This document shows, in pieces, positions 1-64,000 of a stretch of DNA of 64,000 bases. The notes beneath the pieces are model-generated. The model saw nothing but the letters and a program-made list of their open reading frames with translations, was not told where the DNA came from and ran no database searches. The position numbers and the translations under genes are program-made. The DNA comes from Pseudanabaena cinerea FACHB-1277 (GTDB taxonomy: Bacteria > Cyanobacteriota > Cyanobacteriia > Pseudanabaenales > Pseudanabaenaceae), in NCBI RefSeq assembly GCF_014696345.1, contig NZ_JACJPY010000003.1:1-64000 (forward strand), in the 5' to 3' direction. How positions within the stretch are numbered: position 1 is the first letter of the stretch; each line of letters begins with the position of its first letter.

Positions 1-109
1 TATTGAAACTAGCTCCCAATAAGTTAACCTACTATCAACGAGGTAAGAGGGCTATGCAGCTTGTCACGGCTACGTTTTAGATGTCTTTGTCACCCCCTCA
101 GCATCGCAC
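1..109 (-). other. Non-HsdS sequence following the break in hsdS; possible 5' end of a group II intron or other insertion
   Basis: Read on the minus strand, the HsdS reading frame is native-looking up to about position 110, then meets GTGCG (109 to 105) and stops at 90. The next 90 bases show no HsdS similarity in any frame. GTGCG fits the GUGYG start consensus of group II introns. A GAGGG/CCCTC pairing and a small GTAGC/GCTGC hairpin can be drawn in the following 60 bases. The window ends before any reverse transcriptase frame or intron 3' end could be seen, so the identity of the insert is a guess. An insertion sequence or simple deletion would explain it equally well. Confidence 0.25.
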
Positions 110-752
110 CATCAGATGATTTATAGGGCTTACCGTCTGCATTAGGAAACTCGAAATCTATAAACCAATGCTTAAAGAGAGTCTGCGCGATTTGCTCTAA
201 AGTCTCATTTTGCCGCCTCAAGTTTTCAATCTTCGCATCAAGACAAGATAAAACATCAGCAATTCGTTTTTGTTCAGGAGATGAAGGTAACAGAAAAACA
301 TAGTCTCTAATTTTACTAGGAGAAGTATGCTTAACCGTAGAACCAGAACATGAACCAACTATAGTTTTTTGATATTGTCTTGTTCTCAATAGCCAATGAA
401 TAAAATCAATATTTATATTTTCAGAAATAGGAATCACTAATCCTAATCTTTGATTATGTAAGAAAATTTTATTGCTTTTTGGAATTTTTGCCGAATAGCC
501 TAATGTGTCTCCCATCTTACTTAAATCAGTCATGGTGATAATTACATCACCTTCTTTTAAGATGTATTCTTGCGGGAAATCTCCATCATAATATTTGAAT
601 TTATCATCCTTGAAACCTCCTCCTATATGGAAATTGACAGGAGTTAGCAATATATTTTTTGTAGGTGTTTCTGTAAAAAATTCTCCTTTAAAAGCCCAGC
701 CATGTTTTACATCAATTAAATCTCCTAATCTTGTTTTTTTCCACTCACTCAT
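90..752 (-). CDS. hsdS: Type I restriction-modification specificity subunit HsdS, truncated after the first half
   Basis: HsdS gives type I restriction-modification complexes their DNA sequence specificity. The 220-residue product has one target recognition domain (about 1-155) and one conserved central region. The latter includes the PSSPEQKRIADVL stretch and an amphipathic coil ending in LFKHWFIDFEFP (about 158-203), which normally spaces the two recognition domains and contacts HsdM. A full HsdS has about 400 residues and a second recognition domain; here the frame ends 17 residues after the coil, at SSDGAMLRG. The gene is last in a minus-strand series begun by hsdM, with toxin-antitoxin genes between. 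It may be a broken gene, or a half-subunit that dimerises, as some half-size HsdS proteins do. The family is certain; function is not. Confidence 0.85.
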   Translation of the reverse strand: MSEWKKTRLGDLIDVKHGWAFKGEFFTETPTKNILLTPVNFHIGGGFKDDKFKYYDGDFPQEYILKEGDVIITMTDLSKMGDTLGYSAKIPKSNKIFLHNQRLGLVIPISENINIDFIHWLLRTRQYQKTIVGSCSGSTVKHTSPSKIRDYVFLLPSSPEQKRIADVLSCLDAKIENLRRQNETLEQIAQTLFKHWFIDFEFPNADGKPYKSSDGAMLRG

Positions 753-793
753 AACTCACCTTTACTAACTCCTTAAAAACCAAAACAAAAAAC

Positions 794-1114
794 TTATACC
801 GTAATCCCTTCTTGAGCAATTTTAGCCATCAAAGGACTAGCCCCCACAGCCCCAGTTTTTAGCTGCTGTTCCGTCACAATAAAAGTCGAAATCACGCGAT
901 CGTACTCAAAACCCACATCCCAAGCCACATCGATAATTTTTTTCCTGAGCGATCGATCCATCACATCAACCTTAATAAACACATCTAAATCCGACTCAAT
1001 CGAAGCATCACCTCGCGCCCTTGAGCCAAAAACTTTCATCTCCAAAACCGCAACGACCTTTTGCAAACGCTGGTAAAAAGCTAAAACAACTTGGCGATCG
1101 ATTTCTAACATCAT
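794..1114 (-). CDS. MNT-type nucleotidyltransferase, probable antitoxin of a HEPN/MNT system (no partner)
   Basis: This 106-residue protein is a minimal nucleotidyltransferase of the MNT/MntA family. The signature GSRARG followed by SDLD gives the GSX10DXD pattern that binds Mg-ATP. In characterised HEPN/MNT (HepT/MntA) modules the MNT protein neutralises the HEPN RNase by adding AMP groups to a tyrosine. It lies 17 bases beyond the next MNT gene in a minus-strand series, but no HEPN gene adjoins it, so it looks orphaned. It differs much more from the other two MNT proteins here than they do from each other. Family sure; cognate toxin unknown. Confidence 0.8.
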   Translation of the reverse strand: MMLEIDRQVVLAFYQRLQKVVAVLEMKVFGSRARGDASIESDLDVFIKVDVMDRSLRKKIIDVAWDVGFEYDRVISTFIVTEQQLKTGAVGASPLMAKIAQEGITV

Positions 1115-1130
1115 GACAATTCAACCTCTC

Positions 1131-1448
1131 TCATAGCAAAATGCAATCCCGCAAAACGCGATCGCGAATCCTCTCTTTTAGTCCTGTCTCCGTTACCACA
1201 TCCACCTTACGCCCCAACAAATCCTCTAAATCATGAATTAACCCTACAGGAAACCAAGACGAAATTTTATTGATATCGTAATTAATCAAAAAATCAACAT
1301 CACTATTTTCTGTTTCCTCACTCCTAGCCACAGAGCCAAACACCCGCACATTAAACGCCCCATGTTTTAAGGCAATTTCTAAAATCTCGTCTCGCCTTTC
1401 CTGTAACACCTGCTTGAGTTTTTTCTCATGATTAACCGCAATACTCAT
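1131..1448 (-). CDS. MNT-type nucleotidyltransferase, second close paralogue of the antitoxin at 1799-2116
   Basis: This 105-residue MNT-family nucleotidyltransferase has the motif GSVARS...SDVD (GSX10DXD) and a third acidic residue in GRKVDVV. It is nearly co-linear with the product of 1799-2116 over about 85 residues (shared start MSIA, shared GAFNVRVFGSVAR). The C-terminal 20 residues diverge (ETGLKERIRDRV against AKCLHYFIKDRV). It follows the HEPN gene at 1452-1802 by three bases, so the single HEPN gene is flanked by two related MNT genes. It probably arose by tandem duplication and may compete for the same toxin. Expected to bind ATP and Mg. Confidence 0.85.
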   Translation of the reverse strand: MSIAVNHEKKLKQVLQERRDEILEIALKHGAFNVRVFGSVARSEETENSDVDFLINYDINKISSWFPVGLIHDLEDLLGRKVDVVTETGLKERIRDRVLRDCILL

Positions 1449-1451
1449 AAC

Positions 1452-1802
1452 TCAACCTCCTTGTTCATTCAAAACTTGACCACAAATACTCGCGATCGCC
1501 CTTTGTAGATCTGGCAAAAAGTTTTCGATAATGCCCCACACCACATCTAGATCGATATCTAAATAGTCATGTGCCAAAACATTTCTAAAATTGCCAATCT
1601 GCACCCACTCAATCTCAGGATGCCAAGATTTCCACTCCGCAGGAAGTTTTTTAATAGATTCACCCATAATCTCCAAATTTCTAATTACAGCATCTTGGAT
1701 AAGTCCATTTTCCATAAATGCAAAGCTGCCATCCTGTGTATAGTCTTGAATCTTGACTAGACAATCGCGGACATGAACTAAATACAACCTGTCATCTTTC
1801 AT
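1452..1802 (-). CDS. hepT: HEPN domain protein (DUF86/HepT family), probable RNase toxin
   Basis: This 116-residue all-helical HEPN-family protein carries RNVLAHDY near residues 88-95, an exact match to the catalytic RX4HXY motif of HepT toxins. In that family the Arg and His cut RNA, and the Tyr is the residue AMPylated by the partner MNT protein. The start codon overlaps the stop of the upstream MNT gene by four bases (ATGA-type overlap at 1799-1802), typical of translationally coupled antitoxin-toxin pairs. A second MNT gene follows three bases later. All motif residues are present, so the toxin is probably active unless neutralised. Confidence 0.88.
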   Translation of the reverse strand: MKDDRLYLVHVRDCLVKIQDYTQDGSFAFMENGLIQDAVIRNLEIMGESIKKLPAEWKSWHPEIEWVQIGNFRNVLAHDYLDIDLDVVWGIIENFLPDLQRAIASICGQVLNEQGG

Positions 1803-2116
1803 AAAGCGATCGCCTCCGCTAACACCCGATCCTTAATGAAATAATGCAGACACTTAGCAGACACCACATCCACCTTTTTACCTAGCAAATCCTCCAAATC
1901 TCCAATTAACCCCGCAGGAAACCAAGGCGAAATTTTCTTGATGTCGTAATCAATCAAAAAATCAACATCACTATTTTCTGTCTCCTCACCCCTAGCCACA
2001 GAGCCAAACACCCGCACATTAAACGCCCCATGTTTTGCAGCAATTTCTAAAATCTCCTCGCGCCTTTCCAGTAACAACTGCTTGAGTTTTTTCTCCTGAT
2101 TAATAGCAATACTCAT
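1799..2116 (-). CDS. mntA: MNT-type nucleotidyltransferase, probable cognate antitoxin of the HEPN toxin
   Basis: A nucleotidyltransferase with GSVARG...SDVD (GSX10DXD) and the later acidic residue in GKKVDVV, matching MntA antitoxins that AMPylate HepT. The frame is open from 2143, but I place the start at the ATG at 2116 (105 residues). This gives MSIAINQEKK, matching the start of the paralogue at 1131-1448, and begins two bases after the stop of the preceding toxin gene. The stop overlaps the HEPN start by four bases. It is the more likely cognate antitoxin because of this coupling. Confidence 0.88.
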   Translation of the reverse strand: MSIAINQEKKLKQLLLERREEILEIAAKHGAFNVRVFGSVARGEETENSDVDFLIDYDIKKISPWFPAGLIGDLEDLLGKKVDVVSAKCLHYFIKDRVLAEAIAL

Positions 2117-2117
2117 A

Positions 2118-2399
2118 TCAATAAACCTCATCATGACTACCAATATCAGTTAACACAATTAGATCGTTGCCTGTTTCTTCGTCCTTCTTAAAAGCAAAAA
2201 TAACTCGGCAATCGTAAGCAACCGAACAAGACCATAAACCCTCAAGCTTTCCTGTTAATTTATGAGACTTTAAAGACGGATGAAAAGGATCGTTACCTAA
2301 CAACTCTAAAACCGCTAATATCCTGTCCTGCAACTGGGGATTTCTCTTAACTAATCGCTTAAAAGCTCTTTTAAAACTCGCATCCGTTGTTAAAATCAT
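2118..2399 (-). CDS. RelE/YafQ-type mRNA interferase toxin
   Basis: A 93-residue toxin of the RelE/ParE superfamily, closest in feel to the YafQ/RelE-StbE group that cuts mRNA on the ribosome. Visible family marks are the N-terminal SFKRAFKRLVKRNP helix, HKLTGKLEGLWSCSV in the middle, CRVIFAF, and the C-terminal DIGSHDEVY. Its start overlaps the stop of the antitoxin gene by four bases (2396-2399), the normal antitoxin-first arrangement. Together with the HEPN/MNT genes it makes a second toxin-antitoxin module inside the type I restriction operon. Confidence 0.88.
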   Translation of the reverse strand: MILTTDASFKRAFKRLVKRNPQLQDRILAVLELLGNDPFHPSLKSHKLTGKLEGLWSCSVAYDCRVIFAFKKDEETGNDLIVLTDIGSHDEVY

Positions 2400-2617
2400 T
2401 CCTCGTCATCCTCAGCCAACAAATACGATCTCAAATCCTCAAAAGTCCCTTTCATCGCTGTTCCCATCTCCACAGCCTTAAAAACTTCTTGAGCATTAGC
2501 CGCAATTTCAGCCCGACGATTCTCAATTCTCCGCTTACGAATTAACTCAAATAAGCGATCCTGATCATCGACCGTCAAAGTCTCGATGGATTCAATCATT
2601 TCTTGAAAAGTAATCAT
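2396..2617 (-). CDS. Small antitoxin paired with the RelE/YafQ-type toxin
   Basis: A 73-residue acidic, helical protein encoded directly upstream of, and overlapping by four bases, the RelE/YafQ-like toxin. The N-terminal half (TVDDQDRLFELIRKRR) resembles small cyanobacterial antitoxins paired with such toxins. The C-terminal end (FEDLRSYLLAEDDEE) is strongly acidic and could mask the basic toxin. It starts ten bases after the hsdM stop, so it is probably transcribed with hsdM. No classical DNA-binding fold is evident by eye, and its assignment rests mainly on position. Confidence 0.8.
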   Translation of the reverse strand: MITFQEMIESIETLTVDDQDRLFELIRKRRIENRRAEIAANAQEVFKAVEMGTAMKGTFEDLRSYLLAEDDEE

Positions 2618-2626
2618 AAAACCTCC

Positions 2627-4201
2627 TTAAATTATTTGGCGATCGCTAACAACAAACCCAACCTTAGCTAACTGCTTTTTAATCTCCTCATCTAAAAGCT
2701 GACCCTCGCGCATTTGCTCACCTAAAGCCATTGTAAGCGCACTCATTCTGTCCTCAAAACTTACATCATCCTCCACCTCATCAGGAATCCCCACATAACG
2801 CCCCGGAGTCAACACAAAATTATGCTTCTCAATATCTGCCAAACTCGCAGACTTACAAAAACCCTTAATATCACGGTAACTACCGCCCGACTTCTTCCAC
2901 TCATGATAAGTATCCGCAATCCGCTTAATCTCATCCTCCGTAAACGCCCGACTACTCCGATTGACCATATAGCCAAGCTCAGAGGCATCAATAAATAACA
3001 CCTCACCCTTGCGATCACGGTTCTTATTCCCATTCTTGTACCGACTCAAAAACCACAAACAAGCAGGAATCCCCGTATTGTAAAAAAGCTGCGTTGGCAA
3101 CATCACAATACAATCCACCAAATCTTGCACCACTAAAGCCTTGCGAATATCCCCCTCACCACTCGTATTCGACGACAGCGAACCATTAGACAACACAAAC
3201 CCCGCCGAACCCGTAGGCGACAAGTGATATAGGAAATGTTGCACCCATGCAAAATTAGCGCTGCCCTGTGGCGGCTTGCCATATTGCCAACGTCCATCAT
3301 TCTGTAATAGATCACCGCCCCAATCACTGTCATTAAAAGGAGGATTGGCAATCACAAAATCTGCCTTCAGGTCTTTATGGGCATCATTCAAAAATGACCC
3401 TTCAGGATTCCACTTAATATTTGAGCCATCAATCCCCCGCAAAGCCAAATTCATCCGACAAAGTTTATAAGTCGTCTCGTTGCTCTCCTGACCATAGATC
3501 GACAGATTATCCAACCGCCCCTGATGATTTTGGACAAACTTCTCACTCTGGACAAACATCCCACCCGAACCACAGCAAGGGTCAAACACCCGCCCATTGT
3601 AAGGCTCTAAAATCTCTACCAATAACCGCACAATACTTTCAGGCGTATAGAACTGTCCCCCCTTCTTACCTTCGGCAAGCGCAAACTGTCCCAAAAAGTA
3701 CTCATAGACCCGCCCCAAAACATCCTGTGCCTGTGCCTCTGCATCCCCTAACGTAATCGAACCAATTAAATCGATTAACCCACCCAAAGATTTTTGGTCT
3801 AACTTTTGCTGACCATAAACTTTTGGCAAAATCCCCTTGAGTCGCTTGGCATTTTCCCGCTCGATCGCCTCCATCGCCAAATCGACAGTTTTCCCAATAT
3901 CAGGCTGTTTCGCCTGTCCTTGCAGATAAGACCACCGCGCCTCCACAGGCACAAAAAACACATTCTCCGCCGAATACTCATCCCGATCCTCTGGCTCGGC
4001 TCCTGCATAGTCCCCTTCACCCGCGATCAGCTTTTGGTGCAATACCTCAAAGGCATCGGAAATATATTTTAGGAATATTAATCCTAAAACAATGTGCTTA
4101 TATTCCGCAGCATCAATATTTTTTCGCAGCTTATCCGCAGTTTTCCATAGTTTTTGCTCAAAGGACTCTGAATTATTTTGCTTGGCTGTTAATTCCGCCA
4201 T
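2627..4201 (-). CDS. hsdM: Type I restriction-modification DNA methyltransferase subunit HsdM
   Basis: HsdM transfers a methyl group from S-adenosylmethionine to N6 of adenine within the type I recognition site. The 524-residue product has the N-terminal HsdM helical domain (ADKLRKNIDAAEYKH...). The AdoMet-binding motif is FDPCCGSGG (206-214) and the catalytic motif NPPF (286-289), both intact. The length is normal for the family. AAGGA lies five bases before the ATG. It heads a minus-strand operon in which toxin-antitoxin genes lie between it and the truncated hsdS. No hsdR is seen; if present it must lie beyond position 1 or elsewhere. Confidence 0.96.
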   Translation of the reverse strand: MAELTAKQNNSESFEQKLWKTADKLRKNIDAAEYKHIVLGLIFLKYISDAFEVLHQKLIAGEGDYAGAEPEDRDEYSAENVFFVPVEARWSYLQGQAKQPDIGKTVDLAMEAIERENAKRLKGILPKVYGQQKLDQKSLGGLIDLIGSITLGDAEAQAQDVLGRVYEYFLGQFALAEGKKGGQFYTPESIVRLLVEILEPYNGRVFDPCCGSGGMFVQSEKFVQNHQGRLDNLSIYGQESNETTYKLCRMNLALRGIDGSNIKWNPEGSFLNDAHKDLKADFVIANPPFNDSDWGGDLLQNDGRWQYGKPPQGSANFAWVQHFLYHLSPTGSAGFVLSNGSLSSNTSGEGDIRKALVVQDLVDCIVMLPTQLFYNTGIPACLWFLSRYKNGNKNRDRKGEVLFIDASELGYMVNRSSRAFTEDEIKRIADTYHEWKKSGGSYRDIKGFCKSASLADIEKHNFVLTPGRYVGIPDEVEDDVSFEDRMSALTMALGEQMREGQLLDEEIKKQLAKVGFVVSDRQII

Positions 4202-4352
4202 CTTATCCTTAATTTTTAAACTATCTAATCTCTTATATCACCTGATATGCGATCGCCCCAAAAATAAGCCCTACAGAACCTAAATTTAGAAATACTGATG
4301 CAAATCCTTCCTCCGATCGCCTAAATCATTTTCGCAACTACTATCACCACAG

Positions 4353-4973
4353 TTAGATTCCTGCTTGAAAAATCTGATTTACAGTGAAATTTAGCTCAGA
4401 AAAAACTTGTGAGATTAGGCGATCGCTATTCTGAAATTTCCTAATTTGATATTCTCCATCCACCAAATTACAAACTAATATGGTCGGCTGTTTGGGATTA
4501 CCAATGAAATTACGCCCACCTAAAGCCGCATAATCGATAATCCAATATTCAGCTATTCCCATTTCTTCATAATCAGCAAATTTCAGATAATAATCATCTC
4601 GCCAGTTAGTAGACACAATTTCAATGGCTAAAGGTATAGATGCCCCTTGACTCAGAATCGATTCTTTCTTCCAGCGTGGTTCGTTAGGTAGATTGGCGCG
4701 ATTCATCACTAATATATCTGGAAAATATCCAGAATCTTTGCCTTCAGGTCTAACGATGACTTGGTTAGGGATAAGATATGGTAAGTCCAAGCGATCGATT
4801 AATCCACTAAGCTTGACGGTCAAGAATCCCTTAGATTCTTCGTGATCACCAACTGGTTGAGCCATTTCAATAATATTTCCGTTATGTAGTTCGTAACGCA
4901 CTCCAGAATTTTCGGGAAGAAATTCCACAAATTCATCAAAGGTCGTAACTTTCGGTAAGGTTTGGATCATCAT
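4353..4973 (-). CDS. Uma2 family (DUF820) PD-(D/E)XK nuclease-like protein
   Basis: A 206-residue member of the Uma2/DUF820 family, greatly expanded in cyanobacteria and carrying a PD-(D/E)XK nuclease fold of unproved function. Visible marks are the N-terminal TFDEFVEFLPENSGVRYELHNG, the acidic PDILVM strand, the AIEIVS strand that normally carries the second acidic residue, and YWIIDY. Length is typical. It is probably transcribed on its own, 151 bases upstream of hsdM. A decayed relative of its C-terminus lies at 7154-7223, on the far side of the 5216-7018 gene. Confidence 0.9.
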   Translation of the reverse strand: MMIQTLPKVTTFDEFVEFLPENSGVRYELHNGNIIEMAQPVGDHEESKGFLTVKLSGLIDRLDLPYLIPNQVIVRPEGKDSGYFPDILVMNRANLPNEPRWKKESILSQGASIPLAIEIVSTNWRDDYYLKFADYEEMGIAEYWIIDYAALGGRNFIGNPKQPTILVCNLVDGEYQIRKFQNSDRLISQVFSELNFTVNQIFQAGI

Positions 4974-5151
4974 GGCTGGGCTGCCTTGCTTACGACAAGA
5001 ATATGATTTCTATGTTAACTCTAATCTTTACGGGAAGGGCATTCTTTTGTGTAAGGCGATCGGCTCACGTTCTGTCATTTTTCACCTTGATGGCAGTCAA
5101 GAGGCATTGGTTAAAATTGCAAATTCTGCGATCGCCAATGAAGCTCTATAA
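4972..5151 (+). CDS. Small unrecognised reading frame or gene remnant, 59 residues
   Basis: A short plus-strand frame opens with ATG at 4972, overlapping the Uma2 start on the other strand, and ends with TAA at 5149-5151. Its product contains stretches with protein-like composition (LRQEYDFYVNSNLYG and SRSVIFHLDGSQEALVKIA) and no low complexity. No Shine-Dalgarno is apparent, and I do not recognise the family. It could be a real small protein, or more likely the C-terminal end of a gene whose front was lost when the Uma2 gene arrived. Weak support. Confidence 0.3.
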   Translation: MAGLPCLRQEYDFYVNSNLYGKGILLCKAIGSRSVIFHLDGSQEALVKIANSAIANEAL

Positions 5152-5215
5152 TAGAGCTTGAAAAGTTTTAATTTTCATTCTATAGTCGGCAAAATTATGC
5201 ATAGGATTAATATTC

Positions 5216-7018
5216 ATGGGTATTTCATACATTCTTGATATTGTAATTGGTCTATTTTTTATCTATCTAATCCTAAGTTTACTAGCTTCGGAAATACAAG
5301 AGCTAATTACGACCATCTTTCAATGGCGAGCAGTTCATCTAAAGCAATCAATCCAAGGACTACTATCAGGTAATAATGAAATTAAGGAATTAGCTAATGC
5401 TAAAAAATTAGCGAACGCTATTTATAGTAATCCTTTGATTGAAGATTTGAATCAAGGAGCTAAGGGTCTTTTGGCAAAGATCCCAAGGCTTATAGGAGAT
5501 TTGATCGGGCAAAATATTGAAGGTGTGTTCGGTAAAGGTAAAACTAGTGGACCTTCTGCAATTAACAAACAGATATTTGCTTCTGGTTTTTTAGATACAT
5601 TGCAAATCCCACTAATTACTAAATATTGGGCAAAACTGAGATTAGAGTCATTCATAAATAATAAAATAAACAACCAAAAATCAGAATTAAATGACAAACG
5701 AATAAAACTTAAAAAGCGCGAAAGTCAATTAAAAGATATTGTTAATAATCCATTAAATGAATTAGATAATAATGAAATAAGTAAATCACATCAAGACCTT
5801 GCCGAGGTGGAATTTCAAAAAAATCAACTTCAAGATAAAGAAAACAAATTAAGCGAAATTATTGAGTTGAATAATAAGATTTTATCTGAATATGATAATG
5901 ATAAATTAAGTTTTTCTGATGCCCTAAATAATATTGCTATAGGAGCATCTAGGATTGATAATGAACTATTTGAATTTATTTTTGATGATACTCTTAAAGA
6001 TGATACAAAAACTTGTGGTTTATCTGATTATCGAAGAAAATCTTTGTTAAGAGAGCTTGCACCAAATCCTCTAGAAATAATAGAAATTATTTTATATTGC
6101 AAAGATATTGAAGTATATAAAATTTATAGTAAAATTTATTCAGCTATAGAATTGGAAAAGGAAGAAGTAACTTATGAAAAAATAATAAAAGTCATCAACT
6201 CATCCGATTTTAAATCTAAGTACTTAAGTGAGTATAGTAATAAAGATCCTCATCTACTCACTAATATATCTAGATCTATACTAATCTATGTGACAGTAAT
6301 TTCTAATGAGGAGATGAGAGAATTAATTAACTACGTTCCTGACCTTCCTGAACATTTAAAGCTTAGTCTTCACAGGCTTGTAAAAAAATCACAGTTCAAA
6401 GCACAAGAGCTAGAAGTGCAATTGAGCCAGTTTCAGTTAGAAGTTGAAAACTGGTACGACAACTCCATGCTCAGAGCTAAAGGTGTATATAAACGCAATG
6501 CCAGACTAGTTGCTATCATAATTGGATTTGTGATTGCGATCGCGGCAAATGCAGATACATTCCATATTGTTGATCGTCTTTCTAAAGATCAAGTCCTAAG
6601 GGAATCTGTAAGTAGTTATGCTGAAGAAGTTAGAGATAAAGCAAAAAGTGATTTTGAGAAAACAGGAAAAGTCAGTTCAACGATTAAGCAAGATATTGAT
6701 AAAAAGATAAAAGAAGAAATAAGTTTGCCTCTTGGATGGAATAAGCAAAATTCAACTGAAGAAAGATTTTCAAGACATCATGTTTTCTCTCTTTTTGATG
6801 AAGATGATGGCAAGAAGGATGGCAAGAAAATAGAAACAAAATATTTGTTTCTATTTCCAAAATCAATTCTTACTGTATGCGGCTGGCTTGTCAGTGCGAT
6901 CGCTATTTCCATGGGTTCTAGTTTTTGGTTCGATTTACTTGGTAAGTTTATTGATATTAAAAATGTTGGCAAAAAGACTCCTGAGTCATCAGATGCCAAT
7001 AGTTCTAAAATCCAATAA
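5216..7018 (+). CDS. Unrecognised membrane-anchored coiled-coil protein, 600 residues
   Basis: I do not recognise this family. A hydrophobic segment near the N-terminus (YILDIVIGLFFIYLILSLLA, about 5-24) could be a membrane anchor. A charged region rich in Lys, Glu, Asn and Asp (about 150-240) looks like a coiled coil. Two further membrane segments lie near the C-terminus: VAIIIGFVIAIAANADTFHIV (about 430-450) and FPKSILTVCGWLVSAIAISMG (about 548-568). Between these two lies a charged stretch of about 95 residues that would be outside or in a loop. The gene is visibly richer in A and T than its neighbours and has few HIP1 octamers, suggesting transfer. Its position beside the restriction/toxin island makes a defence role possible, but nothing in the sequence proves it. 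Confidence 0.85.
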   Translation: MGISYILDIVIGLFFIYLILSLLASEIQELITTIFQWRAVHLKQSIQGLLSGNNEIKELANAKKLANAIYSNPLIEDLNQGAKGLLAKIPRLIGDLIGQNIEGVFGKGKTSGPSAINKQIFASGFLDTLQIPLITKYWAKLRLESFINNKINNQKSELNDKRIKLKKRESQLKDIVNNPLNELDNNEISKSHQDLAEVEFQKNQLQDKENKLSEIIELNNKILSEYDNDKLSFSDALNNIAIGASRIDNELFEFIFDDTLKDDTKTCGLSDYRRKSLLRELAPNPLEIIEIILYCKDIEVYKIYSKIYSAIELEKEEVTYEKIIKVINSSDFKSKYLSEYSNKDPHLLTNISRSILIYVTVISNEEMRELINYVPDLPEHLKLSLHRLVKKSQFKAQELEVQLSQFQLEVENWYDNSMLRAKGVYKRNARLVAIIIGFVIAIAANADTFHIVDRLSKDQVLRESVSSYAEEVRDKAKSDFEKTGKVSSTIKQDIDKKIKEEISLPLGWNKQNSTEERFSRHHVFSLFDEDDGKKDGKKIETKYLFLFPKSILTVCGWLVSAIAISMGSSFWFDLLGKFIDIKNVGKKTPESSDANSSKIQ

Positions 7019-7381
7019 TTATCGACCAAATTTTTTAAGGATTATCTCATCGCTAATGGTGCTGAAAAATCAAGCAAGTTTAGCGATCACTACTAAATCT
7101 TGATTTATGAAAAAGGCGATCGCAATTTATCATAAAAACTTTCTAAAATTAAATTATACCAACTTGAAAAATTTTATTTGCGGTGAGGTTTAGTTCAGGC
7201 AAAGTTAGTGAGATTAGCTGATCGCCTGTTTACTCCATTTTGAAGCGATCGCCCATAATACTAAAATATTCATATTGTCCATTCTTGTTGGCTCTCGAAA
7301 GAAAAGCCGCCGCCGAAACGGGTGCAGGTGATTAGCTTTTTTGAGCAACTTATCACCCAACAATAGATAACTTTAGATTAT
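7019..7381. other. Intergenic stretch between the 600-residue membrane protein gene and the kinase gene
   Basis: About 360 bases between convergent genes. It contains a decayed Uma2 gene end at 7154-7223 (separate entry) and HIP1 octamers at about 7116 and 7245. Between 7270 and 7310 is a GC-richer patch that could encode a few residues ending in a stop, but I cannot recognise it. No convincing terminator or RNA gene is visible. The stretch looks like debris from earlier insertions and deletions. Confidence 0.5.
7154..7223 (-). pseudogene. Remnant of the 3' end of a second Uma2 family gene
   Basis: On the minus strand the bases 7223 to 7154 read DQLISLTLPELNLTANKIF followed by three residues and TAA. 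This aligns without gaps to the last 23 residues of the Uma2 protein encoded at 4353-4973 (DRLISQVFSELNFTVNQIF...). Upstream of 7223 the similarity stops, and no Uma2 reading frame remains. It is therefore a decayed copy or the scar of a deletion. It brackets the AT-rich 5216-7018 gene together with the intact Uma2 gene, both in minus orientation. Confidence 0.75.
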
Positions 7382-9286
7382 CTAAATCTGAATAAAAAAG
7401 GTTGCACCCTGATTGGGCTGGCTTTCAGCCCACACCTTGCCATGATGTCGCTGGACAATGCGATGTACGATCGCTAAGCCAATGCCTGTACCTTCAAAAT
7501 CCCTGTCACTGTGCAGTCTCTGAAAAGCTCCAAATAATTTATCGGCATATTCCATTTGAAAGCCCACGCCATTGTCTTTGATCATAATCGTGCGATCGGG
7601 CAGACTGCTAATAGAAATACAGGGCTGGGGATGATTGCGACTAAATTTGATGGCATTGCTAATTAAGTTACGGAATACCTGTTCTAGCAAGGTCGGATCG
7701 CCAACAATATCTGGCAGTTCACTAACTTCAAACTGCACATTGGCAAGACAGTCTAAATCGCCACAAATAACCTCGATCGCCTCGTCAACCAAATTTCTTA
7801 ACTTTAGCTGTTTAAGCTCAAGAGGTCTTCTGCCATAACGCGAAAGGCTAAGTAATCCGTCAATTAGCTGTCCCATCTTCTGGCTACTGTTATCAATCAC
7901 TTCCAAATAATGAATTATTTTAGGATCATCTATGGCATTCTGTTGATTAATCTGTTGTTTAAGGGCATTCACAAACCCATGAATGTGACGTAATGGCGCT
8001 CTCAAATCGTGGGAAACAGAATAGCAAAAAGATTCTAATTCCTGATTAGTACTTTCTAGTTCTTGAGAAGTCTTCAAGATTTGTGATTCAAAATCTTTGC
8101 GATCGCTAATATCAGATACACGCACGAGATTAATGGAATTGCCTGCAATCTGAATTACTCTAACTGCCAGATTGCCCCAAAATTGTTTACCTTTAAGCGT
8201 CACATATTCAACTTCACGACTCCAAAATCCATGCTTATTGATATCGAGCGCAATCTCTTGCATTTCTTCAGGTGAAAACTGATAGCGCTGAAGTATATGA
8301 CCTTCAATGCCAATTAGTTGTGACTTTTCCGAAGCTTCAAATAGAGCTACAGCAGGTAGATTACAGTCTGTGGTTAATAAAGTCTGTGGGTCAACTAAAA
8401 ATAGAGCATCTGTCGATTCATTAAAAATACTTTCCCGTAAATCGCGACTGCGAATCAATTCTAGTTCTGCAAGCTTGCGATCGCTAATATCCAAAAGAGT
8501 GCCAACAATTTGCACGGGTTGCCCTGTGGCATCACCAATAATTTCTGCCTTCATTGACACATAGATCAAAGTGCCATCTGCACGACAAATGCGATAATCA
8601 ACATCATAGGGCTGACAGTTCTGCACAGCATTCTGCACAGTCCGATCAAAATATTCAAAGTCCTCTGGATGGATATAATTTTTTAGCTCTAGATAGCGTA
8701 GCTCTGGCATCGCAGGGTCGCGCCCAAAAATGCGAAAGACCTCTTCCGACCAAGTTGCTTTGTCTTGCTGAATGTCATATTCCCAACTACCCAGTTTTCC
8801 TATTCGCTGGGCAGCTTTAAGGTGAGCATCACTTTTGACTAGCCTTTCTTGAGCTAGTTTACGATCCGTTTGTGGTTGCTTGTCTGTTTCTGCACATATT
8901 TCCTTACATAATGTCGCGATCGCATCGAGGCGAATTGCAGAACCAGACGCATCTTTAAAAGTCTTTAGTTTGGCGGAATAGTGGCGAATGCCCCCATCGG
9001 TGGCAATGCGATAATTGATCAAGCAGGAATCATTGAGTTGCGCTGTATGAATTGCTGTTTGCATTTTGTGCCGATCTGCCGCGACAACATTTTTTAACCA
9101 ATACCAAGGATCTTTTGGCGCTTGGCAGCGATCGCCATATGCCTGCTCTGCTGCCCGATTGAAATAAGTGGGTCGCAAATCTGGTAAAGCTAATGACCAA
9201 ATTAAATCATCGAGATTGTCCATAATCTCGGCGATCGCCTCAGGCAAGCGATCGGGCTGACTTCCTAATGCTTGATGCTTACTCAT
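7382..9286 (-). CDS. Soluble sensor histidine kinase with multiple PAS domains
   Basis: A 634-residue cytoplasmic two-component kinase with no membrane segments. It has three PAS-type sensor regions in order: about 15-130; 150-270, a PAS_3-type with GKLGSWEYDI and ending IVGTLLDISDRK; and 285-400. Next is the HisKA dimerisation domain with the phospho-acceptor His in SHDLRAPLRH, then the ATPase domain with N-box NLISNAIKFS, G1 box DNGVGF and G2 box GTGIGLAIV. All catalytic boxes look intact. No response regulator gene adjoins it, so its partner is unknown. A perfect 12-base palindrome (GGTTAATTAACC, 9288-9299) sits directly before the ATG. Confidence 0.93.
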   Translation of the reverse strand: MSKHQALGSQPDRLPEAIAEIMDNLDDLIWSLALPDLRPTYFNRAAEQAYGDRCQAPKDPWYWLKNVVAADRHKMQTAIHTAQLNDSCLINYRIATDGGIRHYSAKLKTFKDASGSAIRLDAIATLCKEICAETDKQPQTDRKLAQERLVKSDAHLKAAQRIGKLGSWEYDIQQDKATWSEEVFRIFGRDPAMPELRYLELKNYIHPEDFEYFDRTVQNAVQNCQPYDVDYRICRADGTLIYVSMKAEIIGDATGQPVQIVGTLLDISDRKLAELELIRSRDLRESIFNESTDALFLVDPQTLLTTDCNLPAVALFEASEKSQLIGIEGHILQRYQFSPEEMQEIALDINKHGFWSREVEYVTLKGKQFWGNLAVRVIQIAGNSINLVRVSDISDRKDFESQILKTSQELESTNQELESFCYSVSHDLRAPLRHIHGFVNALKQQINQQNAIDDPKIIHYLEVIDNSSQKMGQLIDGLLSLSRYGRRPLELKQLKLRNLVDEAIEVICGDLDCLANVQFEVSELPDIVGDPTLLEQVFRNLISNAIKFSRNHPQPCISISSLPDRTIMIKDNGVGFQMEYADKLFGAFQRLHSDRDFEGTGIGLAIVHRIVQRHHGKVWAESQPNQGATFFIQI

Positions 9287-9287
9287 T

Positions 9288-9299
9288 GGTTAATTAACC
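9288..9299. promoter_or_regulatory. Perfect 12-base palindrome at the kinase start, possible operator
   Basis: GGTTAATTAACC lies one base upstream of the start codon of the PAS kinase gene (ATG at 9286). Related half-sites (TTAATTAA at about 9314 and GAATTAACC at about 9351-9359) occur in the same gap. The symmetry and position would suit a repressor or autoregulatory site. No known binding consensus is claimed, and an AT-rich palindrome this short could arise by chance. Confidence 0.3.
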
Positions 9300-9361
9300 T
9301 ATTAGTAATTCATGCTTAATTAAGAATTATTTTACAACAATTATGGGTTGAATTAACCATA

Positions 9362-9408
9362 AAAAAACACGAGAGGCTCTAGCAAAACTGGGGCTGCTCG
9401 TGTTTTTT
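9362..9408 (-). terminator. Intrinsic terminator of rpmB
   Basis: Twelve-base inverted repeat, AAAAAACACGAG at 9362-9373 and CTCGTGTTTTTT at 9397-9408, beginning 16 bases past the rpmB stop on the minus strand. It gives a stem followed by a run of T when read from rpmB. The stem is symmetrical, but no converging gene lies on the other side. Confidence 0.8.
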
Positions 9409-9424
9409 GATTTTGTCAGTCGCA

Positions 9425-9661
9425 TTAAAACTTGCGAAGGTCAATACCTGCTTCCTTTGCAAATGCGCCCAAACCTTTTTTCTTCAAGGTTTTGATTGCC
9501 TTGGTCGAAATTTGCAACTTGACGAAACGCTTACCTTCTTCCCACCAAATTTTCTTATCTTGCAAATTTACTTGCTGTAAGTGCTTGTGGCGCTTGTGTG
9601 AGAAAGAAATCGATACGGCATTATTGGCTTTTTTGCCTGTTAGTTGGCATATACGGCTCAT
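9425..9661 (-). CDS. rpmB: 50S ribosomal protein L28
   Basis: L28 is a small basic protein of the large ribosomal subunit. The 78-residue product begins [11 protein letters not shown] and has the family pattern [21 protein letters not shown], the [14 protein letters not shown] core, and a C-terminal [16 protein letters not shown] helix. The length is normal. It is transcribed alone, between pyrF and a kinase gene, and is followed by a clear hairpin terminator at 9362-9408. An AGGAG element lies about six to ten bases before the ATG. Identification is firm. Confidence 0.97.
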
Positions 9662-9763
9662 GACACTAGTCTCCTATTTTTCAGTGCAGTCAAATATAAT
9701 ACATCGTTTAGCGATGATTAGGCAATGTTTTGACTCCTGTTCGCTCTGTCTTACGTTCATAAA

Positions 9764-10528
9764 TCAAACAGGATTGATGATCGCTTGCCATGCAGCGACA
9801 GGATCGGCGGCGGCAGTAATTGGGCGACCAATGACTAAGTAATTTGCACCTGCGGCGATCGCCGCTTGCGGGGTCATCACACGGCGCTGATCCCCCACAT
9901 CTGACCCTGTGGGACGCACCCCTGGGGTGACAAAACAGAAATTATTACCAATTTCTTCCCCAAATTCCAATCGCAGACGCGATCGCAGATCTTTGACCTC
10001 ATGGGGCGAGCAAACTGCACCAGTCAGCCCACTTGCCTGAGCCATAGATATCATTTGCCATACATATTCAGGCACATCAAGGGCAACTTGTAGATCATTA
10101 TTTAACTCTGAGGCGGAGATACTGGTGAGCAGCGAGATGGCTAAAAGCTGGGTCGCAGAACCTGCGATTTCAGTTTGGGCAGCTTGCATCATTGCTCTGC
10201 CCCCTGCGGCATGAATTGTCAGGAAGTCCGCACCGTATTTTGTAGCAACGCGACAGGCGGAGCCAACGGTATTGGGAATATCATGGAGCTTCAGATCGAG
10301 AAAGATCTTTTTTTGCCGCGCCTTTAGCTCGCGCAACACAGCAGCGCCATCGGCAATAAACAGTTCTAGTCCCACTTTCCAAAAGGTGACATCAGGCAGG
10401 CGATCGCATAGTTCGAGGGCAGCGATCGCCGTGGGCATATCTAAAGCCACAATAATTTGTTTATCAATAGTCCTTGCAGGTTCTGAAGCTAACCGCGAAT
10501 TAGCATTATCATTAAGGTTTATTTTCAT
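9764..10528 (-). CDS. pyrF: Orotidine 5'-phosphate decarboxylase
   Basis: Catalyses decarboxylation of OMP to UMP, the last step of de novo pyrimidine synthesis. The 254-residue protein has the TIM-barrel family marks: VALDMPT (substrate-binding Asp about 30), the KVGLELF strand (Lys about 51), and the catalytic DLKLHDIPNT with the D-K-x-x-D tetrad at 78-83. Near the end are VTPGVRP and NYLVIGRPIT for phosphate binding. The first 20 residues precede the conserved core and may be shorter in vivo, as no strong Shine-Dalgarno is seen. It stands alone, divergent from the sugar nucleotidyltransferase gene. Confidence 0.96.
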   Translation of the reverse strand: MKINLNDNANSRLASEPARTIDKQIIVALDMPTAIAALELCDRLPDVTFWKVGLELFIADGAAVLRELKARQKKIFLDLKLHDIPNTVGSACRVATKYGADFLTIHAAGGRAMMQAAQTEIAGSATQLLAISLLTSISASELNNDLQVALDVPEYVWQMISMAQASGLTGAVCSPHEVKDLRSRLRLEFGEEIGNNFCFVTPGVRPTGSDVGDQRRVMTPQAAIAAGANYLVIGRPITAAADPVAAWQAIINPV

Positions 10529-10597
10529 TGCTTGATCGTAAATTTAAAGCATACTAGAGCCTAATCCTATTACAACAGCTTGGCGCTTGGAGGATCT

Positions 10598-13156
10598 ATG
10601 AGAGCAGTATTAATGGCAGGTGGATCAGGCACTAGGTTAAGACCGCTTACCTGCGATATGCCAAAGCCGATGGTGTCTGTCCTCAATCGCCCCATTACCG
10701 AACATATTCTCAATCTGCTCAAGCGACATGGCATTCGCGAAGTAATTGCCACCCTTTATTATTTACCCGATGTGATCCGCGATCATTTTGGCGATGGTTC
10801 AGACTTTGGCGTAAATATGATGTATGTGGTGGAAGAGGATCAGCCCTTAGGCACAGCAGGCTGTGTGAAAAATGTGGAAAGCCTCCTCGATAGCACCTTT
10901 ATGGTAATCAGTGGCGATAGCATCACTGACTTTGACCTCACGGCAGCGATCAAATTTCACCGTGCTAAAAAATCCCAAGCCACGCTGATTTTAAGAAGGG
11001 TAAGTGACCCCATGGCTTTTGGCGTGGTCATCACCGACGGGGAAGATCGGATTCAAAGATTTTTAGAAAAACCTTCTACAAGTGAAATATTTTCCGATAC
11101 GGTGAATACGGGGATATATATTCTGGAACCAGAGGTGCTTAGTTTTTTACCAGTCAACTCTCCAAGCGACTTTTCCAATGATCTATTTCCTCTGCTCTTG
11201 GCAAAGGGAGTTCCCATGTATGGCTATATTGCCAGTGGCTATTGGTGTGATATTGGCTCCTTGGATGCCTATCGCCAAGCCCAGTATGACGGCATTCGCG
11301 GCAGAATTCATCTAGATTTAGACTATGTGCAGTTGCGGACAGGACTATGGATCGGTCAGCATACGGTAATTTCGCCAACGGTGCAGATCGAGCCGCCTGT
11401 GTTGATTGGCAGCAATTGTTCCATCGGCGATCGCACCAAGATTTCGGCGGGGACGATTATCGGCGATCGCGTCACCATTGGCAGTGATTGCGACCTTCAG
11501 CGACCGATTATTGGCAATAGTGTAATGATTGGCGAAGAATGTCATCTTTGGGCTTGCACAATTTCCCGCAACTCTCGCATCAGTCGCCGCGCCCATGTAA
11601 TGGAAGGGGCAGTGGTTGGTTCTAGCTCTGTGATTGGGGAAGAGGCGCGAATTTTCCCCAATGTTAGGATTTGGCCTAGCAAGCACGTGGAATCGGGGGC
11701 AACCTTAAACACTAACTTGATTTGGGGGGCAATGGCGGCGCGGAATCTGTTTGGACAAAATGGCGTGTCGGGACTTGCCAATGTCGATATTACCCCCGAA
11801 TTTGCCGTTAAGCTAGGAGCCGCCTATGGAGCTACCCTGCGCCCAGGTTCCCATGTGATGGTCTCCCGAGATCAACGCACGATCTGTCGAATGTTGACGC
11901 GATCGCTAATTTCAGGATTAATGTCCGTGGGCATAAATGTGGAAAACCTCGAAGCAACCGCCATTCCCATTTCCCGCTTTATTGCGCCTAGTCTTGGTGT
12001 TGTGGGCGGTATTCATGTGCGCGTACATCCCGATCGCAACGACTGTGTGATGATCGAGTTCCTTGATGCCAATGGCATTAACATCAATAAATCGACGGAA
12101 AAGAAAATCGAAGGTACTTTTTTTAAGGAAGATTTTCGCCGCGCCCGCATTGAAGAGATCGGTGAAATTAGCTATCCCACCCGCGTTCTCGACTATTACA
12201 ATAGCGGCTTTGCCAAAAATATTGATGTGGAAGCGATTCGTTATAGTGATTGCAAAAAAATTGTCATTGATTATGTTTACGCCGTATCAGGGGCAGTTTT
12301 ACCAAGGATTTTAGGGAAGTTTAGTACTGATGTGGTGGTACTCAATGCCAGTCTCAATGAGGTTGCCCCTGCACCTGTCGATCGCGAAAAAATGCTCGAT
12401 CAGTTAACCGATGTGGTGAAGGCAGTCAGGGCGAATTTTGGCGTACAGGTCTATGCCAATGGCGAGAAATTCATTTTAGTGGATCAAGTAGGCAAACCAA
12501 TTCGCGATGAAATTTTGACAGGCTTAATGGTGGAAATGGCGCTGACATCTCAGGAGGGCGGCACGGTTGTTGCGCCAGTGTCAGCTTCGGGAATGGTGGA
12601 ATTAATCGCCGAAAAGCATGGAGGCAAGGTGGTTCGCACAAGGGCTAACCCCACCGCCTTGATGGCTGCCTGTCACAATAATTCGGGCGTGGTGATTGGT
12701 GGTTCGGCGGAAATGGGATTTATCTTTCCCCAACTGCATCCTGGGTTTGATGCCATGTTTAGTATTGCCAAAATTATGGAATGGATTACGCTTCAGGGGC
12801 GATCGCTATCGCAGGTGAGAACCCATCTGCCCCGTTGCCATTTCCGCAAGCAAACAGTGCGCTGTCCTTGGAGCATTAAAGGAACCTTGATGCGTCATCT
12901 CGTAGAATCCTATGGACGCGAAACAGTGGAACTAATTGACGGGGTGAAGGTTTTTTATAGCGATCGCGATTGGGTGTTAGTAATGCCCGATGCTAGTGAG
13001 CCGAATGTCCATGTGTTTGCCAATGGTTTTGACACGCCTCTCAGCAACGGACAAGCATGGGCGGAGCAGCATCTTCAAGATTTTTGCAGTCACATTGAAG
13101 GTTTCTGTAAGATTCAAATTGCTCTATCCAAAGATTCTGTTCTATTGGATAACTAG
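10598..13156 (+). CDS. Mannose-1-phosphate guanylyltransferase-type nucleotidyltransferase fused to a degenerate phosphomannomutase domain
   Basis: The 852-residue protein has three parts. Residues 1-235 are an NDP-sugar pyrophosphorylase with the nucleotide-binding loop MAGGSGTRLRPLT and GTAGCVKN. Residues 250-370 are left-handed beta-helix hexapeptide repeats. Residues 380-852 are a phosphohexomutase-like region. The mutase part has lost its catalytic serine: TASHNP corresponds to VRVHPD, Val at 476. The metal loop DGDADR corresponds to YANGEKF, about 619-625. Hence it is probably a structural or regulatory domain. The fusion is known in cyanobacteria and is annotated as mannose-1-phosphate guanylyltransferase; it would make GDP-mannose or another sugar nucleotide for envelope polysaccharide. 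The start is ATG 10598, with GGAGG five bases upstream; the frame itself is open from a TTG at 10580. Confidence 0.92.
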   Translation: MRAVLMAGGSGTRLRPLTCDMPKPMVSVLNRPITEHILNLLKRHGIREVIATLYYLPDVIRDHFGDGSDFGVNMMYVVEEDQPLGTAGCVKNVESLLDSTFMVISGDSITDFDLTAAIKFHRAKKSQATLILRRVSDPMAFGVVITDGEDRIQRFLEKPSTSEIFSDTVNTGIYILEPEVLSFLPVNSPSDFSNDLFPLLLAKGVPMYGYIASGYWCDIGSLDAYRQAQYDGIRGRIHLDLDYVQLRTGLWIGQHTVISPTVQIEPPVLIGSNCSIGDRTKISAGTIIGDRVTIGSDCDLQRPIIGNSVMIGEECHLWACTISRNSRISRRAHVMEGAVVGSSSVIGEEARIFPNVRIWPSKHVESGATLNTNLIWGAMAARNLFGQNGVSGLANVDITPEFAVKLGAAYGATLRPGSHVMVSRDQRTICRMLTRSLISGLMSVGINVENLEATAIPISRFIAPSLGVVGGIHVRVHPDRNDCVMIEFLDANGININKSTEKKIEGTFFKEDFRRARIEEIGEISYPTRVLDYYNSGFAKNIDVEAIRYSDCKKIVIDYVYAVSGAVLPRILGKFSTDVVVLNASLNEVAPAPVDREKMLDQLTDVVKAVRANFGVQVYANGEKFILVDQVGKPIRDEILTGLMVEMALTSQEGGTVVAPVSASGMVELIAEKHGGKVVRTRANPTALMAACHNNSGVVIGGSAEMGFIFPQLHPGFDAMFSIAKIMEWITLQGRSLSQVRTHLPRCHFRKQTVRCPWSIKGTLMRHLVESYGRETVELIDGVKVFYSDRDWVLVMPDASEPNVHVFANGFDTPLSNGQAWAEQHLQDFCSHIEGFCKIQIALSKDSVLLDN

Positions 13157-13291
13157 ACATCTCGCCATAGTTGCAGCGCTTTGCGCTCAAACCCAAATAA
13201 AGAAATGGCGTAGCCATTTCTTTATTTGAAAACCCATACTGGGTTTGGTTTTCAATTCACAAAAGTGTAGCCACACTTTTGTGAATCGGTA
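13157..13291. terminator. Cluster of hairpins between converging genes, bidirectional terminator region
   Basis: Three strong inverted repeats lie in a row. CAAATAAAGAAATGGC/GCCATTTCTTTATTTG is at 13194-13228 (16-base stem, 3-base loop). AAACCCA/TGGGTTT is at 13230-13246. ATTCACAAAAGTGT/ACACTTTTGTGAAT is at 13255-13286 (14-base stem). A smaller AGCGCtttGCGCT precedes them near 13175. They separate the plus-strand transferase gene from the minus-strand CheA gene and would stop transcription from both sides. The number and perfection of the stems exceed what termination needs. Confidence 0.8.
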
Positions 13292-16138
13292 TTACACCAA
13301 CTGGGCAAGGGTTTGTAATAATTCGTTTTCTTTGAATGGCTTAGCAAAATATGCAGAAGCACCTAACCGCATTGCAAGATCACGATGTTTTGTGCCGCTA
13401 CGGGATGTCAGCATGATTGTGGGAATTTTTTGACAATGCTCGTCACTACGCGACTGAACTAGGAAACCAAAACCATCTAAACGCGGCATCTCAATGTCGC
13501 AAATGACCGCCTTAACCGATGCGGCGGTTGGCGATTGTGAAAGTTTGCGGAGCCGTTCGATCGCTTCGTGACCATCCTTAGCCTGCTCAACCCGATATCC
13601 AGCTTTTTCTAGGGTCATCGCCAAGAATCGCCGCACATTGATTGAGTCATCAACTACTAAGATCGTCGATCGCCGATCGCTCTTGTTTGGCAATAGAGAA
13701 AGAGTATTGGGACGTTCTGGTTTGATATCAGCGATCGCCCAATCTAGCAGGTTGTCAATATCGATAATGGGTACGAGTTTACCACCGCCCAAAATCGCAC
13801 AACTGCCAAAGCCAACGGGCATAGCGATCGGACTTTGTACGCCGCGAATTGTCACCTCCTGTTCGCCCCAATAGCAATCTACCTGCAAGCCAAAGGGAAT
13901 ATTATTACGAGCAACAATTAAGATTAATGGCTCATCGATGATCGGGAGGTTTTCGGTTTCCGTTTGCATTTGGGGACGGCTAAATTGTAAGCGATCGCCT
14001 AATTTGACGATCGGTACGGAATAACCTTCCCAATCGATTACATCTTGACCTGCGGCGGTATAGACCGAAGTATTGCGTACTAATAGAATCTCCTCAACGG
14101 TACTAGTCAATAGCGCCATTTGCAAACTATTACTTTCAAACAACAGAATGCGGGCGATGGACAGGGATACAGGCACGGTCAGAATAAAACTAGAACCTTT
14201 ACCCATTTCCGTCTCAATGCGAATGCTGCCACCGATCATATCGAGGTTAGAGCGCACCACATCCATACCCACACCCCGCCCCGACAGTGCCGTAACCTGT
14301 TCTGCCGTACTAAAACCCGCCTCAAAAATTAATTCTAAAAGCTCTGCTTGTGTAGAATTAGCGAGATCAGCTTCACTAATGCCCATTTGCAAGGCGCGAT
14401 CGCGTAGTTTATCCAGATTAATACCGCGCCCATCATCACTAACAGTAATTACAGTCTGGTTGCCGCGATAGCCTGCGGCTATTTCAATACGCCCCTTGGG
14501 AGATTTACCTGCGGCAAGCCTTTCTGTTGGTGTTTCCAAGCCATGATCGAAGGCATTACGAATTAGATGCAATAAAGGATCTTCTAATTTCTCCAAAACC
14601 GATCGCTCCACGAGGGTAGAGCTGCCACGCACCGATAGCTCCACCTGCTTGCCATGGGTCAAGGACAAGTCGCGCAACAAACGGGGAAAACGATCTAAAA
14701 CTTCACTGAGCATCCGCATCCGCGTCTGTTCGATCGCCGTTTGCATTTGCCGAGAAGTGCGCCCCAGTTCCCGTTCCGTTGCCTCCGTATCGGTCAATGC
14801 TGTTCCCAAATCACTATAAACCTCTTGCAACTGCACCACACTATCCATAATTTCCCGTGACAGCACATGGAGTTCGCTATAGCGATCCATCTCTAAAAGG
14901 TCAAAGCGGTTGGCATAGGGCAGAAAGGTTTCTGGAGTTTGATTAATTTGATTAATTTGATTAATTGGATTAAATATAGGCGTATTGCTGATAATTGGAC
15001 TGGAAGTAATGGACTCAGAAGATGTTAATACCCGATCGTAAACCTCCCGCAGTTGAGCGTTAGACTGCTCAAGATGTTGTATTCTCGTACTCAATAACTG
15101 GACTAAATCGCGCATCCTTTGTAGATGGATGCGTAGACCACTGCGTTCGGCGTTCATCTCCCCAAACCGATCGCTCAGGATTTCTAATTGACGTAATGGC
15201 ACACGAGCGGTGGGATTGATGAGAGAATTTGCTTCATCTTTAGCACTAGCATTGGCAACAGCATTAGCAACAGGAGTTGGATTGCCAACAGTAAGATCTT
15301 CTTCCATTACGGCTAAATCTAGACTGCCTTGAGGCAAACTATGATCAGCCAAGGTGGGAGCAGTTATGTCAAAATGCTCAGGCAATGCCTGAAACTGACT
15401 GACTAGCACTAAAGCCTGCGATCGCCGCCATATTTCTAAAGCCGCAGTCGTAACCGCATGGAGATCGGCATCATCGGATGCCAATGCTTGGCTAATCTCT
15501 TGACAAAGATTGGTAAAGGCTGGCAACTCCAACATCTCGCCCAAACAGCCAAACTCCTGACTGGTGATCTCAAACTCCTCACGCAAAACTTGGGAATATG
15601 GATCAGCCAAGACATCGGTTAAGCGATTGAGACAGGCATCCACCTCAGTGGAAAACATGAGAACCCGCATATCCTGCCCCGCCTCTTCTGATAGCAGGCT
15701 AGCTTCATGGTGCGCTGACAGCTCGCCGAGGATATCGCGCAACTGTCGAAAAGGTTTGCTAACTTCCTGCGCGATCCATGCTGGATCAGGGGACTGGCGC
15801 TGTTTGTATATACTAGCCACCTTACCGATGCCATCGAGAGATTCCAGAAATAACGCCTCCATTTCTGAGGTCAGGATTACTTGACTGTCTGCTTGCAAAA
15901 TTTTAAAAAAATCTTCCAACTGGTGAGAGAATTCGCTCAGGGCATCAAATCCCATCATCGCTGATCCACCCTTCATCGAGTGAGCCGCCCGTAAGATCTT
16001 GTTTGCTGATGCGCGTTGTAAACCGCGATCGCTTAAACCCAATACTTCCGTTTCAATGTCCGCTAAAAAATCCCGCATTTCATCGAGAAATAATAACCGA
16101 ACTTCCCACTCGCGATCGCTTAATGTGCTGATTGGCAT
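13292..16138 (-). CDS. CheA-type hybrid histidine kinase of a Pil/Pix chemosensory system
   Basis: The 948-residue kinase receives signals from the methyl-accepting protein encoded just upstream. Domains in order are Hpt with the phospho-histidine in AAHSMKGGSA (about His53), a variable linker, a P3/P4 dimer and ATPase region (HLIRNAFDHGLE, VSDDGRGINL, GVGMDVV), a CheW-like domain, and a C-terminal receiver (LVVDDSINVRRFL, VICDIEMPRLDGF, KPF). The receiver follows the PilL/PixL layout. A run of Asn-Gln-Ile repeats lies in the linker near 14940-14965. I start it at ATG 16138 (MPISTL), with GGAGG about 12 bases upstream; the longer frame to 16198 would overlap the upstream gene by 56 bases. It is the last gene of the six-gene operon. 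Confidence 0.94.
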   Translation of the reverse strand: MPISTLSDREWEVRLLFLDEMRDFLADIETEVLGLSDRGLQRASANKILRAAHSMKGGSAMMGFDALSEFSHQLEDFFKILQADSQVILTSEMEALFLESLDGIGKVASIYKQRQSPDPAWIAQEVSKPFRQLRDILGELSAHHEASLLSEEAGQDMRVLMFSTEVDACLNRLTDVLADPYSQVLREEFEITSQEFGCLGEMLELPAFTNLCQEISQALASDDADLHAVTTAALEIWRRSQALVLVSQFQALPEHFDITAPTLADHSLPQGSLDLAVMEEDLTVGNPTPVANAVANASAKDEANSLINPTARVPLRQLEILSDRFGEMNAERSGLRIHLQRMRDLVQLLSTRIQHLEQSNAQLREVYDRVLTSSESITSSPIISNTPIFNPINQINQINQTPETFLPYANRFDLLEMDRYSELHVLSREIMDSVVQLQEVYSDLGTALTDTEATERELGRTSRQMQTAIEQTRMRMLSEVLDRFPRLLRDLSLTHGKQVELSVRGSSTLVERSVLEKLEDPLLHLIRNAFDHGLETPTERLAAGKSPKGRIEIAAGYRGNQTVITVSDDGRGINLDKLRDRALQMGISEADLANSTQAELLELIFEAGFSTAEQVTALSGRGVGMDVVRSNLDMIGGSIRIETEMGKGSSFILTVPVSLSIARILLFESNSLQMALLTSTVEEILLVRNTSVYTAAGQDVIDWEGYSVPIVKLGDRLQFSRPQMQTETENLPIIDEPLILIVARNNIPFGLQVDCYWGEQEVTIRGVQSPIAMPVGFGSCAILGGGKLVPIIDIDNLLDWAIADIKPERPNTLSLLPNKSDRRSTILVVDDSINVRRFLAMTLEKAGYRVEQAKDGHEAIERLRKLSQSPTAASVKAVICDIEMPRLDGFGFLVQSRSDEHCQKIPTIMLTSRSGTKHRDLAMRLGASAYFAKPFKENELLQTLAQLV

Positions 16139-16142
16139 GGAC

Positions 16143-18983
16143 TTAAGCGGCCTCCACCTTAAATGTCTCCACCGAAGCCTGCAATTTACTGGCAACATTG
16201 GCGGTCTCTTGGAGCGCTGTCGCCACTTCGCGGGAGGTTAGCGAAGACTTTTGCGACTGACTGGAGAGACTTTCCATAACCTGTTTTACCGATTGCGAAG
16301 TTTGCACCTGCGAAACTGTAGCCTGAGAAATGCCCTGAAATAGTTCATTTACCTTCCGTGCCACCTCCACAATTTGATTTAAACTCCTACGAGCATCTTC
16401 CACCTTGTTTGTACCTTCCACCACCTGCAAAGTACTAGCTTCCATGGATTCCACCACCTCACTGGTTTCCTGTTGAATACTTTCCACAATGCGGGCAATT
16501 TCCTTGGTTGCCGTCGCCGACTGTGCCGCCAATGCACCAACTTCCTGGGCAACCACCGCAAAGCCACGTCCCTCTTCACCTGCACGCGCCGCCTCAATAC
16601 TGGCATTTACCGCCAACATATTTGTCTTGAGCGCAATCTGGTCAATTAAAACCACAACCTTAGAAATTTGTTGCGAAGCCTCACCAAGCCGTTTTACCTT
16701 CTTAGCAGTTTCCGACACAGTTTGCCGTAACTGCAAAATACTAGAAGCTGATTGCTCGATCGCTTGACTACCTGTTTCCGCCGTCACCGCCGCTTGGTTA
16801 GAAGCATCCGCCGCCTGTTTTGCATTCACCGATACCTGCTGGATCGAGTCGGTCATCGCTTGCACCGACTGCAATGCTTCGTCAAGCTGTTGCGCCTGCA
16901 AAGTGGCTTCATCCGCCAGACTGCGAATTGATTCATTGTTAGTATTTACCGATGAGCTTACTTGCAAAGTCGCCTGTTTTACCTGCGTGACAACCTCCCG
17001 CAAACTTTCTACGATCGCATTAAAGAAGTCAGCAACAATGCCAATTTCACCCGCCGAGATTTGAGCGCGAACGGTCAAATCCCCTGATACTGCACCTTCA
17101 ACATCCGACAATAATGTAATTAACTCCTTTTGCAAGGCTACACTGCGTTGACGCTCCTGCTCTGCCACATAAATCTGTTGCTCCACAGTGGCTAAACCAC
17201 CAAGCGCTCGCCCAATTTCCTCGGCATAGCTTTGCATTAGCTTGATCTCTGGTTCCTGCCATTGGCGATTTTCAAAGCAGGCATGGGCAATTAACAGACT
17301 ATCTAACTCACCAGCCCGTAACACTGGCACAACCAGATTGGCTTTGATCTGGAGCTTTTTCATCAAGTCTAGGTGAGCAGGTGAGAATCCTGCATCGAAT
17401 ACATCCCTAGTTGCCACTAACCGACCCTGCTTATAAGCTTCAAGAATTTCTTGCGGAATGCAGGGATCGTTTAAGCCCGCGTTTTTGGCACTAGGTAAAT
17501 TTACTAGCCCCGACTCAGCAACTATAATCCCTTGACTACTGATGGATGAACCTGAAACAAAGCGATACAGCACCAGTCGATCGCAGTTTAGTTCTTGGCG
17601 AATTTCGGACAAGAATCGGCTCAAAGGCTCGTCCAGTTCTGCAATATTTCGCGATCGCGATACTTGCGCCAAACTTTGCGATCGCCTTGCTTGGGTTTCT
17701 TGCAAAGCCAAGAAGGTCTGCAACTGTCCAGCCATTGCGTTAATGTTATCCCCCAATTGCGCCAACTCATCCTGCCCTGTAACCTCTAGGCGTGTATCAA
17801 GATTCCCCTTACCTAGCTCAAACACCGCCGCCGTTGCATCAATAACTGGCTTAGTTGCCCTCTGAGCGATCGCGATCGCCAACAGCCCTGCCAATATAGT
17901 GATGCCACCAGTGGCTAAGACGAAAATCAACAGCAATTGTTGCTGCGGTTTTAGTGCGATATCCGTATCAGCTGCAATCAAAGTACTCCATTTTAAATCT
18001 GGCAATCCTTCGATTTTGGGCAATGGAGAATAGCCAACAAACTGCTCAGTACTATCAACCAAGTCAATCGATCTAGCAGAAACACTCTCTCCTTTGTCAA
18101 CCAGAGACCCTAAGCCTGGGAAATCCACCTTAAGTTCACGCCCTACCTGATCCTTTTCTAAAGCCACGAAAAACTTACCATCCGACTCAACTAAGTGATA
18201 CTCTTCACCATCAGCACTAAAGTCTTTAATCAAATCTTCTAAAACCGAAGCTTGTATTCGAGTACGGATAACTGCGGTAGTTTTGCCAGTGGTAATATCC
18301 TTGACTGGTGCAGCCACAAAGATGCTGACCTTTTTAGTTACAACTGAAGGCTCAGGTTGACTGATGAAAGGTTTATTGGTGCTAAGTACCGTCTGAAAAT
18401 AGGGACGCTTAGAAATATTCGTTGGTGGTGGCTCTGTGCTTGCATCTACAATTAAATTCCCATCAGGACGATATACCGCGATACTGTCATAAACCCCATA
18501 ACTTTTTATGTAATTTTCTAAAATCTCTTTCTGCTCCGCCAAGTTCAAAGATGCTTGCACCTTCGGATTAGTCAAAGAAGGCAATTGCGAAAGCACAATA
18601 ATGTCGGCATAACGTTCACGCATGAAGTATGCCACCCGATAAGCTGCCCCTTCAGCGCGTAAAGCCTTTGCTTTTTGAGTTGAGAGAGCAACGTTTTCAC
18701 CTACATACACATAGGTGAATCCCCCTAAAACTAACAACGGAATTGTAATTGCTGCTACTGAAATAATTGCCGTCTTTGTCCGCAAGCCTAGCGCCTGCCA
18801 CCAAGCTCTTATGGGATTATGCCCAGACTTTGGCGATGTAGGCACAAAAGGCAAGGATGCAGTAATGGGCTTTGCATGGATATCATTGCTATCAAGATTC
18901 CCCAAGTCGTTGCTAATAGGTTTTGTACCATTACCATTCATTACTTCAGGGCTGTCAAGGTGAGAGCGCGAGTCAAGAGCCAT
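16143..18983 (-). CDS. Methyl-accepting chemotaxis protein, PilJ/PixJ-like, with a cyanobacteriochrome-like GAF domain
   Basis: A membrane receptor of about 946 residues. TM1 lies at about 70-95 ([19 protein letters not shown]). It is followed by a periplasmic Cache-type sensor, TM2 ([19 protein letters not shown]), HAMP, GAF, a second HAMP-like segment and the MA signalling hairpin ([18 protein letters not shown]). The GAF domain is of the cyanobacteriochrome type ([19 protein letters not shown]). Its canonical bilin Cys is Ala (about 536), while the upstream Cys survives in DPCI (about 508), 28 residues earlier. It probably does not form a normal photocycle. The frame opens at 18998; GGAG nine bases before the ATG at 18983 favours the later start. 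Four bases separate its stop from the CheA gene. Confidence 0.93.
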
Positions 18984-19046
18984 CTTAGTAAACTCCATTT
19001 TTTAATAAAAATAAAAAAAACAAAAAAGGCAAGAGGAGAATGAAAC

Positions 19047-19559
19047 TTATATACTGAAACCATGACTAACGATCGCATCTGTGTTTAGTAAATACAGGCG
19101 CGGCATACCTTTGTCAGGGCGAATCAGCCAACCGCTCAAAAACTTCCTAGCTTCGTTGGGAATATTTGTCTCTGATAAATCCTGTGGGGACAAGATCCTA
19201 TTTTCAGCAAACCTCATCACTTGCCCAATGCGATAGACAGCCAAACCAATAAATGACGCACCTATTTGTAAGATCGCAACATGGGTTTCGAGAGCGGTGG
19301 GATCAATAGCTGTAAATCCTAGCAACTGGGGCAAATCTAGTACCCAAAAAACATTACTGCGATGTTCAATTAAACCGATAAGACAAGGATGCGTATTGGG
19401 CATCTGGGTAAATCTCTCAGAAGAGACAATGATTGTCTCCTGAATAGAGTCTAACGGCACTGCCATGTCTAAATTCTGACCGAGTTGCAATGTTAAATAA
19501 GTCAAGCCCAAGCTTGTCCTTGGTTGGTCTTCCTGTAGCTCAATTAATAGTTTGCTCAT
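19047..19559 (-). CDS. CheW-like coupling protein of the Pil/Pix operon
   Basis: A 170-residue CheW-domain scaffold that would link the receptor to the CheA kinase. Core marks are PLDSIQETIIVSSERFTQMP, CLIGLIEHRSNVFWVLDLPQLLGF, and the later IGLAVYRIGQVMRF. It starts at ATG 19559 (MSKLLIELQ), just past the stop of the preceding receiver gene at 19561; a start at 19571 would overlap that gene. The receptor gene follows 63 bases later. The order receiver, CheW, receptor, CheA is that of cyanobacterial pil/pix clusters. Confidence 0.9.
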   Translation of the reverse strand: MSKLLIELQEDQPRTSLGLTYLTLQLGQNLDMAVPLDSIQETIIVSSERFTQMPNTHPCLIGLIEHRSNVFWVLDLPQLLGFTAIDPTALETHVAILQIGASFIGLAVYRIGQVMRFAENRILSPQDLSETNIPNEARKFLSGWLIRPDKGMPRLYLLNTDAIVSHGFSI

Positions 19560-19560
19560 C

Positions 19561-19923
19561 CTATATCCCAACCTTTAGCGATCGCAGAGCTTGAAGAATT
19601 TCATCTTTGGTAAATGGCTTAGTGATATAGACATCTATACCTTGCTTCATTCCCCAAAAACGATCTAATTCTTGATCCTTAGAAGTACAAGCAATTACAG
19701 GTACTTTGCTAGAAAGCCTTTTGATCGCCCGACAAAGCTCTAAACCACTCATCCCTGGCATAACTAAGTCAGTAATTATAACATCAGGTTTCAACCTTTC
19801 AAACTTTGCTAAACCGTCGGTGCCATCACTAGCAGTAATGATATTGTATTCTCCTTGTCTAATATACTCGCAAATTAGCGCGAGTTCAGAAGGGTTATCC
19901 TCCACAACCAAGACAGTGATCAA
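19561..19923 (-). CDS. CheY-like response regulator (PilH/PixH type), TTG start
   Basis: A single receiver domain of 120 residues, with VLVVEDNPSE (acidic pocket), PDVIITDLVMPGMSG (phospho-acceptor Asp), CTSKDQ and YITKPFTKDE (conserved Lys). An ATG frame begins at 19959. However, AGGAGG seven bases before a TTG at 19923 marks that codon as the likelier start. It gives a length equal to the paralogue at 19983-20342 (119 residues) and the expected MITVLVVED N-terminus. It would take phosphate from the CheA kinase and control pilus motors. Confidence 0.92.
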   Translation of the reverse strand: MITVLVVEDNPSELALICEYIRQGEYNIITASDGTDGLAKFERLKPDVIITDLVMPGMSGLELCRAIKRLSSKVPVIACTSKDQELDRFWGMKQGIDVYITKPFTKDEILQALRSLKVGI

Positions 19924-19982
19924 AGTCGTACCTCCTAAATATTTCTCACTAAACAACATTTCTCACTAAACAACTTCCCCTA

Positions 19983-20342
19983 CTAGATCACAGAACGTAC
20001 AGCGTGTAAAATATCCTCACGACTGAAAGGTTTACTGATATAAAAATCGATGCCTTGTTTCATGCCCCAAAGCTTATCTAGTGCTTGATTCTTAGAAGTG
20101 CAAGCAACAATTGGCACATCCTTAGTCTCAGCATTTTTCTTCAGATTGCGGCACAACTCCAGACCATTCATGTCTGACATAACCAGATCATTCATCACCA
20201 CATCAGGTCTCTTGCCCTCAATTTTTTTGAGTTCCTCTTGACCATTGTTAGCCCTGATCACATTGTATTCACTGTCAACCAAGTAGCTAACAATTAAGTC
20301 CTTCTCGGTAACTGTATCTTCAACCACAATTATTGTTGTCAT
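19983..20342 (-). CDS. CheY-like response regulator (PilH/PixH type), second copy
   Basis: A 119-residue single receiver with IIVVEDTVTEKD, PDVVMNDLVMSDMNG (phospho-acceptor Asp retained, the usual Pro replaced by Ser), CTSKNQ and YISKPFSRED. It is clearly a tandem duplicate of the 19561-19923 protein: WGMKQGID and SKPF are shared. It lies second in the operon, after the PatA-type gene, with a gap of 59 bases to the next receiver gene. Two PilH-like proteins in one operon may act as signal output and phosphate sink. Confidence 0.92.
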   Translation of the reverse strand: MTTIIVVEDTVTEKDLIVSYLVDSEYNVIRANNGQEELKKIEGKRPDVVMNDLVMSDMNGLELCRNLKKNAETKDVPIVACTSKNQALDKLWGMKQGIDFYISKPFSREDILHAVRSVI

Positions 20343-20398
20343 TATGTGCTGCCTTTTTTAAATTGTTACCAAAATAATTGTCAAAATTGCTGATAAAA

Positions 20399-21688
20399 TC
20401 ATATCAAATGACGCATCATCATTTTTAATAAATCTGATTGGACAAAAGGTTTAGTGAGATAGTCAGTTGCTCCTGCTAGTTTTGCCCTAGCTCGATCAAT
20501 TAAGCCTTTATTCCCCGTAACCATTACAATCGGAATATCTTTGAGACTTGAAGATTTACGAATTAGAGAACATAATTGATAACCGTCAACGTTAGGCATT
20601 CCAATGTCTAACAAAATCAAATCAGGACGAATTGAAGTTATTTTCATCAAGGCTTTCATCGAATCTTGAATTAAAGTTACTTGAAAATCTTCACTACCTA
20701 AATAGCTCCTAATAATGCTGAGCATCGACTCACTATCATCAATGCACACCACTTTCCAAGTCTTGGGGGAACCGTGGGCTAAAACCTGAGATATAGAAGA
20801 AATGCCATCGTTTGCTGTCTCTTCAAATTCTTCCAAGGTTTCTGATAACTGGTTAATGTTATACTCCTCTTCATCAGGACTGAGGCGATATGTGGGGGGT
20901 AATAGATCAAAGGGGGGCAGAGGATCTCTTAGTAAAATTGAGCCATCTTTGATCATTGGGCTAAGTTGCTTGGCGAGCATGAGAGGATCTTTACCTAACA
21001 GCGCTCCTAACTGATAAAAATTAAACCCCCTAAGAATCCTGCCTAGTCTCTGAACTGTGTCCATAGACATCCGTCGCGCTGCTGAGGTTTGGCTGACAAG
21101 ATATAAACATTGATGGGGGGAGCAGATGGTCGGCCCGAGGCTATACCAAGCTTGGAGCCGTTTTTCGACAACATCTAGGATTTGGCTGGTCGTTAGTTTG
21201 CAGTATATATTTCGTAGTAAATGGGGGTAATACTTCTCTATAAATTGGCCATCCTCTAGGCAAAGAAATGACTCAATTACCTCCTGTGCCATTCTGGCAA
21301 CTAATTTGCTTGCAAGAGGCTTGGGCAAATAATTTTCATTGACTAGCCACAAAAGTGCCAAATATTCGGTGCATAAAATTTCGCTAGTAACTTTGTATTT
21401 GGCATTGTCGGGATTGGGGTCGTCAAAAATAAGCCGCAATTGCGATCGCAGCTTGTCATTTAGTGCTGGCACTTCACGACTGAGACCACGCAAATGTCGC
21501 TCTAAACGTTCAAAGCTGTCGAGGGAATGGGAGGCATAGGCTAATTTGCCATGATGAACATAAAAAGCCCAGCGAATACTGTTACGGATAACATAAACGC
21601 AGCCATCCTCTCTAAGCTCCAAACCCTTAAGGACACTTTTGGCGGTTTTTATTTGATCATCTACCATATCTAGAGTCGCAAATACCAT
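20399..21688 (-). CDS. PatA-type response regulator (PilG/PixG-like)
   Basis: A 429-residue protein with an N-terminal PatA domain (DUF4388-like, FYVHHGKLAYASHSL). A middle helical region precedes a C-terminal receiver (VVCIDDSESMLSII, PDLILLDIGMPNVDG, VTGNKG, YLTKPF) with all phosphorylation residues present. PatA/PilG/PixG proteins head cyanobacterial pilus chemosensory operons and control the localisation or activity of the motility machinery. This one is first in the six-gene minus-strand operon ending with CheA at 13292. The promoter must lie in the long gap upstream. Confidence 0.92.
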   Translation of the reverse strand: MVFATLDMVDDQIKTAKSVLKGLELREDGCVYVIRNSIRWAFYVHHGKLAYASHSLDSFERLERHLRGLSREVPALNDKLRSQLRLIFDDPNPDNAKYKVTSEILCTEYLALLWLVNENYLPKPLASKLVARMAQEVIESFLCLEDGQFIEKYYPHLLRNIYCKLTTSQILDVVEKRLQAWYSLGPTICSPHQCLYLVSQTSAARRMSMDTVQRLGRILRGFNFYQLGALLGKDPLMLAKQLSPMIKDGSILLRDPLPPFDLLPPTYRLSPDEEEYNINQLSETLEEFEETANDGISSISQVLAHGSPKTWKVVCIDDSESMLSIIRSYLGSEDFQVTLIQDSMKALMKITSIRPDLILLDIGMPNVDGYQLCSLIRKSSSLKDIPIVMVTGNKGLIDRARAKLAGATDYLTKPFVQSDLLKMMMRHLI

Positions 21689-22524
21689 AAATAATCACAA
21701 TTGTCTGACATTCAATAAATCAGATTTGTCTCGAATTTCCCCCACCGATGTGTAGTTTTGAAATACCTCAATGCTGTCAATAATTACAGACACCACACTA
21801 AAAGAGGAGTTTGCCCCAATCGCCACCCAGAGCCTAGAGACTGTTTAAAGACCTTTTCACAGCTTTGTGTGGTATTGATTTGGGCTGTTTTACTAAAAAC
21901 CTCTCTAGATTAAGACTCTTAGACAAATTCTCAATGAGAAACCCAGAGCTTATGAACTTTACATCGGCACAAAAAATTTTCCAAACCTCAATACATTGAC
22001 ATTCTCCGCACTGAAGTGACTGAGATTCCTGATTTAGCGAGATAACCTACCAGAAAGACTTACATCTAACTAGCAGAGGTCGAACTCGACCCAGGCGTAG
22101 AAATTTGGGTATGCCCTACCCTATTTAAACCAATAGCCAATATATTCAGAGCAGCATTGTGATCACGGTCTAAAACTCTACCGCAATGACTGCATTGATG
22201 AGTGCGCTCACTCAGTGATTTCTTGACCGTTAGGTTATATCAATATTCTAGTGCCTTAAAAGACTCAAACAAACCCTACACAACAATGCAAACCATTACA
22301 TAGAAATATAGCAGCATTAGCTAAGCCCAAGTAGACTACAGCTTAAAACAAGCTCTGTGGTAATTGGTGTTATCTAGTATACATAACAACAGATATACAT
22401 AATAGCTAATGGTACTCACTATTGATATCTAAATACTTGTTCGTATTACAGGGATAGACATAGGCTAGTCCAAACCAATGTATTCTAGAGCAGTGCTAAT
22501 TTGCGAATATTATTGCCACTTCCT
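21689..22524. other. Long intergenic region with a dead transposon fragment
   Basis: About 830 bases between the divergent chemosensory operon and the homocysteine-family gene. A TnpB C-terminal remnant occupies 22066-22236 (separate entry). The parts on both sides are AT-rich and have no open frame I can defend. Promoters for both flanking transcripts are expected here, but I could not fix them by eye. I see no riboswitch consensus before the 22525 gene. Confidence 0.6.
22066..22236 (-). pseudogene. tnpB: C-terminal fragment of an IS200/IS605-family TnpB
   Basis: The minus strand from 22236 to the stop at 22066 encodes NLTVKKSLSERTHQCSHCG followed by RVLDRDHNAALNILAIGL. This matches the end of TnpB: the second CxxC of the zinc ribbon and the final RuvC acidic motif DRDHNAA. 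The first CxxC and everything before it are missing, and the upstream bases are unrelated. It is therefore a dead remnant. TnpB is an RNA-guided nuclease encoded by IS200/IS605 and IS607 elements. No TnpA or intact element remains nearby. Confidence 0.85.
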
Positions 22525-23691
22525 ATGACCCAAGCGATCGCCGATATCAATGCCAAAATCAAAGCGGGTAAGGCAAAAGTCCTCACCGCGATCGAATTGA
22601 AAGCCCTTGTTGCCGAGATCGGGGTCACGGCTGCGTCAAAGCAGGTGGATGTGATCGTGACTGGCACATTTGAGCCGATGGAGTCATCAGGGGCGATCAT
22701 TAACCTTGGTCATACCGATCCACCAATCAAAATTCGCAATTGTTGGATTGATGGTGTACCAGCCTATGCAGGTTTTGGTGCGGTTGATATCTACTTGGGC
22801 GCAACCCAAGAGGCAGAGCCAAGCGAAGAAACGCCACAATATCGTGGTGGTGGTCACGCGATCGCCGATCTAATTGCAGGGAAAAATGTATCTTTCAAAG
22901 CGATCGGGCAACCCAATGATTGCTATCCCCGCGCCAACTTTGAAACCACGATTACCAAGGAATCAATCAATCAGTTTTATTTATTCAATCCTCGTAATCT
23001 TTATCAAAACTTCATTGTTGGGGTCAATGGCGGTGAAGAGACGCTGCATACTTACTTAGGTCCATTGCAACCAAGGCTGGGTAATGCTGTTTATTCTAAC
23101 CCAGGGGTAATTTCGCCCCTGTGGAATGATCCTGATCTGCAATTGATTGGCATCGGCACGCGGATTTTTATGGGTGGTGGTGTTGGTTATGTGGCTTGGG
23201 AAGGTACACAACATTTTCCATTGCAAAAGCGTTTAGAAAACCGCACCCCAATCGGTCCTGCTGCTACTTTGGCATTAATTGGCGATGCGAAACAAATGAC
23301 CCCCGAATGGGTACGCGGTTGTTATTTTCGTAATTATGGTGCTTCTCTGATGTTGGGGGTGGCTGTACCTTTGCCAGTCATTAATGAAGAGGTGGTGGCG
23401 AGAGCATCGGTGATGGATGATGCGATCGTTGCGCCTGTGATTGACTTTGCCATTCCGCGCCGTGTTCGTCCTATTTTTGGCTCAGTGTCCTATGCTCAGC
23501 TTAAGTCGGGCAAAATTACGATCGCTGGTAATACGGTTCGCACTGCGCCCCTCGCCAGTATGCACCTATCAGAAGCCGCCGCGCAAACCCTCAAAGATTG
23601 GATCTTGAAGAAAGAGTTTACGCTTACAGAACCTGTGGCAATGTTACCGAGCGATCGCGCCTTTCTGCCCCAAGATGTGAAGGGTTTTTAA
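22525..23691 (+). CDS. HcyBio/DUF39 family protein, probable homocysteine biosynthesis
   Basis: A 388-residue protein of the HcyBio (DUF39) family, members of which take part in making homocysteine from aspartate semialdehyde and sulfide in some archaea and bacteria. Family-like features are TAIELKALVAEIG, VIVTGTFEPMESSGAIINLGH, a Gly-rich AYAGFGAVDIYLGAT, and GTRIFMGGGVGYVAWEGTQH. Start at ATG 22525 (MTQAIADINAK) is preferred over the upstream TTG frame opening at 22501. Its 3' end overlaps by four bases the stop of the converging DUF928 gene. The role in cyanobacteria is inferred from the family only. Confidence 0.88.
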   Translation: MTQAIADINAKIKAGKAKVLTAIELKALVAEIGVTAASKQVDVIVTGTFEPMESSGAIINLGHTDPPIKIRNCWIDGVPAYAGFGAVDIYLGATQEAEPSEETPQYRGGGHAIADLIAGKNVSFKAIGQPNDCYPRANFETTITKESINQFYLFNPRNLYQNFIVGVNGGEETLHTYLGPLQPRLGNAVYSNPGVISPLWNDPDLQLIGIGTRIFMGGGVGYVAWEGTQHFPLQKRLENRTPIGPAATLALIGDAKQMTPEWVRGCYFRNYGASLMLGVAVPLPVINEEVVARASVMDDAIVAPVIDFAIPRRVRPIFGSVSYAQLKSGKITIAGNTVRTAPLASMHLSEAAAQTLKDWILKKEFTLTEPVAMLPSDRAFLPQDVKGF

Positions 23692-24404
23692 GGAAATAGT
23701 AGCAAGGGTTGTTGCGAAATTGCCTCTAAACCCTGAGCATCAAGAACCTTTTGCCAAATAGATTGGGATGTGGGCATGGTTTGGACAATTTCGGTGAGTA
23801 ATTCTGACCAGATGCCGTATTTTTGATAGAAGGCGAGGCGATCGCTGGTGGTTTTGGCTCGGCTAAGTTCTAGGCTTTGGGCGGCGGGCAGTTTTAGGCG
23901 GTAAAGATAGCCATAGAGGGTTTGACGACTGGCATTAGGCTTGGGCGAACAGACATATTCTAGTTCCCAAAAATAGCGTTGTTCTTGTTGGATCGGTAAT
24001 ATGGGTAAGCTGACAGCAAATATGCCAGTGCGATCGCTGGTGTTAATTATTTGCGAATAAATAGCGACTTCTGCCTTTGATGAGGCTAACAACCGAAAGC
24101 GGTATTTGCCTGTGGTATAGGGAGAATAAAAGTAAAAGGTGGGATTTTGTGCCAAGGTGATCGTATCGCCGATGTCATCTTGATCGTAGCGATCGAGCAG
24201 TGGGGTAAGGGCTGTGAGTACGGGTTGCCCTTTGGCAATTTGTGGGCATTCGGGATCTCTTGGTATCCAAGGCTTCTGCCCTCTCGGTCTTCTTGGCTGA
24301 GGCTCGGAACTGCTCGGAACTGATTGCGCGATCGCATTTGTTCCCGTTCCCCCTACCATCATCGCATTAGTCACAATCGAGATCGTCACTAATGTAGTTC
24401 GCAT
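23688..24404 (-). CDS. DUF928 family secreted protein
   Basis: A cyanobacterial DUF928 protein of about 238 residues. An N-terminal signal sequence (MRTTLVTISIVTNAMMVGG, ending near AIAQS) suggests export to the periplasm. Then come a Pro/Arg-rich linker, ECPQIAKGQPVLTALTPL, and a beta-rich domain with NPTFYFYSPYT and RYFWELEYVC. Function is unknown. The start at 24404 leaves a 38-base overlap with the 3' end of the CHASE2 kinase gene upstream, suggesting translational coupling; a start at 24440 is also open. The pairing with a CHASE2 kinase suggests that the two work together. Confidence 0.85.
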   Translation of the reverse strand: MRTTLVTISIVTNAMMVGGTGTNAIAQSVPSSSEPQPRRPRGQKPWIPRDPECPQIAKGQPVLTALTPLLDRYDQDDIGDTITLAQNPTFYFYSPYTTGKYRFRLLASSKAEVAIYSQIINTSDRTGIFAVSLPILPIQQEQRYFWELEYVCSPKPNASRQTLYGYLYRLKLPAAQSLELSRAKTTSDRLAFYQKYGIWSELLTEIVQTMPTSQSIWQKVLDAQGLEAISQQPLLLFP

Positions 24405-26691
24405 TGCTAATTTTTTGAGTTCCTTTACGGTAAGAAGCATATATTTGAGTTATAGCTAATCTGGATGTAGTGTAGGCAAATTCGCCCATAATTGCAAGGA
24501 GAGACAGGATTGTGAATGGGACATAGGCTAACCATAGAGATTGCCATAGAAGCATGAAATAACAGGCAAGCCAAAGAATCGCAGCGCCAAACAACCAATG
24601 TAATAGGCGATCGCGTCGTGAGGGAAATCGCCAACCAATAAAACTACTGATCAAGGCAATTACAAGCATCAAAGTACTATCTAACCACCAACTCGCAGGC
24701 TGTAAGATTCGCCTTTTGCCTTCCCCAAGATCAATCAAGTAACTAATAATCTGCGCCCGCATTTCCACGCTGTGCATAGCCCCATAGGGAGTATCCCTTG
24801 GCAAATCAATACTTTCATCAATTCTACCAATCAAAATCACTCGATCGCTGATTAATTCTTTCGCAATTTTCTGTTCGCTCACATCTCGCAATGATACTTT
24901 AGTAATAATTTGAGAAATTGGTTGATAGTCAACTAAAACTTGAAATGTATAATCAAAGCCTTCATAACTAAATCCTTGATATGCCCCTTCTTCTCTAAGA
25001 CTAGGAATTTTTTGTTGTCCTAGGCTATAAGATACCAGATTTCTAGATGGCTGAGAACTTGACGGCGATAGTATTTGAGCATCGAAACCATGGTGAACTT
25101 TCTGCAAATAGTGGTTAGCAATTAGCAAATTGAAAGATAGTTGAGCAGGGCATTGTTCATCAATGGTTCTCTTTCGCAAATCTTCAGGAAAAAATAAGCT
25201 GTGGCGGCGATAGTAATTGTCAGTATCAACCAATGTGCCATCAAACCCTAATGGCGCAGATGGTTTTGGCTGAAAGGGAACGGCGGCGCTATCAAGGCTT
25301 TGCGGTTCACAGGAGCCAAAGATATGCTCATGCTCTTGCAATAGCTTTTGCATATCGCCAGGTCTATTCTGTCCCGATTGATCTCTAGCGATCGCAATGC
25401 CGATTGCCTTGGGCTGATGGGGTAGCAAATTAGCGATCGCCCTTGCCAAATTTTGATTGGACACATCGCGTTCTCCCATCCATTTCGCATCGTCAGGCTG
25501 AATTGCCACAACCGTTATCTTATGCGGATTGGCAAGGCTAGGACGCATTCGCAGCATTTGATCATAGGCGGCAAATTCCCATGCTTGCCATATACCCGTT
25601 GCCCGCATACCAATGGTACTAAATGTGGCGATCGCCGCAATGCCTAACATTTTGGCTAGTTGTTGCATCGGCGCACCTTTGCCAAACTGATGCCGCAGCG
25701 ATCGCCCAATCTGTTGGGCTTCGTCTAATAACTTCCCTGCATCAGCATGACGCTTGAGCGGATCGGCATTAGTCGCCTTATCAATAAACTCCACAAGCTC
25801 AATCGGAACCTGCGATCGCCAATTGAGCCGCAGTTCAGCAACTTTATCAGCATCTCGTCCAGTCAGCGCAAAAAGCATAGTCTGACCAAGGCTATAAAAA
25901 TCAGAACGGAAATGGGCTTGACCGTCTTTCTGCTCTGGGGCAGCATAGCCATAGGTGACAACGCGGGTAACTGACTTCTGATCAAAGGCACTTACATAGT
26001 TTGAATATTGTTTTTGATCCTGTCTATCCAGCTTGCGGACAGCCCCAAAATCGATTAATTTGATCTCCCCCTTCTGCGTCACCATAATATTGTTAGGGTT
26101 CAGATCCCGCAGAATATAATTATGCTCAGAATGCAGATAATGTAATACCTCTGCTAGTTGTTCTAATAGATGCGCGATCTGTACATAGGAAAGGTGCGAT
26201 CGCAAAGGGGGATAGCGATAAAATAGCCGCCTTATTAGTGATTGTTTTAGTGATTGTTCTATTAACTTAACAATCTTGATAGGTCGCTTAGCAAGCGGAT
26301 CAATGGGTTGCTTATGAGTTTCATCCTTAGCCAATTCGCTAATTAACTCCCGTAAGGTCTTGCCATCAACTCGTTCCATCACAAAAAAATGTAAAGGAAT
26401 GCGATCGCCTGCCTGTGGTTGCACCTGCGGATAAAAGTTCTCCACTCGCACAATACGCCGATCGCCTTGCCAATGGCTTTGAACCTCCTCTAGATTGCAA
26501 AATTCTAGGCGTAACTGATTAACTTGTTCCAGCCTATGCCCATTACATACCTTGATTGCCTTGCGATCGCCATTAGCCTGCAAATCTGCAACTTCCCACA
26601 CTGTCGCAAAACCACCCTTACCCAATTGTCGAATTAAGGTATAGCGATTTTCTAAGACAAGATCCGCACAAAGATCGGTTACTCTATACAT
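24367..26691 (-). CDS. Serine/threonine kinase with CHASE2 sensor domain
   Basis: A 774-residue membrane protein. An N-terminal protein kinase domain has the Gly loop GKGGFATVWE, Lys in AIKVCN, the catalytic loop LRDLNPNN in which the usual HRD histidine is Leu, and DFG. It is followed by a membrane segment (about 345-365) and an extracytoplasmic CHASE2 domain (MLRMRPSLANPHKITVVAI onward). At the C-terminus are two or three further membrane helices (TLMLVIALISSFIGW, AAILWLACYFMLLW). It would sense an unknown outside signal and phosphorylate cytoplasmic targets. The Leu for His substitution is often tolerated. Its end overlaps the DUF928 gene. Confidence 0.92.
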   Translation of the reverse strand: MYRVTDLCADLVLENRYTLIRQLGKGGFATVWEVADLQANGDRKAIKVCNGHRLEQVNQLRLEFCNLEEVQSHWQGDRRIVRVENFYPQVQPQAGDRIPLHFFVMERVDGKTLRELISELAKDETHKQPIDPLAKRPIKIVKLIEQSLKQSLIRRLFYRYPPLRSHLSYVQIAHLLEQLAEVLHYLHSEHNYILRDLNPNNIMVTQKGEIKLIDFGAVRKLDRQDQKQYSNYVSAFDQKSVTRVVTYGYAAPEQKDGQAHFRSDFYSLGQTMLFALTGRDADKVAELRLNWRSQVPIELVEFIDKATNADPLKRHADAGKLLDEAQQIGRSLRHQFGKGAPMQQLAKMLGIAAIATFSTIGMRATGIWQAWEFAAYDQMLRMRPSLANPHKITVVAIQPDDAKWMGERDVSNQNLARAIANLLPHQPKAIGIAIARDQSGQNRPGDMQKLLQEHEHIFGSCEPQSLDSAAVPFQPKPSAPLGFDGTLVDTDNYYRRHSLFFPEDLRKRTIDEQCPAQLSFNLLIANHYLQKVHHGFDAQILSPSSSQPSRNLVSYSLGQQKIPSLREEGAYQGFSYEGFDYTFQVLVDYQPISQIITKVSLRDVSEQKIAKELISDRVILIGRIDESIDLPRDTPYGAMHSVEMRAQIISYLIDLGEGKRRILQPASWWLDSTLMLVIALISSFIGWRFPSRRDRLLHWLFGAAILWLACYFMLLWQSLWLAYVPFTILSLLAIMGEFAYTTSRLAITQIYASYRKGTQKISNANYISDDLDCD

Positions 26692-26736
26692 CTTGGAAAA
26701 TTGATAACTGGAGAATTGATATATGAATTGAAATAT

Positions 26737-27366
26737 TTAAACCGAAGCTTGACTAGGGCGATTTTGCCAATAGAAAGCGATCGCATGATTGATCAATTTA
26801 CAAATGTAGTAGAGAAAAGTGAAAATTACAAAAAACAGAACAATACCAACGTAAAAATTAGGATTTGAAAAATTGGCTAATCCATTTAGAATTACAAGCT
26901 TTGGCTGTGTAAACACATCCCAACTATTTAGGCGGTTAAATCTGCCCCAATACACACCGATCGCGCAGAGAAAATGGAGTACTAATTCTAGTGCAATAGA
27001 ATTTTGGATGAACTTATATCTAGCTAAATAATCAGTTAACCCCATTAAGGAAATGACATAGCATTGAAAGCCTAATAGCAAAAACACCGTATATTGGGGA
27101 ATTAAGATAAAAATAATCCCGTTATCAGTGATATTTGGCAATCGAACATCACTGACAAAATGGATAATGTCGGTAAGGATATAGGGGGCATTGGGGAGAA
27201 ATAGAATCAAGATGCCTAGGCTAAGCCACCAAAAAGGATTTCTGTGTGGTTTCGGCGATCGCTTGGCAAATAAAATTAAGCTCAGCGCGAAAGGAATGAA
27301 CGCGAGGAATAAATTCCATCCCATCCACCGCAAATTATGAATAAACTGTGCCACTGATTCAGTCAT
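26737..27366 (-). CDS. DUF1361 integral membrane protein
   Basis: A 209-residue protein with about six hydrophobic helices and the DUF1361 signature LFLPNAPYILTDIIHF. Other helices include NLFLAFIPFALSLILFA and VGIVLFFVIFTFLYYI. Function is unknown. It lies 45 bases upstream of the CHASE2 kinase gene in the same direction, so the three genes 27366 to 23688 may form one transcript. Confidence 0.88.
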   Translation of the reverse strand: MTESVAQFIHNLRWMGWNLFLAFIPFALSLILFAKRSPKPHRNPFWWLSLGILILFLPNAPYILTDIIHFVSDVRLPNITDNGIIFILIPQYTVFLLLGFQCYVISLMGLTDYLARYKFIQNSIALELVLHFLCAIGVYWGRFNRLNSWDVFTQPKLVILNGLANFSNPNFYVGIVLFFVIFTFLYYICKLINHAIAFYWQNRPSQASV

Positions 27367-27536
27367 AGTATTAATTGATTGTTTGAATGATTGATCCTGT
27401 TCTTGTATCCAAAGGTGTTAAGGAATTAGGCAAAAAGACTTAAACTTCGCACCTCATCGTAAAGTTAAGTCATAAATTGTCCTAGGGATGCTTTCCTTAG
27501 CATAACTTCTAATTCTAAAATCAATATCTCTATTCA

Positions 27537-28478
27537 TCACTCCAAGACCTCCTTTGCTTTTTCTAAATACGGCAACAATAATTTGTTAATCTGAGCAACT
27601 AAAACTGATTCTTGTTTGTTTTCCAAATCTTTGAGAATGCGTTCTTTAAGTTTATCTTCGTTTAAATTAATGATCTCAAACTCTTGGCATAGATAATTGA
27701 AAAGACTTGTAAACGCTTCTTTACCACGTAAATATTTCTTACCATCTTCTAGGGATAAAGATAATGGATCTTCAATCCAACTTCCCCAATCATACTCTTC
27801 TAAAACCTGATCAAAAATAGTAGCATAGCTTTCAATTTTATGTTTAGATTGTTGGGATTGTTCAGCTATTTGTAATCTGTACCATTCTCTTAAACTTTCT
27901 ATACCTATGATATCTTTGGGTGCTTTTAGCTTAGGATATGACTTGCTTAAATCCGAAAATCTAAATCTAATACATTCTATAAATTCTGCCTGAATTTGGT
28001 TTTGAAAATACTCTAACAAAAAATTATTGATCAATTCCTCTGTTATTTGGTTTGGGACTTTCTTTGCAGGTCTATTTTTTAATGACTCGATTGGCAGTTG
28101 ATTTAGATAGGATATTATTACATCTAGCTCATCAAGTAAAAAATTTTCCCATTCATGTCGCTCCCAATAAATAACTTTTGCTCTATTTTTTTCAATCAAC
28201 AAGCTATCTTGAACATTATCACCTGATGAGTATTTACGAAAGTCACGATCTGCGATCGCTAATACAGGAATTACTTTATGAATAGAGCTTTCCTCTCTGT
28301 TCTTGACCTTATTGTATATTAACTTTGCAACTGCATTAAAATTGCCACTACCACCAATTTCAACAAATTGGTAAGTTACTGTATTGTCTAATGGTAACAG
28401 TTTACGAAATGCTTTAACTTCGGGGCTAGTTGGCTCTCCTTCAACTAAAATATATAAATCCTCATCTTGGATATCCAT
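27537..28478 (-). CDS. DUF4435 TOPRIM-like protein, AriB-like effector of a PARIS-type defence pair
   Basis: A 313-residue protein with a TOPRIM-like N-terminal half: LVEGE (Glu13/Glu15) near the start and IADRDF (Asp77, Asp79) in the second strand, the acidic residues expected for metal-dependent cleavage. DUF4435 proteins paired with an SMC-like ATPase form PARIS, in which AriB is an RNase released when AriA senses a phage anti-restriction protein. It starts seven bases after the ATPase stop, so the pair is co-transcribed. Length is close to known AriB. It could also be an uncharacterised ATPase/TOPRIM system; experimental identity is not shown by sequence. Confidence 0.75.
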   Translation of the reverse strand: MDIQDEDLYILVEGEPTSPEVKAFRKLLPLDNTVTYQFVEIGGSGNFNAVAKLIYNKVKNREESSIHKVIPVLAIADRDFRKYSSGDNVQDSLLIEKNRAKVIYWERHEWENFLLDELDVIISYLNQLPIESLKNRPAKKVPNQITEELINNFLLEYFQNQIQAEFIECIRFRFSDLSKSYPKLKAPKDIIGIESLREWYRLQIAEQSQQSKHKIESYATIFDQVLEEYDWGSWIEDPLSLSLEDGKKYLRGKEAFTSLFNYLCQEFEIINLNEDKLKERILKDLENKQESVLVAQINKLLLPYLEKAKEVLE

Positions 28479-28484
28479 TTTTAA

Positions 28485-29552
28485 TTACTCCGATAGTTTA
28501 CCAAGGCGAATAATTTCTGATTCATAGAAAAGACCGATTACATCAGGTGAATGGGTTGTAAAAATATATTGATTATTATCCGTGTCATCTCTCAATGCTC
28601 TAATTAATCTTTTTTGCCAAGCAGGATGTAAGTTAAGCTCAATTTCATCAATTAAAACTATTGAGTTTTTAGCTGTTGCTGATGCTAAACCGACTAAGAT
28701 TCGTAGAATTTGATGCTCACCCGAACTCATTTGATATAGATCGTATTCAAATCCATTTTTTCTCAAAATAAGAGTATCTGAATCAGGTCCCGACTCTAAA
28801 CCTATAAACTCAGAAGGATAGCAAATCTTATTAAAAAGACGTTGTACTTTTCCCCAATAAGATTCTCCAAATTTTTCACTGTTCCATGTTAGATGCCGTT
28901 TATAGAATTGGTAAAGCCATGTAAGCACTTCTCCATGCTCTAAATTGTCAATTCTGTCATTTTTATAGCTGTTGGACAACCGCAAAGAACGTCTTTGGTC
29001 GAAGTAGCACACTCCACCAATCTTATTAAAGATACTATTAGTAGATAAATTTCTTTTTATTGATTGTCTGGCAGTTCCTCTAGCTCCAACCACATTAATA
29101 AGATTTTGTCTCTCAGGGGCAATATCAAAATTATCAGTATAATTTCTTGATGGAAATGACCAAGCAACTTTCAGGCTATCTTGTATGGGAACATTATTGC
29201 CTAGTTGTAATCTATCCAAAAACCATTGAAGTTCCATTTTTGAATATAAGTCAACAATCGCTTCTCCTTCGTCATTTTCAAACGAATACTCAAAATTAAT
29301 CTTTGCTGTTTGACCTCTACCTCTTACAATTTGCTGGACATTGAAAAGTAAGCCCTCTCTTAATTCAGGCTTTTTCTTGTTTTCAGCCGTTTTAACGACA
29401 ATATCAATAGCGTCAAAGATAGAAGTTTTACCAGAGCCATTAGGACCAACGATTAAAGTCATTAATCTGGGTCTTGACAATTCGTCAGTAAAATCTAATT
29501 CAAGATGTTTAATGGCGCGAAAATTTTCGATTGCTAACGAGTGTAATTTCAT
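28485..29552 (-). CDS. SMC/RecF-like AAA ATPase, AriA-like sensor of a PARIS-type defence pair
   Basis: A 355-residue ATPase of the AAA_15/OLD-like group: Walker A GPNGSGKTS (36-44), an ABC signature-like MSSGEHQIL, Walker B SIVLIDEIELNLHP, and a D-loop/H-switch TTHSPDVI. It lacks the C-terminal TOPRIM of OLD nucleases; that function is carried by the separate DUF4435 gene downstream. This split architecture is that of PARIS (AriA + AriB). It lies 32 bases after alaS on the same strand, and both genes are AT-richer than alaS, which suggests an insertion behind a housekeeping gene. Confidence 0.8.
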   Translation of the reverse strand: MKLHSLAIENFRAIKHLELDFTDELSRPRLMTLIVGPNGSGKTSIFDAIDIVVKTAENKKKPELREGLLFNVQQIVRGRGQTAKINFEYSFENDEGEAIVDLYSKMELQWFLDRLQLGNNVPIQDSLKVAWSFPSRNYTDNFDIAPERQNLINVVGARGTARQSIKRNLSTNSIFNKIGGVCYFDQRRSLRLSNSYKNDRIDNLEHGEVLTWLYQFYKRHLTWNSEKFGESYWGKVQRLFNKICYPSEFIGLESGPDSDTLILRKNGFEYDLYQMSSGEHQILRILVGLASATAKNSIVLIDEIELNLHPAWQKRLIRALRDDTDNNQYIFTTHSPDVIGLFYESEIIRLGKLSE

Positions 29553-29584
29553 GGTTAGACTTCTATCTTAACTTAAGGATATTT

Positions 29585-32227
29585 CTAAAAATTACCAAGT
29601 GCCTGTTTGAGTTCATTTTCTGCCGCTTGCAAAGCTTCAGGAAGCTTACTGGCATCCTTGCCCCCTGCTTGGGCGAGGTTAGGACGACCGCCGCCACCGC
29701 CACCGCAGATTTTGGCGATCGCCCCGATAAATTTGCCAGCTTGTAAACCTTTGGCATTGACTGCCTTACTGAAAGAAGCAACGAGGGTAACTTTGCCATC
29801 TTCACTGGCGGAGCCTAGCACCACCGCACTATCGCCCAGTTTAGCGGATAGCTTTTCGGCGGCGGCTTTGAGGGCTTCAGCTTCGATATTGGGCAGTTGG
29901 GCAACTAAGATTTTGAACGCGCCGATCGCCTGTGCCTCACTCAATAAAGCATCAGCCTTGAATAGAGCTAATTCCTGTTTGATGGTTTCTAGTTCCTTTT
30001 GAGCAGATTTTAGTTCCTGTTGCAGTCCTGTAATCCGATCACCTATTTCTTCGGGTTTGATTTTGAAGCGATCGCTTAGATCCTTGGCAATATTGTCGCG
30101 GATGGTGAGGTATTCTAGAACCGCTTGACCTGCGATCGCCTCAATGCGGCGCACACCAGCCGCCACACCGACCTCGGCAATGATTTTAAACAAGCCAATT
30201 TCGCTAGTATTCTGAACGTGCGTACCGCCGCAAAGTTCCATTGACACATTGGGAATGTCGATTACCCGCACTTCTGATCCATACTTTTCGCCAAACATAG
30301 CGATCGCGCCTTTAGCTTTGGCATCGGCAATGGGCATTACTTCAATTATTGAATCATGGGCTTCGGCAATCCAATTATTGATTTGCAATTCGATTTGCTG
30401 GATTTCTTCAGAAGTGACAGCGCGATTGAGATTAAAGTCAAATCGGAGGCGATCGCTATCGACTAGAGAGCCAGCTTGGGAAACGTTAGAATCAACGATT
30501 TTTTTGAGGGCGGCTTGCAATAGGTGGGTGGCGGTGTGGTGGGACTGAACGCGGCGGCGTGGGGATAATGCCACTTGAGCATTGACGCGATCGCCTATTT
30601 GGATTTCGCCCCGTTCGACTTGTCCAATGTGGATAAATAAATCCGCTTGTTTCTGCACATCGCTAATCTGGGCGATCGCATCACCAATGGCGAGATAACC
30701 TGTATCGCCCACCTGTCCGCCCGATTCGGCATAGAAGGGGGTACGGTCTAGCACGATTTGCACTTTGTCGCCAGCGATCGCCTGATTAGCAAGTTCACCA
30801 TTTACCAAAATCGCCTTGACAGTTGCCTCACTGCTGAGTTGTGTATAGCCGAGAAATTCCGTTTTACCAATTTCCTTAGCAATGTTTGCCCAATTATCCT
30901 TTGCCATCAAGTCGATATCTTCGTGAGCAGCTTGCGATCGCTCCTGTTGCTTTTTCATCTCTGATTCAAAGCCATCGACATCCACCGTAAAACCTTCTTC
31001 TTCGGCAATCTCTTGGGTCAACTCCGATGGAAATCCGTAAGTATCATAGAGCGTGAAAACATCAATCCCAGAAATTACTTTGCTAGATTGCACTTCAGGC
31101 TTAGCCAGAATTTCCTCTAACAACTTCTCGCCCCGCTCTAGGGTTTGCAAAAAGCGCATTTCTTCAATTTGAATTTCATCCTTAATAAACTTCTCCCTTT
31201 CGCGAGTGTTGGGATAGACCGATTCCGAAAGGGCGATCGCCACTTCTGCCACCGCCGCCGCAAAGGTTCCATCAATACCGATCAAGCGCCCGTGACGGAC
31301 AACCCTACGCAATAGCCGCCGCATGATGTAGCCACGTCCCACATTTGAGGCATTGATACCATCAGCGATCATATGCACCACCGATCGCACATGATCACCA
31401 ATGACCTTGAGGGAGGTTTTGACCTTCTCATCACTGCTGTGATAGTCTCGCCCTGCTAGATCCGCCGCCTTTTTGATAATGGGGAAGATTAAATCTGTCT
31501 CATAATTATTGGGAACGCCCTGCAAAACTTGCGCCATGCGCTCTAAACCTAGACCCGTATCAATATTCTGCTTTTTGAGTGGCGTGAGATTGCCATCGGC
31601 ATCACGATTCAGCTCCATGAATACGAGATTATAAATCTCTAAAAAGCGCGAATCATCTTCTAGATCGATATGCTCATCCCCTAGTTCTGGATGAAAATCA
31701 TAATAGATTTCTGAACAAGGTCCACAGGGACCTGTTGCACCTGAAGCCCAAAAATTATCATCCCCCATGCGTTGAATCCGATGGGCGGGAATACCGATCG
31801 CATCGCGCCAAATCGCAAAAGCATCTTCATCGGTGTGATAGACGCTGACCACAAGACGATCGGGCGGCAGTTGAAATACCTTAGTTACTAATTCCCAACC
31901 CCAAGCGATCGCCTCTTTTTTAAAATAGTCACCAAAACTAAAGTTCCCTAACATCTCAAAAAAGGTATGGTGACGCGCTGTCCGCCCGACATTCTCAATG
32001 TCATTGGTGCGGATACATTTTTGGGAAGTGGTGGCGCGGGGAACTTCTGGCTCCTGTTGTCCTAAAAATATGGGCTTAAATGGCAACATTCCCGCAATGG
32101 TGAGTAGTACGGTGGGGTCGGCAGGCACAAGGGAAGCGCTAGGCATTACCTTATGACCACGTTCTGCAAAGAAGTTGAGAAACTTTGCCCTGATTTCAGC
32201 ACCAGTGAGGGAAGGAAAACTAGCCAT
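29585..32227 (-). CDS. alaS: Alanyl-tRNA synthetase
   Basis: Charges tRNA-Ala and edits misacylated Ser/Gly. The 880-residue class II enzyme has the N-terminal aminoacylation core (motif 1 around [25 protein letters not shown], and motif 3 [13 protein letters not shown]). Its editing domain has HHTATHLL and CGGTH zinc ligands, and its C-terminal Gly-rich [16 protein letters not shown] is the C-Ala signature. Full length, with no frameshift. It is the first gene before the ATPase/DUF4435 pair on this strand. Upstream lies a repeat-rich gap. Confidence 0.98.
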
Positions 32228-32234
32228 AGGAATG

Positions 32235-32405
32235 TGAGGTAATTGGGGATTGGTAATTGGGGATTGGTAATTGGGGATTGGGGATTGGGGATTGGCTTTT
32301 AGCTATTAGCTGTTAGCTGTTAGCTTCTTCCTTTTTCCTTTTTTGGGGATTGGGGATTGGTAATTGGCTATTAGCTGTTAGCTTTTTCCTTTTTCCTTTT
32401 TCCTT
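32235..32405. repeat. Short tandem repeat block between alaS and ackA
   Basis: Built of two intermixed units: TTGGGGATTGG/TAATTGGGG (at least eight copies) and TTAGCTGTTAGC followed by TTTTTCC runs (two blocks). The last 35 bases (32371-32405) recur exactly as an inverted copy at 33715-33749, at the 3' end of ackA. Such heptamer-like STRR arrays are common in filamentous cyanobacteria. No function is evident, and slippage or recombination is likely. Confidence 0.9.
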
Positions 32406-32468
32406 GGTTTTTAATGCTAAGTTATTATAGCAAGGTCAGTACAATATGCCTGTGGGGACTGGTTGAAA

Positions 32469-33749
32469 ATGAAAATATTGGTTCTTAATGCAGGGTCGAG
32501 CAGTCAGAAAAGTTGCCTCTATGATCTGGGTGGTGATCTACAAGATAATTCACAAGATAGCCCCGCAGGAAAATTGCCCGATACTGCCCCTGCACCAATT
32601 TGGGAAGCGATGGTGGATTGGACGCATCATCAAGGTTTCGCAGAAATTACTGTCAAAACCCATAGGGGCGATCGCTGGACAATGGAAATTGAGTCTAGCG
32701 ATCGCGCTGAAGTGATCACCAAAACCTTGGCAACCCTTTGGACAGGTGAAACGGCGGTAATTGCCGATCCTACGGCGATCAATATCATCGGTCATCGGGT
32801 TGTGCATGGCGGCGCAAAATATCGCGAAAGTGCGATCATTAATGCCGATGTCAAGCAAGCGATCGCCGATTTAGCCGCCTTTGCACCTGTACATAATCCC
32901 GTAAATTTGGCAGGGATCGCGATTTGCGAGCATATATTTCCCAATATCCCGCAGGTTGCGGTGTTTGATACGGCTTTTCACGCGCACCTGTCCCCTGCTG
33001 TCTATACCTATGCGATCCCCTATAAATACACAGAGCAAGGGATTCGCCGCTATGGTTTTCATGGCACTAGTCACCAATATTGCCGCGATCGCGCCGCCCA
33101 AATTCTCCAACGCGATGTTAAGGATTTACGTCTGATCACCTGTCATTTAGGCAATGGCTGCTCGTTGGCGGCAATTCGTGATGGTCAATGTATTGATACC
33201 ACGATGGGCTTTACTCCCCTTGAGGGCTTGGTAATGGGAACGCGCTCAGGTTCCATTGATGCGGGGATATTGCTGCACCTATTGCGTCAGCCCGATATGG
33301 ATGTGGATAAGCTCGATCGCTTGCTCAATCGGGAATCAGGTTTATTAGGAATTTCGGGAATGTCCGCCGATCTGCGCCCCTTAATTGCGGCGATCGCCGA
33401 GGGCAATCCACAGACAAAATTAGCGATCGATGTATTTGTGCATCGCCTGCGATCGCATATTGGCGCGATGGTAGCCAGTTTGGGCGGTTTAGATGCGATC
33501 GTGTTTACGGCGGGGATCGGTGAAAATGCCGCAATAATCAGGGCTTTGACCTGCGAGAATTTTGAATTTCTGGGCTTACATCTCGATCAGCAACTTAACG
33601 AACAGCGCCCTATAGATTGCGATATCGCCACTGCCGATTCTCAAGTCAGAGTTTTAGTAATTCATACCCAAGAGGATTGGGAAATTGCCCGTGAATGTTG
33701 GTCGGCTGAGGAAAAAGGAAAAAGGAAAAAGGAAAAAGCTAACAGCTAA
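32469..33749 (+). CDS. ackA: Acetate kinase with a repeat-derived C-terminal tail
   Basis: Converts acetyl phosphate and ADP to acetate and ATP. The 426-residue enzyme has the ASKHA marks KILVLNAGSSS, NIIGHRVVHGG, VFDTAFH, GFHGTSHQY, HLGNGCS, DTTMGFTPLEGLVMGTRSG and GGLDAIVFTAGIGEN. Start at ATG 32469; the frame opens at TTG 32463. The final dozen residues, Lys/Glu-rich and ending KKEKANS, are encoded by the inverted copy (33715-33749) of the upstream repeat. The native stop has probably been lost. Activity should not be affected. No pta gene adjoins. Confidence 0.96.
   Translation: MKILVLNAGSSSQKSCLYDLGGDLQDNSQDSPAGKLPDTAPAPIWEAMVDWTHHQGFAEITVKTHRGDRWTMEIESSDRAEVITKTLATLWTGETAVIADPTAINIIGHRVVHGGAKYRESAIINADVKQAIADLAAFAPVHNPVNLAGIAICEHIFPNIPQVAVFDTAFHAHLSPAVYTYAIPYKYTEQGIRRYGFHGTSHQYCRDRAAQILQRDVKDLRLITCHLGNGCSLAAIRDGQCIDTTMGFTPLEGLVMGTRSGSIDAGILLHLLRQPDMDVDKLDRLLNRESGLLGISGMSADLRPLIAAIAEGNPQTKLAIDVFVHRLRSHIGAMVASLGGLDAIVFTAGIGENAAIIRALTCENFEFLGLHLDQQLNEQRPIDCDIATADSQVRVLVIHTQEDWEIARECWSAEEKGKRKKEKANS
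33715..33749. repeat. Exact 35-base inverted copy of the repeat at 32371-32405, ending at the ackA stop
   Basis: AAGG/AAAAAGG units followed by GCTAACAGCTAA match the reverse complement of 32371-32405 over 35 bases without mismatch. Similarity continues imperfectly into AGCTAAAAGCT downstream. The repeat supplies the last codons and the TAA stop of ackA. The two arms bracket the whole gene (1.3 kb apart) in inverted orientation. Confidence 0.9.
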
Positions 33750-33770
33750 AAGCTAAAAGCTAAATTAATT

Positions 33771-35420
33771 ATGCAAGGCAAAGTTTTTATCGTTGGTGCG
33801 GGGATCGGTGGGGTGGCATACCTGACCGTTAGGGCAGAGCAAGTAATTAAAAACGCTGAAATAATTATCAGTGATGCTCTAGTTGATCCCGAAATTTTGA
33901 ATATTGCTGCACCCCAAGCCCATTGCATCATCGCTGGCAAAAGGGGCGGACAGGAAAGCGTCAAGCAAGCCACGATCAATCAAATGTTGGTGCAGTATTG
34001 CTTGGAGGGCAAACAGGTCGTGCGCCTAAAAAGTGGCGATCCTTGGATTTTTGGGCGATCGCTGCCTGAGATTCTTGCCCTGCAAGCGGCGGACTGTGCA
34101 TGGGAACTTGTATCGGGCATATCCAGCGCGATCGCTGCCCCGATGTTAGCGGGTATCCCTTTAACGGAAATGGCGACTAGCTCATGCTTTGCGGTAATGA
34201 CGGGGCATGATTTAGAGCGTTTGCCTTGGGAAGCGATCGCCGAAATTCCCACCCTCATAATTTTAATGGGAACCCAGAATTTAGTCGCAATTTTGGCAAA
34301 GCTACAAATCAGTAAAGGCGATAATATGCCCGTAGCGATCGTGCGCTGGTGCGGACGCAGGGATCAACAGGTATGGACAGGTACGATCGCCAATATCCAA
34401 AGCCAACTGCCCACAGAATCTTTATCACCTGCGGTGATCATCATCGGTGAGGTTGTAAAATTTCGAGAGCAGTTAACGCCAACAAATTTAAACTTTTTGA
34501 ATTTTAACTCTTTGAACTTTAACTCTTTGAACTTTTTGAAATCAATGCCACAGGAAACTTTGCCATTGCAAGGCAAGAGAATATTAGTAACTAGGGCTGC
34601 CAGTCAAGCCAGTCAGTTTAGGGATCTATTGATTGGTCAAGGGGCAGATGTAATTGAAATGCCCACCCTCGCCATCTTGCCGCCTAGCAGTTGGGAATTG
34701 CTAGATCGAGCGATCGCCAATTTGCACAGCTATCACTGGCTAATTTTGACCTCTGCCAATGCTGTAGAACACTTTTTCGATCGCCTACACCATGCGGGTA
34801 AGGATAGCCGATCGCTATTTGCGCTAAAAATCGCGGCAGTGGGGCGCAAAACTGCGGAAGTATTAGATCGCTATGGCATTATTCCCGATCTCGTACCAAC
34901 GGATTTTGTCGCAGACTCCCTCGGTGATGCCCTATTAGATAACCATTTTAAGGAACAACGCCATCAAGATTCCTTAAATCAAGATTCTATAAATCAAGAT
35001 GCCTCCTGCTACATTCTCAATGGTAAAAAAATCCTATTTCCCCGTGTGCAGTCAGGGGGGCGAGAAGTCCTTGTGGAACAGTTGCAAGAAAATGGCGCGG
35101 TGGTGGATGCTGTACCTGCCTATGAGTCTGGTTGTCCTGCCCATATTGATGCCGATGCTCTAGCGGCAATCCAAACACAACAAATAGAAGCGATCGCCTT
35201 TGCTAGTTCCAAAACCGTTAAGCATTTTTGTCAATTGCTCAATGGTGTTACTAGTTCTGAAGTTTGGCAAGAGTGGCTAAAGGATGTCAAAATCGCTTCC
35301 ATTGGTCCGCAAACCTCAGCTACTTGTCACGAGCTATTGGGAAGGGTTGACGTTGAGGCAGGGGAATATACCCTTGATGGCTTAGCAACAGCGATCGCCA
35401 AGCTATTTGCTGTAATCTAA
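33771..35420 (+). CDS. cobA-hemD: Bifunctional uroporphyrinogen-III C-methyltransferase / uroporphyrinogen-III synthase
   Basis: A 549-residue fusion in tetrapyrrole synthesis. The N-terminal half (1-235) is an SAM-dependent methyltransferase making precorrin-2 for siroheme/cobalamin: VFIVGAGIGGVAYLTVRA, AGKRG, VVRLKSGDPWIFGR, MAT/TGH region. The P-loop usually GxGPGD reads GAGIGG, slightly unusual. The C-terminal half (265-549) is HemD, which cyclises hydroxymethylbilane: ILVTRAASQASQF, LTSANAVEHFFDRL, AFASSKTVKHF. The linker is a low-complexity Asn/Phe/Leu repeat encoded by tandem repeats at about 34486-34545. It lies 21 bases after ackA. Confidence 0.93.
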   Translation: MQGKVFIVGAGIGGVAYLTVRAEQVIKNAEIIISDALVDPEILNIAAPQAHCIIAGKRGGQESVKQATINQMLVQYCLEGKQVVRLKSGDPWIFGRSLPEILALQAADCAWELVSGISSAIAAPMLAGIPLTEMATSSCFAVMTGHDLERLPWEAIAEIPTLIILMGTQNLVAILAKLQISKGDNMPVAIVRWCGRRDQQVWTGTIANIQSQLPTESLSPAVIIIGEVVKFREQLTPTNLNFLNFNSLNFNSLNFLKSMPQETLPLQGKRILVTRAASQASQFRDLLIGQGADVIEMPTLAILPPSSWELLDRAIANLHSYHWLILTSANAVEHFFDRLHHAGKDSRSLFALKIAAVGRKTAEVLDRYGIIPDLVPTDFVADSLGDALLDNHFKEQRHQDSLNQDSINQDASCYILNGKKILFPRVQSGGREVLVEQLQENGAVVDAVPAYESGCPAHIDADALAAIQTQQIEAIAFASSKTVKHFCQLLNGVTSSEVWQEWLKDVKIASIGPQTSATCHELLGRVDVEAGEYTLDGLATAIAKLFAVI

Positions 35421-35461
35421 ATGACTGTACGAAAACGCCGCGCAGTGCCGCGCAGTCATTT
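35419..35461 (+). terminator. Hairpin after cobA-hemD
   Basis: AAATGACTG at 35419-35427 pairs with CAGTCATTT at 35453-35461, enclosing a GC-rich CGCCGCGCAGTGCCGCG segment that can itself fold. It lies directly at the stop of cobA-hemD and 15 bases before the fetB start. There is no long T run, so it could also lower read-through or act on translation of fetB. Confidence 0.5.
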
Positions 35462-35475
35462 ACTGGGAAATCACT

Positions 35476-36255
35476 ATGCAAACAATCATTGAATTAGATA
35501 TTCCCAAAATGGCGATCGCCTTGGGCATGATTGCGATCGCCATCGGTTTATCGGTCTGGCAAAAACTGGCGATCGCCAATAATCTCTTGATCGCCACCCT
35601 ACGCGGCACGGTGCAATTAATCGTGGTGGGCTTCTTGTTAGATGCGGTCTTTGCTCTCAAGCAGCCCCTTGTGGTGCTGTTTATCATTTTCTTGATGAGC
35701 CTGATGGCAGCTCGTGAAGCCAAAAATAGAATTAATGCCAAAGTACCGATGTTACTGCCCATTGTCTGGATATCGGTCATTTTCGGCACATTGATCATTG
35801 CCAGTTACACCACCTTTTTAGTTGTCCAGCCCGATCGCTGGTACGCTCCCCAATATTTAATTCCCCTTGCGGGAATGATATTAGGTAATTCTATGAATGG
35901 TGCGGCGATCGCGGCGGAAAGGTTTACCCAAGATCTCGTCAGGCGATCGCGGGAAATTGAAACCCATCTTAGTTTGGGCGCAACCCCACAACAGGCGATC
36001 GCGGGTTATCAAAGCGAAGCTATCCGCGCTGCCATGATCCCCACGATCAATGTGATGATGGTGGCAGGGGTCGTATCCTTACCAGGGATGATGACAGGGC
36101 AGATCCTTGGTGGTGTATCGCCATTACTAGCAGTGCGCTATCAATTGGTAATTCTCTTTGCCATCACCACCGCTAACTTAATTACGGCGTTGTTACTCAC
36201 AACCTTGGTTATGCGCCAATCTTTCACCTCTGCTCAACAGCTAATCAACAGTTAA
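35476..36255 (+). CDS. fetB: UPF0014/FetB-type ABC permease, probable metal exporter subunit
   Basis: A 259-residue membrane protein with about seven helices, family UPF0014 (FetB/YbbM), whose E. coli member pairs with the ATPase FetA to export iron. Visible marks are LRGTVQLIVVGFLLDAVF, the cytoplasmic MSLMAAREAKNR loop, GMILGNSMNGAAIAAERF, the coupling-type ETHLSLGATPQQAI, and VVSLPGMMTGQILGG. It starts at ATG 35476. No FetA-type ATPase gene is adjacent, so it must use a partner encoded elsewhere or have another role. Confidence 0.9.
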   Translation: MQTIIELDIPKMAIALGMIAIAIGLSVWQKLAIANNLLIATLRGTVQLIVVGFLLDAVFALKQPLVVLFIIFLMSLMAAREAKNRINAKVPMLLPIVWISVIFGTLIIASYTTFLVVQPDRWYAPQYLIPLAGMILGNSMNGAAIAAERFTQDLVRRSREIETHLSLGATPQQAIAGYQSEAIRAAMIPTINVMMVAGVVSLPGMMTGQILGGVSPLLAVRYQLVILFAITTANLITALLLTTLVMRQSFTSAQQLINS

Positions 36256-36419
36256 TCGCAAGGTGACATACCCGACACACATGACTAATGGGTGATGATA
36301 GTTTTTGTACAACGGAAAGTTAGCTCATCACGACTTACTCCTTATAACCCCGCTTAGTTCCATTTTATCATCGATTCACTGTTGCTCAATTTATTCTCTG
36401 GTTCGTTTTCCCACAGCGC

Positions 36420-36459
36420 CACTCATCCTTGTAAACGGATAGAGTGTGGGACTTCCCAC
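36420..36459. repeat. Two adjacent hairpins, possible IS200/IS605 end remnant
   Basis: A 9-base stem with one bulge (CACTCATCC with GGATAGAGTG, 36420-36446) is followed immediately by GTGGG-actt-CCCAC (36446-36459). Paired subterminal hairpins of this kind are recognised by TnpA of IS200/IS605 elements. No transposase frame is present in the flanks, so at most this is a leftover end. Confidence 0.3.
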
Positions 36460-36913
36460 TCACATTAGTTAAAGTTACGAAAGGCTACGGTGTACACACA
36501 AGTTATTTGCTGCATCTATGCTATTATCAGTCTTAGGGAATAGAAATTACTGATTAAATATGAGTAAAGAAAATATCAAATGCAACTGAGTTATATATTG
36601 TCTTGACGTACTAAATTAGGTGTGAGCTTAAAAGCTTAACTCTTCTCTGTACGTCCTTTTCGATTATTTTTTGAGTCGAAACTGGAAGCTGCCTATCTCC
36701 AGAAACCATTTAAGAATTGTCTAGATTTCCCCAAATTCTTAGATGTTGTTTGAAAAATTTTAGTTCTCCTCAATATCCCTAAAAAAAAGTATCCCTAGAA
36801 AAGGGCGACTTATTTAGTCTCCCTCTCCCTTTCGTCAGCGTTGGGGTAGTTATCTTGCTATAGAGAGCAGCCTTTTTAAGGGGGGGGGTTAGGGAGATCA
36901 AAACTTTTCAAAC

Positions 36914-36961
36914 AGCTTCTTAAGCGGTTTCTTAAGTGGTTTCTTAAGTGGTTTCTTAAAT
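36914..36961. repeat. Four 12-base tandem direct repeats
   Basis: The unit GGTTTCTTAAGT and near copies occur four times head to tail: 36914-36925, 36926-36937, 36938-36949 and 36950-36961. The first and last copies have one or two changes. They lie in the region upstream of the substrate-binding protein gene. Confidence 0.9.
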
Positions 36962-36978
36962 ACTTGTGACAGTCAACT

Positions 36979-37012
36979 GTCATTATCTTGCAGTCAGTCG
37001 GTCATTATCTTG
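36979..37012 (+). promoter_or_regulatory. Two direct repeats with 22-base spacing, possible response-regulator sites
   Basis: GTCATTATCTTG occurs at 36979-36990 and again at 37001-37012. The 22-base period puts both on one face of the helix, as for OmpR/PhoB-type regulators. The first site is preceded by an inverted GACAGTCAACTGTC. They lie upstream of the 37167 gene, whose product and neighbouring kinase may belong to one sensory unit. No known consensus is claimed. Confidence 0.35.
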
Positions 37013-37166
37013 GCTGACAAAGCCTGTAAACTATATCCCATCAAATAAATTCCAGTAATAAAATTTATTTTCACTCTCTCACCTTCTTTGAGATAATTAA
37101 ACAATTGCATTACTGTAATTTTAATAGGAGATTTACAAATATTAAATTTAGCTTAAAATAAAAACC

Positions 37167-38174
37167 ATGAAATCAAACAATTTCTTTAGACTGATAACTG
37201 TCATGCTGATTGCTTCGTTAACGGCGATCGCGATTAAAAGCTGTAGCCTCAATCAAGCAGTAGCATTAAAACCATTCAGGGTGGGGCTAAATAGTTGGGC
37301 TGGCTATCAAATCGCTCTGTACGCCAAAGACGCAGGGCTATTTAGCAAGCATGGTTTGGATGTGGAGTTTGTCAAGTTTATCAATCAGCAAGATAATATC
37401 CGCGCCACGATGCGTGGCTCTCAAGATGCAAGCTTTGTGCCTTTGCCAGAGGTCATGCAGGTTGATACTTCCGATGACAAGCCTGTTGTGGTGATGGTTG
37501 TCGATGTTTCTGCTGGCTCCGATGGAATTGCGGCGAGACCTGATATTAAGTCCGTAAAGGATTTAAAAGGCAAAAAAGTTAGTGCTAAATTCAGTACTGT
37601 TTCGCATTTGATTTTACTTGAGGCGCTTCAGGCAAATCAAATTAAACCAGAAGAGGTGGAAGCTATAGATGTAATCAATGAACGTGCGGTAAATATGCTC
37701 AAAAAAGGCGAGATTAGCGCAGCCACCCTATGGGAGCCTTTGATGCAAAGTACGGCTAACGCTGTGGGTGGTAAGGTCATTTTCACGACAGCAGATGTAG
37801 ATAGTCTTGTAATTGATAGTCTGGCAACTCGATCTAGCCTTGTCACCACTAAACAGGATGAGCTAGTGCGTTTTATGGAGACTTGGTTTGATGCGATCAA
37901 GGCTGTGGAGACTAAACCGCAGGAAGTTTTCGCTTCGGTTGCCAAACAACTTGGCATGACCACCGAGGCCTTTGCAGAAGATTACAAAGGGCTGAAAAAA
38001 GGCGATCTAGCGATGAATCGGCGTATGTTTGAAGGGGGACGCTTGCAAGAAGCCTATCAAAAAACTCGTGAATTATTGTTGTCAGATTCTCGCCACGGTC
38101 GAGATATTCGCAATGACATCGAGATTAACGGTGAGCTAGTCAAAAAAGCTAGCAATAATTGGCAGGGTGCGTAA
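37167..38174 (+). CDS. ABC-type substrate-binding protein of the NMT1/SsuA type, without transporter genes
   Basis: A 335-residue exported protein of the nitrate/sulfonate/taurine-binding superfamily. It has an N-terminal hydrophobic signal with Cys26 in AIKSCS. The -2 Lys makes this a poor lipobox, so lipoprotein status is uncertain. Core features are VGLNSWAGYQIALYAKDAGLFSKHGLDVE, SVKDLKGKKVSAKFSTVSHL and AATLWEPLMQ. No permease or ATPase gene adjoins. Instead a membrane hybrid kinase follows 107 bases downstream on the same strand. Such arrangements suggest a ligand-binding subunit for a sensor rather than for transport. The ligand is not predictable. Confidence 0.9.
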   Translation: MKSNNFFRLITVMLIASLTAIAIKSCSLNQAVALKPFRVGLNSWAGYQIALYAKDAGLFSKHGLDVEFVKFINQQDNIRATMRGSQDASFVPLPEVMQVDTSDDKPVVVMVVDVSAGSDGIAARPDIKSVKDLKGKKVSAKFSTVSHLILLEALQANQIKPEEVEAIDVINERAVNMLKKGEISAATLWEPLMQSTANAVGGKVIFTTADVDSLVIDSLATRSSLVTTKQDELVRFMETWFDAIKAVETKPQEVFASVAKQLGMTTEAFAEDYKGLKKGDLAMNRRMFEGGRLQEAYQKTRELLLSDSRHGRDIRNDIEINGELVKKASNNWQGA

Positions 38175-38179
38175 TCAAA

Positions 38180-38223
38180 ATGTGCGTAATATGTGCGTAA
38201 TATGTGCGTAATATGTGCGTAAA
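38180..38223. repeat. Four 11-base tandem repeats between the binding-protein and kinase genes
   Basis: The unit ATGTGCGTAAT is repeated from 38180 in exact 11-base steps, four copies, with degenerate copies of GTGCGTAA on both sides (the first at the stop codon of the binding-protein gene). It separates the 37167-38174 and 38282-41308 genes. An 11-base period keeps each unit on one helix face. Confidence 0.9.
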
Positions 38224-38281
38224 GTGCGCGTAAAAAGTACGATTTTCCGACTCGTTTTCGATATATCCACCTTTTGTAATT

Positions 38282-41200
38282 ATGAAACAACCTATTCAAT
38301 CCCCTAAGCACAGAGTTGCTAAGCAGCTATTGTTTGGATTTGGTCTATCCCTAGCGGTGATAGGATTTTCTGCTTTGTCTATTATTTATTCATCCCTCAA
38401 ATTTAATTTAGATGAGCAGGTTCAACAACGCGCCAAAACAATTACTCAGGGGCTTGAATTTGCTAGCGAAGGGCTGGTTGAGGACGAAGAAATTTTTCTT
38501 CTAGAACGCCTTGTCCAAAACTATGCTACTTTGCCAGCAGTGGTGGATATATCAATAGTTGATCCTAGGGGTAAAGTAATAGCCCACAGTCATAGGCTAG
38601 ATGTAACATTGACAAATATGACCTATGCAGATATTCACCCACAGCTTATTCCTTATTTGCAGAGAGCATCCCGCAATGGCGTAGAAATAAATACCAATGC
38701 CAATTTAAATGGAAAATCTGTAATTGTTCAATTTTTGCCTTTTAGTAGCACTGTATTTAATAAATTAGGGAAAGAGAGATCTCCAGAGACATCATCATCT
38801 AATAATCGAGGTGTAGTGATCGCGGTTATGGATCTCCAAAAGATGGAAAAAGAAGCGTTAAAAAATGCTTTATGGGCGATCTTGGCAATGTCGTTTAGTG
38901 GCATAACAATTTTGATGTTTATGGGCTGGTTAATCCGCAGGTTAGTACTCAGTCCTATAGCCAAGATTCAATTGGCGATCGCCGATGATGAAAAGCAAGA
39001 AAGATTCGCTTTACCTGTTTTACCTGACAATGAGATTGGTTTTCTAGGGGCAACATTGGCTTCAGTCTTGGAGGAGGTAAAAAATTATAAACAGATGGAG
39101 TTAGATATAGCTGAGAGCAAATATATCGAGATCGCCAAACACTATGAATTAGCAACTAATGCTGCCAAAGTATGGATATGGGATTGGGATGCTCAAACAG
39201 GTATATTTGTTTTGGAGTGCGGGATCAAAGAATGGCTTGGCCATCAGGGTTGTCAAGGGTCAAGTCAATTTGAAGATTGGATTTTGAATCTTCATATAGA
39301 CGATCGCGAACTTTTTAGAAATACATTTCAGAGACATCTAGCAGGTGATACTTTAGAGTTTTCTTGTGAACATCGTCTTTTTAATGCTGAAGGGAAGCCC
39401 CATTGGTTTTTATCTCGCGGGGAGAGGGTTTTAGATAACAACAATAAAGTAGTCAGAGCGATCGGTACGATTACTGACATTCAAGAGGTTAAACAGGCAG
39501 AGAAATTGATTCGTAAGCAAGCAAAAAGAGAGTTTGTAATCCGAGAAATCACACAAAATATCAGAAAAACTCTCGATCTCAGAACTATTTTTCAGACTAC
39601 TGTTGAGGAGATTAGAAACTTTTTGAATGCGGATCGTGTTGGTATTTTTGAGTTCGATCCTGACTCTAACTTTGATGATGGCGAATTTGTTGCCGAATCA
39701 GTCTTGCCTAAATTTGAATCTGCAATGAAAATCAAAATCCATGATCATTGTTTTGGCGAACAATATGGCAAATTCTATGAGAAAGGCAAAATACAGTCTG
39801 TCAGCGATATTCACAATGCGGGATTAACCCCATGCCATACTCAAATCTTGTCGCAATTTCAAGTAAGAGCAAATTTGGTTGTTCCTTTACTTAAGTCAGA
39901 TAAATTATGGGGTCTGCTGTGCATTCATCAATGTGACAGTCCTCGCGAGTGGGAAACCATTGAAATCGATTTCGTCAAACAAATTGCCAACCAATTGGCG
40001 ATCTCTGTTCAACAAGCGGATCTTTATCAGCAAATTCAAGATGATTTATTGATCCGCAAGCAAACCGAAGCACAATTATTGAGAGTCAATGAAGAACTCT
40101 TGAAAGCCACTAAGCTCAAGGATGAATTTCTTGCCAACATGAGTCACGAACTCCGCACTCCGCTCAATTCTATACTGGGGCTGTCAGAGGTTTTGAAGGA
40201 GCAGATCTTGGGAGAACTAAATGAAAAGCAATTAAATGCGATCAGCACTGTCGAATCAAGTGGTACGCATCTCCTATCTTTGATTAATGATATTCTCGAT
40301 CTCTCAAAGATTTCATCGGGGATGATGGAACTCCATGTCGAAGTAGTCTCAGTTGAAAATGTCTGCAATTCCAGTTTGATCTTTATCAAACAACAAGCAT
40401 TTCAAAAAAGAATACAAGTTAGCAGTAATATTCCCAAGAACATAAACAATATCAAGGTTGAAGAGCGGCGAATCAGACAGGTATTAATTAATTTGCTCAC
40501 CAATGCTGTCAAATTTACTCCTAGTGAGGGGCGTGTCAGTCTTTTGGTTGCCTGCGGTCAGGGTGATTTATGGCAAGGCGAAGCCGTGATCCCGCAACAA
40601 ATCAGATCAATGAATTTGCCGATGATTGTGTTTCAAGTGGCGGATACTGGCATTGGTATTACTGCCGAAGATTTGCAACGTCTCTTCCAGCCCTTTATTC
40701 AGGTGAGCAGTAATCTCAACCGTCAATATGAAGGGACTGGTTTGGGTCTAGCTCTGGTCAAGCAAATTGTTGAACTGCATGGTGGTCAGGTAATGGCTGA
40801 GAGCGAATTTGGGCGGGGGAGTCGCTTTACCGTGGCGCTGCCCTATGAGGTGGTGCAGTCTGGTGGGGCGATCGCGCCTAAACTAGATGCAAATACTGCA
40901 TCGCCAGTCAAGGTAAATAATGATGACGCGATCGCGCCGCTTATTCTGATTGCTGAAGACAACGAAGCAAATATTCAAACCTTCACATCCTATCTGACCG
41001 CAACCAATTATCGTATCGTTGTCGCCAAAGATGGCAAAGAAGCGGTTGCCAAGACTAAAGAGCTATCGCCAGATATCATCATTATGGACATTCAAATGCC
41101 GAATATGGATGGTTTAGAGGCAATTGGTTTAATTCGTGCTGATGCTGAGACTGCGCCAATTCCGATAATTGCCATGACGGCTCTAGCTATGGAAGGCGAT

Positions 41201-41308
41201 CGCGAAAGATGTCTAAAGGCGGGTGCTAGTGATTATCTAACCAAGCCTGTTAAGTTGAGGCTGCTAGCTGATACAATTCGACTGCTTCTAGCAAAGCGAG
41301 CCAGCTAA
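38282..41308 (+). CDS. Hybrid histidine kinase with a DXCF-type cyanobacteriochrome GAF domain
   Basis: A 1008-residue membrane kinase. TM1 is at about 17-37, then a periplasmic region to about 200, TM2 (ALWAILAMSFSGITILMFMG) and HAMP. Next come PAS (about 285-400), GAF (about 415-580), HisKA with SHELRTPLNS, HATPase (NLLTNAVKFT, DTGIGI, GTGLGLALV) and a receiver (LIAEDNEANI, IIMDIQMPNMDG, KPVK). The GAF domain has the bilin cysteine in CH (Cys518-His519, in LTPCHTQILSQFQVRANL) and a second Cys in DHCF (Asp488-Cys490), the DXCF motif. The 28-residue spacing fits dual-cysteine blue/green photoreceptors. All kinase and receiver residues are intact. It follows the binding-protein gene and probably integrates light with a periplasmic signal. 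Confidence 0.92.
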   Translation: MKQPIQSPKHRVAKQLLFGFGLSLAVIGFSALSIIYSSLKFNLDEQVQQRAKTITQGLEFASEGLVEDEEIFLLERLVQNYATLPAVVDISIVDPRGKVIAHSHRLDVTLTNMTYADIHPQLIPYLQRASRNGVEINTNANLNGKSVIVQFLPFSSTVFNKLGKERSPETSSSNNRGVVIAVMDLQKMEKEALKNALWAILAMSFSGITILMFMGWLIRRLVLSPIAKIQLAIADDEKQERFALPVLPDNEIGFLGATLASVLEEVKNYKQMELDIAESKYIEIAKHYELATNAAKVWIWDWDAQTGIFVLECGIKEWLGHQGCQGSSQFEDWILNLHIDDRELFRNTFQRHLAGDTLEFSCEHRLFNAEGKPHWFLSRGERVLDNNNKVVRAIGTITDIQEVKQAEKLIRKQAKREFVIREITQNIRKTLDLRTIFQTTVEEIRNFLNADRVGIFEFDPDSNFDDGEFVAESVLPKFESAMKIKIHDHCFGEQYGKFYEKGKIQSVSDIHNAGLTPCHTQILSQFQVRANLVVPLLKSDKLWGLLCIHQCDSPREWETIEIDFVKQIANQLAISVQQADLYQQIQDDLLIRKQTEAQLLRVNEELLKATKLKDEFLANMSHELRTPLNSILGLSEVLKEQILGELNEKQLNAISTVESSGTHLLSLINDILDLSKISSGMMELHVEVVSVENVCNSSLIFIKQQAFQKRIQVSSNIPKNINNIKVEERRIRQVLINLLTNAVKFTPSEGRVSLLVACGQGDLWQGEAVIPQQIRSMNLPMIVFQVADTGIGITAEDLQRLFQPFIQVSSNLNRQYEGTGLGLALVKQIVELHGGQVMAESEFGRGSRFTVALPYEVVQSGGAIAPKLDANTASPVKVNNDDAIAPLILIAEDNEANIQTFTSYLTATNYRIVVAKDGKEAVAKTKELSPDIIIMDIQMPNMDGLEAIGLIRADAETAPIPIIAMTALAMEGDRERCLKAGASDYLTKPVKLRLLADTIRLLLAKRAS

Positions 41309-41319
41309 AAATTTCAATT

Positions 41320-41358
41320 CAGGGCATAGTTACAGGGCATAGTTACAGGGCATAGTTA
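41320..41358. repeat. Three exact 13-base tandem repeats
   Basis: CAGGGCATAGTTA occurs three times without change at 41320-41332, 41333-41345 and 41346-41358. It occupies most of the gap between the cyanobacteriochrome kinase and the next gene. Confidence 0.95.
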
Positions 41359-41360
41359 TA

Positions 41361-41957
41361 TTGGCAATTTATTGGATCGTTTATTGGGCAGTTCATTGGC
41401 GATTTTTAATATTTTGGTCGATCGCCAATAGCATTGGCTATGCGGGTGGTGGTATCGTCAGCGCCTTTGCGACTGACTATGTGAGTGGTAATGGGGGCAT
41501 ATTCCTGAGTTTTGCAGTAATGAGTGTGGCGATCGCCCTTGCACAGTGGCTAGTGATCCGCAAGCAAATTGCAGGTAGGCTTTGGTTTTGGACAACATGG
41601 TTTGGTGGCACGGTTGGCGGCTTTATTAGCTCCTGGGCAAGCTTTGAGCTAGCATTTACCTATGGCGATGCCGTGGATTTACTGGTGGTATATGCTTGCT
41701 TGCGCGGCTTCACCATGGGTTTAGCTCAATGGTTAGCCCTTAGAAAGTTGTATCAAAGGAAATCTCAATGGTGGATCGTGATTACCACTGCTAGTTGGTA
41801 TTTGAGTATAATTTCAGGGAGTATGCTAATGGAAAAACTGCCCTACTTTCGCTATTTCACCACTTTAGCGATCGGCGCAATCTATGGCATAGTCACGGGT
41901 CTAGCCCTATGCAGTTTTTATTTTGTTGCTAATGGCGCAGCTGCGTCGCGCCGCTAA
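41361..41957 (+). CDS. Small multi-pass membrane protein, unrecognised
   Basis: A 198-residue hydrophobic protein with five or six predicted helices (VYWAVHWRFLIFWSIANSIG, LSFAVMSVAIALAQWLVI, TTWFGGTVGGFISSWASF, LAIGAIYGIVTGLALCSFYF). A repeated IALAQWLVIRK/MGLAQWLALRK motif suggests internal duplication, as in some small cyanobacterial membrane proteins of unknown role. The start must be a non-ATG codon; TTG 41361 is the frame start, directly after a 13-base tandem repeat. No Shine-Dalgarno is seen. Confidence 0.7.
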   Translation: MAIYWIVYWAVHWRFLIFWSIANSIGYAGGGIVSAFATDYVSGNGGIFLSFAVMSVAIALAQWLVIRKQIAGRLWFWTTWFGGTVGGFISSWASFELAFTYGDAVDLLVVYACLRGFTMGLAQWLALRKLYQRKSQWWIVITTASWYLSIISGSMLMEKLPYFRYFTTLAIGAIYGIVTGLALCSFYFVANGAAASRR

Positions 41958-41984
41958 TGTTAGTTTTCTGTTCGTTTTTTGATA

Positions 41985-42458
41985 ATGAGTAAAATCACTA
42001 TGACTCAAGCAATTGCCGCACCGATGCCCCTGTACGATCGCGACTTAGATCTGTGGTTAGAGACAGCGATCGCCCAATTAAAGGCGGGTGACTTTGAGAA
42101 TCTTGATGTTGAAAATCTGATAGAGGAGTTAGAAGGCTTGTCAGGCAGTAACAAACGCGAAATCGAAACTAGGCTCAAAAGGTTAATCGAACATATTCTC
42201 AAGCGCTGCTATGTGAATATGCCTGAATGTTATCGCGGTTGGGAGGTTACGATTATTAACCAACGGGATGAACTCAAAAAACTTTTAAAGCAGTCACCTA
42301 GTTTAAAAGGTCACTTTTTGAGAATGTTTGGTGATACCTTTGATATTGCCTTAAAAATTGTGCAGATTGAATATCAAGAAACTAATTTCCCAATCACATG
42401 GCAATTTGCAAAGGATATTGATGCGATATTAAATGCTAACTTTTGGGAAAGGAGCTAA
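41985..42458 (+). CDS. DUF29 family protein, first of two
   Basis: A 157-residue DUF29 protein, a family common and multiplied in cyanobacteria, with no known function. Family marks are LYDRDLDLWLETAIAQLKAGDF, NLDVENLIEELEGL, RLKRLIEHILKRCY and the C-terminal FPITWQFAKDIDAILN. ATG 41985 is chosen; ATG 42000 is also possible. Four bases separate it from the GTG start of the next DUF29 gene, so both are probably translated together. Confidence 0.88.
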   Translation: MSKITMTQAIAAPMPLYDRDLDLWLETAIAQLKAGDFENLDVENLIEELEGLSGSNKREIETRLKRLIEHILKRCYVNMPECYRGWEVTIINQRDELKKLLKQSPSLKGHFLRMFGDTFDIALKIVQIEYQETNFPITWQFAKDIDAILNANFWERS

Positions 42459-42462
42459 ACCT

Positions 42463-42924
42463 GTGACTCAATCGATTTCTCATAAATCTCTATATGAGTC
42501 TGACTTCCTTTTGTGGACTCAAGATACGATCGCCAAGCTTAAGGCGAAGGATTTTGACCATGTTGACTTAGAAAATTTATTAGAGGAGATTGAGGCTTTG
42601 GGTAATTCCTATCGTGATGAATTAGCAAGCCGTTTAGAAACCCTAATTGAGCATTGTCTCAAGCGCCTTTATGTGGATATGCCCCAAGAGTTTAATGGCT
42701 GGGAACGCACCATTAGGGAACAACGCCGCCGAATTAAACGAAGGCTGCAAAAGACTCCTAGCTTAAGAACTCTATGGGATGAGTTTATATTAGAGGCTTT
42801 TGAATTTGCCTTAGAAACCGTCAGAGATGATTATTCACAATATCAATTTCCTGACACATGGCAATATGATCTAGATATCGATACAATCCTAAATATTGAT
42901 TTTTGGGTTAATTGTCAGGAATAA
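42463..42924 (+). CDS. DUF29 family protein, second of two, GTG start
   Basis: A 153-residue DUF29 protein parallel to its neighbour: LYESDFLLWTQDTIAKLKAKDF, HVDLENLLEEIEAL, RLETLIEHCLKRLYVDMP, FPDTWQYDLDIDTILN. An AAGGAG sequence eight bases before the GTG at 42463 marks that codon as the start; the ATG at 42433 lies inside the previous gene. The two proteins are tandem paralogues. recG follows 22 bases later. Confidence 0.88.
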   Translation: MTQSISHKSLYESDFLLWTQDTIAKLKAKDFDHVDLENLLEEIEALGNSYRDELASRLETLIEHCLKRLYVDMPQEFNGWERTIREQRRRIKRRLQKTPSLRTLWDEFILEAFEFALETVRDDYSQYQFPDTWQYDLDIDTILNIDFWVNCQE

Positions 42925-42946
42925 TGCAGTTACCAATTTATCCCTA

Positions 42947-45409
42947 ATGTCCTTAGATCTCAACCGTCTGCAACAAGCGCTCAGTGTTGAAGCTGAGCGA
43001 GGTTTCCCGAACTTGCAGGGCAAGCAATTTCTGTTTGCTGATTTTTTGGCAATGAGTTTGCAGCAAGAATTACCTGAAAGTTGGGAAGCGAGCGATCGCC
43101 TGCAAGCACAAACCCTTGCCAGTCAATTTGCCAAATATCAAGAACTGTCATTGGGGCGGCGGCAACATCTCATAGCAGAGACGCGGCGACTGCTCTATGA
43201 GGTGCGCCGTCGTGAAATTGCCGAGGCTAGTCCAGCCCCTGTCGCCAAAATCAAAAAGCCCAAAACCGAAGCGATCGCGGCGACGGAGCCAAAAAGCGAG
43301 AAAAAAATTACCCTTGATATGGAGCTAAAGTACTTAGAGGGGGTTGGCTCCTATGTGGCACAAAAATTTAAATTGTTAGAGCTGAACACGGTCCGCGATG
43401 TCCTCAGTTACTATCCCCGCGACCATATTGACTATGCGCGTCAAATTCCCATTCGCGATCTTAAGGATGGCGACACGGTAACGGTAATCGGCACGATTAA
43501 AAAATTTAACTGCTTCACCAGTCCCAAAAATCCTAATCTCACGATTGTGGAAATTATTTTGCGGGATCATACGGGACAGATTAAATTATCAAGGTTCTGG
43601 ACGGGTAAGCGTTATGCTAATCGCGGTTGGCAAGAAACCCAAAAGAAACTCTATCCCCAAGGTTGTACCGTGGCGGCTTCGGGGGTGGTCAAACAGAGCA
43701 AATATGGCTTGACCCTCGAAAATTATGAAGTGGAAGTTCTTGAACATACCCAAGATACAATTCAATCGAAAACCGTGGGGCGGGTTGTGCCAGTCTATCC
43801 CCTAACGGAAGGCATTACGCCAGAGGCAATTCGCCGCCTAGTGGTGCAATGTCTGCCTGCGGTTTCGCAAATAGTTGACCCCATGCCCGATCGCTTGCTA
43901 TCTGATTATAAAATGATGCCCCTTGCCGAAGCGATCGCCCAAGTGCATTATCCAGACAACAGCGATCGCCTAGAGCAGTCCGTCATTCGCCTCACCTTTG
44001 ACAAATACTTCTATCGCCGCCTTGTTTCCCTCTATCGTCGCCAACAGCAAAAGGCAATTCATTTTGTGCCGCAAACTTCAGCGATCGCCGAACTCGAAAA
44101 ATTACTTCCCTTTGAATTAACCAATGCCCAAAAGCGGGTAGTTGCAGAAATTCGCGCCGACCTGCAAGGGAATACCCCGATGAACCGTTTAGTGCAGGGA
44201 GATGTTGGCTCTGGGAAGACGATTGTGGCGGTATATGCGTTGTTAACGGCGATCGAGGCAGGCTATCAAACTGCACTCATGGCTCCCACCGAAGTCCTCA
44301 CCGAGCAGCATTACCGTAAAATTGTCGAATGGTTTATGCAGTTAAATCTGCCTGTGGAACTGCTCACTGGTTCCACTAAAACCGCCAAACGCCGCGAAAT
44401 CCTCAGACAATTGGCAACGGGGGAATTGCCCTTGGTAATAGGAACCCATGCCCTAATTCAAGATACAGTCAACTTTGCGCGGTTGGGCTTAGCCGTCATC
44501 GATGAGCAGCATCGTTTTGGCAGGGATCAGCGATCGCGCCTTCTGCAAAAAGGCGCAGATCCCCATGTTCTGATCATGACCGCCACCCCCATTCCCCGCA
44601 CCCTCTATTTAACCAATTCCGAAATCGAAGTTAGTATCATTGACGAGTTGCCCCCTGGACGCAAACCAATCCAAACCGTAATTCTCAAACCTTCACAACG
44701 CAAGGATGCCTATGATTTGATGCGGCGGGAAATTGCTCAGGGTCGTCAAGTCTATATCGTCTTCCCCTTAGTGGAGGAGTCGGAAAAAATGGAAGACATC
44801 AAAGCGGCAACACAGGAACGTGAACATTTGCAAAATGTAGTATTTCCCAATTTCCAAATCGGAATCTTGCATGGTCAAATGTCTTCAGCAGAAAAAGATG
44901 AGGCAATTAGTACCTTTCGGCGCGGCGAAACCCAGATTCTAGTAGCGACAACGGTTGTGGAAGTTGGTGTCGATATCCCCAATGCCTCAGTGATGTTGAT
45001 CGAACACGCCGATCGCTTTGGCTTAGCGCAACTGCACCAACTCAGAGGCAGAGTGGGGCGCGGCGCGGCGCAGTCCTATTGTCTATTGCTCAGCAGTTCC
45101 AAATCCGTCACCGCACAGGAGCGCTTACAGGTGCTTGAGCAGTCGCAGGATGGCTTCTTTATTGCAGAACGCGACTTTCAAATGCGGGGCAAGGGCAAAG
45201 ATGAAGGTACAGAGCAGTCTGGACACGCAGGCTTCTCCATTGAGGATCGGCTCACCGATGAGGCAGCCCGCCAAGAAATCTTCCAAATTGCCCGTCAAGC
45301 TGCGGAGCGAATTATTAAAAAAGATGCCAGTTTAGAGCATTTTCCATTACTCAAACGCGAGTTTGAGGCACATTACCAGCGCCTCCAAGGTGGCGCAATA
45401 TTTACATAA
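42947..45409 (+). CDS. recG: ATP-dependent DNA helicase RecG
   Basis: RecG remodels stalled replication forks and Holliday junctions. The 820-residue protein has an N-terminal cyanobacterial extension of about 110 residues, the wedge/OB region (YPRDHIDYARQIPIRDLKDGDTVTVIG), and helicase motifs: GDVGSGKT (I), APTEVL (Ia), DEQHRFG (II, DExH as DEQH), MTATPIPRTL (III), and ATTVVEVGVDIPNA and HQLRGRVGRG (V, VI). The final domain has FQMRGKG. I start at ATG 42947 (MSLDLNRLQ); the frame is open from 42896 but would overlap the DUF29 gene. Complete and probably active. Confidence 0.96.
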   Translation: MSLDLNRLQQALSVEAERGFPNLQGKQFLFADFLAMSLQQELPESWEASDRLQAQTLASQFAKYQELSLGRRQHLIAETRRLLYEVRRREIAEASPAPVAKIKKPKTEAIAATEPKSEKKITLDMELKYLEGVGSYVAQKFKLLELNTVRDVLSYYPRDHIDYARQIPIRDLKDGDTVTVIGTIKKFNCFTSPKNPNLTIVEIILRDHTGQIKLSRFWTGKRYANRGWQETQKKLYPQGCTVAASGVVKQSKYGLTLENYEVEVLEHTQDTIQSKTVGRVVPVYPLTEGITPEAIRRLVVQCLPAVSQIVDPMPDRLLSDYKMMPLAEAIAQVHYPDNSDRLEQSVIRLTFDKYFYRRLVSLYRRQQQKAIHFVPQTSAIAELEKLLPFELTNAQKRVVAEIRADLQGNTPMNRLVQGDVGSGKTIVAVYALLTAIEAGYQTALMAPTEVLTEQHYRKIVEWFMQLNLPVELLTGSTKTAKRREILRQLATGELPLVIGTHALIQDTVNFARLGLAVIDEQHRFGRDQRSRLLQKGADPHVLIMTATPIPRTLYLTNSEIEVSIIDELPPGRKPIQTVILKPSQRKDAYDLMRREIAQGRQVYIVFPLVEESEKMEDIKAATQEREHLQNVVFPNFQIGILHGQMSSAEKDEAISTFRRGETQILVATTVVEVGVDIPNASVMLIEHADRFGLAQLHQLRGRVGRGAAQSYCLLLSSSKSVTAQERLQVLEQSQDGFFIAERDFQMRGKGKDEGTEQSGHAGFSIEDRLTDEAARQEIFQIARQAAERIIKKDASLEHFPLLKREFEAHYQRLQGGAIFT

Positions 45410-45599
45410 AATTGATTACTCCAATCAGCGCCAATGCTGGCGGAGCTAAGGTTTCGGGCTGGCACAGAGGCACAGCCCCTACAAAACCCTACAAAACTGA
45501 ATTATTCAAGTATGGTCAATCCTCCTGTGGTTGCTATGCTTGGCTAGCAGCTTTCAGGATTTTTATTAACTTGGGCTTGAGCGCAATGCGCTGTAGAAG

Positions 45600-45682
45600 T
45601 GGGGGTAAAGGGACTTGAACCCTTACGATCTTACGATCAACGGATTTTAAGTCCGTAGCGTCTACCATTCCGCCATACCCCC
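45600..45682 (-). tRNA. trnL: tRNA-Leu (anticodon UAA), without intron
   Basis: The minus strand folds as a class II tRNA. The 7-base acceptor stem is GGGGGTA/TACCCCC with discriminator A. The anticodon stem is GGA/TCC with loop CTTAAAA, so the anticodon is UAA. A long variable arm (TTGATCGTAAGATCG) and T arm AGGGTTCAAGTCCCT follow. CCA is not encoded. Many cyanobacteria carry a group I intron in this anticodon loop; here the loop is uninterrupted. Confidence 0.95.
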
Positions 45683-45926
45683 TTAGGGCTTTGTCATTCT
45701 AACCTGAAATGTGCAAACTTTGCACAAAATCACAAAATATTTTAAGCCAATTAAAAAATAAAGTTTCGTCAAATAAAGTTTCGTCAAATTAACTACTCAC
45801 TTCCCGATCAAGGATCATCGGTGAGACGCAAAGCACCGCACCGCTAATCCTTGGCTTTTAATGTCTATCTTTAGGCTGGGAAGGGAGTAGCTCCTTGAAG
45901 TACTAGTAAAATTTCATGATTTAGTG

Positions 45927-46994
45927 TTACCTTGACTTTTGTGGGATTTTTTTATCGATATCTTGGATGGCTTTTTCATGATCATCGAGGGTGCGACTAA
46001 ACACATGACTACCATCAAACCTAGCCACAAAGAATAAATAGTCTGTGCTGGCAGGATCAAGAGTTGCCTTGAGGCTCGCTAAACCAACCGATGCGATCGC
46101 CCCTGGGGGTAAACCTTCATTAAGATAGGTATTATAGGGAGAAGGCATTCTTACCTGTTCTAGGGTAAGGGGACTCTCAGGGGTCTGCTTAATATTAAAA
46201 GCATATTCCACGGTTGGATCGGACTCTAATCGCATATTACGGCGGAGACGATTCCAAAATACACCCGCAATCAGCGATCGCTCTGATTCAATTACCGCCT
46301 CTTTTTCGACAATGCTGGCTAAAGTGACCCAATCTGCCAAGCTAATCTTCACCTTGGGCTTACTAGCTTGATCTTCACGATATAACTTAAGTGCAACCTG
46401 TTCAAATCGATCTAGCATTAAATCAATGATCCGATCAGGGGTTGCCTCAGAGGGCAAGATTTGATAGGTGTCGGGAAACAGAAAGCCCTCTAAGCTAGGA
46501 ATATTATTGGGCAGCCAATCACGTCTTTTAGGGCTAAGCCTCTGAGTTGCTGCCACAAACTCGGCAGCAGTAAAAAACTTTTCCTTTTCAAATAGCTCTG
46601 CCATCTGTGCGATCGACCAACCTTCGGGAATAGTAAACCTTACTTCCGTAGATTTGGCGGTGCGGATTTGAGCAACTACTTCAGACAAAGACTGATTGGT
46701 GGCAAAGTCATAGGTTCCTGATCGCAAAACCACTGACTGCTCACCTCTTATAGACAACCATTGCAACCAAAGACGTAACGCCAGACTAGAGCGAATTACG
46801 CCTGCTGATTCTAACTCTTGTGCGATCGCTTGGGTGGGCATGCCATCGTCTATGGTCAGCCTGATTTTTGTACCCAAGCTACTCGGTGCTGCACTTGCCC
46901 AGATCCACCAATAGCTACTGGCGACAGTCGCCGCAGCGATGGTTATAGGCAGCGCAGCACCGTAGAATAGCCAATTAGGAATCTTCTTCGGCAT
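45927..46994 (-). CDS. mltG: Endolytic murein transglycosylase MltG (YceG-like)
   Basis: Cuts nascent glycan strands of peptidoglycan and so ends their elongation. The product of about 355 residues has one N-terminal membrane anchor (FYGAALPITIAAATVASSYWW), a LysM-like first part (TIDDGMPTQAIAQELESAGVI), and the catalytic YceG domain with EGFLFPDTY, the catalytic Glu in ASIVEKEA, LESDPTVEYAF and SPYNTYLNEGLPPGAIASVG. ATG 46994 (MPKKIPNW) is preferred; ATG 47012 is also open. Either start overlaps the end of the DUF3727 gene, indicating coupling. Confidence 0.93.
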   Translation of the reverse strand: MPKKIPNWLFYGAALPITIAAATVASSYWWIWASAAPSSLGTKIRLTIDDGMPTQAIAQELESAGVIRSSLALRLWLQWLSIRGEQSVVLRSGTYDFATNQSLSEVVAQIRTAKSTEVRFTIPEGWSIAQMAELFEKEKFFTAAEFVAATQRLSPKRRDWLPNNIPSLEGFLFPDTYQILPSEATPDRIIDLMLDRFEQVALKLYREDQASKPKVKISLADWVTLASIVEKEAVIESERSLIAGVFWNRLRRNMRLESDPTVEYAFNIKQTPESPLTLEQVRMPSPYNTYLNEGLPPGAIASVGLASLKATLDPASTDYLFFVARFDGSHVFSRTLDDHEKAIQDIDKKIPQKSR

Positions 46995-47529
46995 CTTCTG
47001 TGCTAAGAACATGGTCTAAATATTTTTCCACATAGGGTTCCAGAGCGTTCATCTCCTCAGGGGTAAGAATTTCTGGAAGTCCACCTGTGCCAACTTTGGC
47101 AATAAACATTAGAGGATCAAGGGCAGTGAAGACGGAAAAAGCTTGTTCTTCATAGTAGAAATGAGCTAGCTCTTGAAATTCACTACAGTTGCCATCCTCT
47201 TCCGTATCAATCTCGATGATGTCCTCTTCCGTTGGTTCAGGCAAGTCGCCCTCAACGGTCAAAGTATAGGCAGAGCGCCGCAGGGTCAGGTTTTGTTCTG
47301 ACAAAACAGCCTGAGCAGTCGCAAAAATTACATCGATCTCTTCCTCGGTGACATCGGCTAATTCTGTCTCCTCTTCGTCATCAGTTTCTTGCCATGCAAA
47401 GATTTGCACAGAGAAATCTACTGGTTGCAGTAGCAAATATTCGGTGCTTTCTACTTTAAAAGTAGTTTCTACAGTGCAAGGCAAGGTCTTACCTGCATCA
47501 TCCGTAAGTACGATCGTCGATCCTTCCAT
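46975..47529 (-). CDS. DUF3727 (DUF1292-like) cyanobacterial/plastid protein
   Basis: A 184-residue acidic protein of the DUF3727 family, found in cyanobacteria and plant plastids, function unknown. The N-terminal DUF1292-type domain (IVLTDDAGKTLPCTVETTF, EYLLLQPVDFSVQIFAW) is followed by an acidic linker and the DUF3727 domain (LSEQNLTLRRSAYTLTVEGDLPE, FYYEEQAFSVFTALDPLMFIAK). It overlaps the start of mltG by about 20 bases. The pairing with mltG in this order is common in cyanobacteria as far as I recall. Confidence 0.9.
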   Translation of the reverse strand: MEGSTIVLTDDAGKTLPCTVETTFKVESTEYLLLQPVDFSVQIFAWQETDDEEETELADVTEEEIDVIFATAQAVLSEQNLTLRRSAYTLTVEGDLPEPTEEDIIEIDTEEDGNCSEFQELAHFYYEEQAFSVFTALDPLMFIAKVGTGGLPEILTPEEMNALEPYVEKYLDHVLSTEDAEEDS

Positions 47530-47647
47530 AGATTGCTGTTTTGTATCCTATAGCACTACTGACCTAGAGAAACCCTTTTGTACAAGGCTTTTGGCACTGC
47601 TAAGCATTATGACAGCAAAGGGGACATACAGTGCTTGACGTGACAAT

Positions 47648-47714
47648 AAAAAGCCAAAAATGGTTGTGGCGGTTAGTGCCATAAGTTAATTGCCATCAGC
47701 ACTTTCGGCTTTTT
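47648..47714 (-). terminator. Terminator of ruvX
   Basis: On the minus strand, AAAAAGCC (47707-47714 complement) pairs with GGCTTTTT (47648-47655 complement). It encloses an inner GTGCTGATGGC...GCAC stem and ends in a T run. It starts at the ruvX stop codon. The loop is long, so efficiency is uncertain. Confidence 0.55.
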
Positions 47715-48135
47715 AGGGTTGGCGTTTAATCGCTAGCCATTGCTGCAAAATTAGGGCGGCGGCTTTGCGATCGATCATTTCTTTGTTGTACCTTGTGGAT
47801 ATGCCCTGCGATCGCATCATTTCCTCAGCTTCAAAGGAGGTCAGACGCTCATCGACAAATTCTAAAAGTAGCCCCAGTTGCTTGGTGGCGCTATGGGCAA
47901 ATTTTTGGACTTGTTTGGCTTGAAAGCCAAGGGAGCCATCCATGTTGTAGGGCAGTCCAACTACAAGGGTATCAATATTCCGCTCTTGAATTAATGATTG
48001 CAGGATTGCCATATCCTCATCCCATGATTTACGAATGATCGTGGTAATGCCATGCACTGATATACCGAGGCGATCGCATCCTGCCACGCCGATGCGTTTG
48101 CGCCCCACATCTAAACCTAGCGCTGCATATTGCAT
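47713..48135 (-). CDS. ruvX: Putative pre-16S rRNA nuclease / Holliday junction resolvase-like YqgF
   Basis: A 140-residue RNase H-fold protein of the YqgF/RuvX family: LGLDVGRKRIGVAGCD (first catalytic Asp), TLVVGLPYNMDGSLG, FVDERLTSFEAEE, and the final Asp in DRKAAALILQQWL. In E. coli the homologue matures the 16S rRNA 5' end. The start at ATG 48135 (MQYAALGLDVG) is preferred; the frame opens at an upstream TTG 48156. GGGAG lies unusually close to the ATG. Separated from eda by 79 bases. Confidence 0.93.
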   Translation of the reverse strand: MQYAALGLDVGRKRIGVAGCDRLGISVHGITTIIRKSWDEDMAILQSLIQERNIDTLVVGLPYNMDGSLGFQAKQVQKFAHSATKQLGLLLEFVDERLTSFEAEEMMRSQGISTRYNKEMIDRKAAALILQQWLAIKRQP

Positions 48136-48213
48136 AACTCCCTTGCTCTTGATCAAAATTAAGTATTAAGTGGGGACGATTTCTACCCCTTTAATAAATT
48201 CTATCGTTTCTAG

Positions 48214-48855
48214 CTAATTTCTTTGAAAAGGCTGCACCTTCTGAATTAGAGTCCGCGATCGCGCAATAATCGTTGTCCAGTCATCATCGGCGATCGCTTG
48301 TGGCGAAAATAGGTGCTTGGAGATGCCGATGGCGATCGCCCCTGCCGCTAAAAACTGCTCAGCTTCATCGATGGTAATGCCCCCAGTCGGAATCAAAGGA
48401 ATATCCCGTAGTACAGGGTGCAAAAATCGTAAATAATCAACGCCGCCCATCACTTTAATCGGGAAGATCTTCACGGCGGCGGCTCCCGCTTGCCAAGCTG
48501 TGACGATTTCGGTTGGGGTCAGCGCTCCCGCGATTACAGGAATATTATGCTCTAAGCCCTTAGCGATTAAGGCGCAATCGGTGTGGGGCGTAAATATAAA
48601 GCTGCAACCACAGGCGATCGCCCTTGCCGCCATGTCTAAATCGAGGATTGTACCAGTACCAATTTTGCAATCGGGGAGTTCTTGCTGCAACTTCGGGATC
48701 AAAGACTCAGCGCGATCGGTATTCCAAGTAATCTCGATTAATTTGATCCCACCTGCCGCCGCCGCAAGTGCCATTTCCCTTGCGGTAGCCGCACTATCAG
48801 CGCGAATTACGGCAATGAGGCGATGTTGCTGCAATAAGTTCAGCCAAGAATTCAC
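48214..48855 (-). CDS. eda: 2-keto-3-deoxy-6-phosphogluconate (KDPG/KHG) aldolase
   Basis: Splits KDPG into pyruvate and glyceraldehyde 3-phosphate in the Entner-Doudoroff route, which operates in several cyanobacteria. The 213-residue class I aldolase has EITWNT (catalytic Glu about 41), IGTGTILD, FIFTPHTD and the Schiff-base Lys in VKIFPIK (about 129). A phosphate-binding IPTGGITIDEAEQFLAAGAIAIGIS follows. No edd gene is seen in the window. Alternative substrates such as 4-hydroxy-2-oxoglutarate are possible. Confidence 0.94.
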   Translation of the reverse strand: MNSWLNLLQQHRLIAVIRADSAATAREMALAAAAGGIKLIEITWNTDRAESLIPKLQQELPDCKIGTGTILDLDMAARAIACGCSFIFTPHTDCALIAKGLEHNIPVIAGALTPTEIVTAWQAGAAAVKIFPIKVMGGVDYLRFLHPVLRDIPLIPTGGITIDEAEQFLAAGAIAIGISKHLFSPQAIADDDWTTIIARSRTLIQKVQPFQRN

Positions 48856-49295
48856 AGGATTTTAAAGGATTTTGTATTGTTGTGATACAGATCATGACAC
48901 AAACAATTTACTTTGTAATTCTTTTGGCATTATTGACAAATGTTTACATTCATTGTGTTATATTAGTATAGCCAAATTTAAGGCATCATTAGGCAGCTTG
49001 GCTCAGGTGGTTAGAGCGACGGTCTCATAATCCGTAGGTCCCGGGTTCAAATCCCGGAGCTGCTATATATATTGCAAAGCACTAACTTAATCCCCAAAGA
49101 AATTTTTGAAAGTTGTAATTTGTGCCAACTTTACAAGATTCTCTCTATTAAACCAAGTCTCAATAGGCTGTTACTACAGTGCTACTACATTTATCAGGAT
49201 TATGTAAGCGAACATTTCTTGTCTAGCCTTCTCACTGAATAAGTTGTTCATGATAGTATGTAAGCAATTTATTCCCTAGCGCAAAGGACAAGATT
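48856..49295. other. Intergenic region around the CAU tRNA
   Basis: The 440 bases between eda and vipp1 hold one tRNA gene (48992-49065). An AT-rich TATATTAGTATA segment just upstream (about 48959-48970) would suit its -10 element. The remaining 230 bases before vipp1 show no reading frame or clear hairpin; the vipp1 promoter must lie there. Confidence 0.6.
48992..49065 (+). tRNA. tRNA with anticodon CAU (elongator Met, or Ile after lysidine modification)
   Basis: A 74-base cloverleaf. The acceptor is GGCAGCT/AGCTGCT, with a G-U first pair, and discriminator A. The D arm is GGCTCAGGTGGTTAGAGC. The anticodon stem ACGGT/ATCCGT region encloses loop CTCATAA, anticodon CAU. The T arm is CCGGGTTCAAATCCCGG. 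The paired first position argues against initiator tRNA. Distinguishing Met from Ile2 needs comparison of identity bases. CCA is not encoded. Confidence 0.93.
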
Positions 49296-50060
49296 ATGGG
49301 ATTACTCGATCGCATTGGCATGGTAGTCAAGTCCAATGTAAATGCAATGGTTACGGCTGCTGAAGACCCAGAAAAAATTCTAGAGCAATCAATCATTGAT
49401 ATGCAAGAAGACTTGGTGCAGTTGCGCCAAGCTGTCGCGCAATCGATGGCTGCGCTCAAGCGTCAAGAACAACAATACAACCAGAGTGCGGCTGATGCCC
49501 TCAAGTGGGAAAAGAATGCAATGTTGGCGCTTCAGAAAGGTGATGAAAACCTAGCAAGAGAAGCGTTGAACCGCAAAAAAAGTTTTGCTGATACGGCGGC
49601 AACTCTCAAGGTTGGACTAGATCAGCAGACAGGTCAGGTGGAGGCTCTCAAGAAGAATTTGATTGCGATTGAAGGCAAGATTTCGGAAGCAAAAACCAAG
49701 AAAGAAATGCTGAAAGCGCGGTTGCAGTCGGCTAAAGCTCAGGAAAACCTCAACAATATGTTGGGCAAGGTAAATACAAATTCGGCTGCTGCAACCTTTG
49801 AGCGGATGGAAGAGCGAGTTTTAATGGCTGAAGCTAAGGCTAGTGCTAGCTCAGAGCTAGGCATGGATAATTTAGAGTCCCAGTTTGCTCAGTTGGAGGC
49901 AGGTAATGGGGTTGATGATGAATTGGCGGCGCTCAAGGCAAAGATGATGGGTGGTAGTTCGCCTAGCCAGTCGGCTCTGCCCCCTTCCGATGCAGCTAGA
50001 CCCATGAGTGGTTCAGCGATCGATGCAGAGCTTGAAGCCCTGCGCCGTCAAATGGGTTAA
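49296..50060 (+). CDS. vipp1: Vipp1 (IM30), PspA/ESCRT-III family membrane-remodelling protein
   Basis: Vipp1 forms large rings and rods that maintain thylakoid membranes. The 254-residue protein has the amphipathic N-terminal helix MGLLDRIGMVVKSNVNAM, EDPEKILEQSIIDMQEDL, and a long coiled-coil helical hairpin. After a Pro/Ser-rich linker it ends in the extra helix SAIDAELEALRRQMG. That C-terminal extension distinguishes Vipp1 from bacterial PspA. It stands alone between a tRNA and a strong terminator (50073-50113). Confidence 0.95.
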   Translation: MGLLDRIGMVVKSNVNAMVTAAEDPEKILEQSIIDMQEDLVQLRQAVAQSMAALKRQEQQYNQSAADALKWEKNAMLALQKGDENLAREALNRKKSFADTAATLKVGLDQQTGQVEALKKNLIAIEGKISEAKTKKEMLKARLQSAKAQENLNNMLGKVNTNSAAATFERMEERVLMAEAKASASSELGMDNLESQFAQLEAGNGVDDELAALKAKMMGGSSPSQSALPPSDAARPMSGSAIDAELEALRRQMG

Positions 50061-50072
50061 TTATTTATTCAT

Positions 50073-50113
50073 AAAATAAAAATAGCGGCGCGATGCGCCG
50101 CTATTTTTATTTT
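50073..50113. terminator. Strong bidirectional-type terminator after vipp1
   Basis: A perfect 19-base inverted repeat (50073-50091 and 50095-50113) with loop GAT. The core is AATAGCGGCGC/GCGCCGCTATT, flanked by A-rich and T-rich ends. It begins 13 bases after the vipp1 stop and gives a GC-rich stem with a T tract. Confidence 0.92.
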
Positions 50114-50136
50114 CACTTTCAGTAATTTTTTTTTCT

Positions 50137-51231
50137 ATGCAAAACGCTCGCCCTAAGGCTTTTTTCTTGATCATCGCGATCGCCGCCACCATATCCGCGA
50201 TCGCAGGACTTTTTTTAGAGCAGCAACAGGTGGTTTATGTCAGCCTTGCTGTGGTGTCGGTGATTGTGTTGCCGATTCTTTTGCCACCAATATTTCGGGG
50301 TATTGCCAACTCACCCCTTGGTAGAAACTGGGATGTGAGCTTGGCAAGTATGTTGGCGGCGATCGCCATCCTGATCGCGTTGCATCTTACGGGCTTTGAC
50401 GGGGAATTTAGCCGATGGTTTGACAGCCTGAAATGGGATGCTTTGGGGGCAGTTGGTCAGATTTTGATCGCCATTTTGGCGGTATGGGTGGCATGGCGGC
50501 AAAATGAAATTTCTGAAGAATTAACGGGTCAGCAAAATGTCATCACCCAACAACAAACCATTGACACTTATTTTCAAGGTATTTCTGACTTGGTGTTAGA
50601 TCCGCAAGGGCAGCTAGAGGACTGGCCCCTCGAAAGAGCGATCGCCCAAGCCCGAACTGCGGCAATTCTCGGCGGTTGTGATGCCGATGGACGCGCTAAG
50701 ATTGTGCGGTTTTTGTCGAGTGCCAATTTATTGACACCGCTAAAGCGGGATGGCTTGTTGGGGCGACCAATTTTAGATGGCACTGGGGGCTATGTGGTGG
50801 ATCTCGCCAATGGGGTGAGGGTAGTGAACTTGGGGACGATGCTGGCGGGGCGCGACATGGTTAAATCAGATCTACGGAATACGGATTTGAGTGGTGCGAA
50901 TCTGATCAAAACTAACTTTAGTAGTTGTGACCTGACGGGAGCAAATTTGATGGGGACAGTATTAGTTAAGGCAAATCTGCGGGATACGGATCTAAATCGG
51001 GTTAAGCTATTTTATGGCAAGCTGGAAACCGCCACCCCTCGCGATCGCAGCCATGTGCCGAATTTTGAAACAGGAGAATTTACGGGGGCGGTTGTTGAAG
51101 ATGCTGACTTTAGCAAAGCGGTTGATTTATCAGAAGAAAATCGCCAATATTTATGTGCATGGTCTGGCAAAAAATCCCGTAAAACTGTTCCAGGAGGCTG
51201 TGATGATATTCCAAATAAGTTGGGGCGTTAG
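50137..51231 (+). CDS. Membrane protein with C-terminal pentapeptide repeats
   Basis: A 364-residue protein. Three N-terminal hydrophobic segments (FFLIIAIAATISAIAGLFL, VYVSLAVVSVIVLPILLPPIF, LASMLAAIAILIALHLTGF) and a fourth near 110-125 anchor it in a membrane. After a soluble region come about ten pentapeptide repeats of the A(D/N)LxX type (DLRNTDLSGANLIKTNFSSC...), which form a right-handed beta helix. Function is unknown. The next gene's Shine-Dalgarno lies within its last codons. Confidence 0.88.
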   Translation: MQNARPKAFFLIIAIAATISAIAGLFLEQQQVVYVSLAVVSVIVLPILLPPIFRGIANSPLGRNWDVSLASMLAAIAILIALHLTGFDGEFSRWFDSLKWDALGAVGQILIAILAVWVAWRQNEISEELTGQQNVITQQQTIDTYFQGISDLVLDPQGQLEDWPLERAIAQARTAAILGGCDADGRAKIVRFLSSANLLTPLKRDGLLGRPILDGTGGYVVDLANGVRVVNLGTMLAGRDMVKSDLRNTDLSGANLIKTNFSSCDLTGANLMGTVLVKANLRDTDLNRVKLFYGKLETATPRDRSHVPNFETGEFTGAVVEDADFSKAVDLSEENRQYLCAWSGKKSRKTVPGGCDDIPNKLGR

Positions 51232-51616
51232 GCTGAATATTTTAAGTCAGCGCTTTATGCCACTTTACAAATTATCACTTTACAAATTATCACTTTACAA
51301 ATTACTAGTGCAGGCGATCGCCTGCATAATTGCTAGTACTTGTCTGGCAACCCCATCATTAAATGCCCAAACGCAAGCAGATTTAGCTCCAGAAGATATT
51401 CCCGAAGAAGTTTTGCGTGGGGAAATTTATACCGATGCGCGATCGCCCATTGATGGCACACTGCTAACGGCTACAGAATATGTGGAACTAATGGAGAATT
51501 TGCGATCGCTAGATCGTATTCCTCCTGAAGATCTGGTCTCACCCCAAATCCAAGAAGTAATCAATCTCTTGAAATTACGCAAATTCCTAAGACAAATCGT
51601 GCCATTTATTCCCTAA
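51203..51616 (+). CDS. Exported protein of unknown function, conserved-looking C-terminal half
   Basis: A product of 137 residues if started at ATG 51203, five bases after GGAGG and 29 bases inside the end of the preceding gene. The N-terminus carries a triple LYKLS repeat from a 15-base tandem repeat (51261-51305), then a signal-like VQAIACIIASTCLATPSLNAQ. The mature part is acidic (PEDIPEEVLRGEIYTDARSPIDGTLLTATEYVELME), of a type I have seen as conserved hypothetical in cyanobacteria. A start at ATG 51257 is also possible. No function can be assigned. Confidence 0.78.
   Translation: MIFQISWGVRLNILSQRFMPLYKLSLYKLSLYKLLVQAIACIIASTCLATPSLNAQTQADLAPEDIPEEVLRGEIYTDARSPIDGTLLTATEYVELMENLRSLDRIPPEDLVSPQIQEVINLLKLRKFLRQIVPFIP
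51261..51305. repeat. Three 15-base tandem repeats inside a coding leader
   Basis: CACTTTACAAATTAT is repeated three times in exact 15-base steps, adding the residues LYKLS in frame before the signal peptide of the 51203-51616 product. Confidence 0.95.
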
Positions 51617-51639
51617 TCCCAAATAAAGAAATAGAGCGT

Positions 51640-51727
51640 CAGACAAGATGTCTGACCCACAGAAGTAAAATCCCTGTGGAACCTCAGACAAGATGTCTGA
51701 CCCACAGAAGTAAAATCCCTGTGGAAC
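51640..51727. repeat. Two 45-base direct repeats, each with two small hairpins
   Basis: The unit from 51640 recurs from 51685, identical over 43 bases. Each copy has AGACA-aga-TGTCT and CCACAG-(11)-CTGTGG inverted repeats. GGGCatcttGCCC follows at about 51728. This looks like a REP-type element between converging genes, and may also act as a terminator region for both. Confidence 0.92.
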
Positions 51728-51809
51728 GGGCATCTTGCCCGCTTATAGTTAAGATTTGTTAGTTAAGATTTGTTAGTCAATAAGATAACTTTGCCATTCT
51801 GGGCTTTGG

Positions 51810-52595
51810 CTAACTAATCGCAGCAGAACCGCGATAAATGCGCTCCGCTTGAGATTGAGATAGCCATACAGGTAGATCGCCAGAATTTTGCTTGGTCATA
51901 GAGTCATGCTGTTGAGAATCGGCAATGGGGGGAGCGCTAGTACTGACAAAACTCTCATTGACAGAATTAGATAATATCGATTGCGGCGGCTCGAAATCAT
52001 CCGTATTGGGGTTATAGGATAGGATTTCCCCTGTCTCAATGTCATAAATCCAGCCGTAAATCGACATCTTGTTCTGATGCAACTTAGAACGGACAACAGG
52101 ATAGGTTTTTAAATTTTCGATTTGCGTCACCACATTTTCCGCCATCGTGATCGTTAAAAGCTCTTTACCCTTAACGTCGCTATAGTTTTCTTGAATGAGG
52201 CGGCGCGTAGCTTCAGCGTGTTGGAGCCATTCATAGACAAGGGGCATTTCTAGCCTTAGCTTTTCTAATTTGAGCAGACCTTTCATCGCGCCACAGTTAG
52301 AATGCCCGCAGATAATTACCTGTTCGATGCCCAAGGCATGGATGGCATATTCGATCGCTGCCCCTTCACCACCATTGGCAGAGCCGAAAGGAGGGACAAG
52401 ATTGCCTGCATTGCGAATGATAAATAAGTCGCCTACCCCTGACTGAGTAATCAAATGTGGCACGATCCGCGAATCAGAGCAGGTAATAAATAGTACTCTT
52501 GGTTTTTGACCTTCAGCGAGTTGCTCAAATATTTCTTGATTGGCGGGAAAATAGGAAGACTGAAATTTATGTAAACCTTTAAGTAGCTTTCTCAT
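51810..52595 (-). CDS. ccaA: Beta-carbonic anhydrase, carboxysomal CcaA type
   Basis: Turns bicarbonate into CO2 beside Rubisco inside beta-carboxysomes. The 261-residue protein has zinc ligands Cys39 and Asp41 in CSDSR, and His98 and Cys101 in HSNCG. The long C-terminal extension that marks CcaA ends in PVWLSQSQAERIYRGSA, which resembles the encapsulation tail binding CcmM or CcmK. Start at ATG 52595 (MRKLLKGLHKFQ), matching the family N-terminus; the frame is open to a GTG at 52628. No other carboxysome genes are in the window. Confidence 0.93.
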   Translation of the reverse strand: MRKLLKGLHKFQSSYFPANQEIFEQLAEGQKPRVLFITCSDSRIVPHLITQSGVGDLFIIRNAGNLVPPFGSANGGEGAAIEYAIHALGIEQVIICGHSNCGAMKGLLKLEKLRLEMPLVYEWLQHAEATRRLIQENYSDVKGKELLTITMAENVVTQIENLKTYPVVRSKLHQNKMSIYGWIYDIETGEILSYNPNTDDFEPPQSILSNSVNESFVSTSAPPIADSQQHDSMTKQNSGDLPVWLSQSQAERIYRGSAAIS

Positions 52596-52816
52596 ATGCA
52601 AATTAGTACCGTAATCATCTATTATCACCCTTTTCGGACATTACAGCACCTTGATAAATGAGTTAAATAGAATAACGGTAAAGGTTTCTGAGCAAAGGAA
52701 GATACATTTCGTAACAATGCCCCGTGACTTTAATAGCGATCGCCGCCATCGCCAACTAGATATATGCAAAAATTTGTATAGATATCCTAATCCGCTATTC
52801 CTAATCCGCTATATTT

Positions 52817-53677
52817 ATGCTGAATGCTACCCTCGCCGCCAAACTCGATCGCCTCAAACAGATTTTCGCAGAGTCATCGCAGGTGCTGGTTGCCTATTCG
52901 GGAGGCATCGACAGCACCCTTATCGCCAAAATTGCCTTTGATGTTCTTGGCGATCGCGCCTTAGCAATTACCGCCAGCTCGCCATCCTTATTACCCGCCG
53001 ATCTTGATGCCGCCAAAGTGCAAGCAGAATTTATAGGCATCAAACATCAGGTGGTGCAGACCCATGAAATGAACAACCCCAATTACACCACCAACCCCAT
53101 CAACCGATGCTATTTTTGCAAAAGTGAACTCCATGACACCCTCAAACCCCTAGCTAAGCAAATGGGCTACGGTTATGTGGTGGATGGGTTAAACGCCGAT
53201 GACTTGCAAGACTATCGCCCAGGCATCCAAGCCGCAAAGGAACGGGGTGTGCGATCGCCCCTTGCCGAAGTGGGGGTCAGTAAACTCGAAGTGCGGATGC
53301 TATCAGAATATTTAGGCTTACCTTGGTGGGACAAGCCTTCACAGCCATGCCTAAGCTCGCGGTTTCCCTATGGCGAAGAGATTACAGTTGAGAAATTGCG
53401 AAGGGTGGGGCAAGCAGAGCAGTATCTGCGCGATCGCGGCTGGCGCGGGGATATCAGGGTGCGATCGCTCGCTGACACCGCCAAAATCGAAGTGCCAAGC
53501 GATCGGCTCCATGAGTTTATGACCACGATGCACCTGCCAGAACTAACAAGAGCCTTTCGTGAGTATGGCTTTACCAGCATCACTTTGGACTTAGAAGGCT
53601 TTAAAAGTGGCAAGCTCAATGAGGCGATTAATGCCGTAAACAATAGGGCGATCGCTGTAGCTGGGACGATTAACTAA
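52817..53677 (+). CDS. larE: ATP-dependent sacrificial sulfur transferase LarE
   Basis: LarE delivers sulfur to the nickel-pincer cofactor precursor of lactate racemase-like enzymes. The 286-residue PP-loop protein has SGGIDST (28-34), GLNADD, RSPLAEVG, and three cysteines: Cys98 and Cys101 (NRCYFCKSEL) and Cys178 (QPCLSSR). The Cys trio suggests the type that carries an iron-sulfur cluster instead of sacrificing one Cys. No larB, larC or larA is near. A hairpin terminator follows at 53690-53726. Confidence 0.93.
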   Translation: MLNATLAAKLDRLKQIFAESSQVLVAYSGGIDSTLIAKIAFDVLGDRALAITASSPSLLPADLDAAKVQAEFIGIKHQVVQTHEMNNPNYTTNPINRCYFCKSELHDTLKPLAKQMGYGYVVDGLNADDLQDYRPGIQAAKERGVRSPLAEVGVSKLEVRMLSEYLGLPWWDKPSQPCLSSRFPYGEEITVEKLRRVGQAEQYLRDRGWRGDIRVRSLADTAKIEVPSDRLHEFMTTMHLPELTRAFREYGFTSITLDLEGFKSGKLNEAINAVNNRAIAVAGTIN

Positions 53678-54395
53678 TAAATTAAATGAAAAGAAAAAGA
53701 TATTTCATCAAAACATCTTTTTCTTTGATTAGAAATACTTATAGCTTCACTACAAACTCCATCGCTTAACTTTTTAATGACTTCTGGATACTTACGACTT
53801 TTTACGGGCTAAAAAACTAGATTTAGTACAAACCAAACATTTTTAGCATCAAAATCCTAAATAGATTCTATAGGTTTTGGTTTTAAATCTATCCTAGGAC
53901 AGATTTACTGCAAATCACGGAACTTAGTGACCGAAATCACGCCTATATATGGTTTGCATAAAACTAGATCAATTTAAGCAAGATTACTTAAGATGATATT
54001 TTGCTAAATAATAGTCCACAAAGCACATAAAAGTTATTTAAGCACAAAATCATCTATACCTTTAGACATAGTTTTGTGGGTGATTTTTAGTGGTATTCAG
54101 GGCAAACTTCTATTTTGATAATCAATTCTAATGAGAAAGAAGCAAAAAATTGATTTTTAGCTAAGAAAAATCGCTGAATATGTTGCCAGATAAGGCTTTG
54201 ATGGCTTCGCTATTGCTATTTTGAAGAATCGTGATAGTCTGAATTCATCGAAATAAACATCAATAGTTACTGATACTTAATGACTGTTTAATCATCAACC
54301 AGACTCAGTAGCTGTTTATACGAAACCTTGATGAACTGCTCCATTAGCCATTTTCAGAGCCTGACTCTAACTGAGATTAGTTCGCAAATTGCCAA
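53678..54395. other. 718-base intergenic region before the RlpA gene
   Basis: AT-rich, with the larE terminator at its start. A CACAAAA/TTTTGTG inverted repeat lies at about 54043-54097. No reading frame is convincing. I looked for the c-di-AMP (ydaO-type) riboswitch sometimes found before cyanobacterial wall genes and saw no matching conserved blocks. The long leader still suggests some 5' regulation of the RlpA gene. Confidence 0.5.
53690..53726 (+). terminator. Terminator after larE
   Basis: AAAGAAAAAGAT at 53690-53701 pairs with ATCTTTTTCTTT at 53715-53726 (12 bases, loop 13), 12 bases past the larE stop. The stem is AT-rich and ends in a T-rich tract. Confidence 0.7.
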
Positions 54396-55502
54396 ATGTT
54401 AATGCAACATCCTAGTCGTTTACCTTCATTGTCTGCTTTACCTATTTTACCTATGCTTAATTGGAATTGGAGTCAAGCCTTCTCTCAGTCGCTGCTGACC
54501 CTGACAATCATCTCGGCTCTTGCGGGACATAGCGCACAGGCACAAACAGAACCTACTGCTACTACCTCCATTAAGGTGGGTGAAACCAGATCCCAGTCTC
54601 TAGCTAGAGGGCGCAACGATGCGATCGCCCGCATTCATGCTCACAAGCTAGATGGCAAAAATGCCGCCACCGTATATGTTAGAGGCATTCCTGTAGTTAC
54701 CTATGTTGAGTCCGAAGACTCAGGTACAACATCCATTGCCAACCAAGTTTCTAACCAAGCTACCCCCAATTCCTCGGCAACTGGCTCTACAACAACTAAA
54801 AGTAAAAATACTTCTAAAACCATTAGCGAAGTAAAATCCACTTCAGAAGCGATCGCCTCTCAAGACAACCCTGAAGCTTTACTTGTATCCCCTAATCCCA
54901 TTGAAAGAGCCACCGCCGTTGCCGCGCTAATCAATCAATTTAATCGCGATGGCATTGATCCTAGTCAGATTGTCCCCATTTGGAGGGATGGTAAATATTT
55001 AATCAAAATTGGCGATCGTACGATGCTCAAATTTGACGATCGGGCATTATTCCCTGACTCACTCAAAAATCAAACTGAGGATGTTTTAGAATCAGCCAAT
55101 TTGTTAAGGCGCTTACTTGGCGGAGCTGCGCCGATATCTGAGGTCGTTAATGCACCTAAAAAGCAGCCAGTCGCCTCCATCAGTCCAACCTTTACAAATC
55201 GCATTGTGTCGGTGTTGTCTGGCATGGCTTCTTGGTATGGACCTGGGTTTGATGGCAACTATAGTGCCAGTGGTGAAATATTTAGAGCCAGTGAGCTAAC
55301 AGCCGCCCACCCTGATTTGCCCTTCGGCACTATGGTAAGGGTCATCAATCTCGACAATGGTCAGTCAGTGGTTGTCCGCATTAATGATCGCGGTCCCTAT
55401 GCTCATGGGCGCGTAATTGACATCTCGGCGGCGGCGGCAAATGTAATTGGTCTGATCGCTTCAGGTATTGCCCCTGTCAGACTTGAAATATTGTCACAAT
55501 AG
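54396..55502 (+). CDS. rlpA: RlpA-like septal/lytic transglycosylase family protein
   Basis: A 368-residue exported protein. The N-terminus is hydrophobic (SQSLLTLTIISALAGHSAQAQ, cleavage after AQA). The middle is Ser/Thr-rich with GRNDAIARIHAHKLDGKNAATVYVRGIPVVTY. The C-terminal double-psi beta-barrel (about 285-368) holds GMASWYGPGFDGNYSASGE, AAHPDLPFGTMVRV, and INDRGPYAHGRVIDIS with the conserved DRGP. RlpA proteins bind or cut peptidoglycan glycan strands at division sites. No SPOR domain is seen, as usual in cyanobacterial forms. A terminator follows at 55544-55585. Confidence 0.88.
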   Translation: MLMQHPSRLPSLSALPILPMLNWNWSQAFSQSLLTLTIISALAGHSAQAQTEPTATTSIKVGETRSQSLARGRNDAIARIHAHKLDGKNAATVYVRGIPVVTYVESEDSGTTSIANQVSNQATPNSSATGSTTTKSKNTSKTISEVKSTSEAIASQDNPEALLVSPNPIERATAVAALINQFNRDGIDPSQIVPIWRDGKYLIKIGDRTMLKFDDRALFPDSLKNQTEDVLESANLLRRLLGGAAPISEVVNAPKKQPVASISPTFTNRIVSVLSGMASWYGPGFDGNYSASGEIFRASELTAAHPDLPFGTMVRVINLDNGQSVVVRINDRGPYAHGRVIDISAAAANVIGLIASGIAPVRLEILSQ

Positions 55503-55543
55503 CAATTGCGGGGATTGTGACAATCAAAACAAATCAAAACAAA

Positions 55544-55585
55544 AAATAGCGAGATGTCAGTCTTATTGACAATATCTCGCTATTT
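55544..55585 (+). terminator. Terminator after the RlpA gene
   Basis: AAATAGCGAGAT at 55544-55555 pairs with ATCTCGCTATTT at 55574-55585, with an inner GTCA/TGAC pairing. It begins 41 bases after the stop. Confidence 0.85.
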
Positions 55586-55793
55586 CAATGGGCTTAACGA
55601 AACATCTATGTTGCTGTATTTATAATTGCAAATGCTGACTATTTTTACATCGGCTAAATAGCCTACAGCTTTTTTGCGCTGACTAAAAACCCAAAAATCT
55701 TTTTGAATTTGATATAGCCTATGGAAGCTTGAGGTGGTGCCAAAAGATATTTCAAAGGTCTTTTTGGGTGATAAATCAGCGCAAAGCGCTGTA

Positions 55794-57518
55794 TTAATAA
55801 TTACTAGCGGTTTTACGGTGATGGATTTCGGTCAAGCTATTTGTCTTCAATACCTTCCCATTTTGGGCTGTGGCGTAGATTAGCCAATGATCACCGCACT
55901 CCATTCTCTGGGCTACTTGGCATTCTAAATATGCTAGACAATCAGTGAGGATCAGTCCCCCTTCCGTTGATTCAATTTTGACATCTTGAAAGCGATCTTC
56001 GCCAGGGGCATACTTTTTCATGAAGTATTTGTGAAGCTGTTTGCCTTGCTCAAGGATATTGAGAACAAAGCGATCGCCTTCGTAGAGATAGGACTCTACG
56101 GCGCGATCTTTAGCAACAGAGATCGTTAGCCCTGGAGGGTTGAAAGACGCTTGAGAGACCCAAGAGGCAAGCATCGCTGTAGAGATTTCGCCACGTTTGA
56201 CAGTCAGCACCGACATTGAGCCAATGATCCGACCCACTGCCTGCTCTACGGTGCTGCCAGGGTTGAGGGTAGTGCGAACTTTTTTGAGACGTTTGAGGTT
56301 TTGGGCGAAGTCTGTACCTGTTTCTTCGCAAAGTTGCAAGGTTGCTTCGGTGGGGGTAAATTTGACGCGAATTGGCTCAAAGGCGAGGATATAGCCCGCA
56401 TCTTTTAGCTTACCTGCGATTATATCCACGGCTTCACCGCTCCAGCCATAGGAGCCGAATACACCCGTCTGATAGCTTTTAGAGGCGGTGGACAGCACAA
56501 TGCCAAGGGCAGTCTGTACCTGTGTGGGCAGGTGTCCGCCGAGGGTGGGTGAGCCAATTAGGAATCCTGAAGACTTTTCGATCGCCGCCTTAATTTCTTC
56601 GGGTTCGGCATTTTCGCAATTGATCAATTCCACAGCTACTCCCGCCTTAGTGATCCCTTTAGCGATCGCATTGGCAAGGGTGGTGGTATTGCCGTAGGCA
56701 GAAGCAAACAGGAGGGCTACAGAAATATTTTGCTGTTTTTGGTTATCGCACCATTGACGGTATAGCTTGACCAGTTCATTAAGACCATAGCGCAGCATTG
56801 GTCCGTGGGCAGGAGCATAAAAACTGGCAGGAATGTCTGCTAGTTTATCTAAAGCTGCTTCAACTTGGCGCACTTGATTGACCATAGTGCTGTCGAAATA
56901 GTAGCGACGATCGCTAAGTAGTTGACTCCAACCCTCATCAAATATCTGATCGCCACAAAGATGCGCGGCAAATAGTTTGTCAGTGTAAAGAATTTGGGCT
57001 TTGGGGTCATAGGTACAGAGTGCGTCAGGGTGGCGTGGGGTTGATGTGGGGATAAACTTGAGGGTATGACCTTTGCCGAGATCGAGGGTTTCTTCACCGC
57101 GTACTGTTTGGATTTTAATATTTTCGCCTAGTCCTTGCCGCAGTGCGATCGCCCCTGGATTGGTGCAGATAAACGTGAGGCGATCGTTTTTAGCGAGCAA
57201 TGCTTTGAGGGTTTCGATACGGTTTTGGTTCACATGACCCAAAATGACATAGCTAATATCTAGAATATTGGTGCGTAACATGAGTTCACGCAAATATATT
57301 TCTGTAAAAGTCTCCCCTGGTGGGTCAATCAATGCCTGCAAATTGCCTTGAATCAAAAATGAATTGGCGGTTGTTCCCTTCTCTAGGCCGTACTCCACCT
57401 CAAAGCGCAAACGGTTCCAACTGCGCGATCGCATGGCAATAGTTTCGGCGGCAATGTAGGCGGTTTGGACATCGCGGGGTTTAGTAGAAGACTTAGCAAA
57501 AGACTTAGCAAAAGACAT
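55794..57518 (-). CDS. flv1: Flavodiiron protein, Flv1-type with non-canonical diiron site
   Basis: Flavodiiron proteins of the Flv1/Flv3 class pass electrons from photosystem I to oxygen under fluctuating light. The 574-residue protein has a metallo-beta-lactamase-like domain (40-260), a flavodoxin domain (FASAYGNTTTLANAIAKGI, about 270-410) and a C-terminal NAD(P)H:flavin reductase-like domain. The diiron ligands HxExDH are replaced by HVNQNR (His95, Asn97, Asn99, Arg100), and the next His is replaced in TPRHPDAL. This pattern is that of Flv1/Flv2, not Flv3/Flv4. No flv4 operon is present, hence Flv1. Start ATG 57518 with GGAG eight bases upstream. The N-terminus has a SFAK-SFAK duplication. 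Confidence 0.9.
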   Translation of the reverse strand: MSFAKSFAKSSTKPRDVQTAYIAAETIAMRSRSWNRLRFEVEYGLEKGTTANSFLIQGNLQALIDPPGETFTEIYLRELMLRTNILDISYVILGHVNQNRIETLKALLAKNDRLTFICTNPGAIALRQGLGENIKIQTVRGEETLDLGKGHTLKFIPTSTPRHPDALCTYDPKAQILYTDKLFAAHLCGDQIFDEGWSQLLSDRRYYFDSTMVNQVRQVEAALDKLADIPASFYAPAHGPMLRYGLNELVKLYRQWCDNQKQQNISVALLFASAYGNTTTLANAIAKGITKAGVAVELINCENAEPEEIKAAIEKSSGFLIGSPTLGGHLPTQVQTALGIVLSTASKSYQTGVFGSYGWSGEAVDIIAGKLKDAGYILAFEPIRVKFTPTEATLQLCEETGTDFAQNLKRLKKVRTTLNPGSTVEQAVGRIIGSMSVLTVKRGEISTAMLASWVSQASFNPPGLTISVAKDRAVESYLYEGDRFVLNILEQGKQLHKYFMKKYAPGEDRFQDVKIESTEGGLILTDCLAYLECQVAQRMECGDHWLIYATAQNGKVLKTNSLTEIHHRKTASNY

Positions 57519-57613
57519 TGTTAGCTCCAAACATATATAAGGATGTTAGCTTTAGTGTACTGACTCAATGACCTGATTGATTGAGATTTTAAGCAAGCGC
57601 AAAGCGTCATATT

Positions 57614-58438
57614 TCATGCGCCCATGCCTGAATAATGCTTAATGCCCTTTTGCCATAGCCATTGTTTTGTCACAAAAGCGATCGCCATCCATCCCAACAT
57701 CACCAAAATCCCTTGCCAAATATTTACCGTCTTACCAATCAAAATTGCCGCAGGGAAATAGACCATATAGGGAAAAGGTGTAAACATGACAATATCGCGC
57801 ATAAGTGGCGGAAATAGATCCAATGGCGCAATAATTCCTGACAGGAAAATGTATAGCAAAAACCAAAACTGCTCTAACGCACTGGCTCTCTCTGTCCAAA
57901 AGGAAAATAGGGCAAATACATATTGAATTAGAAAGCGCAAACTAAAGGCGATCGCCACCGTGATGATGGCGGCTAAAGCATTAGTAAAGGAGGGAACCCA
58001 AAAAGATTGTGGATAAATCATAAAAAATAGAACGACTAAACCCACCAACAAAGGAAATCTTGCCCAGCGTTCGGCGAGATGTCCTAGAAAGTGATGCCAA
58101 AATGGAGCAACGGGCTGCAACAGGCGATGGGAAAGCTGTCCTGAAACTAAATCGTTCTCAAAGTCCCAAATCACCCAAACGATATTGAACTGGCGCACGA
58201 TAAATACAGCTAAAAAGTAGCGAATAAACTCAATGGAAGTTAGGGCAATTTCCTTGGCTTCAGCAGCTTTAAGCCAAGCTCCCATTAAAATAAATGGCAG
58301 AACATTAGATAGCATCCAAATAAATAGTTCCGCCCGATATTCGAGCATATAGGCGTAGTAGGTGGTGAAGAGCGTATGGGTGACCCGCCAACTATGCGCT
58401 AGTTGCTGGGAGATATTTTTTGAGATAGATTTAGGCAT
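57614..58438 (-). CDS. ABC-2 type transporter permease (DUF990 family)
   Basis: A 274-residue membrane protein with six hydrophobic helices (LFIWMLSNVLPFILMGAWL, LLVGLVVLFFMIYPQSFWV, LLYIFLSGIIAPLDLFPPL, ILVMLGWMAIAFVTKQWLW). It is of the ABC-2/DUF990 type that acts with a second permease and an ATPase. The loop WDFENDLVSGQLSHRLLQPV is typical. No ATPase or partner permease is adjacent. The substrate is unknown. It is separated from flv1 by about 95 bases. Confidence 0.9.
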   Translation of the reverse strand: MPKSISKNISQQLAHSWRVTHTLFTTYYAYMLEYRAELFIWMLSNVLPFILMGAWLKAAEAKEIALTSIEFIRYFLAVFIVRQFNIVWVIWDFENDLVSGQLSHRLLQPVAPFWHHFLGHLAERWARFPLLVGLVVLFFMIYPQSFWVPSFTNALAAIITVAIAFSLRFLIQYVFALFSFWTERASALEQFWFLLYIFLSGIIAPLDLFPPLMRDIVMFTPFPYMVYFPAAILIGKTVNIWQGILVMLGWMAIAFVTKQWLWQKGIKHYSGMGA

Positions 58439-58553
58439 TGTGATGATAAATTGTTCAAACTATAGCGTTTTGGCAATGGTTGGATGAGATGTGGAGGCAA
58501 TGCCAAGCATGACAATAATTGCTTCGTCTCGCTTCATAGGACTACTACCTTAG

Positions 58554-58595
58554 TGCGTATACATCAGTGCGTATACATCAGTGCGTATACATCAG
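58554..58595. repeat. Three exact 14-base tandem repeats
   Basis: TGCGTATACATCAG is repeated exactly three times (58554-58567, 58568-58581, 58582-58595), 23 bases before the ATG of the 58618 gene, in the divergent promoter region. The same TGCGTA core occurs in the 11-base repeat at 38180. Confidence 0.95.
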
Positions 58596-58617
58596 CCTAC
58601 TCATGTAAAATAAAATC

Positions 58618-59304
58618 ATGATTACACCTCTCAAACGTAAAAGCTTTGATGAACTGATTCCAGCCGTGCCGACGGCTGAGCAGTATCAATACTATTGGGG
58701 CGATGGTCAGAGTGTCTTTCGCCGAGTTGCCATTTCCATTGCCAGTGTAATTATTTTTACGATCCTTTACAACCGCGTCCATGAGAATAACCCCAGTAGC
58801 TTTGCGGCATTGATGATGTTTGTATGTGCAGCTTTGGGCGGTTTGTATTGGATGCTAGAGCCAGTAATCACGGCGAGTATTCGCAATGCCAAGTTACGGC
58901 GCTTTGCCTATTGTGGATTTTGGCAAGCGGAAGTTCTAGATGTTTATGTTTCCCAAGAGGTACTGGCGCGATCAGAAAAGGTGAATGCCAGAGGCAGGGT
59001 GGATGTTAGCTATGATGCTGAAAGTTTCTTGAATATTGAACTTGGGGATGAAACAGAATTTGTGACCACTTTGCGATTGCCGATGAAGCGGGAACTGAAG
59101 CGGATTCGCCCTGAGCAAACTGTATATATGTTGTTGTTTTCCAACGATCGCCGCTTTGGCAGGGTCAGCCGCCAGACCTCCGATGCCTATATCCCGCAAT
59201 ACAATCTCTGGGTGGGTGACTATCCCTATGTGCGCCGCGATGCTTTTATCGATTTAGCCAAGTATATCAACAAGCGATCGCCCAACCGCCAACCCCAAAT
59301 CTAG
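58618..59304 (+). CDS. Conserved-looking membrane protein of unknown function
   Basis: A 228-residue protein with two membrane helices (VAISIASVIIFTILYNRV, FAALMMFVCAALGGLYWML, about 35-85). A cytoplasmic or lumenal beta-rich domain follows (RRFAYCGFWQAEVLDVYVSQE, FVTTLRLPMKRELKRIRP, VYMLLFSNDRRFGRVS). Similar cyanobacterial proteins are sometimes labelled phosphate-transport permease without evidence. I assign no function. A pentapeptide-repeat gene follows 31 bases later and may be co-transcribed. Confidence 0.85.
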   Translation: MITPLKRKSFDELIPAVPTAEQYQYYWGDGQSVFRRVAISIASVIIFTILYNRVHENNPSSFAALMMFVCAALGGLYWMLEPVITASIRNAKLRRFAYCGFWQAEVLDVYVSQEVLARSEKVNARGRVDVSYDAESFLNIELGDETEFVTTLRLPMKRELKRIRPEQTVYMLLFSNDRRFGRVSRQTSDAYIPQYNLWVGDYPYVRRDAFIDLAKYINKRSPNRQPQI

Positions 59305-59335
59305 CCATTTACCCAGCTATTTACCCAGCTATTTT

Positions 59336-60397
59336 ATGAATGCCGCCAATAGTAATCATCTAGATATTCTCAAACGCTATGCTAAAGGCGATCGCGACTT
59401 TAGCGGACTTAACCTCAGTGGCATCAAGCTCAACGGCGCACAACTGAGCCATTCCGACTGGCTAGATGTAAATCTATCCAAAGCCTATCTCAACGGCGCA
59501 GTGTTATTATTCGCCTGTTTGACAAGAGCAAATATGCGCGGAGCCTTGATGACAGGCGCAAATCTTTGTGGTGCAAACCTCAATCAGGCAAGTCTGAGTA
59601 ACGTCAATCTCTCTAACGCTGATTTGCATGGAGCCAGCCTTCAGGGTGCAACTTTATTTGGCGCAAATCTTAGCCTAGCAAACCTCATGGATACGAATTT
59701 GATTGATGCGGATATGCGAACCATTAATTTGAGTGGCGCAAATTTGATGGGGGCTTGTCTGCATGGTGCGAACCTACGCCAAGAAAGAGCTTTGGGCGAG
59801 CAGGAGGGCGAGGCTGGGAATAAGAAAAAGCGATCAATCGCTAATCTAGTGGGTGCAGATTTGCGGGGGGCGGATCTACGGGGCGCAAATTTGGCAGGGG
59901 CGGATCTATTTCGTGCCGATCTTAGTGGTGCAAACCTGCAAGACACCAATCTCACTGGCGCAAATCTTCAAGAAACTAAGTTTAACGATGCGCGAATGCA
60001 GGGGGTATTTCTCACCGAGGCAAACCTTAGCATGGCAGTTCTTTCGGGGGCAGTTTTAAATAATGCTAGGCTGGAGCGAGCCATGATTATTGATGCCGAT
60101 CTCAATGGTGTTTCCCTCAAAAGTGCGGTGATGCCCGATGTTAAGGCAAGCCGCGTGCAGATGCGTGGGGCTGATCTCACCGATGTGAAATTAACCCGCG
60201 CCGATCTCAGTCGTGCCGATCTGCAAGGGGCGATCATGATCAGGACAAATTTAATTGAGGCTTATCTAGCACGGACAAATTTAACTGATGCAAATTTAAC
60301 TGATGCCATTCTCAACCGTGCAGAGATGAGCAGTGCCAATTTAATTGGTGCAATTCTCACTGGGGCAACGCTACCCGATGGCAAGGTGCAGAAATAA
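59336..60397 (+). CDS. Pentapeptide repeat protein
   Basis: A 353-residue protein made almost wholly of A(D/N)LxX pentapeptide repeats, from FSGLNLSGIKLNG to LIGAILTGATLPDG, forming a right-handed quadrilateral beta helix of about 60 repeats. One break, a charged insert of about 20 residues (QERALGEQEGEAGNKKKRS, about 145-165), would make a loop out of the helix. No signal or membrane segment. Function is unknown; some family members mimic DNA. Confidence 0.93.
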   Translation: MNAANSNHLDILKRYAKGDRDFSGLNLSGIKLNGAQLSHSDWLDVNLSKAYLNGAVLLFACLTRANMRGALMTGANLCGANLNQASLSNVNLSNADLHGASLQGATLFGANLSLANLMDTNLIDADMRTINLSGANLMGACLHGANLRQERALGEQEGEAGNKKKRSIANLVGADLRGADLRGANLAGADLFRADLSGANLQDTNLTGANLQETKFNDARMQGVFLTEANLSMAVLSGAVLNNARLERAMIIDADLNGVSLKSAVMPDVKASRVQMRGADLTDVKLTRADLSRADLQGAIMIRTNLIEAYLARTNLTDANLTDAILNRAEMSSANLIGAILTGATLPDGKVQK

Positions 60398-60429
60398 CAC
60401 AAAAGCCTGTGCCGTTCGCTGTCGGTGAT

Positions 60430-61620
60430 TTAGCTAAATAGAGTAATCCATAATGGCACTGTCAAACCTAATAGAACTAGACCAGTAGAGTGACAGCCAA
60501 CTTGAAACTCTACTGCCAGTCCATACTCCTTACATAATTGATGATCAATCAATAAAGGAGGCATAGATACCATTATTAGAATTGTAGTTGCGATCAATTT
60601 ATCTGTTTCTAAAAATGCTAAAAATGCTGCAATTACTATGGGTATTAATAGCATTTTAATGATCAAACATGATGTAATTTGGCTAGGATAAAACTTGTAT
60701 TTAGATAAATTTATCTGCATTCCTATGGCCGTTAAATATAAATAAATCATTAAAGATTTCGTTTGCAAAATAATATTTGGCAAGCCATTTTTGATAAAAA
60801 CACTAAAGATAATACCGACAATCAAGCTACTCAAAATAATTTTTGATTTACCGCTAACAAAATTATCTAATAACTTCCTAAAATCACAGTTGAAATCTGT
60901 TTTCTTAAGTACGCTAACCCTATTATTAACTGATGTGCTTGGGCAATAAATATGATTAGTTTTATCGATATCTAAACTTAGAGTGCTAGTCTGGCTGTGT
61001 GGTAATTTGTAAAAGCTCTTATCTAGAATTTTTAATAAAACATATCCTCCAACAGCAGCGCTGCATAGATCATATATGACCGTAATAGCAAAATATTGGT
61101 AATGGTTATGATCTAATAGTAGTAAAATAATGGGAAAAGCTATATAGCCTCCGTTACTTGTAGTGGCGGCAATTAGGAAATTTGATTGTAAATTTGGATG
61201 CCACGATGTTTGTTTAGATGGATTTTTTGTTGATGGTTTCTGCTTGGGAATTCTTGAGGAGTTATTTGGCGATTTGGCAACTATACTTTGACGATGGTAA
61301 GCATTAGCATCAAGGACATTGATTAGCTTATTGCTATATAAGAGCGTGCGAGTATTCTCATTGATTTTACTAATGTCGATCGCAATTAATCCCAAAATGC
61401 CGCCAATGGCGATCGCAATTATGCTAATTAGTGGTGCAAGCCAAAGGTCATCAATGAAGTTACTAGCGCTTACTGATGTAATGATTAAAAAAGGCATCGC
61501 CACAAAGGTTATAAACTGATGGGCATAGGATATGGCATATTTAGACAGTACGCGCCGCAGCATATAGCCAGCGACAGGAAAGCCGATCAGGGTTGCGTAA
61601 AGATAGAATAGGTTACGCAT
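60430..61620 (-). CDS. AEC (auxin efflux carrier) family transporter
   Basis: A 396-residue membrane protein with ten predicted helices in two sets of five, of the bile/arsenite/riboflavin and AEC permease fold: LYATLIGFPVAGYMLRRVL, HQFITFVAMPFLIITSV, AATTSNGGYIAFPIILLLL with the NGGY turn, and the C-terminal ATTILIMVSMPPLLIDHQL. A poorly conserved Ser/Lys-rich loop (about 120-140) and another near 215-240 are cytoplasmic inserts. AEC proteins export organic acids or malate. The substrate is unknown. Converges with the pentapeptide gene. Confidence 0.88.
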   Translation of the reverse strand: MRNLFYLYATLIGFPVAGYMLRRVLSKYAISYAHQFITFVAMPFLIITSVSASNFIDDLWLAPLISIIAIAIGGILGLIAIDISKINENTRTLLYSNKLINVLDANAYHRQSIVAKSPNNSSRIPKQKPSTKNPSKQTSWHPNLQSNFLIAATTSNGGYIAFPIILLLLDHNHYQYFAITVIYDLCSAAVGGYVLLKILDKSFYKLPHSQTSTLSLDIDKTNHIYCPSTSVNNRVSVLKKTDFNCDFRKLLDNFVSGKSKIILSSLIVGIIFSVFIKNGLPNIILQTKSLMIYLYLTAIGMQINLSKYKFYPSQITSCLIIKMLLIPIVIAAFLAFLETDKLIATTILIMVSMPPLLIDHQLCKEYGLAVEFQVGCHSTGLVLLGLTVPLWITLFS

Positions 61621-61818
61621 GAATTAATCTTGAAGTAGTAACTCTAGTCAATGTACTTTCTTTCTTTTCAAAAAGCTTCAGCAAAATCCAGCGTCTTGCG
61701 CTGACTAAAATCTAGAAAACTAAAATCTAGAAATAAGTTGAGCTTCGATACGACAATGTTGATGATCAACTTATTTCTGGATTACTCAAAGCCGCGATGG
61801 GCTGTAATTGATAGACAT

Positions 61819-63141
61819 ATGGCAAAGATGCAAATTGTGGTAATTGGTGGTGGAGCGGCAGGTTTCTTTGGGGCAGTCCATGCAGCCCAGAGTCACAGCC
61901 ATGTGATGCTTTTGGAGGCAGGCAGACAACCGCTTGCCAAGGTGAGGATCTCAGGTGGAGGGCGCTGCAATGTTACCCATCATTGTTTTGAAGCGTCTCA
62001 ACTGGTTCAAAACTATCCGAGGGGCGGTAAAGCTTTACGAGGAGCATTTTCGCGGTTTCAACCCCTTGATGTTGTAAATTGGTTTCGTGCCGAAGGGGTA
62101 CAGCTAAAAACTGAAGCCGATGGCAGGATGTTTCCTGTTACTGACGACTCTGAGACAATTGTGGAAACTTTGATGCGGGCTGCTAGAAAAGCTGGCGTGG
62201 AAATACGGACTAATGTGCCTGTGCATCGGGTAGAAAAATTGGAGTATGGTAAGTTCCAGTTAACCCTTAAAAGTGGTGAAATTATTCTCAGCGATCGCTT
62301 GCTATTGGCGACAGGTAGTAGTCCTTCGGGCTATGCGATCGCGCGATCGCTAGGTCACGAAATTGAGCCACCTGTCCCTTCCTTATTCACTTTTAATATT
62401 AAGGATAAACAGCTCCATGAACTGGCGGGAGTAAGCGTCAACTCTGTGAATGTCAAATTAGTTAGTAAAGTTAATTCGCACCTAACAGTAGATGCCTCTA
62501 GTACACAAAATAAGCAGCAAAATAAACCACAAAATAAACAGCAAAATAAACCACAAAATCAGTTAGAGCAGTTAGGAGCATTACTGATTACCCATTGGGG
62601 TTTTAGTGGACCCGCGATCCTCAAGCTGTCGGCATGGGCGGCTAGGGAACTGTATGACTGCAACTATCAATCAAAATTGCTTGTTAATTGGCTGCCAGAT
62701 CTTAAGTTAGAGGCTATTAAGCAAAATTTGCTTAAGGTCAAGGCAGAGCAACCTAAAAAATTCATTGCCAACTACTGCCCCCTAGCAATATCTCTGCGCC
62801 TATGGGAATATTTATTACTCAAAGCAGCCATAGCCCCCGATACGCGCTGGGCAGATCTCTCGAATAGATCTATTCAACAGTTAGGCAATATCTTGAGTGC
62901 TAGTGAATATGCGATCGCGGGTAAAGGCGCATTTAAGGAGGAGTTCGTAACCTGTGGTGGTATTCGCCTAGCTGATGTCAATTTTCAGACTATGGAGAGT
63001 AAAATTTGTCAAGGGTTATTTTTTGCAGGGGAAGTTTTAGATATTGATGGGGTGACAGGCGGGTTTAATTTTCAAAGTGCTTGGACAACTGCTTGGATTG
63101 CGGCACAGGCTATGCAAAGTTTTGCGAAGACTGGAGCCTGA
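61819..63141 (+). CDS. HI0933/BaiN-like NAD(P)/FAD-dependent oxidoreductase
   Basis: A flavoprotein of about 440 residues of the HI0933 family. The FAD-binding dinucleotide motif is VVIGGGAAGFFGAV; further marks are EAGRQPLAKVRISGGGRCNVTH, LLLATGSSPSGYAIA, TCGGIRLADVNF and the C-terminal GEVLDIDGVTGGFNFQSAWTTAWIA. Function in cyanobacteria is unknown. An Asn-Gln-Lys repeat (about residues 230-250, bases about 62508-62568) is a low-complexity insert. I start at ATG 61819 (ATG 61828 is also possible); the frame is open to TTG 61738. The last 105 bases overlap the converging methyltransferase gene. Confidence 0.92.
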   Translation: MAKMQIVVIGGGAAGFFGAVHAAQSHSHVMLLEAGRQPLAKVRISGGGRCNVTHHCFEASQLVQNYPRGGKALRGAFSRFQPLDVVNWFRAEGVQLKTEADGRMFPVTDDSETIVETLMRAARKAGVEIRTNVPVHRVEKLEYGKFQLTLKSGEIILSDRLLLATGSSPSGYAIARSLGHEIEPPVPSLFTFNIKDKQLHELAGVSVNSVNVKLVSKVNSHLTVDASSTQNKQQNKPQNKQQNKPQNQLEQLGALLITHWGFSGPAILKLSAWAARELYDCNYQSKLLVNWLPDLKLEAIKQNLLKVKAEQPKKFIANYCPLAISLRLWEYLLLKAAIAPDTRWADLSNRSIQQLGNILSASEYAIAGKGAFKEEFVTCGGIRLADVNFQTMESKICQGLFFAGEVLDIDGVTGGFNFQSAWTTAWIAAQAMQSFAKTGA

Positions 63142-63960
63142 TGGCAGATTGCTTTGGCTTTGCTCAAGCTGTCGATCGCGTAGAATCTCGGTGGCAGTGG
63201 CATTGAGATGGCGATCACGGTAAGGAATGGCAGCACGAGTTTTGAGAAAATCAGCTTCGATTTGGGAAATTGGTGGCAAGGGCATTGGTGCAAAAGCGGC
63301 GATCGTACTGGGGGATTTGCGCCCAATGGCAGCGATCGCGCCAATCTGCAAACCTGCACTTAACAGGGCTGTCCGCACGGCGGCGGCGGCCGAATAGGTC
63401 AAGAGATAGCCATCGGGTTTGAGGCGATCGGCGAGGAGTTGCAGAAATTCCACAGTCCAAAGCTGGGGGCAATGGGGCGGCGAAAAGGGATCGAGAAAAA
63501 TGGCATCAGCCCAACGCGGCGGCACTTGCTGAATAGTTTGTCGAGCATCGCCAACTAGCAATTGGATCTGGCGATCGCTAGAGGTAAAGCATTGATATTC
63601 GGCAACCTTGGTTAAAATATCGACAATTTCTGGCGACCAAATATCAATCAAGCGATCAGCAACAGCCTTTTGCGGAACCTCTAGATTATTCTCTAAGCCA
63701 ATGATTTGCAAATGGGCATTGCTATGGGGTTGTGATGCCGCCGCGATCGCCGCCGCACTGTTATACCCCAGCCCATAACAGACATCGAGAATATTTAAAT
63801 GCTCTTGCGTTTGCGACTTTGCCGCGATTTGGGCAGGTATCACAAACTTAGCTTCTGCTTCAATCCTTGCCCCCGCATCACTATGAAAACTCTGTTGATA
63901 GGTTTCTGACCAAAAAGTAAGCGAGCCATCCTGAGTTGGAAATAATGAAAGTCGATCCAT
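63037..63960 (-). CDS. mnmD: MnmD-like tRNA-modifying methyltransferase (Methyltransf_30)
   Basis: A 307-residue SAM-dependent methyltransferase related to the MnmC C-terminal part or free-standing MnmD, which completes mnm5-uridine at tRNA position 34. Visible marks are TQDGSLTFWSETYQQSFHSDAGA, the SAM motif ILDVCYGLGYNSAAAI, LLVGDARQTI, AIFLDPFSPPHCPQLWT and YLLTYSAAAAVRTAL. The core ends by about residue 265. The last 40 residues, Ser/Pro/Cys-rich, lie antisense to the end of the flavoprotein gene and are probably a read-through extension. Start ATG 63960. Confidence 0.88.
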   Translation of the reverse strand: MDRLSLFPTQDGSLTFWSETYQQSFHSDAGARIEAEAKFVIPAQIAAKSQTQEHLNILDVCYGLGYNSAAAIAAASQPHSNAHLQIIGLENNLEVPQKAVADRLIDIWSPEIVDILTKVAEYQCFTSSDRQIQLLVGDARQTIQQVPPRWADAIFLDPFSPPHCPQLWTVEFLQLLADRLKPDGYLLTYSAAAAVRTALLSAGLQIGAIAAIGRKSPSTIAAFAPMPLPPISQIEADFLKTRAAIPYRDRHLNATATEILRDRQLEQSQSNLPSGSSLRKTLHSLCRNPSSCPSTLKIKPACHPINI

Positions 63961-64000
63961 TTTTATTTGATATTATTTTCGCCTGTGATTGATAGATTGT

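Follow-up and report, generated by a model that had tools for sequence, protein, structure and literature searches.

A Pseudanabaena chemoreceptor with a one-cysteine GAF domain of the DXCIP cyanobacteriochrome type

The 64,000-nucleotide stretch of the Pseudanabaena cinerea FACHB-1277 genome analysed here (the window) encodes a chemoreceptor whose GAF domain looks like that of a cyanobacteriochrome and has alanine at the site of the canonical bilin-binding cysteine. This raises the question of whether the receptor has become light-blind or binds a bilin through its remaining cysteine only, two outcomes that a preliminary description of the locus had set side by side. On every sequence feature tested, the receptor GAF belongs to the DXCIP lineage of cyanobacteriochromes. 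Absence of the canonical cysteine is normal in that lineage, so the domain, judged by analogy with its published members, probably functions in light sensing, as a rather ordinary member of its kind. The receptor and the comparison domain are laid out as follows, with residue numbering throughout referring to the 951-residue form of the receptor.

16143..18998, minus strand: chemoreceptor gene, dCache-HAMP-GAF-MCP, 951 amino acids from the first ATG (open reading frame and Pfam)
18159..18656, minus strand: dCache_1 periplasmic sensing domain, residues 115-280 (Pfam; weak PctA similarity)
17718..17870, minus strand: HAMP domain, residues 377-427 (Pfam)
17202..17636, minus strand: DXCIP cyanobacteriochrome-type GAF, residues 455-599 (Pfam, PDB matches, tree, fold match)
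17454..17468, minus strand: D-P-C-I-P motif, residues 511-515, with Cys513 the presumed sole bilin-attachment cysteine (alignment; function from the available text of PMC5578081)
17373..17378, minus strand: Ala541-His542 at the canonical Cys-His site (alignments)
16263..16781, minus strand: MCP signalling domain (MCPsignal), residues 740-912 (Pfam)
39575..40006, plus strand: comparison domain, a hybrid histidine kinase GAF of the DXCF type with both cysteines intact (Pfam, alignment)

The receptor protein matches the Pfam GAF family at E 1.1e-12, and its dCache domain resembles PctA at E 5e-6, a similarity too weak to settle the dCache ligand. The preliminary description had started the gene at 18983, which is the next in-frame ATG (Met6). 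This start is plausible because two congeneric reading frames with a GAF domain (L005 and L007) align to the window receptor only from about residue 6.

Within the GAF domain, Cys513 (codon TGC, 17460-17462) and Ala541 (codon GCT, 17376-17378) are 28 residues apart. Among solved structures, TePixJ chains match it best in sequence (3vv4_A, E 9.7e-27). The alignment with TePixJ is gap-free between both sites, placing DPCF on DPCI, ECH on PAH and the canonical TePixJ cysteine on Ala541, and the pattern of cysteine and alanine in the receptor is therefore not a matter of chance. In the comparison kinase (38282-41308), Cys490 in DHCF and Cys518 in PCH are likewise 28 residues apart. These alignments bear out three earlier observations at the locus, namely that alanine replaces the canonical cysteine before histidine, that the cysteine of DPCI stands exactly 28 residues earlier, and that the intact DXCF domain has the same spacing. 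The full motif is D-P-C-I-P, and this form, beyond the DPCI of the preliminary description, is by sequence the one that names the lineage, DXCIP.

An AlphaFold model of the GAF domain (pLDDT 89.1, pTM 0.86, from a 63-sequence alignment) has as its first Foldseek matches 6oap_B (E 2.0e-15), a sensor kinase in its green-absorbing state, and TePixJ 3vv4_B (E 2.4e-15). With alanine at the canonical site and isoleucine after the second cysteine, the domain falls outside the two-Cys DXCF type, which carries both the canonical and the DXCF cysteine. It combines the features of the DXCIP lineage, that is, a cyanobacteriochrome-type fold, no canonical cysteine before histidine, and Asp-Xaa-Cys-Ile-Pro; this placement is by motif and clade, with the biochemically characterised DXCIP domains compared by description. 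The lineage lacks the canonical cysteine according to the available text of PMC6628166, and the accessible part of PMC5578081 describes a bilin attached by the D-x-C-I-P cysteine only, with absorption of green light in the dark state and a photoproduct shifted slightly to the blue. The receptor GAF shares with these domains the missing canonical cysteine, the cysteine within D-x-C-I-P and the fold; it differs in that a lone GAF sits behind a periplasmic dCache domain and in that pigment and colour are inferred. The one-Cys DXCIP domain is thus already a known kind, of which the window receptor is a further member.

A survey of 388 genomes of the class, searched with the receptor GAF and with up to nine candidates scored per genome, found a GAF match at E <= 1e-26 in at least 148. 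The surveyed loci comprised 59 stretches around better matches among those listed and 21 around congeneric receptors, plus loci found earlier. An iterated profile aligned 158 GAF domains, a sample drawn by similarity to the window GAF and hence enriched for its kind. The canonical site holds cysteine in 74 of them, glutamate in 30, aspartate in 26, alanine in 18, lysine in 4, glutamine in 2, histidine, tyrosine and asparagine in one each, and a gap in one. Seventy-three are DXCI domains without the canonical cysteine (a group in which the presence of the second cysteine and isoleucine in 100% is partly a matter of definition), 72 have both cysteines, two have the canonical cysteine alone, and 11 show neither pattern.

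In a tree of 157 of these domains (one short row dropped, motif columns left out), built by a quick method from few columns and with the root not known, all 73 DXCI domains, the receptor's included, form one 74-row clade with a decayed domain from the congener G006 (SH-aLRT 99). The receptor GAF groups with the other DXCI domains, apart from the two-Cys DXCF domains. Because 72 of the 83 rows outside the clade are two-Cys domains, the canonical cysteine appears most simply to have been lost once, in the ancestor of the 74-row clade. A private loss in the window gene is rejected, since the whole clade lacks this cysteine; what the preliminary description had presented as a cysteine lost by this receptor is a lineage-wide trait. 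Fushimi et al. 2016 (Biochemistry 55:6981) is the primary paper on the DXCIP lineage, and its abstract reportedly places the lineage next to the DXCF domains of phototaxis sensors, in agreement with the tree.

A second sample came from scanning named genome contigs with sequence patterns and covers the best 80 of 178 relatives in 78 loci, four of them labelled Pseudanabaena. The patterns did not include the DXCIP motif, though one required glutamate, aspartate or alanine at the canonical site. Among the 180 GAF domains of these loci, 71 have the canonical cysteine and 109 do not (two of these by a gap); the second cysteine is kept in 96 of the 109 and is followed by isoleucine in 95 of those. 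The combination of second cysteine and isoleucine without the canonical cysteine occurs in 77 of the 78 loci, and the exception (L246) has two-Cys domains only.

Leaving out the window, 121 distinct proteins carry a GAF with the second cysteine only, and their output is an MCP domain in 114, unassigned in seven and a histidine kinase in none. Fifty-two of the 121 are MCPs in which one such GAF precedes a two-Cys GAF. Another 35 resemble the window receptor, being MCPs in which the profile detects a single GAF, of this kind. A CheA gene lies within the fetched stretch for 72 of the 114 MCPs, and none of CheA, CheW or PatA for 36, counts in which stretches often end at contig ends and differently cut copies from the two samples are possibly counted twice.

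The window receptor sits in a Pix/tax1-like gene set in the order PatA-CheY-CheY-CheW-MCP-CheA, with the following operon partners assigned by domain search and cluster comparison.

20399..21688, minus strand: DUF4388 + REC response regulator
19983..20342, minus strand: CheY-like single receiver (Response_reg)
19561..19959, minus strand: CheY-like single receiver (Response_reg)
19047..19571, minus strand: CheW-like protein
13292..16198, minus strand: CheA-type hybrid kinase (Hpt-HATPase-CheW-REC)

The regulator at 20399..21688 is presumably PatA/PixG-like. The listed start of CheA, 16198, gives a 56-base overlap with the receptor gene; CheA homologues align from residue 20-28, mostly about 21, which corresponds to an ATG at 16138, so the start may lie there and the overlap disappear.

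PilJ is the chemoreceptor of type IV pilus motility, and a PilJ identity was considered for the window receptor and set aside, as another chemoreceptor of the genome fits better. This likely PilJ, on contig C158, has 777 amino acids from its ATG and no Pfam GAF; the window receptor is probably a different gene, with the PilJ label of C158 itself inferred. A search of the genome for the MCP family finds eight places, seven of them above the family cut-off, the window receptor included. A Pfam scan found no GAF in the other six above the cut-off, and the contig of the eighth, below it, has no match among the GAF hits of the genome. The genome also encodes bilin reductases, namely two PcyA-like proteins and single PebA-like and PebB-like ones, all four of which exceed their NCBIfam cut-offs, plus one fragment.

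The gene set around the window receptor is similar to tax1 as the available text of PMC5812497 describes it. The same partial source describes PtxD of Nostoc punctiforme, like the window receptor an MCP with cyanobacteriochrome GAFs in a phototaxis Che cluster; PtxD has seven GAFs, at least six of them binding bilin, whereas the window receptor has one, of a different lineage. TePixJ and SyPixJ1 are phototaxis receptors of similar build, combining a chemoreceptor with a cyanobacteriochrome GAF, but TePixJ has both cysteines and the window receptor only that of the DXC motif, together with a dCache domain.

Sequence, motif and clade, together with the predicted fold, the gene cluster and the bilin-reductase genes of the same genome, make it likely that this is a DXCIP GAF whose bilin is bound at Cys513. 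By analogy with published family members, a phycocyanobilin-type bilin would be held covalently at this residue, with no part for the absent canonical cysteine, and its dark state would probably absorb green light. A light-induced change in the GAF would pass to the MCP tip and on to CheA. The targets of CheA phosphorylation would be the CheY-like proteins and the PatA-like regulator, and these would govern type IV pilus motility. A further input, chemical in nature, would reach the receptor through its periplasmic dCache domain.

The receptor varies within the genus. Among 26 congeneric genomes, eight have an intact DPCIP GAF (one of them, G015, with its N-terminus cut by a contig end), one has a degraded GAF (G006), 12 are without a GAF, as judged from how their search matches fall, two have another N-terminus, and three give no match at a threshold of E 1e-100. 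In all 11 GAF-less receptors examined (G291 excluded), the GAF is cleanly absent at one shared junction and all six cluster genes are retained. The G006 receptor (L083 8146-10485, minus strand) has C513S, I514V and H542D in its GAF, in window numbering, and its N-terminus is also different. In trees, both its MCP end and its CheA fall as sister to their counterparts in the GAF-less G010.

The MCP-end tree (23 rows) needs five GAF changes and the CheA tree (21 rows) four, with many forks unresolved, G006 scored as having a GAF and the two other-N-terminus receptors as lacking one. Two are enough in a tree built from the receptor regions outside the GAF, one of them accounted for by the GAF-bearing G020 nested among GAF-less receptors; its 19 rows omit G015, G006, G017 and G013, whose N-termini are cut or different. 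In this tree, grouping the 11 GAF-less receptors together is rejected (p-AU 0.004). Repeated independent loss of the GAF in the genus was set aside in view of the single junction in 11 of 11 receptors and the two changes outside the GAF, and the simplest account of these sequences would be one GAF loss with later recombination. The GAF is present in the same cluster of G256, from another genus of the family, so its presence may be ancestral, as judged from that one genome.

Within the DXCI clade, G002 and G006 have GAFs that form a branch apart from the GAFs of their congeners. In G002 (L081 7050-9899), the GAF groups with that of G006 and the rest of the receptor with G012, which suggests that the G002 GAF was replaced by another of the DXCIP lineage. 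Four congeners have a second, shorter MCP gene after the receptor (L080 9238-11175, L081 9899-11854, L082 6705-8639, L079 1682-3577), and Pfam scans of two of these genes (L080 and L081) found no GAF. The pair of receptor and second MCP presumably recalls pixJ1-pixJ2.

A light-blind relic, meaning a folded GAF that connects HAMP to MCP as a linker or helix-coupling element and has ceased to bind bilin, would be in keeping with the absent canonical cysteine, with the clean loss of the GAF in 11 congeners and its decay in G006, and with the replacement of propionate contacts known from TePixJ. The available text of PMC6955287 names D492, H498, W499, C494, C522, H523, Q526 and N535 of TePixJ, of which D492, C494, H523 and N535 are kept in the window GAF and H498, W499, C522 and Q526 replaced; the B-ring propionate contacts H498 and W499, together with Q526, become Glu, Ile and Leu. 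These replacements do not single out the window GAF, since position 498 is variable among DXCI and two-Cys domains alike, and since the entire DXCI lineage departs from the two-Cys domains at 499 and 526. Against a relic stands the conservation found with a reference of 64 DXCI domains, from which the window and its receptor group were left out: the window GAF has no deviation at the 21 columns conserved in 95% or more, Cys513 included. At the 28 columns conserved in 90% or more it has two, the mean of the reference rows being 0.9, and its alanine is a minority state at the canonical site, where the reference has Glu in 29, Asp in 23 and Ala in 7. The retention of the second cysteine in most domains without the canonical one (96 of 109 in the 78 loci) and the bilin binding of the published lineage, as given in the accessible part of PMC5578081, also argue against a relic, which is unlikely for this receptor. 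Of the two outcomes first considered, attachment through the remaining cysteine is thus upheld by the published motif and lineage and light-blindness fits less well; on sequence grounds, a light-blind reading would suit the GAF of G006 better.

Two further readings concern how a ligand would be held. The pocket might take up a bilin non-covalently, or another ligand, with Cys513 conserved for another reason; lineage-specific positions such as Ile514 and Leu545 could be read this way, but attachment through the DXCIP cysteine is reported for relatives in the available text of PMC5578081, and the idea is quite improbable. It would be more surprising still if another cysteine stood in for the canonical one, for example Cys574 in the LLIAHAC strand. 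This residue is invariant in the 73-domain DXCI group, yet the same cysteine occurs in 97% of the 72 two-Cys domains and is alanine in two solved TePixJ sequences (4fof/4glq and 2m7u/2m7v), so it is no lineage-specific substitute.

With the GAF read as a probable one-Cys light sensor, a tempting misreading is corrected, as a domain that has D-x-C-I-P cannot be taken for a dead photoreceptor on the grounds that the canonical cysteine is missing. Congeners that lack the DXCIP cysteine too, or that lack the GAF in a conserved cluster, form a better test set for dead photoreceptors. A tentative proposal, held with somewhat less than even confidence, is that one Pseudanabaena cluster presents the same chemoreceptor in natural light-equipped and light-less versions. 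Should the GAF prove photoactive, Pseudanabaena would offer a ready comparison set in which a dual receptor for chemicals and green light has its light input switched off while the pathway is kept.

Several loci show other combinations. GAF domains without either cysteine occur in L184 (7059-10472), L196 (3606-6965), L182 (3780-7073), L192 (3-3071) and L202 (3699-7073), and these, by their sequences, may be truly bilin-free. Nine MCPs combine one second-Cys-only GAF with a GAF lacking both cysteines. Two records titled Candidatus Gracilibacteria and Parcubacteria (L207 and L233) contain DXCIP-type GAF genes typical of cyanobacteria and are likely mis-binned contigs. The G084 locus, fetched as a possible PixJ1 comparison, encodes an MCP of 966 residues that has two GAFs of the two-Cys type.
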